Below the pieces are notes generated by a model. The model saw only the letters and a program-made list of their open reading frames with translations. It was not told where the DNA came from and searched no databases. From the NCBI GenBank assembly GCA_001896725.1, contig MPPA01000001.1:1-64000 (forward strand): a stretch of DNA of 64,000 nt, in the 5' to 3' direction. The translations under genes were made by a program, and so were the position numbers. Positions 1 to 64,000 of the stretch are shown piece after piece; the stretch's first letter is position 1; every line of letters begins with the position of its first letter. The stretch is from Methanococcoides sp. EBM-47. Lineage in GTDB: Archaea > Halobacteriota > Methanosarcinia > Methanosarcinales > Methanosarcinaceae.

Positions 1-72
1 AGAAGCAAATGAAATCTAAATTTTCAAATAATGTGTCTGTATATATCGGTCTAAAAATGATGTTTCAGGCTA

Positions 73-725
73 ATGATACTGATTTTTAGAGGAATTCTAC
101 AGAGCCCAAATTTTGGAACATTATATGTTGCAAACGGAATTCAAGAAATACCTTATGTTTATTTTGATAAACACTTGTATCAGCCCCTATTGGTTAAAGA
201 TGAAAGTAATGAACCAAGATACAAGATTTTCCCTGATAACTTGAACACTGGCGAAAAGGAATTTCTTGAAAACTTGAAAAAATATGTTCAGTTAAATAAA
301 TCCAAATTCACAGCACAGCAACAGATGTTCATTCTGAGAAATCTTCCAAAAAAGGGTATTGGATTTTTTGTCGACACACTCAATTACTATCAAGAGTTCA
401 TCATTTGGATCAAAAACCCTACTAAACAGCACATTATATTGCAGATCCTAAGGGTTTGACAAAAATGTATGATGACGGTTTCAAGAATGAAAAAATTAAA
501 CTTCACGAACACATAAAAGAAATCGAGGTAATACTTGCAAAGAAATTAAAAGATAAAGGAGTTAAGCAGGAGATTAAGCTGGATTCTTACATCATATCTG
601 AAACAGCATTAAAGGATGTAAAATCAATTTTTCATACAAATTCACTTGATGAATACGCTAAACATCATATTGTATTCAATGAAGAGAAAGAAAAATACAT
701 TGGTAAATACTGGACGATAAATTAG
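73..725 (+). pseudogene. Type III restriction helicase-nuclease (Res-like), C-terminal remnant with frameshift
   Basis: Two abutting reading frames (73-459 and 456-725) together read like the C-terminus of Res-type restriction subunits. The order is a 'HLYQPLL' segment, a 'FILRNLPKKGIGFF' segment, the 'FIIWIK...KQHII' core of the C-terminal PD-(D/E)XK-like domain, then in the next frame 'ADPKGL', 'NEKIKLHEHIKEIE', 'LDSYIISET' and 'KHHIVFNEE'. The first frame runs off at about 440-459, exactly where the second supplies ADPKGL, so a single missing base there explains the break (an F codon reduced to two T's). Stops lie upstream of 73 in the same frame, so the helicase part is missing or in another frame beyond the window. 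The DNA is AT-rich. Family assignment is from remembered family patterns. A sequencing error at the frameshift cannot be excluded, but the upstream stops argue for decay. Confidence 0.7.
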
Positions 726-1219
726 TCTGATGATTTTACTAATTATAGATGTAGATACATCTTCTGCATCTTTATCCACCTCTACTGAGAATGAAGGCTT
801 AGTCAATATAAAAGCATATTAACACTGAGTTTGATATTTTTATTTTCAAATAAAAAATTGTTTTAATAAGTATAAAAATTACTTTATCGGAAAGAACCTT
901 TTGGCAGCTTGTGCTTTTCACCTAATATGCCAGTTATCTAAATTGGTCTTCAGCTAAGGAGAATTCTTGCCTGAAACTATTGATTTTACACCAGATATCT
1001 GCCATATTAATGACCAAATTTCATGAAATTAATATCATGTTCCAATCTACAATATATTCGATTTTTTGAGAAACGATAAAGTAATAGGCTATCATAGGCA
1101 AATACTCTTTTGACCAATGACGTATGAACAAAAACCATTAAACTTCTTTATGCCAGAAAAGTAATAAGCAATTTATTTAAAAAGATAGTTAAACCATAAC
1201 ACTACATAGCGTTTTTTGA
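726..1219. other. Intergenic AT-rich stretch without a convincing gene
   Basis: No long ORF and no RNA gene recognised. One tiny reading frame starts with TTG at 967 behind an AAGGAG site (956-961) and ends after 19 codons at a TGA. It may be the start of a decayed gene. The stretch separates the restriction remnant from the 3' end of tRNA-Gln, so it is a plausible scar zone of an island inserted at that tRNA, but I found no direct repeat of the tRNA 3' end inside the window. Confidence 0.5.
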
Positions 1220-1292
1220 TAGTCCTGGGCGGATTCGAACCACCGTCTTCGGCTCCAAAGGCCGAAAGGATTGACCTCTACCCTACAGGACT
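1220..1292 (-). tRNA. trnQ: tRNA-Gln (anticodon TTG)
   Basis: On the minus strand the acceptor arms AGTCCTG and CAGGACT pair over seven bases, with A as discriminator at 1220. The T arm carries GGTTCGAATCC. The anticodon stem TCGGC/GCCGA encloses the loop CTTTGGA, so the anticodon is TTG and the tRNA reads CAA as glutamine. CCA is not encoded and there is no intron. Its 3' end faces the AT-rich DNA that carries the restriction remnant. tRNA 3' ends are common integration targets. Confidence 0.95.
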
Positions 1293-1325
1293 ACTGTACC
1301 ATTAAGGTCGTACCGCGCAGGGTCG

Positions 1326-1332
1326 ATATATA
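1326..1332 (-). promoter_or_regulatory. TATA box of tRNA-Gln
   Basis: The minus strand reads GGTATATATCGAC centred about 37 bases upstream of the tRNA 5' end. With the usual archaeal spacing of about 25 bases from TATA box to start, transcription would begin near 1304, leaving a short 5' leader for RNase P to remove. The position also falls just past the 3' end of the DRG gene (1360). Confidence 0.55.
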
Positions 1333-1359
1333 CCTGCTGGTTCTTATGGTTATCGACTG

Positions 1360-2451
1360 TCATTTATTGATTATGAGCGTCACCAGGTCTTCATCCATGA
1401 GCACGTGGTCAAGACCTGCCCTTTGCCCGGGATGCTTGGCAGACCTGCCCCATATCTGAGAATATCTGAACTTCCTGCGGAAATCCCTGTGCAGTTTGTC
1501 ACAGATATCACCAACTGTGGTACCGCTTTGTACTATCATGGGCTCTTCAAGATCTGCGGGTCCTCCCTGAGGCTTTAGATATATCCTGATGAAATCCAGG
1601 GCATTGTAGATATTGTCCTGCACAACATGGAGGTTCAGACCCTTGTCAGCAGAGATGAACGCTGCATTCGGGAATCTCCGTTCTGCCGCTTCCAGGGTTG
1701 CAGGGTCGGCCAGATCGACCTTGTTCACTGCGATGATGGAGGGGATGTATACCCTGTTACCCATCACGACATCTATGAGCTGGTCCACGTTTATGTTCTC
1801 CCTGATGAGCACATGGGCATTATGGATCTTGTAATCGTTAAGTATGGCCTTGATAAGGTCTTCGTCCAGCTCCAGTTCCATCGTGGAGCTCACGATGACA
1901 CCGCCCCTGTCCTGCCTCTTGATCACTACATCAGGCGCTTTCTGGTCGAGCCTGATGCCTGCCTGATACAGTTCCTCTTTAAGGACGTCATAGTGCTGCA
2001 GCTGGAACACGTCCAGCATGAACAGGACAAGGTTGGCGTTCCTGACCACGGCTATGACCTCTTTTCCCCTGCCTCTGCCGCTTGCCGCACCCTTCACCAG
2101 TCCCGGCACGTCCAGGATCTGGATGGTGGCGCTCTTGTATTCCATGACCCCGGGAATGACGTCCAGGGTGGTGAACTCATATGCCCCCACCTCTGAATTG
2201 GCATCGGTGAGCTTGTTGAGCAGCGTGGACTTGCCCACTGAAGGGAAGCCCACCAGGGTAACAGTGGCATCACCCGATTTCTTTACAGAATAGCCTTCTC
2301 CTGAGGACTTGCTTGCAGCTCTCTTTACCACTTCGTCCCTAAGACGCGCAAGCTTAGCCTTCAGCTTGCCTATATGATGGGATGTGGCCTTGTTATATAC
2401 CGTGTTCTTTAACTCTTCCTCGACCTGTGCGATCTCCTCTTGTATGCTCAT
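1360..2451 (-). CDS. DRG-family GTP-binding protein (Obg superfamily, TGS domain)
   Basis: Developmentally-regulated-GTP-binding (Rbg/DRG) family GTPase, a ribosome-associated translational GTPase conserved in archaea and eukaryotes. The 363 residues match the family length. An N-terminal basic helical hairpin (1-50) is followed by the G domain with G1 GFPSVGKS (68-75), G2 region YEFTTLD, G3 DVPG (114-117) and G4 NKVD near 243. The C-terminal TGS domain covers about 290-363. A family-specific insertion splits the G domain after DVPGLVKGAASGRGRG. The start is the ATG at 2451 behind a weak AGGTCCGG site. It stands alone between tRNA-Gln and the accessory island, and its base composition is typical of the core genome, unlike the AT-rich DNA on both sides. 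Confidence 0.93.
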   Translation of the reverse strand: MSIQEEIAQVEEELKNTVYNKATSHHIGKLKAKLARLRDEVVKRAASKSSGEGYSVKKSGDATVTLVGFPSVGKSTLLNKLTDANSEVGAYEFTTLDVIPGVMEYKSATIQILDVPGLVKGAASGRGRGKEVIAVVRNANLVLFMLDVFQLQHYDVLKEELYQAGIRLDQKAPDVVIKRQDRGGVIVSSTMELELDEDLIKAILNDYKIHNAHVLIRENINVDQLIDVVMGNRVYIPSIIAVNKVDLADPATLEAAERRFPNAAFISADKGLNLHVVQDNIYNALDFIRIYLKPQGGPADLEEPMIVQSGTTVGDICDKLHRDFRRKFRYSQIWGRSAKHPGQRAGLDHVLMDEDLVTLIINK

Positions 2452-2730
2452 CCGGACCTGCCATATAATAAGAGTAAGATATGATTATACTTTTGCTGCA
2501 ATTGAGATTTTGGATCTGGTCACATGATGGCAATGTGAGTATAAAAAGACATTGTATAGGGGGAGGTGGGTGAAGGAAGGAAGGAACTGATTCAATGATA
2601 TTTATTTTGAGGCAACACCTTATTTTTAGCAAAGTATAGTGTACAAAGGAAATAAATATGTGCCATGTGATAAAACTGTACATAGATCTTAACAGAAAAT
2701 TACAGTTAATCATACAAGTATAGATGAAAG

Positions 2731-3408
2731 ATGATTATAATGCTATCAATTGAAGAAAATAAAAAAAGAAGAGAATTGTGGAGGCAAAAGTATACTGATG
2801 CACAAATTGCAGAAAAGTGTGGAGTATCAAGGGCTGCGATTTATAGTTGGAGAAAGAAATATAATTTAAAAAGCAACGGGAGAGGAAGAGGCAATTATCT
2901 GAATGAAAGCGAAGAGCTTTTGAGGCAGAATCTTTTTGAAAAAGGGCATACTGATGAAGAAATTGCAGATATATTAAATATTTCTACGATTACTGTGTTC
3001 AATTGGAGAATTAAAAATGGACTGTATAGGACTAGGCAAGGAAACGAGGAAAGGTATCAAGATTTAACTGATGAAGAAAGGGTATTTTATGAATATTTGA
3101 AAGATAAACATAATGACCTTAGAGAAACAACCTTGCTAGCTCTAGCAAAATTTGTAGAGCCAAGATCAGACCTGTCACCTGCTGCAAATTTACGACGATT
3201 TGCTAAAAAGATCAAAGCACCAGGTTTTAAAACAGTTTTCTATTTTGACGATGGAGAATTAAACTATATAAAAGAAGCAGTTGAACTTTTTGTACAAATA
3301 AATAAAAGGGATATTTCAAATTCTAGTAAGCAAAGATTAATAAATAGTATTCCAAATGAGTATTATTCATTAGTTTGTGAAGAGATGAATAGACAACTAA
3401 ACTTATAA
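2731..3408 (+). CDS. Double helix-turn-helix DNA-binding protein of the accessory island
   Basis: A 225-residue basic protein with two similar helix-turn-helix units. One is at about 14-47 (DAQIAEKCGVSRAAIYSWRKK), the other at about 63-98 (DEEIADILNISTITVFNWRIK). Both look like the homeodomain-like HTH found in transposases, recombinases and phage regulators. The C-terminal half (105-225) is helical and I do not recognise it. There is no transposase or integrase catalytic motif. The alternative start ATG 2740 removes three residues. The gene is AT-rich, runs toward the NurA-HerA operon on the opposite strand and ends 88 bases from it, so a regulator of that operon is possible but unproven. 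Confidence 0.7.
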   Translation: MIIMLSIEENKKRRELWRQKYTDAQIAEKCGVSRAAIYSWRKKYNLKSNGRGRGNYLNESEELLRQNLFEKGHTDEEIADILNISTITVFNWRIKNGLYRTRQGNEERYQDLTDEERVFYEYLKDKHNDLRETTLLALAKFVEPRSDLSPAANLRRFAKKIKAPGFKTVFYFDDGELNYIKEAVELFVQINKRDISNSSKQRLINSIPNEYYSLVCEEMNRQLNL

Positions 3409-3496
3409 AAAATAAAGATCAAACAGCACATCCCGATGCAATATTGAATACGTTTAATGGGTCTTTGGGCAAAATATAACCAATGAATAAGGAAAG

Positions 3497-4387
3497 TCAG
3501 CTGAAGAACAATATTTCACGTATGGATTGATCATATTCTACTTTAGAAAATAAGTGAACCGGATCGAATAAATAGATACTCTTACTAAAAGATATGGAAT
3601 TACAATAATCATAAACATCAGTTAGCTCTAAATAAGACAATTGTTTTTTTTCAAAAATTTTTAAGAATAAAAAAGACAACTTCTCTTTAGAGAGAAAACC
3701 ATCCATGCTGACATCAAGATAATATTTTTGCTTACCTAAACTATTATTATACAATCCTTTTGTTTTTTTGGGCAATGCATCAGTATGCCGATACAAATTG
3801 CTTACAGGGCTTTCATTTCTCTTTTCAGAATTTTGACCATAAAGATCTTCTTTCTTTAAACCTTTTAATACATCTAAAGATGAAAGTAAATCGTAGGAAG
3901 AGTCAGTAATTTCTTTCCAGATTTCTGTAGTTTTATCACTTTTTTTAAGATCCATTGGAGAATCTGCAGAAAAAGCCCGTGCAGAAATTAAGGATAAAAG
4001 TATTATCTTTTCTTTGTCACTTAGTGATTTTGTTGAGTCTTTAAATACATCAAAAAATTTATCGTCAATATATTGAATGAACATTTGAGGATTGAATACA
4101 TCTTTTTTTTGTTCAATCTCGAGGATTCCTTTAGCCGTTAAAACGTACCTATCAACTTCATCTGTCTCACGAATTAATCTTTCAATGAGCATCTGTTCAA
4201 ATATATCCTTAGGAACCTCTGACGAAAGGATTGAAGATTTGTTTAATAAAGAATGACGACTGTTAGACGTCATGTTTAAAAAAGAGATTAATATTGACTT
4301 CGGTATAATTTTTGTACTTGATCTTTCAATATTATCATATAAACGGGAGTAAAACTTATTTAGATAATAATCTCTAGTGCGGTCCAT
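3497..4387 (-). CDS. Last gene of NurA-HerA operon: predicted winged-helix protein, function unknown
   Basis: A 296-residue protein I do not recognise as a whole. Residues about 45-110 look like a winged helix: a helical stretch, 'FEQMLIERLIRE', then a short hairpin 'VDRYVLTAKGILEIE'. The middle is helical and polar (KSLSDKEKIILLSLISARAF). The tail 'LSFLFLKIFEKKQLSYLELTDVYDY' resembles a second small helical domain. No nuclease, signal or membrane motif is visible. The start is ATG 4387 behind GAGGATGTGA, 12 bases after the stop of the SMC-like gene, so the two are co-transcribed. In SMC/MukB-like complexes small winged-helix kleisin or KITE partners often accompany the ATPase. A similar role here is inference. 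Confidence 0.7.
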   Translation of the reverse strand: MDRTRDYYLNKFYSRLYDNIERSSTKIIPKSILISFLNMTSNSRHSLLNKSSILSSEVPKDIFEQMLIERLIRETDEVDRYVLTAKGILEIEQKKDVFNPQMFIQYIDDKFFDVFKDSTKSLSDKEKIILLSLISARAFSADSPMDLKKSDKTTEIWKEITDSSYDLLSSLDVLKGLKKEDLYGQNSEKRNESPVSNLYRHTDALPKKTKGLYNNSLGKQKYYLDVSMDGFLSKEKLSFLFLKIFEKKQLSYLELTDVYDYCNSISFSKSIYLFDPVHLFSKVEYDQSIREILFFS

Positions 4388-4399
4388 ATATTCACATCC

Positions 4400-6511
4400 T
4401 CAAAGATCCGTAATTACAACGTTGTTTAAATCTGTTTTTTGGACTAGCAAAGCAGAAAGTAATTTACCTTTATCTTTCAAAGACCTAATTTCAGAAATAA
4501 TAGGTTCTAAAGATGATGAATCCATCATTGCAATTTCATCAAATAAGGCAATAATTTTTCTATCATCCGAATTTTTTAATAGACTTAATATATAAGCGCT
4601 CTGACTTTGCCCAGTTCCCATATCTAAAAATTTAATTTTTTTTCCAGAAACTGTTAATACAACTTTGTCAATCAAGTCCACTTTTTCTACTTCATAAAAG
4701 CCATCAATATGTTTAATACTACCAAGTCTTTTTCCTAAATATTTAAAAACAGCATCATAGTATGTAGACTGTTCTGTTGTTAGAGAAGACTTATTTTTGA
4801 CTTTCCCATCGAGCACCTCTTTAATATAAGATTCATATTTAGTCTTGATTTTAGACTCTAGAGCAGATACCTGCGCATATAGCTCATTCAGTTCATCTAA
4901 ATTATTTTGATATTTATGAGTCTCTTTTTTTTCTAATCGTTCTATTTCAAATTTTAAGTTTTGACATCTTGACTCCGCTTTATTGAAATAAGCCTTTTTA
5001 GTTACGATTAAATCACCCAAATTCTTGATGTCAGCAATCAATTGATCTTCATCATGATTAGAATATTCACTTAAAACTCCTACTCCTAGATTACAAACTG
5101 AAACGGGATCAAAGTCTTCAAATTTATATAACTCTGATTCATAATATTTGATTTTTTCTAAAGCTTGACCTATACTCGTAGTAAGGTGGTCAATTTTTTG
5201 TTCTAAATCATCATAAATCTCATCTGAATCATTGTGAATTTGTTTGCTCAAGCTTAAGAATTTAGGTATAATTTGAGTTTGAAGATACTCTTGATTTTTC
5301 TCTAAATTGTTTAGTAGTATTAGAGTCTTTTCAATATTCTCTTTGAGAACAATTAGATGCTTATTTGAGTCGAGTTCTAATTTAAGCTCATTTATTAAGT
5401 CAGATGATGTGATATCAATGTTTTTTGTAGACACATTAAGTTTGTAGTGTTCCAAAATTTTAATTAATTCTTCATAGAAACGAATTTTCTGCAGAGAATC
5501 TTGATCATACTTTTCCCACATGACATTCATTTCAAATTTGAAATGAGTTATTTCATTTTTTAAACTTTCGTTAAATTCAAAATGCTCAAGAACTTGTTTT
5601 ACATCAATTCTTTGCCATATATTTAGATGATTTTTTTCAGATTCAGGGAGAAGATTTAGTAAAAGCCCCGTAACTCTGTTGAAATCAGAGTCCATCTCAA
5701 ATGTTTTATCAGATAAAATTTTCTTAAAAATCCTATATGTGTCATTTTGCTTTTTTTCAGTTCTGACAATTTTTTTTATTTGCTTTTGTAATCGTTCTAA
5801 ATCTGCTTGCAAACTCTCATGTAAATCGCAGTAGTAATTATAATACTTGTAATATGTTGCTCTTTTCAGCATATTCAGTTCTTCTTCAGAAAGAAGTATC
5901 TCCTGTCCTAGAATCTTTTTATCATTTTGTGTTTTTTCTAATTGGATATTATAATCTCTTAACTTATTTGGATCTTGAGAATTTCTAATAGCAGCAATTG
6001 TTTCGTGCAAATAGCCTTTAAAAAAGGAAACTTTGTTCCCATAAACTAATTGAGAATTTCTAATTTCTGCAGTGAGATTATTAAGACGATCTGTTGGATT
6101 CTCTGGAATGTCATAAATTAAACGATATTTACGAGTAAAAGTTTCATAACTAAGTGATTTTTTCATTCCATTTTCTAATTCATATACTTCTATTTCTGGA
6201 ACATCATGATTTAGTTTTTGTGAAATAACTTGCAGAGATTTATCCCCATTACTTATATTTATATTGAATTGCAATTTTTGATGATCGGAGTCATACAGAT
6301 TTAGCATCTTCCTTTTCAGAGATTGGGGAATACTATCATTTTTTAGCCCATATAAACCAATAGCTAATATGTGAAGAAGAGTGCTTTTTCCTACAGAATT
6401 AGGACCTTCGATGCGTACTAAATTGTTTAAAGTGGTTGGAATTTTATCAGGTGTGAATATCGTGTTTTCATCATGTTCATTTCTGATTATTTCATAGTTG
6501 TATTCTATCAT
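4400..6511 (-). CDS. SMC/Rad50-like coiled-coil ABC ATPase of NurA-HerA operon
   Basis: A 703-residue ATPase with the split ABC fold of Rad50/SMC proteins. Walker A is GPNSVGKST (36-44). A long charged coiled-coil region fills about 180-590. The C-terminal lobe has a degenerate signature (DMGTGQSQ, about 630-637 in place of LSGGQ), Walker B IIALFDEIAMMD (653-664) with the D-loop, and a Q in 'LLVQKTD' where the H-loop histidine is usual. It is shorter than Rad50 and no CxxC zinc hook is visible at the middle. The start ATG overlaps the stop of the 50-residue gene (ATGA) and has AGGTGG six bases upstream. It lies between the HerA-like gene and the winged-helix gene. Expected role: ATP-dependent DNA or DNA-end binding within a complex. 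It is not a standard Rad50 because no Mre11 is present. Confidence 0.85.
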   Translation of the reverse strand: MIEYNYEIIRNEHDENTIFTPDKIPTTLNNLVRIEGPNSVGKSTLLHILAIGLYGLKNDSIPQSLKRKMLNLYDSDHQKLQFNINISNGDKSLQVISQKLNHDVPEIEVYELENGMKKSLSYETFTRKYRLIYDIPENPTDRLNNLTAEIRNSQLVYGNKVSFFKGYLHETIAAIRNSQDPNKLRDYNIQLEKTQNDKKILGQEILLSEEELNMLKRATYYKYYNYYCDLHESLQADLERLQKQIKKIVRTEKKQNDTYRIFKKILSDKTFEMDSDFNRVTGLLLNLLPESEKNHLNIWQRIDVKQVLEHFEFNESLKNEITHFKFEMNVMWEKYDQDSLQKIRFYEELIKILEHYKLNVSTKNIDITSSDLINELKLELDSNKHLIVLKENIEKTLILLNNLEKNQEYLQTQIIPKFLSLSKQIHNDSDEIYDDLEQKIDHLTTSIGQALEKIKYYESELYKFEDFDPVSVCNLGVGVLSEYSNHDEDQLIADIKNLGDLIVTKKAYFNKAESRCQNLKFEIERLEKKETHKYQNNLDELNELYAQVSALESKIKTKYESYIKEVLDGKVKNKSSLTTEQSTYYDAVFKYLGKRLGSIKHIDGFYEVEKVDLIDKVVLTVSGKKIKFLDMGTGQSQSAYILSLLKNSDDRKIIALFDEIAMMDSSSLEPIISEIRSLKDKGKLLSALLVQKTDLNNVVITDL

Positions 6512-6660
6512 GCTATACCACCTGATTCATTCAATTGGAGGATTTCTTCTACAATTTCTTCATGCTTTTTTTCATTTAAAATAAACCTCATTAATTTTTT
6601 TTCTAGTTCATCACTTAAAATTGAATCAAATAGCTCCAAAATATCTGAATTAGATTCCAT
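6508..6660 (-). CDS. 50-residue acidic helical protein between HerA-like and SMC-like genes
   Basis: A short gene that fills the gap between two large ATPase genes. It starts at ATG 6660, one base after the HerA-like stop, with GAGGAG seven bases upstream inside the end of that gene. Its TGA overlaps the ATG of the SMC-like gene (ATGA). The product is highly charged and helical (MESNSDILELFDSILSDELE at the start, later KKHEEIVEEILQLNES) with no cysteines. The strong ribosome site and the two-sided coupling make it a real gene. Known parallels are the small middle components of ABC-ATPase conflict systems and small adaptor subunits of Rad50-like machines, but I see no sequence that proves a family. 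Confidence 0.75.
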   Translation of the reverse strand: MESNSDILELFDSILSDELEKKLMRFILNEKKHEEIVEEILQLNESGGIA

Positions 6661-6661
6661 A

Positions 6662-8227
6662 TTATGACTCCTCAAAGACCCCTGCAAAAGACAGAGGAAA
6701 TTTTAATATTTTTACTTGTGCTAAATCGTGTATAGAAACCGAAGCAAAACCTTTTTTTAAGCTTTCCATTTCTTCGGCAGTGATAGAGACATCGAATGAT
6801 TTTGCAACTTTTGGATCTGATTTGAAAAATATCGTGGAATTAATAACCGATGATAATCCTTTAGGTATATCTGTTGGATTTTGTGAAGAAAATATTACTC
6901 CAATTTCCTGGCTTCTTCCAGTTCTACAAATCGTATCTAAATCACCAAGTGCTTGATTAGAAGCATTTGTATTGTAAAATTGATGTACTTCATCAATTAT
7001 AATCAGAATGGGAACGGTAGATCTTTTTTCACTTTTTGAAGCAACTATTTTGCTCAACAGATGCCTCAAAATAATTGAACCAAATTGAATTCCATTTTTA
7101 CCTGCAACATCAATTACTGACATCTTACCTCTTGAAAGAATATCGTCTTCTGATAATGATATAGCATCAGTATTATCAAAAAAACTTGATGCCAAATTCA
7201 AATTGCGGAGCACATTATCAAATGTACCTCTATGCAGTTTTATTTCTGATTTATGGCCATTTTCAGTTAGTGTATCGAATGTGCAATCACTGTATATTCC
7301 TTTCTGGAAGTAATCTACGAAATTCCAAAAAGTGAAGTCGTCCAAATTGTTTTTTCTCACCTGCTGATCCTGCCAATGTCTAAAAATATTAGGCAAACTT
7401 TGGGCTCCAATATCTGATATCCCTTGTAATAGACCAGTTAAAGATTCTGGATCAATTTCTTTAACATCAAGTGTTATTTTTTGACAGTTTATAGGATTTA
7501 CTCCCTTTGTAGGACTAATAAAAGTGTTTGCTGGATAGTAAATCATAAAATTACTAATTCCATGAGGTTCTTTTTTTAGACTTTTCCATTCTTTTAAAAC
7601 CTGTGAACTTGTAGATTTGCTGGATTCATTCATTTTTAATAGATCAACATCTTTAACATTTATAGCTAAAACTGCTCCATTCAAATCTTCAACAAAGTAT
7701 TGGCTGAGGTATTTAATCGAAACTGTTTTCCCACTACCTGTTTTTCCACAAACTAAAGTTTGATGAAAAAACATATCTTTTGGTAATTTTACCTTAATAT
7801 AATCGCTATTTTCATCAATTAAAATTTGATTTTTGCCTGAATGAACTGTGGCTAAGAATACATCTGGACCCTCATTTATGCCCCCCAATGCAAGATCTAT
7901 TTCTTCTTGAGTAGACCTTCTTGCCAAAGATTGAGGCTTAATATAGTCAATTAAACCATCTTCTCTCTCATTTAAATCTTTTACACGATAAGCATTGATT
8001 ATATTTTGACATCTTTGATCTGGTACTAAAGACGACAAATCCATATCTATGATCATAGGTGAAGGAGAGTATGGTTCTGATTGACTACTTCCACTGACCC
8101 TTAAAATAAACTTGCTTTTTTTGTCTTCAACGGTGAGGTATGAACCTTTTGGCAATAAACCATCAACTTCACTTTTCGAAACAAGCTGAATATTTCCACT
8201 TTTTTCACCTAATACAATCCATCCCAA
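6662..8227 (-). CDS. HerA-like hexameric DNA translocase ATPase (FtsK-HerA superfamily)
   Basis: A 521-residue HerA/DUF87-type ATPase. An N-terminal beta-rich region (1-110) corresponds to the HAS barrel of HerA. The ATPase core has Walker A GKTGSGKT (161-168), Walker B ILIIIDEVH (407-415), a polar sensor FSSQNP (446-451) and 'CRTGRSQEIG' (434-443), a likely arginine-finger segment. HerA works as a ring that pumps double-stranded DNA and activates NurA nuclease. Here the NurA-like gene lies directly upstream and ends four bases before this start. The start codon is TTG at 8227, with GGTGA four bases upstream; no in-frame ATG lies close by. The AT-rich coding and the linkage to an SMC-like gene rather than mre11-rad50 set it apart from the housekeeping herA. 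Confidence 0.88.
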   Translation of the reverse strand: MGWIVLGEKSGNIQLVSKSEVDGLLPKGSYLTVEDKKSKFILRVSGSSQSEPYSPSPMIIDMDLSSLVPDQRCQNIINAYRVKDLNEREDGLIDYIKPQSLARRSTQEEIDLALGGINEGPDVFLATVHSGKNQILIDENSDYIKVKLPKDMFFHQTLVCGKTGSGKTVSIKYLSQYFVEDLNGAVLAINVKDVDLLKMNESSKSTSSQVLKEWKSLKKEPHGISNFMIYYPANTFISPTKGVNPINCQKITLDVKEIDPESLTGLLQGISDIGAQSLPNIFRHWQDQQVRKNNLDDFTFWNFVDYFQKGIYSDCTFDTLTENGHKSEIKLHRGTFDNVLRNLNLASSFFDNTDAISLSEDDILSRGKMSVIDVAGKNGIQFGSIILRHLLSKIVASKSEKRSTVPILIIIDEVHQFYNTNASNQALGDLDTICRTGRSQEIGVIFSSQNPTDIPKGLSSVINSTIFFKSDPKVAKSFDVSITAEEMESLKKGFASVSIHDLAQVKILKFPLSFAGVFEES

Positions 8228-8231
8228 AATA

Positions 8232-9242
8232 TCACCAAAACCGTTCTTGATTTATAGTAGGAACAATACCAGAATTTTGCATCATAGAGTCTATATCGAC
8301 CAGCGTTAAAGCTTGTCTAGCATACATCTCAGCAATCGCAATTAATCTCACTTGGGGATTTTTCATATTCCCCTGAACTAATAATAAATAATAAACTAGA
8401 TCCAATAAATTTTTTACTTTTCTTTCATTTCGAGTAAAAGTATCCTCATGCATTTCAACTCGTTGAGGACTAGAGTTAAAGGGTTTCAAATAGCAGAAGA
8501 TTTTTGCCCTTCCACTAGTACTATCGAAATATCTAAAAAAACTAGACCTTTCACCCACTTTCAATGTACTAAAAGCCCAATGCAAATCAGAATTGTATTT
8601 ATTTTCAAGAGCAGGAACGTAACTAATAACTAAGTTACTTGCACTATTTTTAACAAAAAATAAAGGGATAATATTTTTTTCTAAGAGCTCTTCATTTAAT
8701 GTAACAGAGGATGAACTTACTTGCCCACCAATAAGAGGGCCATCGATTAATAGTAAAGAATTTGCAGGTACATTTTCTAACAAGAAAATGTTCCTGTCAG
8801 AAATATAGTCTTTCTTAGAATCAGTGTCCTGATCGATTGAATACTTAATGAAGTCATTGCCTTCTATGTATTTTTTTGCTCTTGTATAGAAATTAAATGT
8901 AAGAAGAATTTGAGGGATGTATTCCATTTGATCCTGCACTATAAGGGAATGAGAAATTGAAACTGCTGTACCTTCTAATGAAGAAAATTTCTTTAAAGAC
9001 TCATCATAAGCACAAAATAAGGAATTTTGCTTCGAAATAAATTCACCATTCTTAGGGTTTAACTTGTACCCTTTTATTTCTTCCATGTTTTGAACCACAT
9101 CACCATTTGGAGGAAATACATAAGCAGAAAAATCCATTTCTGAGTCTGAAAAGTCAGGGGGTAATCTAACTCCTATATTTTTTAGATTTTCAATTGTTTC
9201 TCTAAAATTCTTATGCAAAATAATTTTATTAGCAATAGTCAT
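8232..9242 (-). CDS. NurA-like nuclease, first gene of the operon
   Basis: A divergent NurA-domain protein of 336 residues. The family landmarks can be followed in order: an acidic strand 'LFCAYDESLKKF...LEGTAVS' with D80 (the NurA 'VDGS' site), 'LLLIDGPLIGGQ' with D167, 'IIPLFFVKNS' with K198, 'SDLHWAFSTLKVGERSSFF' with D219 and GERS, 'RVEMHEDTF', and a C-terminal helix 'RLIAIAEMYARQAL'. NurA cuts single- and double-stranded DNA with manganese and is driven by HerA. The start is ATG 9242 with GGGGT seven bases upstream. It is followed by the HerA-like gene, as in thermophile herA-nurA pairs. The identity rests on motif order, not on a search, so the assignment is good but not certain. Confidence 0.78.
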   Translation of the reverse strand: MTIANKIILHKNFRETIENLKNIGVRLPPDFSDSEMDFSAYVFPPNGDVVQNMEEIKGYKLNPKNGEFISKQNSLFCAYDESLKKFSSLEGTAVSISHSLIVQDQMEYIPQILLTFNFYTRAKKYIEGNDFIKYSIDQDTDSKKDYISDRNIFLLENVPANSLLLIDGPLIGGQVSSSSVTLNEELLEKNIIPLFFVKNSASNLVISYVPALENKYNSDLHWAFSTLKVGERSSFFRYFDSTSGRAKIFCYLKPFNSSPQRVEMHEDTFTRNERKVKNLLDLVYYLLLVQGNMKNPQVRLIAIAEMYARQALTLVDIDSMMQNSGIVPTINQERFW

Positions 9243-9279
9243 TGAATTTACCCCATATGAGTAATAATAAAATAGTTGA

Positions 9280-9297
9280 AAATATATAAATAAATTA
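9280..9297 (-). promoter_or_regulatory. Probable TATA region of the NurA-HerA-SMC operon
   Basis: The minus strand reads TTATTTATATATTTTC about 40-55 bases before the NurA-like ATG. A start site 25 bases downstream would leave a leader of about 20 bases containing the GGGGT ribosome site. The surrounding DNA is so AT-rich that the exact box is uncertain. No inverted repeat that would mark an operator stands out. Confidence 0.4.
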
Positions 9298-9419
9298 TGA
9301 TCGTTTAGAAAAATGGTTGTCCATATTATTTTTTAAAAATAGTTACATCTGAAACCCTAGGAAACATTATTTCAATAAAGTTTTAAGATTACAAGTGTCT
9401 TAACGACATGAAAGCTACT

Positions 9420-9974
9420 CTAATATTTTTTGAGCCTATTCATTGTTTTTTGAGCTATTGAAACTTTATTAAGTAAATAATTCAATTTTTCTTCTTTGCT
9501 TTGCCATTTATCATAGTTTTGAGCTGAATTTTCAGATAAACATGGTCTTTTGATACAGTCTATTTTATTAGGAATATGTTTTTTCTGTAGATGAAATATA
9601 ATTAGTTGCCTCATATTATTTTGCTTATCAAAGCCATCTTTTAGATGATAACCTATGAAAATCATTTCTCCACAATATTGTATATAACCACCACTCAATT
9701 TATTAAATAAGTGTAGAGATTTACCATTAGATAGATGCTCTTTTATTGCCTTATTCCCTCTATTAAACTTCATATCTCCAACCTGACCTTCGCCTGTATA
9801 ATAAAATATATCATCTTCCTTCCAACCATCCTCATAACCATACTCTTTTCCTGAATCACCTGTAAATAAAAAGATCATATCCGATTTTCGGGAAGGAGAG
9901 ATACCACCTTGGCGGTTACCACCATATAAATCATGAAGCTCACTTCTTTTGTAGATTTGGCCTTTTATAAACAT
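9420..9974 (-). CDS. Solo ScoMcrA-like SRA domain protein (modified-DNA reader) without HNH nuclease
   Basis: A 184-residue protein that matches, from memory, the SRA-type domain in front of HNH endonucleases of the ScoMcrA type. Landmarks are 'YKRSELHDLYGGNRQGGISPS' up to the S at 28, 'IFLFTGDSGKEYGYEDGW' (34-51), 'FYYTGEGQVGDMKFNRGNKA' (57-76) and 'QLIIFHLQKK' (123-132). In the full enzymes this domain binds methylated DNA and a C-terminal HNH domain cuts it. Here the protein ends in a helical linker-like tail (160-184), and the 178 bases downstream contain no CxxC or HH motif of an HNH domain. It is either a truncated type IV enzyme or a genuine stand-alone reader. It points the same way as the NurA-HerA operon, 178 bases upstream of it, and has the same AT-rich composition. 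Confidence 0.75.
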   Translation of the reverse strand: MFIKGQIYKRSELHDLYGGNRQGGISPSRKSDMIFLFTGDSGKEYGYEDGWKEDDIFYYTGEGQVGDMKFNRGNKAIKEHLSNGKSLHLFNKLSGGYIQYCGEMIFIGYHLKDGFDKQNNMRQLIIFHLQKKHIPNKIDCIKRPCLSENSAQNYDKWQSKEEKLNYLLNKVSIAQKTMNRLKKY

Positions 9975-10115
9975 TTATGATCATGTTAAATAGTTTTAGA
10001 TTTTACTTAAATGCACTGATCTCTAACAGATTTATAAAAAACATTACAACCCTCTTCCCATCTCGCCATACTAATATATATTTACAGCTATTTATTACCT
10101 GTAGGAGAGTTCATC

Positions 10116-11411
10116 ATGAGAGTATCAGTTATCGGTACCGGTTATGTTGGCTCGGTAAGTGCTGCATGTTTTGCAGAACTGGGCCATGAAGCGATCTGTG
10201 TGGACGTGGATGAGAGGAAGGTGAGCATGATCAATGCCGGCAAGGCCCCTATCTGGGAAGAAGGGCTGGAAGAGCTGCTGGAAGAGTATGCCGGGAAACG
10301 TATCATAGCCACATCGGACTATGACCTTGCAGTGCAGAGGTCGGACGTGTCCTTTATCTGCGTGGGCACGCCCTCCGATGAGAAGGGCAATATCGACCTA
10401 TCCATAGTGAGATCGGCAGCCATGAGCCTGGGAGAGGCCATGGCGAAGAAGGACCATTATCATGTGGTCGTTGTGAAGAGCACCGTAGTGCCAGAGACAA
10501 CAGAGAAGCTCGTTATACCGTTGCTTGAAAAACATTCCGGGAAAAAGGCCGGCAAGGACTTCGGTGTTGCCATGAACCCCGAGTTCCTCAGGGAAGGCAA
10601 AGCGGTGTACGATTTTATGCACCCGGACAAGATCGTTGTGGGAGCCATCGATGAAAGGACGTTCTTCATGGTATCCGAGCTGTATCGAGGTCTTGACTGC
10701 CAGGTGACACACACCCGGCCCACCACCGCAGAGATGATCAAATATGCCAACAACACCCTGCTGGCCACCAAGGTCTCCTTTGCCAACGAGATAGGCAACA
10801 TCTGTAAAAAGATGGGTATAGACACGTATGCCGTTATGAAGGAAGTGGGCAAGGACTTCAGGATATCGCCCCATTTCCTCAATTCCGGGGCAGGGTTCGG
10901 AGGCTCCTGTTTCCCCAAGGATGTGCGGGCCATCATTGGCAAAGCGGAAGAACTTGGCTATGAACCTAAACTGCTGCGCTCGGTCATCGACATCAATGAA
11001 AAACAGCCCCTTGGCATGGTCCGGCTGCTCGAACAGAAGACAGGAGAACTACAGGGTAAGTGCATCACTGTACTTGGCCTGGCCTTCAAGAACGATACAG
11101 ATGACATCCGGGAATCCCGCTCCATTCCAGTCATTGAGGAGCTCCTGCGCAAGAAGGCCCTGGTGACCGCATACGATCCCATGGCAACTGAGCACATGAA
11201 GAAGGTCTTCCCTAATATCACCTACTGTGACAGCGCAGCCGAAGCTCTTCAGGATGCCGATGCCTGCCTGCTCATGACCGAATGGGACCAGTTCCGCAGG
11301 CTGGACAAGGAATTCGCTACAATGAAAAGGCCACTGGTCATCGACGGCAGGCATCTCCTTGACCCAAAGGACCTGTCCGTGAAGATCGAATATGAAGGGC
11401 TATGCTGGTGA
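10116..11411 (+). CDS. ugd: UDP-glucose 6-dehydrogenase
   Basis: NAD-dependent oxidation of UDP-glucose to UDP-glucuronate, a sugar donor for surface polysaccharide and protein N-glycans. The 431 residues show the Rossmann motif GTGYVGSVSAACFAE (7-21), 'FICVGTPSDEKG' (80-91), substrate-site 'AEMIKYANNTLLATKVSFAN' (205-224) and the catalytic cysteine in GGSCFPKD (C265). The start is ATG 10116 with AGGAGAG 7-13 bases upstream. This is the first core-like gene after the AT-rich island. The next gene overlaps or abuts it. UDP-N-acetyl-mannosamine or related sugar dehydrogenases share the fold, so the exact sugar is likely but not fixed by the sequence. Confidence 0.9.
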   Translation: MRVSVIGTGYVGSVSAACFAELGHEAICVDVDERKVSMINAGKAPIWEEGLEELLEEYAGKRIIATSDYDLAVQRSDVSFICVGTPSDEKGNIDLSIVRSAAMSLGEAMAKKDHYHVVVVKSTVVPETTEKLVIPLLEKHSGKKAGKDFGVAMNPEFLREGKAVYDFMHPDKIVVGAIDERTFFMVSELYRGLDCQVTHTRPTTAEMIKYANNTLLATKVSFANEIGNICKKMGIDTYAVMKEVGKDFRISPHFLNSGAGFGGSCFPKDVRAIIGKAEELGYEPKLLRSVIDINEKQPLGMVRLLEQKTGELQGKCITVLGLAFKNDTDDIRESRSIPVIEELLRKKALVTAYDPMATEHMKKVFPNITYCDSAAEALQDADACLLMTEWDQFRRLDKEFATMKRPLVIDGRHLLDPKDLSVKIEYEGLCW

Positions 11412-11418
11412 ACTGGGC

Positions 11419-12069
11419 ATGCCGACCGAAGAAAGGGCCCGGGACGATCTGCATGGCAGGATCAATTCCTTTGACCAGAACCTCAGAAGCCTGGAGCGCA
11501 GGCTCAGGGCAGTGGAACGCCGGCTTTCCATGGAAGTACCTCCACAGGACCTCATGGAAGACCCTGCACCTCTGCAGACCGACATCCTCCAACAAATGCG
11601 CGCGGAACTCTCAGAGCTGCGGGAACAGATAAGCTCTCTTGACGATAAAGCCTCCGATCCCCGAGTGAACGAGATCGACAGCCTGAAACAGCAACTGGCA
11701 GAACTGCAAGATCATATCCAGAGGCTCAACGAGATGCACCAGCAGACAAAGCATGAGCTGCTGAACGGCAAAGCAGATGATAGCATACTGGCACTTACCC
11801 AAAACATGAAGGACCAGTTCGAGGACATAGAAAAACGGCTAAAAAAAGCGGAAGAGAAGAACAGGATCACCATAGGCTCTGTCAAAGTGCCTGTGGAGTT
11901 GTCAGGAGTTGTGGCAGCAGCCCTTATATTCTTTACAGGCGTGCTCATCATGGGCGACAGGTGGGATATTATCAGGTCCCCTTATTTCTCGTTCTCCATT
12001 GCACTGGTACTGGCAGGCGCTGCCCTGCTGAGGTTCTATATGGCAAATAAGGAAACTGGGATGGGATAA
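11419..12069 (+). CDS. Coiled-coil protein with two C-terminal membrane segments
   Basis: An unrecognised protein of about 216 residues. A long heptad-rich region (about 15-150, with 'LRSLERRLRAVERRL' and 'EIDSLKQQLAELQDHIQRL') is followed by two hydrophobic helices near the C-terminus ('VELSGVVAAALIFFTGVLIM' and 'FSIALVLAGAALLRFYMA'). It is therefore a tail-anchored membrane protein with a cytoplasmic or external coil. The start ATG 11419 was preferred because GGTGA lies seven bases upstream. ATG 11392 would overlap ugd by 20 bases. Coupling to ugd suggests co-expression. No catalytic motif is visible, so no function is assigned. Confidence 0.75.
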   Translation: MPTEERARDDLHGRINSFDQNLRSLERRLRAVERRLSMEVPPQDLMEDPAPLQTDILQQMRAELSELREQISSLDDKASDPRVNEIDSLKQQLAELQDHIQRLNEMHQQTKHELLNGKADDSILALTQNMKDQFEDIEKRLKKAEEKNRITIGSVKVPVELSGVVAAALIFFTGVLIMGDRWDIIRSPYFSFSIALVLAGAALLRFYMANKETGMG

Positions 12070-12090
12070 AGAAGAAAGGACAGGAAGTGA

Positions 12091-12537
12091 TCAGATGGTC
12101 CTGACCTTGATAAGATACTGCTCATCCAGGTCCAGATACCCGTTCTGCATCACTTTCACGGCAATATACCCTTCATTTTTTCCTGTGGGCAATGACATGT
12201 GCTCCAGCCTGAAAACAAACTCCCCGAAAGCATCGGTGGTACCTGCCTTAGCTGTCCTGTGATCGGGGGCCCAGACCACCACACTTGCCCCTGGCACTGG
12301 TTCATCCTCTGAATTGATCACTGTAAGTCGAATATAAGGAGAATCATCAATGCTGCCATTGATAGAAAAAGAAGTGGTATTGGACAGCACGAACAGCACA
12401 CCAGGTGTGGTCTGCACGCCTGCAAGGGCAGCCAGCATCACTGCCATGCCTGCCATACCCACGATGGTCAGCACCACCATCCTGATGGGAAGGCCTATTG
12501 CAGCCTCCTCATCCCTGAAAAAACATCTGTTCTCCAT
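12091..12537 (-). CDS. Pilin-like surface protein with Ig-like domain (paralogue A)
   Basis: A 148-residue protein with a short charged N-terminus ending in DEEAAIGLPI, a hydrophobic helix (VVLTIVGMAGMAVMLAALAG), then an extracellular beta-rich region. The region 'PYIRLTVINSEDEPVPGASV' to 'GEFVFRLEHM' has the layout of a carboxypeptidase-regulatory/Ig-like fold. The N-terminus resembles archaeal type IV pilin leaders, in which cleavage precedes the hydrophobic helix, but a clean signature is missing. It is followed upstream by a paralogue with the same architecture (12571-13071) on the same strand, 33 bases away. The two share the layout 'pilin leader, helix, one beta domain, RT-I/V end'. Role in surface structures is inference. 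Confidence 0.7.
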   Translation of the reverse strand: MENRCFFRDEEAAIGLPIRMVVLTIVGMAGMAVMLAALAGVQTTPGVLFVLSNTTSFSINGSIDDSPYIRLTVINSEDEPVPGASVVVWAPDHRTAKAGTTDAFGEFVFRLEHMSLPTGKNEGYIAVKVMQNGYLDLDEQYLIKVRTI

Positions 12538-12570
12538 AGTATTTACAAAATCCAGTGGTCGAAAAGATGT

Positions 12571-13071
12571 TCATACAGTTCTGACTATCAGCACAGCATC
12601 TTCCTTTTCATAGTCGTAGAATCCATTGGCAGAGATGGTAAGGTCCATTGTACCTTCGTTCTGGTTAGGACCCATTGTTACCATTGCCGGGTCGGTGGTG
12701 AGCACAGCCCTGCCATCGCTGCCAGTGGTGGCAGTAGCGACCCCGCCAAGCCCTCTTAGTACCACACTGGCATCTCTTACAGGATTACCATCGGTGTCCG
12801 TAGCTGAAAGGGTTACCCTCACATAGAAGGGGTTCTGTGCTATGGCCGAGTTCACTATAACTGCATTGCCATCGGTCATGATTATGTCAGTAGTACTCGA
12901 TGCACCTGCACTGTCGATATATACAGACATGTTCTTAGTGGGTGGAGGAATGATAGCTACAAGGGCTGCAAGCGCCACCATTCCTACAACGAGCATTACA
13001 ACAATGTTAATAGGCAGTTCCATAGCATCATCGCTGTGGAACGAAATCGCAGTGTTCTTTTTGTTTTTCAT
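12571..13071 (-). CDS. Pilin-like surface protein with Ig-like domain (paralogue B)
   Basis: The paralogue of the downstream gene. The leader 'FHSDDAMELPINIVVMLVVG' runs into a hydrophobic helix (VGMVALAALVAII), then a threonine/alanine-rich extracellular region with 'FYVRVTLSATDTDGNPVRDA', 'SVVLRGLGGVATATTGSDG' and the ending 'DAVLIVRTV'. The domain 'VRDASVVLRG...TGSDGRAVL' is a regulatory-type beta sandwich. The ATG at 13071 is preferred over GTG 13080 because GGTGA sits five bases before it and overlaps the GTG. This gene probably leads a two-gene transcript. A TATA-like stretch lies in the AT-rich DNA at about 13100-13140. Confidence 0.7.
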   Translation of the reverse strand: MKNKKNTAISFHSDDAMELPINIVVMLVVGMVALAALVAIIPPPTKNMSVYIDSAGASSTTDIIMTDGNAVIVNSAIAQNPFYVRVTLSATDTDGNPVRDASVVLRGLGGVATATTGSDGRAVLTTDPAMVTMGPNQNEGTMDLTISANGFYDYEKEDAVLIVRTV

Positions 13072-13213
13072 GGTTGTCACCAGATTGGTTCATGTTAAAA
13101 AAGAATACAAAGTATATAAGTTCTACTATATTATTGAAAAATTAAAAACCTGGAACAATGCTGATCCGCGAGATTCGCAAAATTGATGTATAAAGAACAA
13201 GCTCTAATTCCCG

Positions 13214-13822
13214 ATGAAAGATATCGTGATCATAGACTATGGAATTGGCAACCTGCGCAGTGTATATAAAGGGCTTGAACACACAGGTGCCTCAGTTTCC
13301 ATCACCGGTGACCCGGAAAAGATACTTGCAGCAGATGGGGTCATCCTGCCTGGGGTAGGTGCTTTTGCAGATGCCATGAAGAACATCGAAGACCTCAAAG
13401 GCGTCCTTGCAGAATGCGCAGATTCCGGTAAGCCTATGTTAGGTATTTGTCTGGGAGAGCAGATACTTATGGACCGCTCCGAAGAAGGCAGACCGACCAG
13501 CGGCCTGGGGCTTATACATGGTAACGTCCTCAGATTTCCCCCTTCCAGGCTCAAAATACCTCACATAGGATGGAACTCCATACAGATCACACAGGAGCAT
13601 CCCCTGCTTGTGGATATTCCCGATGGGTCCTATGTTTATTTTGTGCATTCCTACTATGTGGACACCACACAGGAGAACATACTGGCAGCATGCGAATATG
13701 GAGTGACCTTTGCAGCTGCAGTGGTCAATGGTCCCGGAAATGTCATGGGCACACAGTTCCATCCTGAAAAAAGTGGGGATATTGGTCTGAAGATATTACA
13801 CAATTTTGTAAAGATGTGTTGA
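13214..13822 (+). CDS. hisH: Imidazole glycerol phosphate synthase, glutaminase subunit HisH
   Basis: Class I glutamine amidotransferase that feeds ammonia to HisF in histidine biosynthesis. The 202 residues match the family. The nucleophile is C79 in GICLGEQ, and the His-Glu pair is H183/E185 in FHPEKSG. The N-terminal 'IIDYGIGNLRSVYKGLEHTG' is diagnostic for HisH. No Shine-Dalgarno site is visible before ATG 13214; a TATA-like GTATAAAG about 24 bases upstream suggests a leaderless or nearly leaderless message. HisF is not adjacent. The next gene starts ten bases downstream, so the two are likely co-transcribed. Confidence 0.95.
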   Translation: MKDIVIIDYGIGNLRSVYKGLEHTGASVSITGDPEKILAADGVILPGVGAFADAMKNIEDLKGVLAECADSGKPMLGICLGEQILMDRSEEGRPTSGLGLIHGNVLRFPPSRLKIPHIGWNSIQITQEHPLLVDIPDGSYVYFVHSYYVDTTQENILAACEYGVTFAAAVVNGPGNVMGTQFHPEKSGDIGLKILHNFVKMC

Positions 13823-13831
13823 GGCAAGAAC

Positions 13832-15160
13832 ATGGATATCGAAGGATATGCAAAAAGAGGGCTGCGTGCCAATGATCCTGAACTTGAGGATAAGCTCACT
13901 GCCAGGATCCTTGAGATAAAGAAGACCACACCCCAGCATGCCCGCAGGCTTGCACAGTTAAGTATCGTGGAGGCCAGGAACACGTTAAATGTGAAGGGTG
14001 ACATACTGGAACCTACCATATCCGGTGTCACTATGGGCGAGTTCGGTGTGGGCTCGAGGGGTACTGGTGATTTTTACACGCATGAGAAGATAGCAGAGGT
14101 CATAGGAAAAACAGAAGCAGTAGTGGACAGTGCGCAGCTTGATGACTCCGGTGTGGTACTGGCCAATGGCACCGATAGGTACATCATCGTCACCATTGAC
14201 GGCATACACTCAAGACTTAGTGATTTCCCATTCCTTGCAGGTTTCCATGTGGCAAGGGCATCTCTTAGGGACGTGTATGTGATGGGTGCACGACCTGTTG
14301 CTCTGCTCTCGGATATACATGTAGCTGATGATGGAGATGTGGCAAAGATATTCGATCATATTGCAGGTATCACTACAGTATCCGAACTTACAGGCATTCC
14401 CCTTATCACGGGCAGCACTCTGCGCATAGGTGGGGATATGGTCATCGGGGAACGCATGACGGGAGGTGTAGGTGCGGTAGGTACCACTTCGGACCTGACA
14501 GCCCGCAATCAGGCGTGTGCAGGTGATGTGGTCCTCATGACCGAGGGTGCAGGTGGAGGGACTGTTTCCACCACGGCTCTCTACTACAATATGCACCATG
14601 TAGTGCAGAAGACCATGAACGTGAAGTTCCTGAAGGCATGTGAAGCCCTTATCGATTCAGGACTGCTGCCACATATCCATGCCATGACCGATGTCACCAA
14701 CGGCGGTATTCGAGGAGATGCGAAAGAAATATCAAAGACCGCAGGTGTGAAACTTATATTCGATGAGGAGAGGATGAGAGCGCTGGTCGATCCAGTGGTA
14801 CTTGAAATGCTCGAATCCCTCAAGATAGATTATCTGGGTGTCTCGCTTGATGCTCTGCTCATCATAGCCCCGCATGAGTATGCCCGGGACATCATGCGTG
14901 TTGTGAAAGAATCGGATGTTGCCATAGATATCGTAGGCCGGGTGGAGAATGGAGCAGGTGCAGAGATAAAGATAGAGGGTGAGATAAGGAACTTCACATC
15001 CCGTTTCAGGGAGTCCGCATACACCCCGGTTAAAAAGATGGTAGGGGAAGAGGAGCCCCGGGACTTCCTTGAAATGAAGCGTGCTATCGATATTGCGGCA
15101 GAGAACGCCATTAGGAAAAAGCACAGAGTAGTGGAAATGATAAAAAGAGGTCAATTTTAA
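13832..15160 (+). CDS. AIR synthase-related (PurM/HypE/SelD-fold) protein
   Basis: A 442-residue member of the ATP-using PurM/HypE/ThiL fold. The N-terminal AIRS domain contains 'FGVGSRGTGDFYTHEKIAEV' and an acidic ATP-site segment 'VDSAQLDDSGVV', then 'YIIVTIDGIHSRLSDFPFLA' with the metal-binding D and H. The C-terminal AIRS_C domain follows ('GDVVLMTEGAGGGTVSTTAL', 'HAMTDVTNGGIRGDAKEI'). A helical extension of about 70 residues is present at the N-terminus and a basic tail at the C-terminus. Such AIR-synthase-like proteins are widespread in methanogens but their substrate is not known to me. It is not PurM itself. It starts with GAGGC upstream, ten bases after hisH. Confidence 0.8.
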   Translation: MDIEGYAKRGLRANDPELEDKLTARILEIKKTTPQHARRLAQLSIVEARNTLNVKGDILEPTISGVTMGEFGVGSRGTGDFYTHEKIAEVIGKTEAVVDSAQLDDSGVVLANGTDRYIIVTIDGIHSRLSDFPFLAGFHVARASLRDVYVMGARPVALLSDIHVADDGDVAKIFDHIAGITTVSELTGIPLITGSTLRIGGDMVIGERMTGGVGAVGTTSDLTARNQACAGDVVLMTEGAGGGTVSTTALYYNMHHVVQKTMNVKFLKACEALIDSGLLPHIHAMTDVTNGGIRGDAKEISKTAGVKLIFDEERMRALVDPVVLEMLESLKIDYLGVSLDALLIIAPHEYARDIMRVVKESDVAIDIVGRVENGAGAEIKIEGEIRNFTSRFRESAYTPVKKMVGEEEPRDFLEMKRAIDIAAENAIRKKHRVVEMIKRGQF

Positions 15161-15189
15161 CCTGTCTCTGCCCAAAACAATAGGCATTA

Positions 15190-15230
15190 TAAAATTAAAA
15201 TAAAGAAAAGAGCTCCATTATCCATGGAGC
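15190..15230 (-). terminator. Stem-loop plus T-rich tract after the PEF-CTERM gene
   Basis: A perfect seven-base inverted repeat, GCTCCAT (15212-15218) and ATGGAGC (15224-15230), has a five-base loop. On the minus strand it is followed by a T-rich stretch (15190-15211). It lies between convergent genes and is placed to end the minus-strand PEF-CTERM transcript. Confidence 0.6.
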
Positions 15231-15252
15231 GAAACTTACCCTTTCTTACCCT

Positions 15253-15969
15253 TTAATTCTTCCTGCGCATGAACACAAAGGCCAGTCCAAGGATGGCAGC
15301 CATGGGCAGAGCAATGGTCGGGAACTCCGGTATCTCCGGAGTTGGATCAGGGTCTGGTGTCACAGGATTGCATTCATATGTTAGGTTTCTAGTCGCTGAA
15401 GCGCCAACGACCTTGATGCGGGCTATGGGAGCATTATCACTGGTAACACAAACATTTGTGTACCTTTGGCAATTGGTAAATTGCTGTGAGTCAATTATGT
15501 TGCCGTTTGTATCGTAAGCGAGTATAGATCCACTTCCCCTTACTTCAATACAAACTGTATTAGTTTCACAATTTATCGGGAACCATTTATTAGTGCCGCA
15601 GTTATCCTTTAGATTCCGAGGCCTTGTACTAGAATCACTGCTGACCACAATGCGGGCTATAGGAGTTGCTGCGGGTGAAGTAATACAAGCCTCTCCTCCC
15701 CGATTGAATGACACTGTATTAAGTAATGTACCACTTGCACTGTAAGCAGTTATTGATCCTTTACCGTAAACTGTAATGCATACATGGTTAGTATCGCATT
15801 TTATATCGAATGGATATGTATAAGTGGTACACATTGGAGCTACGGAGCTTCCCCCGAATTCCCCAATGCCTGCAACTGCTAGCTCTTCGTCCTCATCTCC
15901 TGGAGCTGCACTTGCAGCTGTGATGAGCAACAACGCAGTAAGTAAAATACCAATTATTATATTTCTCAT
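15253..15969 (-). CDS. Secreted PEF-CTERM surface protein with a duplicated Cys-containing beta domain
   Basis: An exported protein of 238 residues. A signal peptide (hydrophobic IIIGILLTALLLITAASAA) leads into two copies of a domain of about 75 residues. Each copy has the pattern C-x-TNxVCIxVxGxGSIxAY, a later 'CxTS', 'PIARIxVxxxS' and an ending rich in R and N. The C-terminus is the PEF-CTERM sorting signal: PEFPTIALPMAAILGLAFVF followed by RRK, recognised by archaeosortase in Methanosarcina relatives. The start ATG 15969 was chosen over TTG 15990 because AGGTGG lies eight bases upstream. Function is unknown; it is probably cell-wall or exopolysaccharide associated. A stem-loop terminator follows. 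Confidence 0.85.
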   Translation of the reverse strand: MRNIIIGILLTALLLITAASAAPGDEDEELAVAGIGEFGGSSVAPMCTTYTYPFDIKCDTNHVCITVYGKGSITAYSASGTLLNTVSFNRGGEACITSPAATPIARIVVSSDSSTRPRNLKDNCGTNKWFPINCETNTVCIEVRGSGSILAYDTNGNIIDSQQFTNCQRYTNVCVTSDNAPIARIKVVGASATRNLTYECNPVTPDPDPTPEIPEFPTIALPMAAILGLAFVFMRRKN

Positions 15970-16245
15970 AATACCATACCACCTGTTCAAATTGTATTAA
16001 CATGTGAATGGGTAGGACGAGTAGGATCTTAGCATCCTGTGTCAGAGAATTATAGCTGAGTAGGTTCGAATGTGTGATGTGGACACTGTATCCTGTTGAA
16101 CACGAATTCAGCATTCGTGCCCAAAAATACCACTTTGAACTATAACTTTATCTACCCAATCGAGCACGATTCTTATTACCTAAAAAGTGGTCTCGGACAA
16201 TATTTAAGTTTTATGTTTTAAATATGATATTACATTATATACGAA

Positions 16246-17535
16246 TTATGGAATTTTTTTTACGATGAGCACTGTTCCATCCTTTTCCAGGATCTCCACT
16301 TTATCTCCTTTTTCTATGGGTTCTTCAGAACGTGCTTTCCACATCTCGCTCTTATGCCGCACATACCCGAACTCTCCCGGTGCAAAGGGATCCTGAGCAA
16401 TAGCACTATCACCTAAAAGCTCACCGAACTTCGGCTTTGAATGGCGCAATACTGCTACCTTATACAGGACAAAGAGCAGAAAGAGACCCATCACCAAGGT
16501 AGGCGCCACTACCGAAAGGATGATGGTCTGCTGGAATTCAGCAGGTGTATAGTTCCTTGGGAAATCCGTAGGTGCTAGCAATATACTTCCCGCAACTATG
16601 CACACAAGCCCTGCGATCCCGAAAACCCCGAAGCCCGGAGAATGGAACTCAATTACTAACAATGCTACACCTACCAGCACAAGGAATATCGATGCTATGT
16701 TCACATCGAAGCCAGTACCTATGAGCCCCAGGGCGATTGCCACAATGCCAAAGAGCTCTGCTCCAAAGCCCGGGTTCGACAAACCCAATATCAGAGCATA
16801 TACACCAAGCAATAACAACAGGGAAGAGATGATAGGATCAGAGATGATGTTCATGAAAAAAAGCCTCAGCGGTGGCTCATAGAACACTATTTCTGCCCCA
16901 CTGGTCCTAAGTTCCCGACCTTTGACCTCACGTCCATCCACCTGCACTAGCAGATCATTGAGATCTGAAGCTATGTATTCGATCACCCCGTACTCTAAGG
17001 CCTTTTCAGGGTTCAGATTAAGGTTCTCCGTGATGAACAGACCTGCAGCAGTATCATTGCGCCCGTGCTTGCGGGCATTCTCCTGTGCTGTGGCTACCAG
17101 GGCGTTCACGATCTTGGAATCGTTCACAGGTTCAGAACCAGAAGGTGTTACCGTCACTGGCTGAGCTGAGCCTATGACAGTGAAAGGAGCCATAGCCGCC
17201 ACATCTGTGCTTATGAGCAGAAGAGTACCTGCAGACCAGGCCTTGGTACCTTCAGGATACACATAACCTATTACAGGCACATCCGAGGTAGTTATTTGTT
17301 CCATCATGTTGAAGGTTGCATCCACCACTCCACCCGGTGTGTTTAGTGTAATGACAAGTGCCTGATAGTCACCCTCTTTGGCAAATGCCATGGCATCTGC
17401 CAGAATATCATCCGAGGCCGGGGTTATAGAATCCTCTATCTGTAGCACCAATACCTGTTCAGCAGCGCTGGTACAGGGTATGCAATACAATAAGAGCAAA
17501 AGAAGGGAGAAAAAGGTCCCATACCTGGATATCAT
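16246..17535 (-). CDS. NfeD-family membrane-bound serine protease (ClpP-class)
   Basis: A long-form NfeD. A signal sequence (1-25) precedes a ClpP-like protease domain with the Ser-Lys dyad: S101 in KAWSAGT and K141 in SKIVNA, matching the positions known for Pyrococcus PH1510. The substrate-binding 'LNTPGG' is at 64-69. Four to five membrane helices follow (about 225-370), and the C-terminus (about 375-430) is the soluble OB-like NfeD domain. The known role is cleavage of the hydrophobic C-terminus of its stomatin partner. The slipin gene lies directly upstream on the same strand. ATG 17535 is used; the longer TTG start at 17571 would overlap the slipin gene. Confidence 0.92.
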   Translation of the reverse strand: MISRYGTFFSLLLLLLYCIPCTSAAEQVLVLQIEDSITPASDDILADAMAFAKEGDYQALVITLNTPGGVVDATFNMMEQITTSDVPVIGYVYPEGTKAWSAGTLLLISTDVAAMAPFTVIGSAQPVTVTPSGSEPVNDSKIVNALVATAQENARKHGRNDTAAGLFITENLNLNPEKALEYGVIEYIASDLNDLLVQVDGREVKGRELRTSGAEIVFYEPPLRLFFMNIISDPIISSLLLLLGVYALILGLSNPGFGAELFGIVAIALGLIGTGFDVNIASIFLVLVGVALLVIEFHSPGFGVFGIAGLVCIVAGSILLAPTDFPRNYTPAEFQQTIILSVVAPTLVMGLFLLFVLYKVAVLRHSKPKFGELLGDSAIAQDPFAPGEFGYVRHKSEMWKARSEEPIEKGDKVEILEKDGTVLIVKKIP

Positions 17536-17548
17536 CCTGATCTTTCCA

Positions 17549-18319
17549 TCAGACCTTCTTCTTGTCGGCAAATGCCCTTGACATTGCCGCTACCTCACCG
17601 ATCTCCATTGAACTGGAGATCACTATAAGGTTCTTCTCTCTTGCAACCTCGGCTATGGTCTGCAGTTCACGCAGCTTAAGTCCGGCAGGCATATCCTGAT
17701 ATAACTGTGCGGCCTGTTTCATCTTCTCTGCAGCTATGTACTCACCTTCTGAGAGAATGATACGGGCACGTTTCTCACGCTCTGCCTCAGCCTGCTTTGC
17801 AATAGCACGCAGCATAGTGTCGTCTATTTTCACATCCTTGAGAGTGACACCTGTGACCTTGATACCCCACGGGTCAGTTGATTCATCAAGCATTTCCTGG
17901 ATATTCCTGTTGACCTCCTCTCTTTTTGAAAGGAGTTCATCGAGCTCTATCTGACCTATCACATCACGCAGGGTGGTTTGGGATAAATTGGAAGTAGCAT
18001 ACTTGTAATTTTCCACCTCATTGACAGCAGAGGACGGGTCCACGACCTTGTAATATACCACTGCGTCCACATCCACTGTAACATTGTCCCTGGTTATCAC
18101 GTTCTGCTTGGGCACATCGATGGTTATCACACGCAGATCTATCTTTACTACCGTATCGACCACAGGTATTATAAAGAACAGACCTGGGCCCTTTACCCCG
18201 CTTAATCTGCCCAAACGAAAGATAACAACACGCTCATATTCATTTACGATCTTGATCGCTTTTGATAAGATGAGGATCACAAGAATGAATACCGGAAGAA
18301 TGAGATCAAATAAAGCCAT
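17549..18319 (-). CDS. Slipin / stomatin-like SPFH membrane protein
   Basis: A 256-residue SPFH-domain protein. A single N-terminal membrane segment (LFDLILPVFILVILIL) is followed by 'NEYERVVIFRLGRLSGVKGP', 'GLFFIIPVVDTVVKIDLRV' and 'DVPKQNVITRDNVTVDVDAV', the characteristic stomatin core. An alpha-helical coil with 'AEREKRARIILSEGEYIAAE' drives oligomerisation. The hydrophobic C-terminus resembles the site cut by the NfeD protease encoded just downstream, and such gene pairs are conserved. Its ATG at 18319 is preceded by GGGAGGT, a strong ribosome site. Confidence 0.93.
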   Translation of the reverse strand: MALFDLILPVFILVILILSKAIKIVNEYERVVIFRLGRLSGVKGPGLFFIIPVVDTVVKIDLRVITIDVPKQNVITRDNVTVDVDAVVYYKVVDPSSAVNEVENYKYATSNLSQTTLRDVIGQIELDELLSKREEVNRNIQEMLDESTDPWGIKVTGVTLKDVKIDDTMLRAIAKQAEAEREKRARIILSEGEYIAAEKMKQAAQLYQDMPAGLKLRELQTIAEVAREKNLIVISSSMEIGEVAAMSRAFADKKKV

Positions 18320-18678
18320 AATACCTCCCTTTCAAGTAGTGGAACGACCACTTGCTTAATAATTGTCCATTTATAGATAAAAGGTCACCACATATTAAAA
18401 AGTTAATGGTGATACCCATAAAAGTGAAGAAAGGAGCTTGGGCCTGAACATTTGTTTAAGGGGATGTACACGAAAGTATGAAAGCAAACAGTTTTTGGAT
18501 TTCAGACCCAGCAAATAATAAGATGATTTTATGCTTTATTAACCTGATTGATTTTGTTGTGTGAAATTGCAAACTCGCACAGTTTGTGGTGGATGCATCC
18601 TGATATTGATTTTTTAACGACCTTATGCAGAGAGACCAAAGACATAAATCTCACATATTACATTTAAAGCATGATAAA
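18320..18678. other. Divergent promoter region between slipin and RecJ-like genes
   Basis: No gene recognised in this stretch. It must hold the promoters of the minus-strand slipin-NfeD pair and the plus-strand RecJ-like gene. AT-rich boxes such as TATTAAAAAG occur near 18393-18402. No conserved RNA or clear operator was seen. Confidence 0.4.
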
Positions 18679-20805
18679 ATGAGCGAAAGATGTCCAGAAT
18701 GCGAGGGTAAGAGATACATTGTTACCTCCTCGAAGAAATGCCCGGAATGTAAAGGTAGCGGGAAGTCAAAATCAATAGACCTTATGAAGCTCTCCGAGAA
18801 GGATGTTGCAAATTTCCTCAGCAGCGGTTCAGCATGCCCCAAATGTGAAGGGACCGGAGAGATAAAAGAAAAAGATACTTGCAGCAAGTGCAAAGGAAAA
18901 GGGGTTATGTATTCCTGTAGAACATGTGGTGCGGCCATAGATAAGCTTGTAGGAGAAGAAGATGAAATATGTGAAAGCTGCAGAAGGAAGCAGATAGTAT
19001 ATAAGCTCGATGATTCTTGCACCATTGATGAGATAGAGATAGGAAAATTATATCATTGCGTAGTGAACAGCAATGTTGCCTTTGGGACTTTCGTTGATAT
19101 CAACTCAAAAATTAGAGGGCTTATCCATTCGAGCAACATTAAAGAAGTTCCCAGTATAGGGGACAGCCTTGTGGTGAGTGTAAAGGAGATAAGGAACAAC
19201 AATAAACTGGACCTCCTTCTCAGGAACATCAGCGCTTACCAGATAGTAGAGATAGAGAAAGAGCTCCCTGAACTGAAATCCTCAAAGCTTTCCGAAAAAG
19301 TAGGTAAGACCGTCAGGGTCCATGGAGAGGTTATACAGGTAAAGCAAACTGCGGGCCCGACCATATTTACCATTGACGACGAGGCGGGTCAGATATCTGC
19401 CGCAGCCTTTGAAAGTGCGGGGGAGAGAGCATATCGGCACATAGATACTGACATGATAGTATCTGTTACCGGAGAGGTGCAGCTAAGAGGTGAGAACGTT
19501 CAGCTTGAGGTCCACAGTATGAAACGGTTGACCGGGGACTATGAAAACGTCATAAGGTCTCGCATAGAAAAGGCAATTGACAGCAGGGCTGAGCCCCATG
19601 GGATCGATTTCCTGATCAGGAGCGATGTGCTGGAGAAGCTCAGACCGGCAATGGAACAGGTCGCTAGAGAGATACGTAAAGCTATCATCAGGTCCAAACC
19701 CATCCTCTTGAGGCACCATGCCGATGCCGATGGTATGACCGCGGCGGTTGCTATTGAAAGAGCAATACTCCCACTGATCAAAGAGGTCAATGGTGCTGAT
19801 GGTGAATACTATTTTTACAAAAGGGCTCCCTCAAAGGCTCCTTTCTATGAACTGACAGATGTGACCCGGGATGTTTCCTTTGCGCTGGAAGACGCGGCCA
19901 GGCACGGGCAGAAAATGCCCCTGGTCGTGAGCGTGGACAATGGTTCCACCTTGGAAGATCTGCCTTCTTTCAGAATAGCCCAGGTATATGATATTGATAT
20001 GGTTGTCATTGACCATCACCACCCCGATAAAGAGGTTGACCAGTTCCTCAAGGCTCATGTAAACCCTGCACACGTAGGGGGTGATTATAGCATCACAGCG
20101 GGCATGTTGTGCACCGAAGTTGCCCGCATGATAAACCCGGATGTGGAAAAAGAGATATTGCACCTGCCTGCTGTTGCAGCCGTGGGGGACCGTGCAGATT
20201 CAGATGAGGCAAGGGATTATATAAAGTTGGTATCCAACAGATATTCATTGCAGGACTTGAAAGAGATGGCGCTTGCGCTTGATTATGCAGCATACTGGCT
20301 CAAGTTCAGTAGTGGTAAAGGAATAGTGGACGATATATTGGATATGGGAGACCATAGCACACATAGAGAACTTGTCGATCTGTTCTGCGAACAGGCCAAC
20401 GGCATGATCAATGAACAGCTTGAAGCATGCATGACACACGTTAAGGTGCAGAAGCTTCCCAACGGGGCCATACTGAACGTTCTGGACGTTGAGAACCATG
20501 CTCATAAGTTCACTTTCCCGCCACCTGGAAAAACATCCGGAGAGGTGCATGACAGACTTTGCCAGAAATACGAAGGCCAGCCAGTGGTCACTCTGGGATA
20601 CGGTCCTGACTTTGCTGTGATCAGGTCCAAGAACGTTAAAATGAACATACCAAAAATGGTCAGAGAGCTCCATGATGAGATAGAAGGTAGCGGTGTCAGC
20701 GGAGGAGGACACCTGGTAGTGGGGAGCATAAAGTTCGTAGAAGGAATGCGTACCCAGGTATTGGCAAAGCTTGCAGAAAAGATAGGAGCAGTGGAAGTGG
20801 AGTAA
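18679..20805 (+). CDS. Archaeal RecJ-like DHH phosphoesterase with DnaJ-type zinc repeats, S1 and OB domains
   Basis: A multi-domain nuclease of about 708 residues. It begins with DnaJ-like CxxCxGxG zinc repeats (CPECEGKR, CPECKGSG, CPKCEGTG, CSKCKGKG), then CRTCG/CESC, then an S1-like segment (YHCVVNSNVAFGTFVDINSK) and an OB-fold segment (VRVHGEVIQVKQTAG). The DHH nuclease core follows with 'RHHADADGMTAA' near 345, 'VVSVDNGST' and 'VVIDHHHPD' near 443. The DHHA1 segment 'GVSGGGHLVVGSIKF' is near the C-terminus. Members act as 5' or 3' single-strand exonucleases in replication and repair, some with GINS. ATG 18679 (MSERCPEC) is preferred on homologue layout over the ATG 54 bases upstream. Confidence 0.88.
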   Translation: MSERCPECEGKRYIVTSSKKCPECKGSGKSKSIDLMKLSEKDVANFLSSGSACPKCEGTGEIKEKDTCSKCKGKGVMYSCRTCGAAIDKLVGEEDEICESCRRKQIVYKLDDSCTIDEIEIGKLYHCVVNSNVAFGTFVDINSKIRGLIHSSNIKEVPSIGDSLVVSVKEIRNNNKLDLLLRNISAYQIVEIEKELPELKSSKLSEKVGKTVRVHGEVIQVKQTAGPTIFTIDDEAGQISAAAFESAGERAYRHIDTDMIVSVTGEVQLRGENVQLEVHSMKRLTGDYENVIRSRIEKAIDSRAEPHGIDFLIRSDVLEKLRPAMEQVAREIRKAIIRSKPILLRHHADADGMTAAVAIERAILPLIKEVNGADGEYYFYKRAPSKAPFYELTDVTRDVSFALEDAARHGQKMPLVVSVDNGSTLEDLPSFRIAQVYDIDMVVIDHHHPDKEVDQFLKAHVNPAHVGGDYSITAGMLCTEVARMINPDVEKEILHLPAVAAVGDRADSDEARDYIKLVSNRYSLQDLKEMALALDYAAYWLKFSSGKGIVDDILDMGDHSTHRELVDLFCEQANGMINEQLEACMTHVKVQKLPNGAILNVLDVENHAHKFTFPPPGKTSGEVHDRLCQKYEGQPVVTLGYGPDFAVIRSKNVKMNIPKMVRELHDEIEGSGVSGGGHLVVGSIKFVEGMRTQVLAKLAEKIGAVEVE

Positions 20806-20848
20806 GTGCCCCTTTCAACTGCCATTGTTTTAAATGGTATTTACTTTC

Positions 20849-21460
20849 TCAGTCCACACGGACTATACGTACCAATGGCCTTACAGGCACATCTGAAATG
20901 ACCTCAGCGCCCTTCTTATCCACCAGGACCGCTATTACAACAGGTTTACCGCCTTCTTCACCGATACGCTTGACCACACCCGTCATGGTGGAACCACTGG
21001 TGATCACATCATCCACAATGACACATTTCTTCCCCCTGACGGTACTAAAGTTCCCGCTGAAGTTGCCTTTAAGGCTCTTGTCATCAGCTGGGTCGTAATA
21101 GGCGTGGAATATTGCGAGGTCTGTGTCCAGCTCTTCTGCCATAAGACTAGCTAATGGCACACCACTAAGCCCAATGCCTACAATAACATCAACATTATCT
21201 TCTGTCTGCTCCAATGTCTCCAATACCAAATCGCAGAGGACTTTTGAAATATTGTGCAATCTGTAAGCGTTCTTGCCTATATTTGTCCAGTTCACAGAAA
21301 TATCCTTGGGTGCAGGTGTGCTAGCATCTTTCTTTGCACGGGTGAGAAGCCAGGTCACAGTGTCCCTTGAAACATTCAGCTCATCTGCTATTTGCCTTGA
21401 GGTAAAACCGTTGGACTGTAGTTCCACTGCCTTCTTAATCAGATTCTCTATATTCTTCAT
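20849..21460 (-). CDS. gfcR: GfcR-like transcriptional regulator: HTH fused to orotate phosphoribosyltransferase-like domain
   Basis: An N-terminal HTH (about 8-45: '[20 protein letters not shown]') is joined to a type I phosphoribosyltransferase domain. The PRPP-binding loop [15 protein letters not shown] lies at about 145-159. This archaeal family was long annotated as PyrE-like. In Haloferax the member GfcR controls sugar catabolism genes, with PRPP-like ligands as probable effectors. The 203 residues match the family. Its ATG has AGGGATC upstream. The role in this methanogen (perhaps nucleotide or sugar phosphate sensing) is not fixed by the sequence. Confidence 0.88.
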
Positions 21461-21541
21461 ATGATCCCTGCCTGTGATCTTCTTAACGTGTATTCTAAAA
21501 TATATCTTATAAAGATATCATTAACGCATATACAAGTATTG

Positions 21542-22021
21542 TTATAATTTTCTTTTGCGCCCTTTCCTCATAGGAGAACCACATACTGGGCATATATCCC
21601 CGGAATCGAACTTCCTCTTACATCCAATACAGACCTTCTGCCATATTAGCACATCCTTTATCTTCTTCTGAACAACTGGTTCTACCTTTATGCCCAGGAT
21701 GTTGGCAACGTTCTGCACCGCGTAATCGTCCGTAAGGAGCACTGCCTCTTCCTTAAGATCATAGGCCTTGGCAAGTACATCAACATCAGTGAGGGACAAC
21801 TCCTCACGGTCCTTTGATACACCAGAAACCTCTGCAACCCTCTCAAGTGCTTCCCGGGAAGGCAATTCCACTCCCAGACCCTGTTCCCTGGCAAGATCGA
21901 AGCGAAGCTTTGACTCACTGCTTTTGAGCTCTTCCACTACTGAAGGAACAGTGATGGTACGGATAGCATCGACCGGCTTTCCCATAATAAAGACAGCAGA
22001 GTCCGCTATATAAAGAGGCAT
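21542..22021 (-). CDS. nob1: Nob1 ribosome biogenesis endonuclease (PIN domain + zinc ribbon)
   Basis: The PIN nuclease that cuts the 3' end of 16S rRNA. The 159 residues contain an N-terminal PIN domain with D7 (YIADSAVF), an E at 30-31, D79 in LTDVDVLA and D98 in LLTDDYAV as the acidic cluster. A C-terminal zinc ribbon has C131xxC134 and C144xxC147, and the tail is basic (RKGRKRKL). Length and domain order match archaeal Nob1. It starts at ATG 22021. Together with the neighbouring GfcR gene it runs on the minus strand. Confidence 0.95.
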   Translation of the reverse strand: MPLYIADSAVFIMGKPVDAIRTITVPSVVEELKSSESKLRFDLAREQGLGVELPSREALERVAEVSGVSKDREELSLTDVDVLAKAYDLKEEAVLLTDDYAVQNVANILGIKVEPVVQKKIKDVLIWQKVCIGCKRKFDSGDICPVCGSPMRKGRKRKL

Positions 22022-22162
22022 GCAGCTGCATTAGAACTTCCAGATAGATTAAACCTTTGAGCGGGAAACTTTATTTTAATTAGGGCACAGCAATAAGAAC
22101 AGAAACATTAAAGACCATATTTCAAGGGGAGCATATTTCAGGCCATTGCAGAGGACAGGAAC

Positions 22163-22942
22163 ATGGACATAGAAAAAGCAAGAGAAGCGATCGTTGGTTT
22201 CATCAGAGAGAAAGCAAAGGAAGCAAACGCAGAAGGGGCTGTTCTTGGCATTAGTGGAGGGGTCGATTCGGCGCTTGTTGCATATTTGGCTGCAGAAGCC
22301 CTGGGCATGGATAAAGTATTGGGTATACACCTTCCGGAACTCGGTATCATACATGCAAAGGACGTGTTAGATGCTGCTGAAGTAGCACACAGATCAGGCA
22401 TAGAGTTCAGGAACATAGATATCTCGAAGATCCTCACAGTTTACCTTGAGAATATTCCGGATAAGGATAAGGGCGCAGTCCATGTCAGAGGTAACCTCAA
22501 GGCCCGCATCCGGATGTCAGTGCTTTATTATTATGCCAACATGCTCAACAGGATAGTTATAGGCACAACTAACAAAACTGAGCTGCTGCTGGGTTATTTT
22601 ACAAAACATGGAGATGGTGGAGTAGACATCCTGCCTATAGGAGATCTCTATAAGACCGAAGTGTGGGAGCTTTCATCCTTGGTGGGAGTGCCTGAGATCA
22701 TCGTCAATAAAGTACCTTCTGCCGGCCTCTGGAATGGCCAGACAGATGAAAAAGAACTGGGTATCACATATAAAGAAGTGGACAGATTCCTTGCACTGTT
22801 GCTCAAAGGAGAAACAAGCGAGATCGCACGGGATACTGTAGGTATTACGGTGGAACAGGCAAGTTCAGTGATACATAGGATCAAAATGAATGCACACAAG
22901 CTGAAAACGATACCAATAGCAGATCTTGGAATGTTGAGATGA
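22163..22942 (+). CDS. nadE: NAD+ synthase (ammonia-dependent)
   Basis: Adenylates and amidates nicotinate adenine dinucleotide in the last step of NAD synthesis. The 259 residues have the PP-loop SGGVDS (31-36), 'LGIHLPE', 'GNLKARIRMSVLYYYANMLN' and 'VIGTTNKTELLLGYFTKHGD', all hallmarks of NadE. There is no glutaminase domain, so ammonia is the expected donor. The start ATG 22163 follows GAGGACAGGAAC. The gene converges with tiaS, with only two bases between the stop codons. Confidence 0.95.
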   Translation: MDIEKAREAIVGFIREKAKEANAEGAVLGISGGVDSALVAYLAAEALGMDKVLGIHLPELGIIHAKDVLDAAEVAHRSGIEFRNIDISKILTVYLENIPDKDKGAVHVRGNLKARIRMSVLYYYANMLNRIVIGTTNKTELLLGYFTKHGDGGVDILPIGDLYKTEVWELSSLVGVPEIIVNKVPSAGLWNGQTDEKELGITYKEVDRFLALLLKGETSEIARDTVGITVEQASSVIHRIKMNAHKLKTIPIADLGMLR

Positions 22943-22944
22943 TG

Positions 22945-24228
22945 TCATCTTGAAGGAAATATCTTTGAGTTTGATGGCTGCATCCTGATAAGTGGTTTTG
23001 CCAGATGCCTGCGGGCACATGGGGGTACTTCGTATATACCTGGACCAATTTCCCTTTTTTGATGTACCTGCACCAAAGACGATGAACGTGTGCCACATTT
23101 CTTACATCTGTAACCCTGGCCCCTGCCCGCAGATCCCATCCTCTTTCCACAGGAAGGGCATTCAGGATTATGGAAGACCACTAAGGGTACGAGGGAAATG
23201 ACCTCTATCTTTTCTATGTTCAGGGTTTTGTTCATAAAACTACCATAAACCTTTACAACATCTCCCTGAACGAGTTTACGCACCAGTGATCTGAAACCTT
23301 TGGTTGGTTCAAAGGCCGCACATTCTATTGAAACTCCACTGCTATCAGATATAGAGAAGATCGTATGCCCGCCTGCTATAGTAAAAGGGTTACATGAAAC
23401 CAACCCTGAGACAATATATGATTGCATCTCTTTGATCCCGAATATACTGTCCATGGGTATCAAATGCATATCAGTTCCCTGATTGGTGCAATATATGCAT
23501 GATCTTTCCATGGGTTCTGAGACTATCATTTCCGCTGCCGTTTTCACTACAAACGGGTCCCTGCCCCTGATGCCGTAAAGCACCGGGTCCGGAGAATGAG
23601 GTACACACACCACGAGCTCATTTGATATGTCCACAGTGTCCCACGTAGCTGGATAAGTGGCATCATCAGCAGCAAAGAAGCTTTCTTTATACACGTTTCT
23701 GGGGGTACCCCATTTATCCCTTTGCCTGTATGCGATATACTCAAATGTGTGGTCCCATCCTGTATTCAGCAGGGCACCACATGCAGCCAGCGCACCAATG
23801 AGACCTCTGCCGTTCTTGAACCCTCTGGAATGCAGGCCAGTGTCAGCGATTATGGACTTTGCCTCTTCTATAGAAAGGACCTCTCGTACAGCACGCTGGA
23901 AAAAAGTACCTAGAACATCTCTGACCCTGCCGGCTTCATCATCCTGCACAAAGACAACTCCCGGATTTGTCATATCACATTCCATTGCTGACATTGCCGC
24001 AACCTTGGAAATGACATGCTCCATCACTTTATCCGGACAGGGGGTTCCTATACTGATGCCTACGCATGCATTGCCTCTGGTCTTGTAAGGGATAGTGGGA
24101 TTGAGACGAACAAGTAAAGGATACTCCCGAACGCTGCCATACTGCTGCAGCTCCTCCATGAGCAGAGCACCCAGATATGTTGTGCACATACCTTCCCTCG
24201 AATCTGTATCATCTATGCCTATGATCAT
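22945..24228 (-). CDS. tiaS: tRNA(Ile2) 2-agmatinylcytidine synthetase TiaS
   Basis: Modifies C34 of tRNA-Ile2 (CAU) to agmatidine so that it reads AUA; archaea-specific and essential. From ATG 24228 the protein begins MIIGIDDTDSREGMCTTYLG, the family N-terminus with the conserved DDTDS kinase site. Later come 'RGLIGALAACGA' and an OB-fold segment (VQGDVVKVYGSFMNKTLNIE). A C-terminal zinc ribbon has C-P-S-C and C-K-K-C ('CPSCGKRMGSAGRGQGYRC'). The longer frame upstream adds 41 hydrophobic residues that are not part of the family and cross the promoter, so it was cut. At 427 residues it matches known TiaS. Confidence 0.95.
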   Translation of the reverse strand: MIIGIDDTDSREGMCTTYLGALLMEELQQYGSVREYPLLVRLNPTIPYKTRGNACVGISIGTPCPDKVMEHVISKVAAMSAMECDMTNPGVVFVQDDEAGRVRDVLGTFFQRAVREVLSIEEAKSIIADTGLHSRGFKNGRGLIGALAACGALLNTGWDHTFEYIAYRQRDKWGTPRNVYKESFFAADDATYPATWDTVDISNELVVCVPHSPDPVLYGIRGRDPFVVKTAAEMIVSEPMERSCIYCTNQGTDMHLIPMDSIFGIKEMQSYIVSGLVSCNPFTIAGGHTIFSISDSSGVSIECAAFEPTKGFRSLVRKLVQGDVVKVYGSFMNKTLNIEKIEVISLVPLVVFHNPECPSCGKRMGSAGRGQGYRCKKCGTRSSSLVQVHQKREIGPGIYEVPPCARRHLAKPLIRMQPSNSKIFPSR

Positions 24229-24368
24229 GATGTTGGCCTGGATAATTTGGGTTAGTGATGAGGTGTATGTAATTAAGTTTTCTGCAGAAGAAGATAAGTT
24301 AATAAAGAATAAGAATATGGATAAATAACAAAAATATATATAGATGTGCAAACAATCATTAAGTAGTC

Positions 24369-25331
24369 ATGACTAAAGACATCCTCATACGTCAGATAGT
24401 AGATGTGCTGAAGCATGCGGACTTCATCGTTTCAAAGCGCTGTAATATCAGGCCGAGGAGTTTTGATCTTGCCGCAAGGAAAGATAACATTCTACTATTC
24501 TGTAAAGTATTGTACAATATCGATGGGTTGAACGAAGAAACAGCCCATGAGATGAAATCGCTTGTGCGATATCTGGGAGGCTCAGCCATCCTTGTGGGTG
24601 CCAAGACCCGTGATCAGATGCTTGAAGATAGTGTAGTGTACATGCGATATGACATACCTGCGGTCAACGTGCAGACACTTTATGATTACTTTGTGGAGAA
24701 CATACCCCCGCTTATATCTGCGGCACCCGGGGGATTGTATGTGTCCATAGACGGTGATGTTCTGAAAGAGGCACGTACAAGACAGGCAATGTCCCTGGGA
24801 ACCCTTGCTACTGAGCTGGGAGTTTCCAGAAGGACCATCAGCAAATATGAAGAAGGCAGAATGGATGCTTCCATAGATATTGTACTGCATCTGGAAGAGT
24901 TGCTAGACGTTGCACTTGCAAAATCCATAGATATACTACAGGCTTTTGAAAAGAAGCTCAAAGAGCCATCAATGCCTATCGAGGAAAAGAAATACCCTCA
25001 AGATGATAACGTTCTTGATATGCTGCATTCTCTGGGTTACCAAGTGGTTTCGACATCACAGGCACCTTTCAAAGCAATATCCAAAGATAACCATGATACA
25101 ATGCTTACAGGAGTCAGCACTTACAGTAATGCGATGATCAAAAGAGCTGATCTGATGAGCAGTATCTCCAATGTAACCCAGACAAGGTCTGTGTTCATAA
25201 TAAAAGGTCCAACCAAGTCAGATACTGTGGAGAACACAGTTCTTATCGAAGAGAAAGAACTGGATAGAGTGGCTGGACCAGATGAGTTTATAAGCCTCAT
25301 TGACGAGAAAACGAAGTTCAAAAAAAGTTGA
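24369..25331 (+). CDS. Archaeal HTH (XRE-type) transcriptional regulator of conserved family
   Basis: A 320-residue regulator with an N-terminal domain of about 120 residues (MTKDILIRQIVDVLKHADFI; 'FCKVLYNIDGLNE') resembling a nuclease-fold sensor, then a Cro/C1-type HTH at about 132-190 ('ALGTLATELGVSRRTISKYE' pattern, here MSLGTLATELGVSRRTISKY). The C-terminal half is unassigned. It belongs to the euryarchaeal 'putative HTH-type regulatory protein' family; its regulon is unknown. AATATATATAG about 30 bases upstream of ATG 24369 serves as TATA box, so the message is leaderless or has a very short leader. It is divergent from tiaS. Confidence 0.85.
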   Translation: MTKDILIRQIVDVLKHADFIVSKRCNIRPRSFDLAARKDNILLFCKVLYNIDGLNEETAHEMKSLVRYLGGSAILVGAKTRDQMLEDSVVYMRYDIPAVNVQTLYDYFVENIPPLISAAPGGLYVSIDGDVLKEARTRQAMSLGTLATELGVSRRTISKYEEGRMDASIDIVLHLEELLDVALAKSIDILQAFEKKLKEPSMPIEEKKYPQDDNVLDMLHSLGYQVVSTSQAPFKAISKDNHDTMLTGVSTYSNAMIKRADLMSSISNVTQTRSVFIIKGPTKSDTVENTVLIEEKELDRVAGPDEFISLIDEKTKFKKS

Positions 25332-25397
25332 TGTTTTCATCCGGTTCTGAGCAAAATCCAAAAACCTAATTATATGAAGATACCTTAAGAGCCTGTA

Positions 25398-26012
25398 ATG
25401 ACCACCATTATAGGAGTTTTAGTATCAGGCAGAGGTTCCAACCTTCAGTCCATCATTGACCATGTGGAAAGCGGCTATCTGAAGAACGTAAAGCTCAGCG
25501 TGGTCATCAGTGATGTTAAAGATGCCTATGCATTAGAACGTGCAAGAATGCATGGGATAGATGCTGTTTTTATCGACCCGCAAGCCTATGGGAACAAGAT
25601 GGGATTTGAAAGAAAGATAATTGGAACACTGCGACTTTATGATGTGGACCTGGTGCTGCTTGCGGGATATATGAGGATATTGGGGAGTGAGGTGATCCAG
25701 GTTTACAGGAATAGGATCATGAACATACATCCTGCGCTTCTTCCTTCTTTTAAAGGACTGCATGGCCCAAAACAGGCTCTGGAATACGGTGTGAAGGTCG
25801 CAGGGTGTACTGTGCATTTCGTGGATGAGGGAATGGATAGCGGGCCAATAATCCTTCAAAGTTGTGTCCCCGTGAAGGATAATGATACAGAGGATACCCT
25901 TGCGGCCCGGATACTGGAACAGGAACATAAGATATTTCCTGAAGCAATAAAACTGTTCACAGAGGGTAAACTTAAAGTGGATGGCAGGATTGTACTACGC
26001 AGAGAGAAGTAA
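25398..26012 (+). CDS. purN: Phosphoribosylglycinamide formyltransferase PurN
   Basis: Transfers a formyl group from 10-formyl-tetrahydrofolate to GAR in purine synthesis. The 204 residues show 'VLVSGRGSNLQSIIDHV' at the N-terminus, the catalytic 'NIHPALLPSFKGLHGPKQAL' with N and H, and 'VDEGMDSGPIILQ' with the catalytic D. Use of tetrahydrofolate fits the Methanosarcina type rather than most methanogens, which use PurP/PurT with formate. It heads a cluster with glyA, folD, a DHPS-like gene and metV, all on the plus strand. Confidence 0.95.
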   Translation: MTTIIGVLVSGRGSNLQSIIDHVESGYLKNVKLSVVISDVKDAYALERARMHGIDAVFIDPQAYGNKMGFERKIIGTLRLYDVDLVLLAGYMRILGSEVIQVYRNRIMNIHPALLPSFKGLHGPKQALEYGVKVAGCTVHFVDEGMDSGPIILQSCVPVKDNDTEDTLAARILEQEHKIFPEAIKLFTEGKLKVDGRIVLRREK

Positions 26013-26043
26013 CGTTTAAAAAAGCTTGTAATTGGATGATAGC

Positions 26044-27279
26044 ATGTCCTATATTTTAGAGATAGACCCAGATATCGCTGAAGCACTGAAGCTTGAAGCG
26101 AACCGCCAGGACTACAAACTCAACCTCATAGCATCTGAGAACTATACGAGCCGTGCGGTCATGGAAGCACAAGGCTCTATAATGACAAACAAATATGCTG
26201 AAGGTTACCCTGGTAAGAGATACTATGGAGGCTGTGAGTTCGTTGATATTGCTGAAAACCTGGCAAGGGACAGAGCAAAGGCCATATTCGGCGCAGAGCA
26301 TGTGAACGTGCAACCCCACTCTGGCTCTGGTGCCAATATGGGCGTATATTTCTCCGTGCTTGAACCCGGGGACACAATAATGTCCATGGACCTTTCGCAC
26401 GGAGGACATCTTTCACACGGAAGCCCGGTCAACTTTGCCGGCCAGCTTTACAATATAGTACCCTATGGAGTATCTAAGGAAACAGAGACACTGGATTACG
26501 ATGTACTTATGGACATGGCAAAGCAGACAAGACCCCGGATGATCGTGTGCGGAGCATCTGCTTATTCCCGTACTCTTGATTTCAAGCGCTTCAGAGAGAT
26601 AGCCGACGAAGTTGGTGCATATCTGTTGGCTGATATTGCCCATATTGCCGGACTTGTGGCAGCAGGAGTGCATCCGAGTCCTGTACCTTACGCAGATTTC
26701 GTGACCACTACTACCCATAAGACCCTGCGTGGACCCAGAGGTGGGATGGTCATGTGCAAGGAGGAACATGCAAAAGCCCTTGACAAGGCCATATTCCCCG
26801 GAATACAGGGTGGACCTCTTATGCATGTGATAGCTGCAAAGGCTGTAGCCTTCAAGGAAGCACAGAGCAAGCAGTTCAAACTGGACCAGCAACAGACTGT
26901 AAAGAATGCAAAAATGCTCTCTGAGAGCCTCATTGAGAGAGATTTCAATATCGTTTCCGGAGGAACCGACAATCATGTAATGCTTCTTAATCTCAATAAG
27001 TTCGATATAACCGGAAAGGATGCAGAAGCAGCTATGAGCAAGGCTGGCATTATCCTCAACAAGAACACCATACCCTTTGAGACCAAAAGCCCATTCATTA
27101 CAAGCGGTATCCGGATAGGTACTCCCGCGGCAGCTACCCGGGGTATGAAAGAAATGGAAATGGTGGACATCGCAGGTTTCATAGAAAGCGTGATCCTCAA
27201 TATTGGGAACGAGCAGGCCCTTATGGAGATCAGCTCTGATGTGGAACAGCTCTGCAGCAGGTTTCCGATATATAGGTAA
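26044..27279 (+). CDS. glyA: Serine hydroxymethyltransferase GlyA
   Basis: PLP enzyme converting serine and tetrahydropterin to glycine and the methylene form. About 411 residues. '[19 protein letters not shown]', '[19 protein letters not shown]', and the PLP lysine in [13 protein letters not shown] (near 226) are diagnostic. The ATG at 26044 is preferred over TTG 26032. It lies 31 bases after purN and directly before folD. In Methanosarcina barkeri the homologue uses tetrahydrofolate rather than tetrahydromethanopterin; the neighbours here point the same way. Confidence 0.95.
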
Positions 27280-27292
27280 AGAGGTGAATGGA

Positions 27293-28156
27293 GTGGTGGA
27301 CAAGGAATATAGTGCAAGGGTGATCGATGGTCGCAGCCTTGCAAAGAAGGTAGAGGAAGAAGTAAAAATGGGTGTAGAGGTCCTTAAAGCCGAGAAGGGT
27401 ATAACCCCAGGGCTTGCCACCATCCTTGTAGGGGAAGACCCTGCTTCAAAGATGTATGTGCGTCTTAAGCACAAGGCATGCGAAAGGGTAGGCATTCATG
27501 CAGAGGATCATGATCTTTCTGCCACGATCTCACAGGAGGAACTTATAGCTCACATTCATCAGCTTAACCAACGGAACGATATTCATGGGATACTGCTGCA
27601 GCTACCTCTTCCAAGGCATCTTGACGACAAGGATGCCATGCAGGCCATCGACCCAAAGAAGGATGCCGATGGTTTTCATCCTTGCAACATGGGAAATCTA
27701 CTGATAGGTAATGAGAAATTTGTTCCCTGCACTCCCAAGGGAGTTATCCGGGCAATGGAAGAGCATGGTATCCAGATACAGGGCAAGCATGCTGTTGTTG
27801 TCGGGCATAGCAATGTCGTGGGAAAACCCATGGCTGCAATGCTGATCAACCGCAATGCCACAGTTTCGGTATGTCACGTATTCACCCAGAACCTGGAACA
27901 ATACACCCTTGATGCTGACATACTCATAGTTGGCACTGGTGTCAAACATCTCATCAAGGCCGATATGGTAAAAGAAGGTGTTATTGTTTTTGATGTGGGG
28001 ATCACCGAGGAAGACGGAAAGGTATATGGGGATGTGGACTTTGAGAACGTTATCAAAAAAGCCTCCCTCATAACCCCGGTGCCCGGAGGTGTGGGACCAA
28101 TGACCATCTCCATACTCATGCAGCATGTACTGAGGGCAGCCAAAGATGCATCTTAA
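27293..28156 (+). CDS. folD: Bifunctional methylene-tetrahydrofolate dehydrogenase/cyclohydrolase FolD
   Basis: Interconverts methylene-, methenyl- and 10-formyl-tetrahydrofolate, supplying PurN. Conserved blocks: '[20 protein letters not shown]' with the catalytic YxxxK, '[18 protein letters not shown]', 'FHPCNMGNL', '[15 protein letters not shown]', the Rossmann '[17 protein letters not shown]' and '[14 protein letters not shown]' near the end. The start is a GTG; two adjacent GTG codons (27293, 27296) lie 5 and 8 bases after GAGGTGA, so either may be used. The ribosome site lies just after the glyA stop, which shows translational linkage. Confidence 0.93.
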
Positions 28157-28186
28157 TTCATCGATTACATACTTTTCAGGTAAAAA

Positions 28187-29416
28187 ATGCTAATTGATGC
28201 AGAGATCTGCGACTTAAAGGTCGGTGATGAACACCCTGTGAGGATCATGGGAGTTATTAACCTCAGTCATGAGTCCTTTTACAGATCATCTGTGGTGAGC
28301 ATGGACTCCATACTGGAGATGGCACACAGTATGGTGGATAACGGTGCCACTATCCTGGATATAGGAGCACGTTCCACATGGCTGCTGGCAAAGCCTGTGA
28401 TAAGCAGGGAAGAAGAAATGCAAAGGCTTGTACCCGCGCTCGATATTCTGAGAGATAATGTTGATGTTCTCATTTCTGTGGATACGATGTTTGCTGACAT
28501 TGCTGAAAAGGCCCTTGAACTGGGAGCCGACATGATCAATGATGTCTCTGGTTTCAAGGCTGATGAAAGGATGCTGGATACTCTGGTGGAACATGGCTGT
28601 CCTGCAGTGGCCATGGCCACTGAGAAGGTCCCCGGTGATCCGATAGGTCTGGATGCCACAATGGACGCCCTTGCCAGCATAATTAGGCAGGCATGTGATA
28701 AAGGCATGGATACCAGTAAGCTTGTTCTGGACCCTGCAATAGGTAAATGGACGCCTGAAAAGATGCCAATATATGATTTTGAGACCATCGACCAGTTCGA
28801 AAGACTAAGGACGTTCCATAAACCCCTCCTTGCAGCAATATCGCGCAAGTCATGTATCGATGCGGTGCTGCATCGGCCGGTAGAGGATAGGTTATATGGG
28901 ACCCTGGCTGCTACTGCCATTGTGGTACATAAGGGAGCTCATATCATAAGGACACACGATGTGTCACAAACAGTGGATGTGGTAAAAGTGGCAGCAGCCA
29001 TGCGCAGCAGGCACCTTATGGTAAAAGAAAATGGATTTGAGGTCTCTGTACTGAACATTGTGGACCCTGAAGATGCTGTGCGGAACATGAACGAGATGGG
29101 GGTCACCGGGACCGGAGCCCAGATCATGAAAAAGAAATCCGTGTTAAGAGTACTGAGGATATCCAATATAACCACCACAGAGGCCCTTATTATCAAGCAG
29201 GAGATACTGGCAAGAGGGGGCGATGCAGCTCTTGAACGCAATGCCGTGTCCCATGAGACAGAAAGCACTGATATCCTGGTAATGGGAACATTACTGCAAC
29301 TGGAAAAACTTGCTAAGAAACTAGAGCGTCAGGCCCGTAACCTGCCTGTTATTTCTAGGATGATCCTAGATACACTGCAACTTGATGATAATGTGGATCA
29401 TCGTTATTTGAGGTAG
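28187..29416 (+). CDS. Dihydropteroate synthase-like protein with C-terminal extension
   Basis: A TIM-barrel pterin-binding protein of 409 residues. 'IMGVINLSHESFYRSSVV' is the DHPS N-terminal signature, followed by 'MVDNGATILDIGARST', 'VLISVDTMFADIAEKALE', 'INDVSGFKAD', 'KLVLDPAIGKWTPEK' and 'HIIRTHDVSQTVDV'. Residues about 280-409 add a domain not found in bacterial FolP ('ITTTEALIIKQEILARGGDA'). Methanogen proteins of this layout are thought to serve folate or methanopterin synthesis. Position between folD and metV supports a pterin role. Which pterin it makes cannot be read from sequence. Confidence 0.85.
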   Translation: MLIDAEICDLKVGDEHPVRIMGVINLSHESFYRSSVVSMDSILEMAHSMVDNGATILDIGARSTWLLAKPVISREEEMQRLVPALDILRDNVDVLISVDTMFADIAEKALELGADMINDVSGFKADERMLDTLVEHGCPAVAMATEKVPGDPIGLDATMDALASIIRQACDKGMDTSKLVLDPAIGKWTPEKMPIYDFETIDQFERLRTFHKPLLAAISRKSCIDAVLHRPVEDRLYGTLAATAIVVHKGAHIIRTHDVSQTVDVVKVAAAMRSRHLMVKENGFEVSVLNIVDPEDAVRNMNEMGVTGTGAQIMKKKSVLRVLRISNITTTEALIIKQEILARGGDAALERNAVSHETESTDILVMGTLLQLEKLAKKLERQARNLPVISRMILDTLQLDDNVDHRYLR

Positions 29417-29418
29417 CT

Positions 29419-30027
29419 ATGATCATCTCTTCTTCAAAAACATTCGAGGAAGTGCTTGTTTTCCTTGAAGGAATTGACAATGTGTTCGTGATAGGTTGCA
29501 ATGTCTGTGCAGCAAGGTTACATGTGGGAGGTGAGCCTGAAGTGCTTGACATGTGCGCAAAACTGAAAGCTGCCGGAAAGAACGTGGTCGGTTGGGCCCT
29601 GCCCACAGCCGCCTGCAGTATCCAGTCCTATGAAAAGCTTGTGGAGAAAGGTCCGGGTATACAGAAGGCTGATGCCATCCTTGTCATGGCATGTGGCAGT
29701 GGCACTTCAGTAGTGTCCATGCTCGTAGATGTGCCTGTCTATCCTTCCAATAATACTGATTCTCTGGGAGGGAGGTCACAGGAACAGGTCATCCCCCATC
29801 TTTGTGAGATGTGTGGTGCATGCAATATACAGGAGTTCGGTGGTATATGTCCTAAAGCAAACTGCCCGAAAGGTCTGCTCAACGGTCCATGTGGAGGCTC
29901 CATATCCGGTAAATGTGAGGTCGACACGGAACAGGAATGTGCATGGGAACTCATATACAGACAGCTTGAAAAAACAGGAAGGTTGAAACTACTGGAAAAG
30001 ATAATTGGTCCAAGAGACTACAACTGA
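29419..30027 (+). CDS. metV: MetV-like protein (methylenetetrahydrofolate reductase C-terminal domain family)
   Basis: A 202-residue cysteine-rich protein. 'VFVIGCNVCAARLHVGGEP' is in the N-terminal part. The zinc or iron-sulfur motif is spread over 'CEMCGACNIQEFGGICPKAN' and 'CPKGLLNGPCGGSISGKCEV'. In acetogens and Methanosarcina such proteins pair with MetF in methylene-tetrahydrofolate reduction. It begins two bases after the DHPS-like stop, so it belongs to the same transcript. No metF gene follows, only an AT-rich gap, so the partner must be elsewhere if present. Confidence 0.85.
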   Translation: MIISSSKTFEEVLVFLEGIDNVFVIGCNVCAARLHVGGEPEVLDMCAKLKAAGKNVVGWALPTAACSIQSYEKLVEKGPGIQKADAILVMACGSGTSVVSMLVDVPVYPSNNTDSLGGRSQEQVIPHLCEMCGACNIQEFGGICPKANCPKGLLNGPCGGSISGKCEVDTEQECAWELIYRQLEKTGRLKLLEKIIGPRDYN

Positions 30028-30369
30028 TGAATTTAATTTTGATCTAACGATCCCAAAAAATAGCAAAAGAACACGTATAAAGGAATGCATATCAGCGCCA
30101 GGAAATACAAGGGTGCGAAGGCAATTGCTAATTAAAAGAAAGTGGCATGTAAGTACGAATGAAAAAGTTCAGCGAACTCTGATCTTCCTGAATTCCCTTT
30201 TACATCCATATAGGAATCTATTTATAGCATAATAAGGGTTGATTATTCGATATGTCTACTCCGACATAACGCTGCTGACAGCACTTAAGAAGATAATATT
30301 ACATGACTAAAGTCTGCCGGCAGCGAAATCCCAACGTGTTCATAATATATGTAAAAGATGGTGTTCCGC
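30028..30369. other. Gap after metV carrying the promoter and operator of modABC
   Basis: No gene is supported here. A short overlapping frame at 30005-30232 has no family character and is rejected. The right part contains TATTTATA (about 30220-30227) and a ModE-type operator at 30248-30271, with a leader of roughly 100 bases before modA. No trace of a metF reading frame was seen. Confidence 0.5.
30248..30271 (+). promoter_or_regulatory. ModE-type molybdate operator upstream of modA
   Basis: CGATATGTC, six bases, GACATAACG: arms TATGTC/GACATA pair perfectly and are framed by CG at both ends, 24 bases in total. This layout closely resembles the Escherichia coli modA operator as I recall it (CGTTATAT... 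ACATAACG). It lies about 25-30 bases after a TATA-like TATTTATA, at the expected transcription start, so a bound repressor would block initiation. A ModE homologue is encoded at 33258-33806. Binding by that protein is inference. Confidence 0.65.
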
Positions 30370-31200
30370 ATGGATAAAAAAACCCAGGTATTACTTCTTG
30401 TTGCAATAGTGATCATTATGACAATAGCTCTTGCTATTGTATTCACGAGTTCAAATGATGAAGGTCAGCAAGCTGGACAACATGACCAGCAACGAGGACC
30501 ACAGTCTACACAGATCAATGTTGCTGCAGCTGCTAGCCTCACTGAAGCATTCATGGAAATTGAAAAAGAGTTCGAAGGGGAAAATCCAAACATCGACATT
30601 GTTTATAACTTTGCAGCATCAGGAACTCTTCGCACACAGATAGAAGCTGCACCGGAAACTGCTGATGTATTTGCTTCGGCGGCTGAGGACCAGATGGACA
30701 TGCTCGCATCTAAGGGACTTATATATAACGCCACCAGGAAGGATTTCGTAGAAAACTCGCTGGTAATGGTAGTTCCAGTAGGAAACGATCTTGGACTTAC
30801 CGGTATACAGGACCTTACCAAGACCGAAGTGGAAAAGATCTCCATTGGTAACCCTGATACCGTACCTGCTGGAAAATATGCAAAAGAATCACTGACCACT
30901 GCAGGGCTTTGGGATAACTTATCGAACAAGATGCTCTTAGCCGAAAATGTAAAACAGGCCCTTGTCTATGTAGAAACCGGAGAAGCTGAAGCCGGATTTG
31001 TGTTCAGTACCGATGCATCATCGGCAGATCATGGTTCAATAAAGATCATTAGCTCAGTACCTGTAACCACACCGATCACATATCCAATAGCTATATTGTC
31101 ATCAACACAGCACAAGGAAGATGCACAACTGTTCGTAGACTTCGTTACCGGGGAAAAAGGTAAGTTCATACTGGAGATGTATGGTTTCACTATTCCCTGA
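30370..31200 (+). CDS. modA: Molybdate/tungstate ABC transporter substrate-binding protein ModA
   Basis: A 276-residue periplasmic-type binding protein held by an uncleaved N-terminal membrane anchor (VLLLVAIVIIMTIALAIVF); no lipobox cysteine. After a Q-rich linker come 'INVAAAASLTEAFMEIEKEF', 'NFAASGTLRTQIEAAPETAD', 'GNPDTVPAGKYAKESL' and 'VYVETGEAEAGFVFSTDA', the ModA ligand-site blocks. ATG 30370 has GGTG six bases upstream; ATG 30358 has no such site. First gene of modABC. Whether it prefers molybdate or tungstate cannot be decided from sequence. Confidence 0.93.
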   Translation: MDKKTQVLLLVAIVIIMTIALAIVFTSSNDEGQQAGQHDQQRGPQSTQINVAAAASLTEAFMEIEKEFEGENPNIDIVYNFAASGTLRTQIEAAPETADVFASAAEDQMDMLASKGLIYNATRKDFVENSLVMVVPVGNDLGLTGIQDLTKTEVEKISIGNPDTVPAGKYAKESLTTAGLWDNLSNKMLLAENVKQALVYVETGEAEAGFVFSTDASSADHGSIKIISSVPVTTPITYPIAILSSTQHKEDAQLFVDFVTGEKGKFILEMYGFTIP

Positions 31201-31214
31201 TCCGGGCGAAACCC

Positions 31215-31883
31215 ATGATCGGTCAAATATGGTTCCCTTTATACATAACGCTTAAGATATCGTTTGTATCCTCTTTAATAGTGGCGATACTGGGCACATT
31301 GATATCCTATATACTGGCCAGAAGGGAATTCATGGGTAAGTGGCTTATCGATTCATTGATCACCCTTCCTATGATACTCCCCCCTACAGTAACAGGATAT
31401 ATGCTGGTCGTGCTTTTGGGAAAGAATGGGGTCCTTGGAAAGGTCTTGTTCGACCTGACAGGGATCAAATTGCTTTTCACCTGGCAAGCAGCAGTAATAG
31501 CTGCATTTGTAGTATCTCTGCCCCTTATGGTCAAGACTGCTACCGCTGCCATAGAGGCTGTGGACAGAGAGCTGGAATATGTGGCCTATACCTTGGGAAG
31601 GAGCGAGCTTGAAACTGCATTTTTGATCACCCTTCCCCTTGCGAAGAAAGGTATATTTGCCGGTATCGTGCTTAGCTTTGCGAGAGCTGTTGGGGAGTTC
31701 GGTGCAACGCTTATGGTCGCCGGGAACATACCTGGCAGGACAAACACCATGGCTATCTCCATTTACAGTGCATTTCAAAGCGGGAACAGTGAACTTGCTA
31801 ACACATTGGTGATAGTGCTCGTGCTGATGTCCCTTGTATCTATGGCTGTCACCACAAAACTTGTAAATAGCTGGAAGATCTGA
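31215..31883 (+). CDS. modB: Molybdate ABC transporter permease ModB
   Basis: A 222-residue membrane protein with five to six predicted helices. The EAA loop reads 'VDRELEYVAYTLGRSELETA' and continues 'FLITLPLAKKGIFAG', followed by 'SFARAVGEFGATLMVAGNIP', the typical ModB/CysT sequence. It starts 14 bases after modA and ends 11 bases before modC, so all three form an operon. Confidence 0.95.
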   Translation: MIGQIWFPLYITLKISFVSSLIVAILGTLISYILARREFMGKWLIDSLITLPMILPPTVTGYMLVVLLGKNGVLGKVLFDLTGIKLLFTWQAAVIAAFVVSLPLMVKTATAAIEAVDRELEYVAYTLGRSELETAFLITLPLAKKGIFAGIVLSFARAVGEFGATLMVAGNIPGRTNTMAISIYSAFQSGNSELANTLVIVLVLMSLVSMAVTTKLVNSWKI

Positions 31884-31894
31884 GGTTTAAATAC

Positions 31895-33013
31895 ATGGGG
31901 ATCAAAGTTGATTTTAAAAAACGGTTTTACAAACACAAAAACATGAAGAAAAAAAAAGATCCCTCTTTCACTTTGGATGTCAACTTTGAAGCAGGCAACG
32001 AACTTGTAGTACTTTTTGGCCGATCTGGTTCAGGAAAGACCACGACCTTAAGATGCATTGCCGGCCTGGAAAAACCCAATGAGGGAAAGATCATTGTGAA
32101 CGATAGAGTATACTTCGACTGCAATGGGAACGTAGACCTGCCTCCACAGCAGCGTGTTCTTGGCTACGTATTTCAGAACTACGCCCTTTTTCCCCACATG
32201 GACGTAAAGAAAAACATCACATATGGGCTCAGGGGAAGGACAGGGCATGAAAAGGAGAACAGAATGAAAGAAATGCTCCGTCTTTTACATATAGAGGGAC
32301 TGGAGGACCACTTCCCATCACAGCTTTCAGGTGGACAGAAACAACGTGTGGCTCTGGCCCGTGCTCTGGCACCCGGACCCGACATATTGCTATTGGACGA
32401 ACCTTTTTCCGCACTGGATATGGTCGTGCGTATGAAATTGAGGGAAAGGATAAAACTGATCCAGAAAGAACTGAACATACCCGTGCTTTTCATCACCCAC
32501 AACCCTGTAGAGGCTTTCACCCTTGCTGACAAGATCGTAGCGTACCATGAAGGGGCGGTGCAGCAGATAGGAACGCCTGATGAAGTGTTCTACCGACCGA
32601 ACAACAGGCATGTAGCAGAACTTGCCGGTGTGACAAATATATTTGATGATGCTATGTTCATACGCCATATAGATGAACATAGAACACTGTTCAAGGCAGG
32701 GGACCTGAGCATAATTTCCAGGCACATTGATCTTGGACCTGGTGAAGGGGTATCATGGGGCATACGACCGGAAAATATCATCCTTGCAGGTTCCAACAAG
32801 GATAATATAGAGGTTCATGAAAACCATTTCAGCGGGAAAGTTATAAGCATAGTCAACAAAGGTACGAGCAAGCTCATAGCAATTGGACCGGGCAACGAGA
32901 GAAGGATACTGATCTCTGAAGTATCGAACAAAGCGTATGAAGAACTTAACCTTTTTCAGGGATGCTGTTGCACATTTTCATTTGCATCCAGGGATGTATT
33001 GATATTCACCTGA
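31895..33013 (+). CDS. modC: Molybdate ABC transporter ATP-binding protein ModC
   Basis: A 372-residue ABC ATPase: Walker A GRSGSGKTT, Q-loop 'VFQNYALFPHMDV', signature LSGGQKQRVALARALA, Walker B ILLLDEPFSALD and H-loop 'FITHNP'. The C-terminal region (about 255-372) is the TOBE/Mop-like domain that binds oxyanion and gates transport ('WGIRPENIILAGSNKDNIEV'). Its N-terminus has an unusually basic stretch (KKRFYKHKNMKKKK). Last gene of modABC. Confidence 0.93.
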   Translation: MGIKVDFKKRFYKHKNMKKKKDPSFTLDVNFEAGNELVVLFGRSGSGKTTTLRCIAGLEKPNEGKIIVNDRVYFDCNGNVDLPPQQRVLGYVFQNYALFPHMDVKKNITYGLRGRTGHEKENRMKEMLRLLHIEGLEDHFPSQLSGGQKQRVALARALAPGPDILLLDEPFSALDMVVRMKLRERIKLIQKELNIPVLFITHNPVEAFTLADKIVAYHEGAVQQIGTPDEVFYRPNNRHVAELAGVTNIFDDAMFIRHIDEHRTLFKAGDLSIISRHIDLGPGEGVSWGIRPENIILAGSNKDNIEVHENHFSGKVISIVNKGTSKLIAIGPGNERRILISEVSNKAYEELNLFQGCCCTFSFASRDVLIFT

Positions 33014-33257
33014 GTTTAACACTTTTTTTAGTTAGTAATACAACTTCATATAATATATCCAAACAGCACTGTAAATTAATTAATCAATTGTATTAAGTTG
33101 TTGGAAATACATCATATCAAGATAAGAATATGACAATAGGTTTTCTGGAAAATGGTAAATACAACCCATCACTAAAAATTGCATACAGGATAGCAGATGT
33201 CTGAACACCACATTAGACAAGCTATTTATATTCGATGGCAGTGACATTTAAAAAGAT

Positions 33258-33806
33258 ATGGAAACAAGAGCAAAAGTCTGGATCACAGAAGACGGAAAGC
33301 CCGTAATAGGAGAAGGCAAAGTTGCCCTCCTTAGGGCCATAGATGAAGAAGGATCACTACGTAAAGCATGCATCAAATTAGATATATCTTATAAGCATGC
33401 ATGGCTGGTACTCAATAAGATGAGTGAACGCCTGGGAGAAGATGTAGTATTGACAGTAAGAGGAGGAAAAGCACAGGGTACCTTTCTCACCGATGCTGGC
33501 CGCAAACTCATAAAAGAATATGATATGAGCAAGCAGTTGCTCAATGATACGATGCATGATGAGACATTCATGGAGGACCTTGGCTTATACATTTCTGCCC
33601 GCAACAGGATACCTGCAAAGGTCGTTGAAGTGGAAAAGGGAGATATAGCCTCCAGGATCAAATTATCCATAGAGGCTACCATACTTAGTTCACTGATCAC
33701 CACCGAGGCAGTGGAAAAACTGAATATAAAGGAAGGAGACGAGGTCTTTGCAGTGATCAAGTCCACTGAAGTGCTCATTGGTAAAAGGGCAATAAAGGAA
33801 CATTGA
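33258..33806 (+). CDS. modE: ModE-like molybdate-responsive regulator (HTH + Mop/TOBE domain)
   Basis: A 182-residue protein with an N-terminal LysR-type winged HTH of ModE ('LLRAIDEEGSLRKACIKLDI', 'SYKHAWLVLNKMSERLG', 'VRGGKAQGTFLTDAGRKLI'). One C-terminal Mop domain (about 115-182) contains 'SARNRIPAKVVEVEKGDIAS' and 'EGDEVFAVIKSTEVLIGKRA'. The bacterial protein has two Mop units; here there is one, as in other short ModE proteins, and molybdate would be bound across a dimer. It lies downstream of modABC with its own promoter region (244 bases). The ModE-type operator before modA is its probable target. Confidence 0.9.
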   Translation: METRAKVWITEDGKPVIGEGKVALLRAIDEEGSLRKACIKLDISYKHAWLVLNKMSERLGEDVVLTVRGGKAQGTFLTDAGRKLIKEYDMSKQLLNDTMHDETFMEDLGLYISARNRIPAKVVEVEKGDIASRIKLSIEATILSSLITTEAVEKLNIKEGDEVFAVIKSTEVLIGKRAIKEH

Positions 33807-33841
33807 TGTTTTTTAGCCTCCATAACCTTTTTTTCAAAACA

Positions 33842-34939
33842 TCACGTACACTTTTTTCGGAACATACCATGGACCATGAGGGGAAGTAACACAATTGCAA
33901 ACACAAGCTGAATGTATGGTGGTACAATATCTGCTCCACTTCCCACAACTGCAGCTGCCTGTATCCCAAGGCTCAGATATATGTAATCCAGTAGCAGGCC
34001 AAATCCTATGGAACAGACCGCTATCATACCAACATAGACCATAGCAGTTCTTTTTCCCAGAAATTTAAGCACCATAGTTATGGTTGTAGCGTTGGTTGCC
34101 GGTCCTGCAAGTAGAAATACAAAAGCGGTACCTGGGCTCATCCCTTTTGCAACCAGTGCTGCAGCAAGAGGGGTAGATGTAGTTGCACAAATGTAGAGAG
34201 GTATACCTATTAGGAGCATTATCAGCATTGGAAAAATTCCACCTCCCAGATAGGAGCTGATAACTTCTTCAGGTACCAAGTATGCAATAACACCTGCAAT
34301 TAGGGTCCCTATGATCAGCCATTTTGAAATATCCCCAAGAAGGTCCACAAATGCATACTTGATACCAGCTGATATCCTGGAAACTATACCAATGTCATTA
34401 TTCGAAGAGCATGTTCCATCTGAAGATGAGCAGCCACAATCTTGAGCGGCAGGGGAGTGCATCATGACAAGAGGTTTGCTTATGAGGGAACGTTCCTCAG
34501 TTGCTGCTGAAAAGTTTTCAACTATACCTGCTGCAATAGCTGTGAAAAGCGTGGCCACTGGTCTGAAGACCGTCATTATGGGATCGAGCAAAGCATAGGT
34601 GATCGCAATGGAATCAACTCCTGCTTCTGGTGTAGAGATCATGAAGGATAATGTTGCCCCATTTGTTGCACCTCTTTTCTTGAGGGACAGAGCTATGGGT
34701 ACCACACCACAGGAGCATAGTGGCAGTGGCAAACCCATGATAGATGCATTGATCACAGACCGTATTTTTCCTGCTGATTCACCCAGGTAGGCCAACACTT
34801 TTTCATCGGGTATAAGTACATGCAGTATCCCTGCTATCAAAAATCCCATAAAAAGATAAGGGGACATTTCAAGGAAAAGTGACCAGGATGCCAACACAAT
34901 GCCATATAGGACCTCTATGATCGATATTTCAGATATCAT
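33842..34939 (-). CDS. DUF318/YraQ-family permease, probable metal efflux
   Basis: A membrane permease of about 365 residues with eight or so helices in two halves. Each half carries the family signature: 'INASIMGLPLPLCSCGVVPI' in the first and 'MLLIGIPLYICATTSTPLAA' in the second. A cytoplasmic loop between the halves is cysteine-rich (DCGCSSSDGTCSSN, near 185), a possible metal site. Start ATG 34939 overlaps the stop of the SmtB-like regulator (ATGA), so the two are translationally coupled. Linkage to a zinc-type sensor supports metal export. Relatives (SO_0444) have been tied to copper or zinc export, but many are uncharacterised. Confidence 0.82.
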   Translation of the reverse strand: MISEISIIEVLYGIVLASWSLFLEMSPYLFMGFLIAGILHVLIPDEKVLAYLGESAGKIRSVINASIMGLPLPLCSCGVVPIALSLKKRGATNGATLSFMISTPEAGVDSIAITYALLDPIMTVFRPVATLFTAIAAGIVENFSAATEERSLISKPLVMMHSPAAQDCGCSSSDGTCSSNNDIGIVSRISAGIKYAFVDLLGDISKWLIIGTLIAGVIAYLVPEEVISSYLGGGIFPMLIMLLIGIPLYICATTSTPLAAALVAKGMSPGTAFVFLLAGPATNATTITMVLKFLGKRTAMVYVGMIAVCSIGFGLLLDYIYLSLGIQAAAVVGSGADIVPPYIQLVFAIVLLPLMVHGMFRKKCT

Positions 34940-35286
34940 GATTCCACCTCCTTCGCGTGTAGCTGGCACATTTCCACCAGTACGCTAACATGCTCATCGG
35001 CCAGATGGTAGACGGTGAACCGCCCTTCTCTTGTTGTCCTCACGAGGTCCAGCTGACGTAGAGTGCGTAAGCTATGAGAGATGGCCGATTGTGATTGACC
35101 CAGAATGTTTTCAATATCGGTTACACACAATGGACATTGCTGCAAAAGTAACAGGATCTGCAGGCGTGTTTTGCATTGCAATGCACCAAAGATCTGAGAT
35201 ATGCGACTGAGCACCTTATCGGAGGGTAACCTTTTGATCATATCTTTGATCGCTACATCGTCGATACATGAGTGTGTCATATACAT
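34936..35286 (-). CDS. ArsR/SmtB-family metal sensor with alpha5-type zinc site
   Basis: A 116-residue winged-helix repressor. The HTH 'VTDIENILGQSQSAISHSLR' and wing 'RTTREGRFTVYHL' are typical of ArsR. A cysteine pair lies in the alpha3 position (C51, C54). The C-terminal helix carries D97, H99, H110 and E113 with spacing 0, 2, 13, 16, the same as the alpha5 zinc ligands of SmtB/ZiaR. Zinc (or cobalt) sensing is therefore likely, and release from DNA would induce the coupled permease. A perfect inverted repeat just upstream is its probable operator. ATG 35280 is an alternative start two residues in. Confidence 0.9.
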   Translation of the reverse strand: MYMTHSCIDDVAIKDMIKRLPSDKVLSRISQIFGALQCKTRLQILLLLQQCPLCVTDIENILGQSQSAISHSLRTLRQLDLVRTTREGRFTVYHLADEHVSVLVEMCQLHAKEVES

Positions 35287-35288
35287 GA

Positions 35289-35312
35289 ATATATGAACAT
35301 TAGTTCATATAT
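35289..35312 (-). promoter_or_regulatory. Palindromic SmtB/ArsR-type operator
   Basis: Perfect ten-base inverted repeat: ATATATGAAC (35289-35298), spacer ATTA, GTTCATATAT (35303-35312). The core TGAAC...GTTCA matches the 12-2-12 type of SmtB/CzrA operators. It starts two bases upstream of the regulator ATG, so a bound repressor would sit on the promoter or start site and control both the sensor and the permease. Confidence 0.75.
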
Positions 35313-35318
35313 CTAACC

Positions 35319-36098
35319 CTACATCTGAAGATGAAAGAACAAAATAACAAAGATCATAACTATTAAAAGAGAAAATATGTCCTCTTTACGCATTTTCAGC
35401 TCGAACATAGAGGTCCTGTAAATGCCCTGATAGCAGCGGCTTTCCATAGCCATTGATATGTCCTCGGCCATACGTAATGTACTATGGACCATGGGCACCA
35501 TCAGAGAAGAAACACCCTTTAAGGGATGGCGGCGCAGGTCCATACCTCTGGAGACCTGTGCCTGTACTATTTGCTCAAAATTCATATGAAGCAAGGGTAC
35601 AAAACGCATAGAAATAGACATCATGATTGAAAGATCGTGTGATGAGATACCTAACAAGGAGAGAGGCAGCAAGCGCAGCATCCTCTCAATACCCAAGGAG
35701 AGAAACGCTGGGCTTGTGGTCGAAATAAGGATTGAGGCAAAGAGGACAAGAAGTATAAAACGGGAGGTAACAAGCACACCTTTCCAGATACCCTCATAAC
35801 TTATACCTATCATCCCCATGGAAAATATATACTCGCCCTCTGAAGACATTGATTGCACCAAGAAAATGAAAAGAAAGAACAATAACAAAGGACGAAGAGC
35901 TTTAAAATGATGTCTGATCCCCAGATCCGCAGGCAAAGAGAATACAAGGAATACACCGAATAGCACAACAATGTCCTGGAGATCCGATGCCCTTAGTACA
36001 ACGATGCTAAGCAGCATTATCGATATCAGTTTTGTGCGTGGGTCCAGTCTGTGGAGAAAAGACCTTCCCGGAACATATGAAAAGAAAAGCTCATTCAT
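35319..36098 (-). CDS. ecfT: Energy-coupling factor transporter transmembrane subunit EcfT (BioN-like)
   Basis: A 259-residue membrane protein with five helices. The coupling-helix motifs are in 'QAQVSRGMDLRRHPLKG' (A-R-G type motif 1) and 'MAMESRCYQGIYRTS' (A-R-G type motif 2), which bind the two ATPases. The start ATG overlaps the stop of the second ATPase gene (36095-36098). It closes the bioY-ecfA-ecfA-ecfT operon and so probably couples ATP hydrolysis to biotin uptake. A second use with other S-components cannot be excluded. Confidence 0.88.
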   Translation of the reverse strand: MNELFFSYVPGRSFLHRLDPRTKLISIMLLSIVVLRASDLQDIVVLFGVFLVFSLPADLGIRHHFKALRPLLLFFLFIFLVQSMSSEGEYIFSMGMIGISYEGIWKGVLVTSRFILLVLFASILISTTSPAFLSLGIERMLRLLPLSLLGISSHDLSIMMSISMRFVPLLHMNFEQIVQAQVSRGMDLRRHPLKGVSSLMVPMVHSTLRMAEDISMAMESRCYQGIYRTSMFELKMRKEDIFSLLIVMIFVILFFHLQM

Positions 36099-36919
36099 GT
36101 GTTGCTTTGACCCTTTTTGATACGCATAATTTCCTCAAAGGCCGCATCTACAGTGAATATCCGGTCATCCACTCCGACCCCACGTTTGCGTAACTCCCTC
36201 ATCAGCAACGTAATATCTGGGATATTTGAAGTGTATGATGATAAATATGCTTCGGGGGTACCTTCAAAGACAACTTTACCCCTTTCCATAACCATCAGCC
36301 TTGTGGCCACGGATAGCACATGATCTGGATAGTGGGTCGACATCACTACAGTGGTCCCACTGGCATGCACCTGTGCAAGCACCTTGAGCAGTTCATTTCT
36401 GCTTTTTGGTCCAAGCCCTGTAAAGGGTTCATCAAGAACGATGTATTTAGGACTTGCAGCAAGGATACCGGCAATAGCTACTAATCGCATGTGCCCGTTG
36501 CTTAAACTGAAAGGGGACCTTGAAGCTATCTTTTCATCCAGCCCCACTGATTTCAAGGAACTTCTTACTTGTAAACATAGTTCTTCACCGGAACTCCCAA
36601 AATTAGAGGGAGCAAAGGCAACATCCTCGAACACGGTCTTCCCAAAAAGCTGTTGCTGTGGAAATTGAAAAAGCATACCTATAAGTTCCCTGGACTGAAA
36701 AGAAGAGGCATTATAGCCATCTACTGTCACCTTTCCTGAACATGGCTTTAAAAGACCATTGAGGTGTTTTATAAGAGTGGATTTGCCAGAGCCGATCTCA
36801 CCTGTGATGACCAGGAATTCGCCTGCTTCTATCTCTAGGCTTAAGCCGTCAAGCACCTTAGACTCTAAATGGGTCTTCCTTGCATACGAGAAACTGACAT
36901 CCTTTACAATGATCGCCAT
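36095..36919 (-). CDS. ecfA2: Energy-coupling factor ATPase EcfA (second copy)
   Basis: A 274-residue ABC ATPase of the ECF type: Walker A GEIGSGKST (near 41), Q-loop 'MLFQFPQQQLFGKTVFEDVA', the ECF hallmark. The signature is unusual: 'SLSNGHMRLVAIAG' where LSGGQ is normal, the GGQ reading NGH. Walker B is YIVLDEPFTGLGP and the H-loop STHYPD. In heterodimeric EcfA/EcfA' pairs one signature is often degenerate, so this copy may supply the non-consensus site. It overlaps the upstream ATPase gene by 16 bases. Confidence 0.9.
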   Translation of the reverse strand: MAIIVKDVSFSYARKTHLESKVLDGLSLEIEAGEFLVITGEIGSGKSTLIKHLNGLLKPCSGKVTVDGYNASSFQSRELIGMLFQFPQQQLFGKTVFEDVAFAPSNFGSSGEELCLQVRSSLKSVGLDEKIASRSPFSLSNGHMRLVAIAGILAASPKYIVLDEPFTGLGPKSRNELLKVLAQVHASGTTVVMSTHYPDHVLSVATRLMVMERGKVVFEGTPEAYLSSYTSNIPDITLLMRELRKRGVGVDDRIFTVDAAFEEIMRIKKGQSNT

Positions 36920-37719
36920 ATCTCCTCCGCCAGAGCTATTGGAGACAATGCACGACCATCCATGTGGATCACGCCTGCTTCCTCTAGTTTTAGTGCGAGC
37001 TTCATTAAAGGGGGCAGCTCAAAAAGACCATGATCATGACCAAGTTCCCGGATAACGGTAAGTGGCAAACCATCAGCTATGATCTTACCATTGTCCATTA
37101 CCAAGATACGATCTGCTATGAGGATTTCCTCTGGTCTGTGAGTGATGTAAAACAAGCCAATCCCTTGTTCTTTAAGAGATAATATTATATTGAGAACTTC
37201 CCCACATGACTGTGGGTCCAGCATAGCGGTCGCTTCATCCAGCACAAGGAACTTAGGACCCATAACTAAAGACCCTGCGATGGCAGCCTTCTGTTTCTGT
37301 CCACCGCTCAGATAACTTGGAGAGGTATATCTGTACCTTTCCATATCGGTAACTGCCAATGCTTCGGAGACCAATACCCTGATCTTCGAAGCTGGCAGAG
37401 CCAGGTTCTCCAGACCAAAAGCAAGGTCTTCTTCCAGTGTGTTACCAAAGAACTGCACATTAGGGTCCTGAAAAACCATGCCAACTGCTCGTCTTATTTT
37501 CCAGATGGTGGAAGGGTCTCTGGTATCCATACCCATCACTTCCACAGAGCCCCTGGTGGGTTTTAAAAGGCCGTTCATGTGCCTTGAGAGAGTGGATTTG
37601 CCACTGCCATTGGGACCCAATAGGATAACAAGTTCTCCGCTTTTCAGCTCAAGGTTAATGGAATCAAGTGTATATGTTCCATCAGGATATATGTATGAAA
37701 GGTCCTTAATAGAGATCAC
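36904..37719 (-). CDS. ecfA1: Energy-coupling factor ATPase EcfA (first copy)
   Basis: A 271-residue ABC ATPase: Walker A GPNGSGKST, Q-loop 'GMVFQDPNVQFFGNTLEEDL', canonical signature LSGGQKQKAAIAGSL, Walker B FLVLDEATAMLDP and H-loop ITHRPEE. Walker B ends in EA rather than EP. It begins three bases after the bioY stop. With the following ATPase it should form the EcfA-EcfA' heterodimer of the biotin importer. Confidence 0.92.
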   Translation of the reverse strand: MISIKDLSYIYPDGTYTLDSINLELKSGELVILLGPNGSGKSTLSRHMNGLLKPTRGSVEVMGMDTRDPSTIWKIRRAVGMVFQDPNVQFFGNTLEEDLAFGLENLALPASKIRVLVSEALAVTDMERYRYTSPSYLSGGQKQKAAIAGSLVMGPKFLVLDEATAMLDPQSCGEVLNIILSLKEQGIGLFYITHRPEEILIADRILVMDNGKIIADGLPLTVIRELGHDHGLFELPPLMKLALKLEEAGVIHMDGRALSPIALAEEIWRSL

Positions 37720-37722
37720 AGT

Positions 37723-38274
37723 TTATACCTCGTATCGTACAGATATGAACGCAGCAAGCACCAATGCGGCCATATCCCCTATAATGAAAGGCAATATTCC
37801 TGCGATCATTGTTTGCTGGAATGTAAGATGTGCTACGGACATCAATCTGAAAGCCCCAAATGAATAAATAATGATTAATCCGATGATCATACATAGAAAA
37901 TTTATTAGTATTGAATGCTGGGGCAGGATTTCCAGGAGCTTACCTGTTACAAATGCTGCAAAAACGAATCCTGCAAGATAACCTCCTGTCGGACCAAAGA
38001 GTACTCCTACACCGGAAGCTCCCCCTGCGAATATTGGAAAACCTGTAATACCAAGTAAAAGGTACACCACCATACTAATAGTTCCCCACCGGCTGCCCAA
38101 CATAGAACCTGCAAGCAACACAAAGAATACCTGCATTGTCACAGGAACAGGTGAAACAGGCAAAGGCACCTTTACATATGCGCCTACAGCTGTCAGAGAT
38201 GCGAAAAGGGCAGCAAAGACCATTCTCTTCAGATCAGTGGATCCATCATTAAAAGAAGAAGTATTGTAAACCAC
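37723..38274 (-). CDS. bioY: Biotin ECF transporter S component BioY
   Basis: A membrane protein of up to 183 residues with six helices. The BioY blocks are present: 'VFAALFASLTAVGAYVKVPL', 'PVSPVPVTMQVFFVLLAGSM', 'LGITGFPIFAGGASGVGVLF', 'GPTGGYLAGFVFAAFVTGKL' and 'GILPFIIGDMAALVLAAF'. It captures biotin and hands it to the ECF module encoded by the next three genes. The start is uncertain. GTG 38274 lies inside the BirA-like operator and about 25 bases after a TATA-like TTTAAATT, so it would be leaderless. ATG 38223 would leave a very short N-terminus. Confidence 0.92.
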   Translation of the reverse strand: MVYNTSSFNDGSTDLKRMVFAALFASLTAVGAYVKVPLPVSPVPVTMQVFFVLLAGSMLGSRWGTISMVVYLLLGITGFPIFAGGASGVGVLFGPTGGYLAGFVFAAFVTGKLLEILPQHSILINFLCMIIGLIIIYSFGAFRLMSVAHLTFQQTMIAGILPFIIGDMAALVLAAFISVRYEV

Positions 38275-38305
38275 GATTACGGAACTGGTTTACATTGAAT
38301 TTAAA
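38264..38305 (-). promoter_or_regulatory. BirA-type biotin operator and TATA box of bioY
   Basis: TTGTAAACC (38264-38272), 14 bases, GGTTTACAT (38287-38295): the two arms pair in eight of nine positions and match the BirA half sites known from bacterial and archaeal biotin regulons; the spacer is shorter than the 16 bases in Escherichia coli. On the minus strand TTTAAATT lies just upstream (about 38298-38305), so the operator covers the expected transcription start. A BirA-type repressor would thus shut off biotin uptake when biotin is plentiful. No biotin ligase gene occurs in the window. Confidence 0.75.
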
Positions 38306-38666
38306 GATTATGGCTCTCTTTACCATCATATGATGGATAGAACATAAGTTCATTGCTAACAAGGCAGATGAATTTGCTCCCTTTATAAGATCAAGATCGT
38401 TATCCATTCTATTCTTAAAAGTACCGAGATACAGTTCTTTTACAAACCAAGCTGGTTGTGAACGGGATCTAGAAAACTGGCAAGCAGATATGAAAGGCTT
38501 AACATGGTCCACAATGGATCGTTAGATATTGCATGCCTTATGCAGTGTTAGAAAAAGGTAGAAGGGAAGTTTTGAAATGAGTTAATATTAAAAGAAAAAA
38601 GCAGCACTAGTTTTTCCTTCCCTATGCAAACACAAAAATAGTACCACATAGATAAAACAACACACC
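38296..38666. other. Gap between bioY and mutS
   Basis: Apart from the bioY promoter at its left edge, no gene is supported. A minus-strand frame of 87 codons (38249-38512) overlaps the operator and has no family character. The mutS promoter should lie in the AT-rich right part (about 38570-38640). No RNA gene was recognised. Confidence 0.4.
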
Positions 38667-41327
38667 ATGAGCAAGATGACCCCTGCCATGCACCAGTACT
38701 ATATGGTAAAGAAAGAGTATAGCGATGCCCTGATCTTTTTCAGGATGGGGGATTTTTACGAGTCTTTCGGGGAGGACGCGAAGACCATTGCCAGGGAGCT
38801 GGAGATCACTCTTACCACCCGGGGCAAAGGGGAGGATGGCAAGAACATGCCCCTTGCGGGCATACCGTACCACGCCATAGATACATATCTGCCCCGCCTA
38901 ATCAGAAAAGGCTACAAGGTTGCCATCTGCGAGCAGCTCGAAGATCCTAAATCAGCCAAAGGCATTGTGAAACGTGGTGTTGTGCGTGTGGTCACACCTG
39001 GCACTGCCATAGATCCGTCCATGTTCATCGATGGCACGAATAATTATCTCATGGCTCTTTCCGAAAAGAACGAGGAGTTTGGTGTGTCCTTCCTGGACGT
39101 GTCCACAGGGGAGTTCATAGCTACCCAGTTCTTCGATGAACCAGCTTATGACAGGATAGCCAGCGAAGTGGCGCGTATGATGCCTGCGGAATGTATAGTT
39201 CCGCTGCATCTTTACGGGAACGAGCACCTGATGCAGCGTCTTGAGGAACTGAAGGTCATTGTACATGAATTCGATGAAATGGCCTTCGACACCACTAATG
39301 CCAGAGAACATCTCAAGCAGCATTTTGGTGTTTCTACTCTGGAAGGTATGGGTTGCGATACTCTACCTCAGGCCATAGCCGCAGCCGGTGCTGCCCTTAA
39401 CTATGCCATCACTACCCAGATGAGAGAGCTGGGACATGTACAAACCCTGTCCACATATTCCGAATCAGAGTTCATGGTCCTGGATTCCATCACTCTGCGC
39501 AATCTTGAGATCGTGCATAATGTCCGGGGTGAGGGCAATGATACCTCACTGCTTAAGATATTAGACCAGACCAGTACACCCATGGGTGGCAGGATGCTGA
39601 AGAAATGGTTGCTAAAGCCATTGATCTCTGTCAGTGGAATAAATGAGCGCCTGGATGCTGTTGAGGAGATTGCCGGCAAGACGCTGGTACGTTTCGACCT
39701 ACGGTCCCATCTTTCTTATATAAAGGATATTGAAAGGATCGTGGGCAGGGTCATGTATGGTAATTCCAATGCCAGGGACCTGATAGCATTGAAATTATCC
39801 CTGGAGGCAGTGCCTCTGCTGATACAATGCATGGGTGATGGAACTTCTTCCAAGCTTATCAGGGATATAATTGAGGAACTACAAGATCTTGAAGAACTTG
39901 ATCACCTTGTGGAGCTCATAGGAAAAGCCATAGTTGAAGAGCCACCGCTAAGCACACGTGAAGGTGGTATGGTCAGACCCGGTTACAATCCCCAACTTGA
40001 CAAGCTCAAGAACCTGTCCCGTAACGGGAAGAAGTGGGTGGCCGATTTCCAGCAAAAGGAAAGGGAAAGGACAGGTATCAAATCCTTGAAAGTTGGATAT
40101 AACAGGGTTTTCGGCTATTATTTAGAAGTTACAAGCACAAACAGCTCTCAGGTACCGGATGATTATATCCGTAAGCAGACCATGGCCAATGCCGAAAGGT
40201 TCTATACACCAGAGCTCAAGGAAATGGAAAGTTCCATCCTAACAGCAGATGAAAAAGCACATGCTCTGGAATATGAGATCCTGGGCGAGATCAATGCTAC
40301 TGTAGCATCATGTTCTAAGCAGTTACAAAGAGCTGCTTTCCTGCTAGGGCATTTCGATGTGCTGGTCAACCTTGCGGAGGTGGCCGTGCACAATAACTAT
40401 ATCAGGCCAGCAGTTACCAGTGACTGCAGGATACTTATCAGGGATGGGCGTCATCCTGTAGTGGAAAGCACTGTTCCAGGTGGCTTCGTGCCCAATGACA
40501 CAGACATCGATTCTGAGGATAATCAATTCCTGCTCATCACCGGCCCCAACATGGCAGGAAAATCTACATATATGCGCCAGATAGCCCTCATTGTCATAAT
40601 GGCACAGATAGGTTCTTTCGTGCCTGCGTCCCATGCCTCCATTGGTATAGTGGACAGGGTCTTTACCAGAGTAGGGGCTTTTGATGATCTTGCCAGCGGA
40701 CAAAGCACTTTCATGGTGGAGATGGTGGAACTTGCCAACATCCTGAACAATTCCACTACAAAAAGCCTGGTGCTGCTGGATGAGATCGGCAGGGGTACGA
40801 GTACTTATGATGGATACAGTATCGCAAAAGCTGTAGTGGAATATATGCATAATAAAAGTAAGGTGGGCGTGAGGTCCATGTTCGCAACTCACTATCACCA
40901 GCTTACTGAGCTGGAGGGCACTCTCAAGCGGGTAAAGAACCTGCACATAGCGGTAAAAGAAGAAGGAGATAATCTAGTGTTCCTGCGCAAGATCGTGCCA
41001 GGGGCCACGGACAGAAGTTATGGTATTCACGTGGCAAGGCTTGCCGGTGTACCGCATGCAGTCACATCCCGCGCAAAGGAAGTGCTCAGAGAAATAGAAA
41101 GTGAAAGCGCCATCAATCGGGAGGGGAGACCAAAGAAAGGCAAGGGCAAAAGCACTGCCAGATATACCCAGCTCATGCTCTTCGATGGAGGAAGTTCTCC
41201 CAAAGCTAATATTAAACACCCTGTGTTAGAGGAACTAAAGTCCCTTGATGTTAATACCCTTACTCCGATAGATGCCCTTAACAGGCTCAATAACCTTAAG
41301 AAATTACTGGATGAAAGTGGGGATTGA
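38667..41327 (+). CDS. mutS: DNA mismatch repair protein MutS
   Basis: An 886-residue MutS1. The mismatch-binding N-terminus has 'FFRMGDFYESF', the Phe-x-Glu wedge region, followed by connector, core and clamp domains. The ATPase has Walker A GPNMAGKSTYMRQ (about 623-635), 'LDEIGRGTSTYDG' and 'FATHYHQLTEL'. The C-terminal dimerisation helix pair is at about 855-886. It recognises mismatches and recruits MutL, encoded next. MutS/MutL of this type are known in Methanosarcina and haloarchaea and probably came from bacteria; most archaea lack them. Confidence 0.97.
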   Translation: MSKMTPAMHQYYMVKKEYSDALIFFRMGDFYESFGEDAKTIARELEITLTTRGKGEDGKNMPLAGIPYHAIDTYLPRLIRKGYKVAICEQLEDPKSAKGIVKRGVVRVVTPGTAIDPSMFIDGTNNYLMALSEKNEEFGVSFLDVSTGEFIATQFFDEPAYDRIASEVARMMPAECIVPLHLYGNEHLMQRLEELKVIVHEFDEMAFDTTNAREHLKQHFGVSTLEGMGCDTLPQAIAAAGAALNYAITTQMRELGHVQTLSTYSESEFMVLDSITLRNLEIVHNVRGEGNDTSLLKILDQTSTPMGGRMLKKWLLKPLISVSGINERLDAVEEIAGKTLVRFDLRSHLSYIKDIERIVGRVMYGNSNARDLIALKLSLEAVPLLIQCMGDGTSSKLIRDIIEELQDLEELDHLVELIGKAIVEEPPLSTREGGMVRPGYNPQLDKLKNLSRNGKKWVADFQQKERERTGIKSLKVGYNRVFGYYLEVTSTNSSQVPDDYIRKQTMANAERFYTPELKEMESSILTADEKAHALEYEILGEINATVASCSKQLQRAAFLLGHFDVLVNLAEVAVHNNYIRPAVTSDCRILIRDGRHPVVESTVPGGFVPNDTDIDSEDNQFLLITGPNMAGKSTYMRQIALIVIMAQIGSFVPASHASIGIVDRVFTRVGAFDDLASGQSTFMVEMVELANILNNSTTKSLVLLDEIGRGTSTYDGYSIAKAVVEYMHNKSKVGVRSMFATHYHQLTELEGTLKRVKNLHIAVKEEGDNLVFLRKIVPGATDRSYGIHVARLAGVPHAVTSRAKEVLREIESESAINREGRPKKGKGKSTARYTQLMLFDGGSSPKANIKHPVLEELKSLDVNTLTPIDALNRLNNLKKLLDESGD

Positions 41328-41328
41328 T

Positions 41329-43155
41329 ATGGTCGATGATGCATGTGCTGTGGACAGCAACAGGATACGCCTGCTGGATGAGGCCACTATTAGCAAGATA
41401 GCTGCCGGAGAAGTAATAGAAAGACCTGCTTCAGTAGTGAAAGAACTGCTTGATAATTCGATAGATGCTGGAGCCACGGAGATCAAAGTGGAAATAGAAG
41501 GTTCAGGTGTCAAGAGAATATCTGTCCAGGATAACGGTTGCGGTATGAGCCATGTTGATGCGTCCATGGCTTTCATGAAACACGCTACCAGCAAGCTTAC
41601 AAGTATCGATGATCTGGAAACTATCTGCACATTAGGTTTCAGAGGTGAAGCTCTTTCATCAATGGCTGCAGTTGCAAAGGTCACGCTCATCACTCGAAAG
41701 GGCCTGGATACAGCAGGCACTAAGGTCATGGCAGGCAGTGATGGTGTAGAGTCAATATCCGAAATAGGTGCCCCTGTAGGTACTACTGTGGATGTGACGG
41801 ACCTGTTCCATAGCACTCCTGCCCGGAGGAAATATCTGAAAAGCAGACGCACTGAGCTGGCACATATAACTGAGGTCCTTACCAACTATGCCATTGTCAA
41901 TCCAGACATCTCTTTTACTCTCCTGAATGAAGGCAAAACCGTTTTACGCTCTCCTGTTACCACTAGTATGTTCGATAACATCGTGTATATCCACGGTGCA
42001 GAAGTTGCCAGATCACTGATACCTATAGTATGGGAAAATGACCTTGTGAAGATCTCAGGTTATATTTCCAAGCCTGAGCTTAGCCGCAGTGGCCCGTACC
42101 TTCAGTCATTCTATATCAACAAACGCAGCATTTCATCAAAATCTATAAGTAATGCCATCAGGCTTGGATACTATACTCTTCTTCCCAAGGGGAGGTATCC
42201 TGCAGCTTTCCTTGATCTTGAGATAGACCCTGGAAGAGTGGATGTGAACGTACATCCACGAAAAACAGAAGTGAGGCTTAGCCATGAGAAAGAGATCATG
42301 GACGCTATTACATCTGCTGTGGACTCAACTCTGCGCTCAGCTCATCTTGTTCCTGAAATCAAGTTTGGGGATAAACTTTCTCGTGTTCAGAAGCCATTGT
42401 ACGATGATGAAGATGAAAGAGTAAATGAAGCACAAAATAACCTGGATATACCTGTTCGGATCCATGAAGAGACAACTCCTTACCATCCTTCTGTAAAGGA
42501 CACTGAAAAAAGGCTCAAAACAAGTTCACGCCTCCAATCCAGGCTGGATACTTCTCTATTGGAAGAAGAGAACGTTTTCGCTTCAGATTATGTAAAGATA
42601 ATGGGCCAGTTTAAAGACCTGTATATAGTTGCAGAGGTGGAGGAGAAACTGCTCCTAATAGACCAGCATGCTGCGCATGAACGCGTTATGTATGAACGTG
42701 TGCTGGACCTCAAGGATACGGGATGGCAAGAGCTTTTAGATCCTGTAACTCTGGAACTTAATCCAAAAGAAAAGATCATCCTGGAAGAGTTCATTCCTTA
42801 CCTGGAAAATGTTGGGTTTGGGATCTCTGAGTTTGGTCCTAATACCTATGTAGTTACCACTGTGCCTGTGATATTTGGTAGGATGGAAAGTCCTGATGTA
42901 GTACATGATATCGTGTCTGATCTTCTCTCTGTAGGCAGGATCAAGAATGATACCCAGATATATGAACATGTGTTCAGTACCATGGCTTGCCGGGCTGCCA
43001 TAAAGGCAGGTGCTGTGTGCAACGAGGAACAGATGGCCGACCTCGTCCGACAGCTTAAGAAATGCAGAAATCCATATACATGTCCCCATGGTCGTCCTAC
43101 CATGATATCCTTTACAAGGGAAGAACTGGACCGCATGTTCAAAAGAACAGGGTGA
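41329..43155 (+). CDS. mutL: DNA mismatch repair protein MutL (with endonuclease motif)
   Basis: A 608-residue MutL. The GHKL ATPase is at the N-terminus: 'KIAAGEVIERPASVVKELLD', 'DNGCGM', 'TLGFRGEALSSM'. After a variable linker (about 345-430) the C-terminal domain contains DQHAAHERVMYE, the DQHAX2EX4E endonuclease motif, and also ACRAAIKAG and CPHGRP, the companion metal-site motifs. It therefore nicks DNA itself, which fits the lack of MutH. ATG 41329 is chosen: it lies two bases after the mutS stop with GTGGGGA upstream. Confidence 0.96.
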   Translation: MVDDACAVDSNRIRLLDEATISKIAAGEVIERPASVVKELLDNSIDAGATEIKVEIEGSGVKRISVQDNGCGMSHVDASMAFMKHATSKLTSIDDLETICTLGFRGEALSSMAAVAKVTLITRKGLDTAGTKVMAGSDGVESISEIGAPVGTTVDVTDLFHSTPARRKYLKSRRTELAHITEVLTNYAIVNPDISFTLLNEGKTVLRSPVTTSMFDNIVYIHGAEVARSLIPIVWENDLVKISGYISKPELSRSGPYLQSFYINKRSISSKSISNAIRLGYYTLLPKGRYPAAFLDLEIDPGRVDVNVHPRKTEVRLSHEKEIMDAITSAVDSTLRSAHLVPEIKFGDKLSRVQKPLYDDEDERVNEAQNNLDIPVRIHEETTPYHPSVKDTEKRLKTSSRLQSRLDTSLLEEENVFASDYVKIMGQFKDLYIVAEVEEKLLLIDQHAAHERVMYERVLDLKDTGWQELLDPVTLELNPKEKIILEEFIPYLENVGFGISEFGPNTYVVTTVPVIFGRMESPDVVHDIVSDLLSVGRIKNDTQIYEHVFSTMACRAAIKAGAVCNEEQMADLVRQLKKCRNPYTCPHGRPTMISFTREELDRMFKRTG

Positions 43156-43196
43156 ATTCGCTACTTATATAACTTTGTACCACAATTGGACTTCCG

Positions 43197-44216
43197 ATGA
43201 TAGACCCGGTGAACAAATCCAAGATCCCAGAAGAATGGGTTGCACGTTCCACTGTACCTAGGGACGAGCTCATAAAAGGCATTGAAAACGGAAGGCTTGT
43301 TCTTTTAAGCGATGGCTCTGTGCTCAGCAGGGGTTATACCACCGGGACAACAGCAACAGCTGCAGCCAAAGCTGCAGTGCTCTCGCTACGTAAACCTGTT
43401 TCTCATGTATCTGTGCCCACCCCTGTGGGATTGAGGGCTGAGATGGATGTGCACGCTGTCAATGGCCACGCTGTTGCCGTAAAGGTATATAATGATCATG
43501 AGTCGGACATTACTCGTGGACTTGAGTTTGTGGCGGATGCCAGAGAGACCTATGGCATCGTTATCCGGACAGGAGAGGGCATAGGTATCGTTACAAGGGA
43601 TGGCCTGGAATCAAAGAAAGGTTACCCTGCCATTAATCCCAGACCTATGGAGCAGATCAAGGCAGCTATTACCGAAGCTGTTGAAGAACTTGGTTTACAG
43701 GGTGCTGAGGTCACTTTATCTCTTCCCCGTGGTGCTGAGGTTGCCAAGCAGACCCTGAACAGCCGCATTGGTGTAGAAGGAGGCATATCCATTCTGGGCA
43801 CCACGGGCTTTGTGGAGCCTTGGAATGACCACCTGGGTGAGATGAAAGAGGACCTTATACGCGGCGCTGACAAAGTAGTGCTCACGACAGGCAGAATAGG
43901 CATACGCTATTCCACCATGCTGTTCCCGGGATATACAGTTGTGCTTGCAGGTAGTCGTATATCAGAAGCTGTAGCCGCAGCTAAGGGTGATGTAATTATT
44001 TGTGGGCTTCCTGGCCTTGTTCTCAAATGGGGAAATCCTAATATGCTTAATGGCAGCGGTTTTGCAACAGTTATGGAGATGCTGGAACTTGACCCGGGCA
44101 ATGAGAGACTTAAGGAAGCTTTTGATATGGCCGTGGAAAAAGCCCATGGTGCAAGGGTAGTGGTTGTGGGCAGGGATGGCACTGTACTCATGGATAGTGG
44201 GGATAAGAAGATATGA
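43197..44216 (+). CDS. cbiD: Cobalt-precorrin-5B (C1)-methyltransferase CbiD
   Basis: The enzyme of the anaerobic cobalamin route that methylates C1 while the ring contracts. The 339 residues include '[18 protein letters not shown]', the family N-terminal glycine/threonine block, '[20 protein letters not shown]', '[11 protein letters not shown]', '[18 protein letters not shown]' and '[17 protein letters not shown]'. The N-terminus is extended by about 35 residues compared with short forms. It overlaps cbiE by four bases (ATGA). Confidence 0.95.
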
Positions 44217-44797
44217 TCATTGTAGGTGTGGGCGTGGGTCCCAATATGCTGACCCTTGAAGCCATAGAGGTCATTCGTAATGCTCCTGTTGTCTATGGAT
44301 CGGAAAGGTCAATCGAGCTTGCAAAGGACTTCATCAACTGTGAAGCTCACACCATTAAGAACTACAGGGAACTACATCTACTACCTGTAGATGCTGTGGT
44401 ACTTTCTACGGGCGATCCCATGTTCTCAGGACTTGGAAAGTTCGCTGGTGAAAATGACAGGGTGATCACAGGCATTTCTTCTGTTCAGGCTTCATGTGCC
44501 CGCTTTCATGTAGAGATGTCCAATCTTGCTATGATCACGGCACATGGGCGTGATCCATACCCGGCCATGGAGGCTCTCAGAAGAGAGATAGAGCAGGGAA
44601 AGAACATATTCCTATTGCCTGCAGAAAATTTTGGCTCCGCAGAGGTAGCTGCCCTTTTAAAGGAAATGGGTATCGAGGCAAAGATCTGTCTTTATGAGAA
44701 CATAGGTTACCCACAAGAGCGGGCAGTAGTTGGTTCCGTACAAGACCCGCCACTTGCAGGGTCGGGAATGTATTGTATTCTGGTGGTGCAATGCTAA
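44213..44797 (+). CDS. cbiE: Cobalt-precorrin-7 (C5)-methyltransferase CbiE
   Basis: A 194-residue SAM-dependent tetrapyrrole methylase. '[20 protein letters not shown]' is the N-terminal glycine-rich loop, '[15 protein letters not shown]' the core motif and '[14 protein letters not shown]' the following block. It methylates C5 (with CbiT for C15) in cobalamin synthesis. It is translated in overlap with cbiD. Confidence 0.93.
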
Positions 44798-45115
44798 ATG
44801 TGGGTTATCCCAGTGCCAATAAATCATTGTATACTAGAGAAGAACATCTTTTGTTCCAAATGACTTACAAATCCACATACCCAATATTGTAGAGACAAAT
44901 TTTAAACAATGTGCCACATTAGCTACATTATTATATGAACAGACCTTCTATACGATACTAATGAAATTATCAGATACATTTGTCTCCTTTTTACTAAATA
45001 TCTAATCGTTTAAAACAATAATCGTTATCTTTATGTATAATAACATATAAGTCACATTTACCTAAATCAAATTAACTTGACTACTCAGTTGGAAAACGAT
45101 AGGAAGGTAACAATT
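44798..45115. other. Gap before cbiM (promoter region)
   Basis: AT-rich, no gene. A small inverted repeat TATGT-N6-ACATA lies at 45032-45047 and could be a regulator site, but it is short and the region is AT-rich, so this is weak. No cobalamin riboswitch features (B12 box, conserved stems) were found. Confidence 0.35.
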
Positions 45116-45820
45116 ATGCATATATTCGAAGGGTTCTTGCCATCACCCTGGTGGCAGTTATGGTTCGTATTTTCCATACCAGTTATAATGTTCGGTATGT
45201 ACCGGTTGAACAAGCTAGTGAGAGAGCGCAGAGAGATAGTGCCACTACTTGCAGTGGCTGGAGCTTTCATCTTTGTACTTTCGTCCCTTAAGCTTCCCTC
45301 GGTCACAGGCAGTTCATCGCATCCAACGGGTACAGGAATGGCAGCTGTACTTTTCGGTCCAGCAATAACATCTGTGCTCGGACTCATTGTCCTTATATAT
45401 CAGGCCTTGTTCCTCAGTCATGGAGGAATAAGCACATTAGGAGCAAATGTTGCATCCATGGGTATAGTGGGCCCGTTCATAGCATATGCATTCTATAAGG
45501 CTGCTGCAAAGGTGAATATGAACTTTTATCTAAATGTGTTCCTGGCTACTGCACTGGCCGACTGGGTAACTTATGTGGTAACATCCACTCAGCTTGCACT
45601 GGCTTTTCCTGCAGGCGGTGCTCTTACAGTTTCAGGTTTCCTGTCTTCGTTCACCGCATTTGCGGCGGTGTTCGCCACAACTCAGGTACCACTTGCCATT
45701 ATGGAAGGTGCGCTCACTGCCCTTATAATGAAATATGTGGTACAAGTAAAAGGAGATATGCTTGTGAACCTGCAGGTCCTCACATCAGATACAATTAATA
45801 AGCTCAAGGGGGCTATGTGA
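45116..45820 (+). CDS. cbiM: Cobalt ECF transporter S component CbiM
   Basis: A 234-residue membrane protein starting MHIFEGFLP, the conserved CbiM/NikM N-terminus; His2 helps bind the metal, so ATG 45116 (AGGAAGG upstream) is the true start rather than 45077. Further family blocks: 'LPSVTGSSSHPTGTGMAAVL' with the second metal histidine, 'ALFLSHGGISTLGANVASMG' and 'LALAFPAGG'. Linkage to corrin genes favours cobalt over nickel. It overlaps cbiN by four bases. Confidence 0.95.
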   Translation: MHIFEGFLPSPWWQLWFVFSIPVIMFGMYRLNKLVRERREIVPLLAVAGAFIFVLSSLKLPSVTGSSSHPTGTGMAAVLFGPAITSVLGLIVLIYQALFLSHGGISTLGANVASMGIVGPFIAYAFYKAAAKVNMNFYLNVFLATALADWVTYVVTSTQLALAFPAGGALTVSGFLSSFTAFAAVFATTQVPLAIMEGALTALIMKYVVQVKGDMLVNLQVLTSDTINKLKGAM

Positions 45821-46110
45821 TGAAATTAGAGTACATCGTAGGAGCTATAGCAATACTCTTCGTAGCCCAATTCTTTTATGGGCTTGCAGTCAATCCTGGC
45901 TCAGAATTCGAAGGTGCAGATGGTGCAGCAGAGGATGTGATCTCAGGTATTGATCCCGATTATGAACCATGGGACCCGGGTTTCCCTAAGTTCGAGCCGC
46001 CTGGCGGGGAAACTGAAAGCTTGCTCTTTGCCCTTCAGGCAGCTATCGGTGCCTTAGTTATTGGCTACTTCTTTGGATACTACAGAGGTAAGAACCGGTC
46101 AGATCAGTAA
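45817..46110 (+). CDS. cbiN: Cobalt transport protein CbiN
   Basis: A 97-residue protein with two membrane helices (YIVGAIAILFVAQFFYGLAV and ALQAAIGALVIGYFFGYYRG) around an extracytoplasmic loop rich in acid and aromatic residues ('SEFEGADGAAEDVI', 'DPDYEPWDPG'). CbiN helps load metal into CbiM. The start overlaps the cbiM stop (ATGA). A strong hairpin begins at its stop codon. Confidence 0.93.
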   Translation: MMKLEYIVGAIAILFVAQFFYGLAVNPGSEFEGADGAAEDVISGIDPDYEPWDPGFPKFEPPGGETESLLFALQAAIGALVIGYFFGYYRGKNRSDQ

Positions 46111-46150
46111 TGGGTTGTAAAACCCATTACGTCTTTCAAAAAATCCCTTT
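46107..46150 (+). terminator. Ten-base-pair hairpin with GTAA loop at the cbiN stop codon
   Basis: GTAATGGGTT (46107-46116), loop GTAA, AACCCATTAC (46121-46130): a perfect stem that contains the cbiN TAA. A T-rich stretch (46131-46165) follows. It can end transcription or shield the cbiMN message, and would separate cbiMN from cbiQO, 155 bases downstream. Confidence 0.6.
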
Positions 46151-46285
46151 TTTCCTTTCTGCTATACTTTTCAAAATGATCATATAAAACAGAAAACTTA
46201 TCTAATATAACTTTCAATCCAGCTTGAAAAGGAGCTTTTTTATAAAACAGATTTTGTTGATTTAATAAGGTTTACAGGACACATC

Positions 46286-47068
46286 ATGACATCTATATTG
46301 GATGATTACGCTCTTAACAGCCCTCTGCGTGAAAAGAACAACTGGCTCAAGATCGCCATAACGGTTTTCGGTATAGTTGTAGGTGTTTCTTCAAATTCTC
46401 CTGTAACGCCTTTTATAATAGCTCTCTGTATGAGTATTGCAACCATCCGCTTCAGTAAAGTGCCTTTAAGCCTCTACTTAAAGATACTGGCTGCACCTGC
46501 AGGATTCGTGCTGGTCAGCGTGGTCATCATTGCTTTCTTCTCAGGCAATGGCAGTGAAATCTTCGGTTTTGATCTGTGGGACCATAGGTTTGGGGTCAGC
46601 ACCGGAGGTCTGAATATGGCTTTGGTGGTGCTTGCACGTACTATCAGTGGTATGTCCTGCCTTTTTTTCCTTTCGCTCTCAACTCCCATGATGGAGCTAT
46701 TCTTCGTATTGAAGGCGACCCGTTTCCCGGATTCCTTCATAGAGATAGCCATGATGATGTATCGCTATATCTTTGTCTTTATGGAAGTGGCCATGGGTAT
46801 CAAGTACGCCCAGACGGTAAGACTGGGATACAAGGATTTCAGGACCTCGTTCAGGTCAATGGGCATGATGGGTACATCTCTATTTATAAGGGCATGGGAA
46901 CAGGGGGAGAAGCTTTATGTTTCCATGAACTCAAGGTGCTATGATGGCAGGTTCGTACTACTGGAGGAGAAGCATCCGGTAAGGATTTCTGAAGTTGTAC
47001 TTACATCTGCATATTTCGTCTTAGTCCTAGTGGTTTTCTATTTCACGAGGAACATCCTTCTTATCTGA
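46286..47068 (+). CDS. cbiQ: Cobalt ECF transporter transmembrane subunit CbiQ
   Basis: A 260-residue EcfT-type membrane protein. Helices fill about 25-130 and the far C-terminus. The coupling motif is in 'GEKLYVSMNSRCYDGRFVLL' (A/S-R-G type) and 'FIEIAMMMYRYIFVFMEVAM' precedes it. It links CbiO to CbiMN. It is preceded by its own AT-rich promoter-like region after the cbiN hairpin and runs into cbiO after eight bases. Confidence 0.9.
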   Translation: MTSILDDYALNSPLREKNNWLKIAITVFGIVVGVSSNSPVTPFIIALCMSIATIRFSKVPLSLYLKILAAPAGFVLVSVVIIAFFSGNGSEIFGFDLWDHRFGVSTGGLNMALVVLARTISGMSCLFFLSLSTPMMELFFVLKATRFPDSFIEIAMMMYRYIFVFMEVAMGIKYAQTVRLGYKDFRTSFRSMGMMGTSLFIRAWEQGEKLYVSMNSRCYDGRFVLLEEKHPVRISEVVLTSAYFVLVLVVFYFTRNILLI

Positions 47069-47076
47069 GGTAGACC

Positions 47077-48471
47077 ATGACAATCCTGGAAACCAGAGAT
47101 CTTGTATACAGTTATCCGGACGGCACGATTGCTCTGGATAATGTGAATGTCAGAATAGAGATGGGTAGAAAAATAGCCTTTGTAGGCCGTAATGGTTCTG
47201 GGAAGTCAACATTGTTCCTTACTCTTAACGGCACCTTGACCCCGAAAAAAGGCAAAGTGCTCTTCCATGACAGGCCTGTGAAGTATGATGCAAAGTCCCT
47301 GCGGGAACTGCGCAAGAACGTGGGCATTGTATTCCAGAACTCTGATGATCAGCTTTTTGCACCTAGCGTTTACCAGGATGTGGCCTTTGGTCCCACGAAC
47401 TTGGGCTATTCTAAAGAAAAAGTAAACTCTGTGGTGCAGAGTGCCCTTGACTATGTAGGGCTTAATCCACTCAAGAAAAAACCTCCGCACCATTTAAGTG
47501 GCGGGCAGAAGAAGAGAGTTGCCATTGCAGGTATTGTTGCCATGGAACCAGAGGTCATCATTCTTGATGAACCACTGTCCAATCTTGATCCGGTTGGTGC
47601 GGATGAAGTGATGGACCTACTGAACGAGCTTAACTATTTCGGCAAAACAATAATCATCTCGACCCATGATGTGGACCTTGCTTATAGATGGGCCGATCAT
47701 GTGTTCATAATGACGGACCATCAGGTGATCGGCGAAGGGATACCTGAGGATATTTTCAGAAATGAGGAGTTGCTCCAGAAGGCAAACCTGAGAAAACCCC
47801 TGATCCTTGAGGTACATGAGGAGCTGCGCAGGCGCAGTCTGGTCAAGGAGAACGGCTGTCCCAAGGATATACCCGGCCTCGTCAGGACACTGAAAGAACC
47901 GGAGCTCATGTGGGTAAAAGTATCTCCTGATGTCAAGACAGGGGATAGCCTGAACTTAGGATTACTGCACGGCGAGTTCGCACTCAACTATCCTATGGAA
48001 GCGGTCAACGGAAAGGTCCTCCATATCCATGAGAACTGTATGGCAATAGTAGAACTCAGCAGACATTACGTGCGTGCAGGTTCCATCATGATATATGATA
48101 CAGACCATCATGATACTGGTTTCTTAAAGCTTTTCATCTCTAACAGCGATGTAGATACTGTGGGTGCCATGGGCAAGAGAAGCAAACTCATAGCTGAGAG
48201 GAACAACATTCGCCTGGACATCACTTCAGGAGTTATCGATCGTTCCATTCTTAATGCCCTGCGCGGACAGAGATGTCTTATAATCACACATGGTGGAATG
48301 GTCCATCATGCTTTAGAGCGTATTGGCCACTATATTGAAGAAAGTGGTATCAACATCCATGTTGATATCATAAATGAGAATGGGAACATCTCCTCTCCTG
48401 CAACAGCCTGTACAGGTCTGGTATCATACTCCCAATCTGTGGAAAAGCACCAGGGTCTGAAGGGTGACTAA
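47077..48471 (+). CDS. cbiO: Cobalt ECF ATPase CbiO with a C-terminal extension of about 190 residues
   Basis: The first 275 residues are a normal CbiO: Walker [10 protein letters not shown] (37-45), Q-loop '[20 protein letters not shown]', signature [13 protein letters not shown] (140-152), Walker [12 protein letters not shown] and H-loop STHDVD. Residues 276-464 are extra. They contain a beta-rich part ('[20 protein letters not shown]', '[11 protein letters not shown]') and a second part with a Rossmann-like flavour ('[20 protein letters not shown]', '[20 protein letters not shown]'). I do not recognise this extension; it may regulate transport or sense metal or corrinoid. It ends in a hairpin shared with the convergent gene. 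Confidence 0.9.
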
Positions 48472-48479
48472 AGACCCTG
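48451..48479. terminator. Hairpin between convergent cbiO and endonuclease IV-like genes
   Basis: CAGGGTCT (48451-48458) and AGACCCTG (48472-48479) form an eight-base stem with a 13-base loop that contains the cbiO stop. Four bases downstream on the plus strand is GTTCTTTT. The symmetrical position between convergent ends suits a two-way terminator. Confidence 0.4.
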
Positions 48480-49304
48480 ATATGTTCTTTTAAGGAGCAA
48501 AGCATCTCCTTCATTATCAGGGCTTTCAGATATCACAAGACCCTTTGCCCGAAAGTCCTTGAGGGCCTGCATCAGCTCGATATACCTCAGATCAGATCGT
48601 TCTAGTTCCAGGTGTTTTTTTTCTCCCTTCGGTCCATATTCGATGCCGGATATGTGCATATGCATGTTTTCCAGAGCTTCCTTTCCAAGCGTATTTTCCA
48701 CTTTTTCAAGTACGGCAGTGAACTCCTCGAAAGAATTCTCTTTCCCATTGCTTCTTGCATGCAGATGAGCAAAATCGATACATGGCAGTACCTTATCCAG
48801 CTGGCTGCACATATTGAGGGTTTCATCGAGGCTACCGAACTGTGTAGGTTTACCTGTTGTTTCGGGTCTTAGCACCACATCAATGTTCTCATCAGCCATC
48901 CTGACCGTGAGCTCCTGTAGTTTTTGCAGGACCCTGGAAAATACGTCTTCAGGTTTATCTTTCTGGTAGTATGCAGGATGGAACACTATTGAGCGAGCTC
49001 CGCAGATAGAGCCTATATATGCGGAATCGTATATCCGCTTCATGCTGGAATCTATCTTTTCGGGCTCCGAAGAGTTTAGATTGATGTAATATGGTGCATG
49101 TACACTGAGGACTACATTCTGAGATGCGGCCGTTATCTGTACTTTTTTTGCAGAATTGACCCCCATTTTCACTCCGCGTACGAACTCTATCTCCATACAG
49201 TCGAGTCCAAGTTCCTTCACTCTGCGAATGCCTTCCACAGTGGTACCTTGAGCTGAGGAATAGGGTGCTCCGGCTGTACCAAAAAACAATCCCCTCTGGC
49301 TCAT
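48468..49304 (-). CDS. Endonuclease IV-like (Nfo/AP endonuclease 2 family) TIM-barrel protein
   Basis: A 278-residue xylose-isomerase-like TIM barrel. Metal-site blocks: '[20 protein letters not shown]' (His), '[12 protein letters not shown]' (His), '[17 protein letters not shown]' (Glu), '[12 protein letters not shown]' (Asp/His), '[12 protein letters not shown]' (His) and '[15 protein letters not shown]' (Glu). This is the endonuclease IV order, so AP-site cleavage in base excision repair is likely. ATG 49304 is used; it overlaps the stop of the upstream gene by one base. Confidence 0.85.
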
Positions 49305-49636
49305 CACACTATGCCCAGATGCAGCTTCAACTCTTTCATGCGCTGCAGAGAGATCTTCTGCTCAACGAGTTCCATGATAGTGTCAATATCTTCAGGTTCA
49401 AGGGAGCGTATATCTTCCTTGTTCTCCAATGCAAGTTCTACCAGGTAGTCCAGTTCTTCTGCATCCAGACGCTCCATCCTATCCCTGAAATCCTCTGCAG
49501 ACTGTGCTATCTTATGAGACACAGGTCTTAAGATGAATGGGTAGTTGTGTCCGCCTGACGACATTGTATTTCCACCAAGCTCAGGTGCAAGCTTGTTAAA
49601 GATCTGTTTGTCCATTTCACTGAATACTCTGCTCAT
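49304..49636 (-). CDS. Conserved small acidic helical protein, function unknown
   Basis: About 110 residues from ATG 49636 (or 124 from ATG 49678, which follows the coaD stop by one base). The protein is helical and acidic: 'MSRVFSEMDKQIFNKLAPEL', 'FRDRMERLDAEELDYLVELA' and 'DIDTIMELVEQKISLQRMKE'. I do not recognise a family. TTTTATAAAC lies 27-34 bases upstream of ATG 49636 and might be a promoter giving a leaderless message, which favours the short start. It is tightly linked to the endonuclease IV-like gene downstream and coaD upstream. Confidence 0.65.
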   Translation of the reverse strand: MSRVFSEMDKQIFNKLAPELGGNTMSSGGHNYPFILRPVSHKIAQSAEDFRDRMERLDAEELDYLVELALENKEDIRSLEPEDIDTIMELVEQKISLQRMKELKLHLGIV

Positions 49637-49679
49637 GAGTTCTAATTGCAGAAGGTAGTTTATAAAATTTTGTACCATC

Positions 49680-50138
49680 TCAAGATTTCAGACGTCCGTG
49701 GATGTCTATCTCTCCGAGCACTATCCTTGTAGAGGAGATGCGTGTTAGGTCTTCAGCTAGAACGTAATCAATTTTCATGATCCTTATATCCTTCAGGTTC
49801 TTCTCAGCCCTGAGCTTATTGATCTTCAGGGCAACAGGATACGTTTCAGGAGAGACCACAATATAGTCATAATCCACTTCAAGGGTCTTTCCGTAAGGAT
49901 CGTTCAGCTCTACGATCGTGTATTTCTGACCCTCTGCAATTTGTTGTACGTACTGGAAGACCCGTTCCTTACGGATACGGTAGTCAGGTATCTTGCGCGG
50001 GCGTCTGTTTGCCATTTCATTGGATGTGAGCCCTATATCTACTTCTCCATTGCCAGCAAGCTCAAAGGCTTTTCTTAAAAGCTCCCTATGTCCATCATGA
50101 AGACACTCGAAAGTTCCACCGACAACTACTCTGGGCAT
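49680..50138 (-). CDS. coaD: Phosphopantetheine adenylyltransferase (archaeal type CoaD)
   Basis: Joins ATP and 4'-phosphopantetheine in coenzyme A synthesis. The 152 residues carry the nucleotidyltransferase motif GGTFECLHDGHRELLRKAF with HxGH variant HDGH, 'DIGLTSNEMA', and 'ISSTRIVLGEID' near the C-terminus (the family's second motif). This is the archaeal/eukaryal-type enzyme. It starts at ATG 50138 and heads a three-gene minus-strand unit. Confidence 0.93.
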   Translation of the reverse strand: MPRVVVGGTFECLHDGHRELLRKAFELAGNGEVDIGLTSNEMANRRPRKIPDYRIRKERVFQYVQQIAEGQKYTIVELNDPYGKTLEVDYDYIVVSPETYPVALKINKLRAEKNLKDIRIMKIDYVLAEDLTRISSTRIVLGEIDIHGRLKS

Positions 50139-50291
50139 TGATGGTACAAAGGATATTTTATAAAATAAATGTTTGCCTGAAAAGGCGTAGATTGTTCTAA
50201 GTATAAAATTGGTCGATACATTACTGAAATAATTACTTTCACTGTGCTTTCTTCATGTATATATATTTCAAAGACCAATTATTCATCGAAT

Positions 50292-50323
50292 TGTGCACCA
50301 GAAGGTTAACATGTGCACCAGAA
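50292..50323 (+). repeat. Tandem 12-base direct repeat in the radA leader
   Basis: TGTGCACCAGAA occurs at 50292-50303 and again at 50312-50323, 20 bases apart, in the untranslated region just before the radA ribosome site (GGAG at 50325-50328). The spacing of two helical turns would suit a protein bound on one face of DNA. A TATA-like TATATATTTC lies at about 50258-50267. Confidence 0.6.
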
Positions 50324-50336
50324 AGGAGTCATATAA

Positions 50337-51314
50337 ATGTCAGAAGTATTACTTGAGGATCTGGACCACGTTGGTCCTGCCACCGCCCAAAAGCTCACTG
50401 ATGCAGGCTTTTCAACAGTTGAAGCTATTGCTGTATCCTCCCCCGCAGAGCTCGCGACATCCGCGGATATAGGGGAATCCACAGCAGCCAAGATCATCCT
50501 GGCAGCCCGTAAAGCTGCAGATATTGGTGGTTTTGAAACAGGTGATGTGGTAATGGAACGCAGGAAGCTGGTAGGTAAGCTCTCAACGGGCTGCAAAGAG
50601 TTCAATGACATTATGGGTGGCGGGATAGATTCTCAGGCCATAACCGAGGTATACGGTGAGTTCGGGTCAGGAAAGACACAGCTTGCTCACCAGTTAGCGG
50701 TCAATGTCCAGCTGCCTCAGGAGAAAGGCGGATTGAACGGCTCTGTGATCATGATCGATACAGAGAACACCTTCAGGCCTGAAAGGATAAAACAGATGGT
50801 AGAGGGCCTTTCAGAATTATATGGAGAGGACTATGATTATGAAGAGTTCCTCAGACACATACATGTAGCAAGAGCATACAACTCGAACCATCAGATCCTG
50901 CTCGTGGATGCTGCATCGGAACTTGCCAACGAGCTCAAGGATTCTGACAAACCCGTGAGGCTGCTCATAGTTGACTCCCTGACCGCACATTTCAGAGCAG
51001 AGTACATCGGACGTGGGACTCTTGCTGACAGACAGCAAAAACTTAACAAACATCTCCACGATATTCAGAGATTTGGCGATCTTAACAATGCAGTGGTGTT
51101 AGTGACAAATCAGGTCATGGCAAAACCGGATGCGTTCTTTGGTGATCCAACAAAACCCATAGGAGGGCATATACTCGGCCATACATCTACATTCAGACTC
51201 TATATGCGCAAATCCAAAGGGGATAAAAGGATCGTTAAGCTTGTGGACGCTCCGGACCTTCCGGATGCTGAAGCAGTTATTTCAGTTACCGTTGCAGGCT
51301 TGCGTGATCCCTGA
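50337..51314 (+). CDS. radA: DNA repair and recombination protein RadA
   Basis: The archaeal Rad51/RecA recombinase. 325 residues: N-terminal helix-hairpin-helix domain ([20 protein letters not shown], 4-23, onward), polymerisation motif region, Walker [10 protein letters not shown] (about 105-113), '[15 protein letters not shown]', Walker B '[20 protein letters not shown]' and the L2 loop '[19 protein letters not shown]'. There is no intein. AAGGAG lies upstream and a duplicated 12-base element occurs in the leader. Confidence 0.97.
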
Positions 51315-51352
51315 ACGGTAAATTTTTAAACTTTTTTTCTAATTTACCAATC

Positions 51353-52033
51353 ATGAAATTCAAGGCCATTGCAGTTGATATTGACGGTACCATAACTTTC
51401 AGGGATAGAAGTCTTGATATGGCAGCAATTGGTATCTTACGCTCCCTTGATACACCTGTTGTGCTTTCCACAGGCAATACCCTTTGTTATGCCCATGCTG
51501 CTGCAAGGCTTATAGGAGTGGGTGGGATAGTGATAGCTGAAAATGGTGGTATCGTCTCCCCAGGCTTTGATATGATTCCTATTGTATCCGGATCTATCAG
51601 CGAATGTCAAAAGGCCTTTGATCTGCTTTCCGGTAAGTTCGAGCTAACTAAGCTGGACCCAGAGCATCGTAAGGCTGAGATAGTACTTAGAAGGGATTTT
51701 GATCTACAACTTGCCAGACAGATTTTGCATGAGCATGGCTTTAGTGTAGAGATCATAGACACGCATTTCGCCATCCATATCAAGAGCAGGAAAGTGAACA
51801 AAGGTACTGGCCTTATTAAAGTTGCAGAGCTGATGGGCCTTGGGCCAAAGGATTTCGTTTCCATAGGTGATTCCGTAAATGATGTAGAGATGCTCGAAGT
51901 AGCAGGTTTTGGTATAGCTGTGGGTAACAGCGATCCGGAACTAAGGTCAGTTGCTGATTATACTGCTACATCATCTTATGGGGCCGGGACGGTTGAAGGA
52001 ATCACCTACCTTCTGGAGCATAACCTGCTATAA
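51353..52033 (+). CDS. Phosphoglycolate phosphatase (archaeal HAD, SPP-like)
   Basis: A 226-residue haloacid dehalogenase of subclass IIB. Motif I DIDGTIT (9-15), motif II 'VLSTGNT', motif III K in 'KSRKVNKGTGLIKVAE' and motif IV 'VSIGDSVNDVEMLE'. Archaeal members hydrolyse 2-phosphoglycolate; sucrose-phosphatase-like activity is possible. It begins 38 bases after radA with an AT-rich promoter-like box (AAATTTTTAAAC) of its own. Confidence 0.88.
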   Translation: MKFKAIAVDIDGTITFRDRSLDMAAIGILRSLDTPVVLSTGNTLCYAHAAARLIGVGGIVIAENGGIVSPGFDMIPIVSGSISECQKAFDLLSGKFELTKLDPEHRKAEIVLRRDFDLQLARQILHEHGFSVEIIDTHFAIHIKSRKVNKGTGLIKVAELMGLGPKDFVSIGDSVNDVEMLEVAGFGIAVGNSDPELRSVADYTATSSYGAGTVEGITYLLEHNLL

Positions 52034-52056
52034 AGGACATAAAAGGCAAAAGCAGT

Positions 52057-52329
52057 TCATTCAACAGATTTGCCTAATGCAGTGTTTTTATCTACTACTA
52101 TATAGTCCTTGATTGCTCTTACAGAAGTAAATGGAAGGAGGATATATTGGTCGTCTGTCTTATACTTTGAAGTGTCAAGGCTCATGTCCGGCTTGACTAT
52201 AAGATCAATGAGGTCTCCTGTTTTCCCATCCATGACTATATTAAAGAGCACACCCAGTTCAGTGCCATCCGTAGCCATTACCTGTTTGCTGGAGAGGTTC
52301 TTAGCAAATACCTTCGTCATGTAGTTCAC
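52057..52329 (-). CDS. PRC-barrel domain protein
   Basis: A 90-residue PRC-barrel protein: 'KVFAKNLSSKQVMATDGTEL', 'GVLFNIVMDGKTGDLIDLIV' and 'ILLPFTSVRAIKDYIVVDK' are the family blocks. Archaeal single-domain PRC-barrel proteins have been tied to RNA processing and to the cell division protein CdpB, where they bind SepF. Which role applies is open. It lies between Pgp and Cdc48; the latter ends 26 bases upstream on the same strand. Confidence 0.85.
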   Translation of the reverse strand: MNYMTKVFAKNLSSKQVMATDGTELGVLFNIVMDGKTGDLIDLIVKPDMSLDTSKYKTDDQYILLPFTSVRAIKDYIVVDKNTALGKSVE

Positions 52330-52355
52330 CCAATAACTCTAAACTTTTCATATAT

Positions 52356-54614
<2,259 letters not shown>

Positions 54615-54852
54615 TCATATATAGTCCGATTATAGGTATTTATTTTTATCCTATGCATAAAAATACATATGGTTGCTATCCGAAGTCTAAATCGGAGACA
54701 CAGATTTTATACTGGACCACACTCTGGTGTTCGATATCATTGGGGCCTCAACTGAGGCTTTTAAGGATATCTCAAGACCCGGACTGATGGTACTTATGTT
54801 CAACTACTGCATCAGGGCAAGTATTGTCTACATCCTATCTTTTAATGCTTTT

Positions 54853-57000
54853 TTATCCCATCATCTGTCTTGTGAGACTGCTCCTTGCAATATTTATCTC
54901 GGAAACTAAGAGTTCAATGGATGTTTTATCGAGTTTTATCCTCAATTTGTCACCGCCCACGGTACCTATGATCGAATAAACTACCCCCCGCAGTGCCTCT
55001 TCTATTGCTTTTGGTTCAGGTGTCGTAAGGATGGCCCTTGTATAAGACTCAGAGAACAGGGCATCGTCTGCTCTTAGACCTTCACATGCTTCACTCAGGT
55101 CCACATTCGCTCCTATATGTGTGCACATTTCACAGAGTGCAACTCCTAATCCACCAAGTGAAACATCATGGGAGGATGTGACCTTTCCTGTGTTCACTGC
55201 GCAAATCACTGAATCCACTATAGTGGCAGCATTCTCAGATACCTTAGGAGCGTTACCATCCCTCTTCTTACCAAGAAGATTGTAATATTCAGAACCTCCC
55301 AGTTCATCCCTTGTTGTTCCCACAAGTATTATCGTATCGCCCTCATTGGCGAATGAGGACAAGGGAGTGCCTGCAATATTATTTGTTGTTCCCACAACCC
55401 CTATGGACGGAGTGGGAAGGATTGCAGTATCGAATTCATCACTTTCATTATACAGAGATACGTTCCCACCTACCACGGGTATTTGCAATTCTCTGGCACC
55501 ATCACCCAATCCAAGTATGGCATGTTTGAAGTACCAGTATATATCAGATCTTTGAGGGTTACCAAAATTCAAACAGTTCACAAGAGCCAGTCCTTTACCA
55601 CCTTTGACTGCAATGTTCATAGCATTTTCATAAACACTACCCTTCCCTCCATGATAGGGGTCCAGCATGGTATGCCTGGGGTTACAGCCGCATGAGAGTA
55701 TTATTCCCTTGTTTTCTTCTATGCGTAAGACCGAAGCATCATCTCCGGGCTTTACTGCGGTCCTTATCTGCACTTCGTGATCATATTGTCTATATATCCA
55801 TTCCTTTGAAGCTACATTATGAGAGGAAAGCACTTCAAGGAGGGAGTGTTTCAGATCAGAGGGCATCTCTGGTTTTTCCCATGACATCTCCTCGCTGGGT
55901 GGACTGACAGCCATTTCACAGACAGGTGCACCTTCAGCAAGCAGCTTGATAGGAATATTAGCAACGGTTTCGCCTTTGAACTCTACTGTATAATAGGGCC
56001 TTTCAGTGAGCTCTCCTATCATACTGGCGTTAAGATCATATTTCTTAGCTATGGACAACACAGCTTCCACGTTCTGCTGTTCCACTTCAAAGAGCATACG
56101 CTCCTGGGACTCTGCGATGAGGATCTCATAAGGGACCATGCCTTTTTCTCTGAGAATGACATTATCAGCGATTATATGCATTCCCAGATCCCCTTTGGAT
56201 GCCATTTCTGAGCTGGCGCCTGCAAGACCCGCTGCGCCCAGATCTCTGCATGCTTTCACATAGCCAGCCTCAATTGCTTCTAATGTCGCTTCTATAAGCA
56301 GTTTCTCTGTGAACGGATCACCTATCTGGATACTGGGCCTATCCTCAGCCTCAGAGCTTTCTGATAGGTCTCTGGATGCGAAGGATGCACCTCCCAGCCC
56401 ATCCCTGCCAGTGGCGGATCCCATAAGGACTATCTTGTTCCCTGCCCTTTGGGCCTTTGCTGTCACTATGTTCTCTTTCCTTGCAAGCCCTACACATGCA
56501 ACGTTTACAAGGGGGTTACCACTATACGTTTCATCAAAGAATGCTTCACCTCTTACTACAGGCACACCTATACAGTTACCATAGCTTGCGATACCTTCAA
56601 TGATGTGCTCGAAAAGGTAAAGGTTCTTAGGAGTATCGAGGGGCCCGAAATATAAGGGGTCCATAAGGGCTATTGGTCTTGCCCCCATGGATATAATGTC
56701 CCTCACAATACCTCCCACACCTGTTGCAGCACCGTTATGGGGGTCCACGTATGATGGGTGATTGTGGCTTTCCATACCTATTGCAAGCACCCATCCGTCT
56801 TCGAGGTCCACGATGGCAGCGTCATCCCCAGGCCCAATGATGACCTTCTCGCCAGTGGTCGTAAAAGTCTTCAGTAAAGGTCCACTGGAACGGTATGAAC
56901 AATGCTCGCTCCACAAGTTGAGGAAACATCCCTGTTCCACAATATTAGGTTCTCTGCCCATTTTCTCAGTGATAAGCTTCAAGTCGTTCTCTGGTAACAT
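54853..57000 (-). CDS. purL: Phosphoribosylformylglycinamidine synthase subunit PurL
   Basis: The 715-residue small-type PurL of purine synthesis, converting FGAR to FGAM with ATP and ammonia from PurQ. Blocks: '[19 protein letters not shown]', 'GIGPGDDAA' type site ([18 protein letters not shown]), '[20 protein letters not shown]', '[12 protein letters not shown]' and the second half '[14 protein letters not shown]' and '[17 protein letters not shown]'. PurQ and PurS are not adjacent. There is a 259-base gap to Cdc48 downstream with a small stem-loop GCCTCA-AC-TGAGGC (54745-54758). Confidence 0.96.
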
Positions 57001-57116
57001 TGTGTGCCTCAGAATACTATTTCATTTCTGTGTTTTTATAGGCTTAAAAGCACTCAAGTTTAAAAAAGATTCCTTCATTATACCGTAAATCAGACCGTAA
57101 TCTTGTCCCCACTCAT

Positions 57117-57470
57117 TCACAAATGATCGATAACGAGATTCTCCCCAGGAATAAGCTTGCAGCGCTCTATGGAACCGGAATGCATTTCTATAATATACTT
57201 TGTCTTTTTTGGGGACTGTGTCAAACCTATCCAAGGTCTCAGTCTTGATGTGGCAAGTATTTTCTTACCTATATCCAAAAAGATCACATCTATTGGAAAA
57301 AATACAAAAAGCATATGCACAGAAACAGACTTGGGGGAAGGCAATATGAAGATAAGAGCATATCTTTCTGCAATGCTTTTTCGGAACATAAGCCCCTTTG
57401 ACCGGCTGATTATACCTTCTGCAAATTCAATGTCAGATGCAACTAATTCACCATCAGGTTTTAATATCAT
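57117..57470 (-). CDS. DUF192 family protein
   Basis: A 117-residue DUF192 protein. Key blocks are 'EGIISRSKGLMFRKSI', 'LIFILPSPKSVSVHMLFVFF', 'PIDVIFLDIGKKILATSRL', 'RPWIGLTQSPKKTKYIIEM' and a final 'GENLVI'. Most relatives carry a signal peptide; this one starts MILKPDGELV and seems cytoplasmic. The biochemical role of the family is not established. It is divergent from the SUI1 gene with a 77-base shared promoter region. Confidence 0.82.
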   Translation of the reverse strand: MILKPDGELVASDIEFAEGIISRSKGLMFRKSIAERYALIFILPSPKSVSVHMLFVFFPIDVIFLDIGKKILATSRLRPWIGLTQSPKKTKYIIEMHSGSIERCKLIPGENLVIDHL

Positions 57471-57547
57471 TGCTGTTTACTTTATACGACTATTTAAGTA
57501 TAGTTTATGGTCAAAAAGTTTAATGATCATGGAGGAAATATCACTAG

Positions 57548-57856
57548 ATGAGTTCAGAAATGTGCCCTGTATGCGGATTGCCAATGGAATTGTGCATCTG
57601 CGAAGAAGTAGCAAAAGAACAGCAAAGAATTACCGTGAAGGTCAACAGAAGAAGATATGGGAAAGAAGTAACTGTAGTAGAGGGTTTCGATGCACATGAG
57701 ATCGACCTCCATGAACTATCGACATATCTTAAATCCAAGTTCGCATGTGGTGGAACTGTCAGGGGTAATGCTGTTGAGTTGCAGGGCAACCATCTGTCTC
57801 GCATGAAGGATGTTCTTGTTGAAAAGGGCTTTTCCCCGGAACAGATCAAGGACTGA
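57548..57856 (+). CDS. Translation initiation factor aIF1 (SUI1 family)
   Basis: A 102-residue SUI1-fold protein. The core reads '[20 protein letters not shown]', '[20 protein letters not shown]' and '[14 protein letters not shown]', as in archaeal eIF1 homologues that monitor start codon choice on the small ribosomal subunit. The N-terminus has a [13 protein letters not shown] zinc-ribbon-like pair, as in many archaeal members. A GGAGG site lies 10-14 bases before ATG 57548. Confidence 0.92.
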
Positions 57857-57965
57857 CATGTTCAGCATTCTAATATCCAATTGTCCCGTCTTTGTTATCT
57901 TTTAGGTCTGAGACCCATACTTTCAAGGAACGAGGTGCAAATACTATCAATTCATAAGGTGAAGC

Positions 57966-59129
57966 ATGAAACGTATATATCTGGATCACAGTGCAACCAC
58001 GCGCGTGGATACCAGAGTTCTGGAGTCCATGCTTCCTTATTTTAATGAGATGTTTGGGAATGCTTCAAGTTTACACTCTTTTGGCCAGGAAGCTGCAGAT
58101 GCACTGTCTTTCTCCAGAGAACAGGTAGCTGCAACTATAGGTGCTGAACCGCAGGAGATAATTTTCACATCAGGCGGCACTGAATCCGACAACATGGCAA
58201 TAAAAGGTGCTGCATATATAAGTTCTTCCAGAGGCAAGCATATTATAAGTTCTGTTATTGAACACCCCGCGGTATTACATACCTGTAGGCAGCTTGAGAA
58301 AGAGGGATTTGAAGTTACCTATGTGCCTGTGGATAATGAAGGCATACTGGATATGCAGTTCCTTGAGGATTCCATAAGGGAAGATACCATTCTCATAAGC
58401 ATAATGCATGCTAATAATGAAATCGGGACCGTTCAGCCCATAAAGGAAATCAGTGAGCTCATAAGAGGGAGAGGCATTATCCTTCACACCGACGCTGTCC
58501 AGTCTGTGGGCAAGATACCTGTTGATGTGAATGAGCTGGGTGTGGACATGTTGTCTATCTCTTCCCACAAGATCCATGGTCCAAAAGGAGTGGGAGCCCT
58601 CTATTTACGTAATGGTGTGAATATCGTTCCTATTGTACAAGGCGGTGGTCATGAACGTGGACTACGTCCAGGCACTGAGAACATTCCAGGCATTGTGGGT
58701 TTTGCAAAGGCCATGACCATTGTCAGGGAACAACTGGAAACTGATTCCAGGAATATGCAATATCTGCGGGACCATATGATAAAAAAGATCCGTAGCAAAA
58801 TACCGTATACAAAGCTTAATGGTCATGAAAATAAACGTCTTCCAAACAATGTGAACATGAGTTTCAGGTATGTGGAAGGTGAATCTTTGCTTATGCTCCT
58901 TGATATGAAAGGCGTTGCTGTTTCCACAGGTTCGGCTTGCTCCTCTAAATCCCAAAAGGTTTCTCATGTGCTTACATCTATCGGCCTGGGTGCTGACTAT
59001 ATACACGGTTCACTGAGGTTCACCCTGGGAAGGGAAAACACTATGGAAGAGATCGATCTTGCAGTTGGTCTTCTTGAGGAGGCTGTCATGAAGCTGCGTC
59101 TGATGTCACCCTTCGGGGAGGAGGAATGA
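57966..59129 (+). CDS. nifS: Cysteine desulfurase (NifS/IscS type)
   Basis: A PLP enzyme that takes sulfur from cysteine for Fe-S clusters. The 387 residues show 'YLDHSATTRVDTRVLESMLP', 'IIFTSGGTESDNMAIKGAAY', the PLP lysine in SSHKIHGPKGVGALY and the active cysteine in STGSACSSKSQKVSHVL. It overlaps nifU by four bases, forming a nifS-nifU pair with two further coupled genes behind it. Confidence 0.95.
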   Translation: MKRIYLDHSATTRVDTRVLESMLPYFNEMFGNASSLHSFGQEAADALSFSREQVAATIGAEPQEIIFTSGGTESDNMAIKGAAYISSSRGKHIISSVIEHPAVLHTCRQLEKEGFEVTYVPVDNEGILDMQFLEDSIREDTILISIMHANNEIGTVQPIKEISELIRGRGIILHTDAVQSVGKIPVDVNELGVDMLSISSHKIHGPKGVGALYLRNGVNIVPIVQGGGHERGLRPGTENIPGIVGFAKAMTIVREQLETDSRNMQYLRDHMIKKIRSKIPYTKLNGHENKRLPNNVNMSFRYVEGESLLMLLDMKGVAVSTGSACSSKSQKVSHVLTSIGLGADYIHGSLRFTLGRENTMEEIDLAVGLLEEAVMKLRLMSPFGEEE

Positions 59130-59500
59130 TGTACAGCAGAAAACTTCTGGAAGAATTCACTGATCCTAAGAACGTAGGTGTCATCGAAAATGCAGACGGG
59201 GTAGGTCAACTGGGGAATCCTGCAGATGGCGATGTGATAACTATCTACATAAAGGTAAAGGATGGGGTGCTGACAGATGTGAAGTTCAAGACCTTCGGCT
59301 GTGCAGCGGCCATAGCTACATCAAGTATGGTAACACAAATGGCAAAGGGCAGGACCATAGAAGAAGCTATGAACATAACCAAGGAAGATGTAGCTGAAGC
59401 CTTGGGTGGTCTTCCTCCAGGCAAGATGGATTGTTCGAACTTTGCGCCGGACACTTTAAGGATGGCAATTGAAGATTATCAGAACAAACATAATATTTGA
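59126..59500 (+). CDS. nifU: Iron-sulfur cluster scaffold NifU/IscU (first cysteine replaced)
   Basis: A 124-residue U-type scaffold: 'LLEEFTDPKNVGVIENADG', 'FKTFGCAAAIATSSMVTQMA' with C59 and 'GLPPGKMDCSNFAPDTLRMA' with C103. The first ligand block reads GNPADGD, so the usual cysteine (as in GNPxCGD) is an aspartate (D34). Only two of three canonical cysteines remain. It is coupled to nifS upstream, with which it should work. The tandem ATGATG start has GAGGAGG upstream. Confidence 0.92.
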   Translation: MMYSRKLLEEFTDPKNVGVIENADGVGQLGNPADGDVITIYIKVKDGVLTDVKFKTFGCAAAIATSSMVTQMAKGRTIEEAMNITKEDVAEALGGLPPGKMDCSNFAPDTLRMAIEDYQNKHNI

Positions 59501-59517
59501 CAGTGGAGGACCATCTT

Positions 59518-59880
59518 TTGAAGACGACTTGTGAGATAATGGTACAAAAGGTCCTTCCAGCCATACGCGCAGAGATAGCACGTGTTATGTTCTTTGAACA
59601 TAGATGTACCCAGCAGGAGATAGCTGATATCCTCTGTCTGTCCAGAGCCGCTGTTTCACAGTATATGAGCGAGAAAAGAGGAGCTGAGGTCGATTTCCCA
59701 GAAGAGGTCCGTGCAGAAGTGAGAAAATTCTCTGTGAGATTACTTAAGGGTATGGACCAAAAGGACCAGGTGGAAGGCATGTGCAATATCTGCAGGTTCG
59801 TGCAACGCTCTGGCTGGTTCGATAAGAACATACCTGAAGCAGGATTATGCATCCTATGCGGAGATAAAGAGCAAAGTTGA
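59518..59880 (+). CDS. Cys-rich HTH protein, possible Fe-S-responsive regulator
   Basis: A 120-residue protein from TTG 59518, chosen because GGAGGA lies seven bases upstream; earlier TTG/GTG codons have no such site. An XRE-like HTH at about 31-52 ('TQQEIADILCLSRAAVSQYM') is followed by a helical part and a C-terminal four-cysteine site, C89xxC92 and C111xxC114. Extra cysteines lie in the HTH region (C30, C40). The gene is coupled to nifS-nifU and to the nre gene, so an Fe-S or zinc cofactor used for control of cluster synthesis is a reasonable inference, but not proven. Confidence 0.75.
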   Translation: MKTTCEIMVQKVLPAIRAEIARVMFFEHRCTQQEIADILCLSRAAVSQYMSEKRGAEVDFPEEVRAEVRKFSVRLLKGMDQKDQVEGMCNICRFVQRSGWFDKNIPEAGLCILCGDKEQS

Positions 59881-61100
59881 GCCATAATCAATGTGTACAA
59901 TGCAAAGGAAGGGGATTCTGTGGACGTCCTGCATGTCCCATTCTTGAAAAGTTCAGATCTATAGAATCATATGCAACGGCCAGTAAAGGAGTAACTTCCA
60001 TATTTGGAGCCTCTCCTCCGGCAATATTCATTGGAAGGCATGATTATCCCTCAGTGATGTCAGGACCCATGGTGCCTCCTGATATGAGCAGAAATGAATC
60101 TTCCATGCTTGAGGACCCAAAGCAGCTGCTCGGCATGAACATTGATCAGATCATTGCGGCACGTTCCATGCTTGTGAGAGCGGGAGCACGCATGAAAGTT
60201 AAGGATGCTGCAGATCCCAAAGACCCATTGTTACTGAAATCTCAGGAACTCGCTCTTTCAATGACACCGGTAGATACTGAAGTATGGTTCAATAAACCCC
60301 TTAGCAACAAATTGAAGTTCGATAGTGTGCTTACTCCCATGGGCCCATCCGGTGATCTTAAGGACATGGATATAGCAGAGAACCCAGATGTCCCGAAAAA
60401 AGTTGATTATCTGGTATATGATGACGACGCACTGGCAAAGGATGTGGTTTCAGAGCTGAATTCCTCTAATATCTCTCAGGAACACATAACCCGTCTCTTA
60501 TCTATTGGACTGCTTGGAAAAGAGCGCAAGCTGGTACCTACCAGGTGGTCTATAACAGCAGTGGACGATATGCTGGGCAAGGAAATGTTGCGCAAGGTCC
60601 GAGATAATACCCTGATAAGCAATATTATGCTCTTTAGCGGAGGAGCTTTCGGTAATCATTTTGAAATACTCCTGATCCCCCGAGCATTTTCCTATGAACT
60701 AATAGAAATATGGATGCCCAGAGCTGTATGGTCGGGTGGCTCCACATGGATAGGTGCTGACGGTGAGGGCACTGAAGGAAAAAAAGGTTATTCCATTCTT
60801 ACAGGTGGTTATTATGCGGCGCGTCTTGGGGTACTTGAGTATCTGAACAGTATCAGGAGGCAGGCCACTGTGTTCATGATAAGGGAGATCCGACCTGATT
60901 ACTGGGCACCCCTAGGTGTATGGGTCATAAGGGAAGCCGTGCGCAATGCTTTACAAAAGCCTCCTCAGAAGTTTGAAAGCATTGATACGGCTTTGTCAGA
61001 GATGTCCTCCAGGATTCACACACCTGCTGGATCATGGAGGCAAAAGGCAAGTCTCATCGATGAATTGAAGTATCAGAAAACTCTTGATTTTTTCCTTTGA
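59877..61100 (+). CDS. Nre-family DNA repair protein with C-terminal PIP box
   Basis: The archaeal Nre (DUF650/DUF651) family, tied in Haloferax to repair together with UvrABC. 407 residues start with a zinc site (C6, C9, C15, C20: 'CVQCKGRGFCGRPACP'), then 'FIGRHDYPSVMSGPMVP', 'LALSMTPVDTEVWFNKPL', 'LVPTRWSITAVDDMLG' and 'YYAARLGVLEYLNSIRRQAT'. The last eight residues, QKTLDFFL, form a PCNA-interacting motif (QxxLxxFF). The TTG start overlaps the stop of the Cys-rich HTH gene. Confidence 0.93.
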   Translation: MSHNQCVQCKGRGFCGRPACPILEKFRSIESYATASKGVTSIFGASPPAIFIGRHDYPSVMSGPMVPPDMSRNESSMLEDPKQLLGMNIDQIIAARSMLVRAGARMKVKDAADPKDPLLLKSQELALSMTPVDTEVWFNKPLSNKLKFDSVLTPMGPSGDLKDMDIAENPDVPKKVDYLVYDDDALAKDVVSELNSSNISQEHITRLLSIGLLGKERKLVPTRWSITAVDDMLGKEMLRKVRDNTLISNIMLFSGGAFGNHFEILLIPRAFSYELIEIWMPRAVWSGGSTWIGADGEGTEGKKGYSILTGGYYAARLGVLEYLNSIRRQATVFMIREIRPDYWAPLGVWVIREAVRNALQKPPQKFESIDTALSEMSSRIHTPAGSWRQKASLIDELKYQKTLDFFL

Positions 61101-61110
61101 GTCTATATTA

Positions 61111-61128
61111 CTATATATCAATATATAG
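61111..61128. promoter_or_regulatory. Palindrome upstream of the phosphate transporter gene
   Basis: CTATATAT-CA-ATATATAG is a perfect 8-2-8 inverted repeat, 11 bases after the nre stop and 69 bases before the PiT start. It could combine a TATA box with an operator. AT-rich palindromes arise by chance, so the weight is limited. Confidence 0.4.
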
Positions 61129-61196
61129 AATATTGTACCTACATTTATCTATGTGTTACTAAATTGTCCACCTAGTTAATAGGAGGACAATGTAAA

Positions 61197-62234
61197 ATGG
61201 ATATTTTTAATCCTTTTGTGATAGCCCTCATAGCTGCGGCATTATACATGGCCTGGAACATAGGGGCCAATGATCTTGCCAATGCCATGGGAACTTCAGT
61301 GGGTAGTGGGGCCCTTTCTTTAAAGCAGGTTATCCTGATCGCAGCAGTGTTTGAGTTCTGTGGTGCAGTGTTCTTCGGAGAACGTGTTGCTTCAACCATT
61401 GCTAATAACATCGTTCCAATAGAGCACATTAAAGTCATCGATTCTCATCTTGTCGTTGTCGGAATGCTTGCAGCGATCCTGGCTGCAGGCTTCTGGGTCA
61501 CGTTGACCACATTCTACAATCTACCAGTGTCTACCACACATTCTATAGTTGGTGCTGTTCTTGGTTTTGGCCTAGTTGCAGCATATCATGGAATAATCCC
61601 TTACAATGATATACACTGGTATGTTCTCTTCAAGATCGCGGCAAGCTGGCTGGTTTCACCCCTATTGGGAGCTCTTATTGCATACCTGCTCTTTATGATG
61701 GTGTCCTATTTTATCCTCCAGCGTACAGACAATATTTTTGCTATTGAAAAGAAGTTCATAGTCTTTCAGACCATGACAGCATGCTTTATGGCATTCGCAC
61801 ATGGCTCAAATGATGTTGCAAATGCTATAGGTCCTTTATACGCTGGACTTAATGTGCTGGGAATGAATGGTGTGCAGGTACCCACGTGGATCATGGTGGT
61901 CGGAGGGTTCGGTATGGTGCTTGGACTTGCTACATGGGGTTACAAGGTAATTCAGACCATTGGCAGTAAGATCACTGAACTTACCCCTACAAGAGGTTTC
62001 TGTGCAGAGTTCGCCACAGCGTCTGTTGTGCTACTGCACAGTTATAGTTCCCTGCCTATCTCAACCACCCATACTCTTGTTGGCTCTGTGATAGGTGTCG
62101 GTCTTGCAGGCGGTCTTGCAGCGGTTGATTTAAGTGTGATAGGAAAGATAGCAGTATCTTGGATAATCACAGTGCCTGTGGCAGCGTTGACATCGGCTCT
62201 AATATTCACAGGATTTATGGGGATAGGAATTTGA
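61197..62234 (+). CDS. pit: PiT-family inorganic phosphate transporter
   Basis: A 345-residue membrane transporter with about ten helices. Two inverted halves carry the PiT signature: 'AWNIGANDLANAMGTSVGSG' with GANDxANA and 'AFAHGSNDVANAIGPLYAGL' with GSNDVANA. Conserved 'PVSTTHSIVGAVLG' and 'PISTTHTLVGSVIG' follow. It moves phosphate with sodium or protons. AGGAGG lies 11 bases before ATG 61197. The DUF47 partner starts in overlap with its stop. Confidence 0.95.
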   Translation: MDIFNPFVIALIAAALYMAWNIGANDLANAMGTSVGSGALSLKQVILIAAVFEFCGAVFFGERVASTIANNIVPIEHIKVIDSHLVVVGMLAAILAAGFWVTLTTFYNLPVSTTHSIVGAVLGFGLVAAYHGIIPYNDIHWYVLFKIAASWLVSPLLGALIAYLLFMMVSYFILQRTDNIFAIEKKFIVFQTMTACFMAFAHGSNDVANAIGPLYAGLNVLGMNGVQVPTWIMVVGGFGMVLGLATWGYKVIQTIGSKITELTPTRGFCAEFATASVVLLHSYSSLPISTTHTLVGSVIGVGLAGGLAAVDLSVIGKIAVSWIITVPVAALTSALIFTGFMGIGI

Positions 62235-62932
62235 AAAAAAGAGAAAAAAGAGAATATATACGCTCTGTGCTAAGCATCTTTGCAAAATCTCCTTTCAGAC
62301 CTCTACATGTACATGCCACCAAAGGAGGGGATGCTGTACGGAAGTTAAGCGAAGAGCTATCTGCTTACTTCGCTTGTGATACCTCCACTGTGCTACAACT
62401 CAATAAAGAGATAGATATCCTAGAACATGAGGCAGATGTAATAAAACAGACCATCAGGGCAGAGCTTTCTTCCACTATCATGCTGCCGGTACATGCAGAT
62501 GATCTGCTTAATTTCCTTAAACCACAGGATTCCATTTCTGATGAGTGTCAGGATGTAGCCTACTGGCTCACATTACGAAGCTGTCAGGTGCCAAAAGAAC
62601 TTGAAGAGGGGTTACGCGAACTAATGTCCAGGACCCTGGCAACAGTGGAGATGTATGAACTACTTGTTGACACACTAGGCGAACTTTTAGAATCCTCTTT
62701 TGGAAAAAAGGATGTGAACGAGACCTTAAAGCTTGTTATCAAGGTAGAAGAAATGGAACACCAAGTCGACATTATAGAAAAACAAGTTATGAAACAGATC
62801 TTCGAGAAGGAAGAATTGCTTGGTGGTGGAGGTGTTTATTTCTTCCTGGAGCTTACCAAGAGCATAGGTCGTATTGCTGACCATACCGAGAGTGCTGCGG
62901 ACAGGTTACGAAGCATGGTATTAAGAAGATGA
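62231..62932 (+). CDS. DUF47 (PhoU-like) phosphate transport accessory protein
   Basis: A four-helix-pair PhoU-like protein of 233 residues, typical partner of PiT transporters. 'SIFAKSPFRPLHVHATKGGD' near the N-terminus, 'EIDILEHEADVIKQTIRAEL', 'MLPVHADDLLNFLKPQDSIS' and 'ADHTESAADRLRSMVLRR' at the end, with paired acidic residues for metal binding. The start is TTG 62231 in overlap with the pit stop, with GGGGATAGGA upstream; the long form from 62159 is not needed. Confidence 0.92.
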   Translation: MKKREKREYIRSVLSIFAKSPFRPLHVHATKGGDAVRKLSEELSAYFACDTSTVLQLNKEIDILEHEADVIKQTIRAELSSTIMLPVHADDLLNFLKPQDSISDECQDVAYWLTLRSCQVPKELEEGLRELMSRTLATVEMYELLVDTLGELLESSFGKKDVNETLKLVIKVEEMEHQVDIIEKQVMKQIFEKEELLGGGGVYFFLELTKSIGRIADHTESAADRLRSMVLRR

Positions 62933-62941
62933 GCTACTCGC

Positions 62942-64000
62942 TCATCTCCTGTGCAGGTTACCATCAGTGTTCAATACACGCAGCATCTCTATTACAGAAT
63001 AAGCAGCCCGGGTGATGCCCATGCTGCGTCTGTCTGTGTCTGTTCCTGCAACATACAGATTCTTTATGGGCGTCCTGATATCTGCAAAGTTCCCATCAAT
63101 GGTAACTGCAGCTTTTTCTGGAATGATGATCTGCTCATGCTTCATTTCTACATGTTCCTCGATACCGGGAACAGCATTATATATTGTTTCATAGGCTTTT
63201 TTGATCTCAGAACTGTCATCCTTTTCCGGATCAATTACAAAAGAAAAACCTACCAGTTGTTTCCCTTCAGGTGCTAGGGATGAATCATAGTTACTGATGG
63301 GCATTGCCCAGTAGGGCTTGTCTTTGAACCAGATCTCAGAACCTATGTAATTGAAAGCTTCCATAATTGTGTTCAGTCCAATCCATATAGTGAGGCTCTT
63401 TGCCTGTACTATACCTTCTAGTTCTTTAACATAGGAAGAGGGTAGGCCTTCCACAAGATATGGCAGGTCCTTTGCAAAACCCGTGTGTATGACCATATCA
63501 GCAAGGTACGTGTCATCTGCCACCACGCCTTTAACCACCCCCTCCTCTGTTAGGATCCTACTCACAGGATTCTCTGCCATGATCTCCACTGACCTGGGCA
63601 GAGAATACAGTATGGAATTAAGAAGTGATTTGAGACCTTTACGCGGATATCCCTGGGAATAGCTTACTTTGTTAGTGGCAAGTCTTCCTAAAGTTGTTAA
63701 AGGGCTTGATACCTTGTTCAGTCGGGTTTGCAATGATGTATGGAGGTTCAGAGGGATCAGGTTCTGCAGTACTTTTTCTTCCTGTCCGTTCTTTTCTTCT
63801 GTTTTTAGGATCTCATCCAACTGTTCTGGTGTTATGCTGTCCCGCACGAACGCACTCCCTTCAAGTACCCTCTGTGCTGATGTATGTTTCATGTCCTTGC
63901 CTGTAAGGAAATAAGATATGGTGTTGGCAAAGTCATAAGTGTCCTGTGAGAGGTTCTTTGGGAGAAAATCATATACAGATTGCTTGGACAAATCCATTCC
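62942..64000 (-). CDS. FAD-dependent oxidoreductase, phytoene desaturase-like (partial)
   Basis: The C-terminal 352 residues or so of a larger flavoprotein; the frame remains open at the window end, so the N-terminal FAD-binding GxGxxG part lies outside. Visible: 'QGYPRKGLKSLLNSILYSLP' with the 'P-G-G' region altered to PRKG, 'NPVSRILTEEGVVKGVVADD', and the terminal FAD site 'IKNLYVAGTDTDRRSMGITR' with 'AAYSVIEML'. It resembles phytoene/carotenoid desaturase and amine oxidase-type proteins common in methanogens; substrate unknown. Confidence 0.8.
   Translation of the reverse strand, partial: GMDLSKQSVYDFLPKNLSQDTYDFANTISYFLTGKDMKHTSAQRVLEGSAFVRDSITPEQLDEILKTEEKNGQEEKVLQNLIPLNLHTSLQTRLNKVSSPLTTLGRLATNKVSYSQGYPRKGLKSLLNSILYSLPRSVEIMAENPVSRILTEEGVVKGVVADDTYLADMVIHTGFAKDLPYLVEGLPSSYVKELEGIVQAKSLTIWIGLNTIMEAFNYIGSEIWFKDKPYWAMPISNYDSSLAPEGKQLVGFSFVIDPEKDDSSEIKKAYETIYNAVPGIEEHVEMKHEQIIIPEKAAVTIDGNFADIRTPIKNLYVAGTDTDRRSMGITRAAYSVIEMLRVLNTDGNLHRR

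Follow-up and report, generated by a model that had tools for sequence, protein, structure and literature searches.

A mobile NurA-HerA-SMC gene cassette in Methanococcoides sp. EBM-47 and its relatives is probably a modification-coupled system against foreign DNA

In Methanococcoides sp. EBM-47 (GenBank assembly GCA_001896725.1), a NurA-family nuclease, a HerA-family translocase and an SMC/Rad50-like ATPase are encoded side by side with two further proteins, which raises the question of whether such a set belongs to the ordinary repair machinery of this archaeon or to a defence against foreign DNA. HerA hexamers move double-stranded DNA into NurA, ATPases of the SMC/Rad50 kind clamp DNA or bridge it, and HerA-NurA and Rad50 are known as end-resection parts in archaeal repair. 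A preliminary description had read the five genes as a mobile anti-phage or anti-plasmid machine that senses DNA ends or structures. Herein, the locus was analysed in a stretch of 64,000 nucleotides (contig MPPA01000001.1, positions 1 to 64,000 of the forward strand, termed the window), where the following features were located; the genes for the HTH and SRA-like proteins (2731-3408, plus strand, and 9420-9974, minus strand) were not part of that description.

2559..9934, no strand: inserted segment of 7.4 kb with the cassette and the HTH and SRA-like genes; empty site in the same-genus genome G177
2731..3408, plus strand: HTH protein, 225 aa, on the insertion; Pfam HTH_23 1.1e-13
3497..4387, minus strand: helical protein of 296 aa in which two winged-helix-like units are predicted; model pLDDT 85.7
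4400..6511, minus strand: SMC/Rad50-like ABC ATPase of 703 aa with coiled-coil arms and a variant signature, GTGQS
6508..6660, minus strand: small acidic helical protein between HerA and SMC, 50 aa from ATG
6662..8227, minus strand: HerA-family hexameric DNA translocase, 521 aa, TTG start; Pfam HerA_C and DUF87
8232..9242, minus strand: NurA-family nuclease, 336 aa; Pfam NurA 2.1e-8
9420..9974, minus strand: stand-alone SRA-like domain of the ScoMcrA type, 184 aa; phmmer to ScoMcrA 5zmn 6e-5 and 5zmm 1.3e-4

The five cassette genes, all on the minus strand, follow one another from NurA to the winged-helix-like gene with gaps of 4, 1, -4 and 12 bases, and the region from 3 to 10 kb has a GC content of 28-33% against mostly 40-53% beyond 10 kb, so that the tight one-strand arrangement and the AT-rich island described earlier were both borne out. 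The motifs named at that time were likewise each located, namely GKTGSGKT and IIIDEVH in HerA, GPNSVGKST and FDEIAMMD in the SMC-like protein, and YDES at D80 and IDGP at D167 in NurA. The two NurA aspartates occupy invariant columns across 15 homologues, 14 of which independently match Pfam NurA, while a NurA profile gave zero matches against the PDB. HerA, whose homologues are 46-69% identical, is matched by its Pfam families at 1.5e-9 and 7.5e-9, and its profile reaches the solved HerA structure 4d2i at 1.2e-10. With the HerA Walker motifs and the NurA acidic catalytic residues in place, the two proteins are predicted to form a HerA-NurA pair. The 50-residue protein proved to be a genuine gene, for which an alternative start is possible at 6687; its homologue lies between HerA and SMC in all 13 complete cassettes and overlaps the SMC start in locus L021. 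A weak match of this protein (6508-6660) to the antiphage GapS6a family was also observed (NCBIfam 0.006, below the cut-off).

The predicted model of the SMC-like protein (pLDDT 81.5) was matched by Foldseek to Rad50 (2.8e-11), MukB (9.3e-10) and LmuB (2.1e-6), with Smc5/6 also among the best solved-structure matches, which supports the assignment of this protein (4400-6511) to the SMC proteins. The CxxC zinc hook is absent from it, and its three cysteines are isolated (0-based indices 227, 472 and 515). The fifth gene was correctly called in the preliminary description, but its winged-helix fold is weakly supported: Pfam and further family searches placed it in no sequence family, and the fold matches of its model were all non-significant and mostly to MarR-type winged helices. 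As a guess from the model, it may be a KITE/kleisin-like partner of the SMC protein.

Could these genes simply constitute the repair set of the organism? The Pfam and fold matches, together with the known roles of HerA-NurA and Rad50 in end resection, would suit an accessory repair or recombination set that performs ordinary end resection. The same genome, however, already carries Mre11 and Rad50 as an operon on contig C44, along with another NurA-HerA pair on C40 and one more HerA on C33, which indicates that the cassette adds to the repair set rather than being the repair set itself. A housekeeping locus encodes HerA and NurA together with Mre11 and Rad50, and at the cassette locus Mre11 is absent. 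The second pair (L016 3681-5039 and 4984-6852; G000:C40) is very different, consists of overlapping genes and lies among metabolic genes; hhalign of the cassette NurA against this other NurA of the genome aligned only the IDGP and VKN motifs, without significance, and for the C40 HerA the top-scoring NCBIfam models are those of anti-phage HerA, with scores far under the cut-offs. Relative to the archaeal HerA-NurA/Mre11-Rad50 end-resection machinery, the cassette shares a HerA translocase, a NurA nuclease and an SMC/Rad50-like ATPase, whereas it is devoid of Mre11 and the zinc hook, adds the small and winged-helix-like proteins, is mobile and is linked to methyltransferases. It is also patchy, being present in 8 of 186 Methanosarcinales genomes, and a repair function of the cassette is consequently considered very improbable.

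The mobility claimed in the preliminary description was corroborated by an empty site. In G177, a genome of the same genus, the flanks corresponding to window positions 1216-2558 and 9935-15144 lie about 125 bp apart, from which it follows that 2559-9934 is a single inserted (or lost) segment; the cassette was thus gained or lost as a unit. The SRA-like ORF reaches into the conserved flank with its first 40 bp, outside the inserted segment. A homologue of the HTH protein adjoins the cassette in L010 only (L010:9901-10563, 42% identity). Near the start of the window, a 128-aa ORF at 73-459, between the contig edge and a tRNA-Gln gene, resembles the C-terminal portion of a type III restriction enzyme (PADLOC 5.5e-7) and is unmatched in the compared region of G177.

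The order of NurA, HerA, the protein of about 50 residues, the SMC-like protein and the winged-helix-like protein was found in 13 complete loci and in 3 truncated ones, which come from Methanosarcinales, Candidatus Methanoperedens, Methanosuratincola, Pacearchaeota, Thermoplasmata, one Neomarinimicrobiota MAG and one IMG/VR contig, where binning errors are possible in single MAGs but hardly in all. The IMG/VR contig was the single one recovered from that resource, by several queries, and in its copy the methyltransferase is adjoined by a phage head-morphogenesis gene. Relatives of NurA and HerA were both absent from the plasmid collection and a HerA relative was absent from the phage collection; a weak NurA match in G217 contains four stops and is not accompanied by a cassette. 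The genes around the relatives include McrBC, a restriction endonuclease, HepT/MNT, an integrase and transposases, and an archaeal phage integrase lies near the cassette of G295 (L010 12069-12797). In two relatives the SMC gene is interrupted, by a transposase-like ORF (L017 7299-8444) and by an IS630-like ORF (L025 5021-6145), which leaves the cassettes broken. The preliminary description had held that a defence reading would fail if the order were confined to one genus or if these were the ordinary repair genes; the order extends over several archaeal phyla and a bacterial MAG, with defence and mobile genes nearby, and the separate housekeeping genes exist.

Among the cassette proteins, conservation is highest in HerA (mean column identity 61%) and lowest in the SMC-like and winged-helix-like proteins (36-38%). 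The pairwise distances of these three correlate at r=0.92-0.95, which indicates that they evolve as a unit; the divergence of the winged-helix-like protein tracks that of the SMC protein closely (r=0.95), and NurA correlates with the three at r=0.69-0.73.

What the preliminary description missed is a DNA methyltransferase gene, which in 11 of the 13 complete loci is separated from the cassette by -24 to 129 bp. It may stand upstream or downstream, in co-directional, convergent or divergent orientation, and this varied placement suggests repeated recruitment. Ten of the eleven belong to one family (44-74% identity), the exception being a distant D12 relative in L024, while in L022 a D12 gene is found 3.1 kb off. 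The closest solved structure to the ten-member family is M.CbeI, PDB 7m6b (profile E 6e-121; phmmer 3.8e-95), and full-length homology and an invariant DPPY motif place the ten in the M.CbeI family. M.CbeI, an N4-cytosine methyltransferase of the alpha class, shields GGCC from CbeI (PMC3425538), and it does so by N4-cytosine methylation (PMC3425538; PMC8616854). Judged by this homology, the mark of the partner methyltransferases is predicted to be N4-methylcytosine in GGCC.

Across the 186 Methanosarcinales genomes, the M.CbeI family (counted at E<1e-100 with a profile that included the five carrier sequences) occurs in 5 of 8 cassette carriers and in none of the 178 others (Fisher p=3e-8), and all five genes adjoin the cassette. 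The next best genome scored 4.5e-69 against 4.6e-130, which shows that the gap is no effect of the cut-off. D12 methyltransferases at E ~1e-60 in G497, G472, G090 and G456 were set aside, none being near a cassette. Two Methanosarcinaceae genera share a conserved gene pair, free of the cassette, that encodes an AAA/RecF-like ATPase with a D12 methyltransferase (L067 6393-9039 and L068 8560-11162). The methyltransferases of PF01555 that adjoin L017 and L018, and the one in L022, were not scored as partners, because that of L017 is fragmented, the pooled neighbours include a match to an MvaI/BcnI endonuclease and some of these methyltransferases may serve other systems.

The conservation of the cassette as a unit, its mobility, its separation from the repair genes and its linkage to methyltransferases are directly supported, and an adjacent DNA methyltransferase in nearly all relatives argues for modification-coupled restriction rather than for a sensor of free DNA ends. 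The cassette is therefore probably a horizontally moving, restriction-type system against foreign DNA that is coupled to modification, as far as can be judged from gene content and homology. The earlier anti-phage or anti-plasmid reading accordingly stands in its mobile, recurrent, repair-independent and defence-associated aspects, and needs amending with respect to the methyltransferase. We infer how self-marking, target recognition, assembly and degradation might proceed. In most relatives the partner methyltransferase, usually of the M.CbeI family, would protect the host DNA, and the SMC-like ATPase would load onto unmarked incoming DNA, aided by the winged-helix-like protein as its putative DNA-binding partner and by the 50-residue protein as a possible linker or regulator. 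The SMC part would then pass the unmarked DNA to the HerA hexamer, which would pump it into the NurA nuclease and so bring about processive degradation.

A methylation-blind defence that senses structures or ends through its SMC protein, in the style of Wadjet or Lamassu, would require the methyltransferase to adjoin merely by the clustering of defence genes. It draws on the resemblance of the SMC protein to LmuB, which PADLOC recognised at 4.7e-12 in the window copy and in 7 of 12 homologues and which the fold comparison also returned, but Rad50 and MukB outscore LmuB by fold. Methyltransferase divergence, moreover, is weakly coupled to the cassette (r=0.34-0.47): between L010 and L021 the methyltransferases are 73% identical while HerA and the winged-helix-like protein are 49% and 17% identical, a mismatch suggesting that the methyltransferase was swapped or recruited more than once. 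The window copy also persists without a partner methyltransferase. On the other hand, the methyltransferase is the sole recurrent neighbour and mostly of one family at 11 of 13 loci, whereas chance clustering would yield mixed partners, and PADLOC recognised neither the LmuA effector and LmuC among the window genes scanned nor the JetA kleisin, JetB and the JetD TOPRIM nuclease at the locus. In Lamassu (LmuA-LmuB-LmuC), too, a nuclease is coupled to an SMC-like ATPase, which is similar in size and fold, yet the nuclease of the cassette is NurA with a HerA motor and a methyltransferase partner is present. Wadjet (JetABCD) and MukBEF share an SMC ATPase, a nuclease and a winged-helix-like partner (the MukE and JetB fold matches are very weak and non-significant), yet the cassette has HerA-NurA and a much shorter SMC protein, and a kleisin and JetD were not found. 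Methylation-blind sensing is thus regarded as unlikely.

The window copy is the exception to the modification-coupled reading. The linked cognate methyltransferase present for 11 of 13 complete cassettes is absent from it, and in family-by-family searches of its genome the M.CbeI family was absent and PF01555 and PF00145 were without match. The sole D12 match is a short stretch in a DUF1156 protein beside an SNF2-type helicase on C22, so that none of the three methyltransferase families searched offered a plausible partner, in an assembly of 53 contigs whose contig here starts at window position 1 and in which a gap could hide a partner gene. The helicase, which carries NOV_C, and the 955-aa DUF1156 protein with a methyltransferase-like motif (L045, G000:C22:119000-129000, at 634-4200 and 4246-7113) probably form a separate defence system. 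GGCC is not depleted in the DNA of the organism (152 observed against 150.5 expected). With a partner methyltransferase undetected in the genome, the window copy, if active, must spare self in some other way: it may be protected by another means, be silent, or act on modified DNA instead by way of the SRA-like gene.

The last of these would make the window copy type IV-like and modification-dependent, the SRA-like protein, a possible reader of modified cytosine, recruiting SMC-HerA-NurA so that self-methylation is unneeded. The SRA-like gene shares the insertion with the cassette, its product matches the ScoMcrA SRA domain, and methyltransferases of PF01555 and PF00145 are absent from the genome. 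Nevertheless, this arrangement is known from a single locus, clashes with the targeting of unmodified DNA in relatives, and the SRA-like gene may instead be a truncated HNH endonuclease or a passenger independent of the cassette; plasmid relatives of the protein carry HNH or AAA annotations. We regard this alternative as quite improbable.

The set is undescribed in the open-licence papers searched (preprints excluded) on NurA, HerA, SMC, defence and methyltransferases, and the cassette is most likely a new variant of modification-linked defence. The Dnd/Pbe modules (DndFGH, PbeABCD) restrict DNA without the host mark through ATP-dependent complexes of several subunits, among them HerA/FtsK-type parts. 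By analogy, the nearest parallels to the logic of the cassette would be these modules, or a type II system in which an ATP-driven machine has taken the place of the endonuclease. In contrast with Dnd/Pbe, its mark is a predicted base methylation, its nuclease, SMC and winged-helix components differ, and the Dnd modification genes are absent. The type II CbeI/M.CbeI system shares the methyltransferase family (GGCC, N4-cytosine), but CbeI is a single, simple HaeIII-like endonuclease, in place of which a five-gene ATPase-nuclease cassette is found here. The SIR2-HerA and DUF4297-HerA anti-phage systems likewise combine HerA with an effector enzyme, whereas the effector of the cassette is NurA and an SMC protein, a winged-helix-like protein, a small protein and a methyltransferase are added. 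The signature sets of MADS (mad1-8) and BREX (BrxC, PglZ, PglX) were not found, with weak partial matches to mad8, mad1 and BrxF only.

More tentatively, the cassettes may represent a new multi-subunit restriction class, in which an SMC/Rad50-like protein and its winged-helix partner, rather than a type I/III helicase or a type II endonuclease, would check the N4-cytosine methylation of GGCC and drive HerA-NurA on unmarked DNA, some copies such as that of the window having exchanged the methyltransferase for an SRA reader. The window copy, being without a methyltransferase, offers a natural test of self-sparing. If the modification-coupled reading is true, an end-resection machinery of HerA-NurA and an SMC ATPase has been converted to a methylation-aware defence complex, in which SMC DNA sensing, HerA translocation and restriction-modification, usually studied apart, are united. 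It would also furnish a defined target-site prediction (GGCC, N4-methylcytosine) that is testable in the genetically tractable Methanosarcina, and may explain archaeal transformation barriers.
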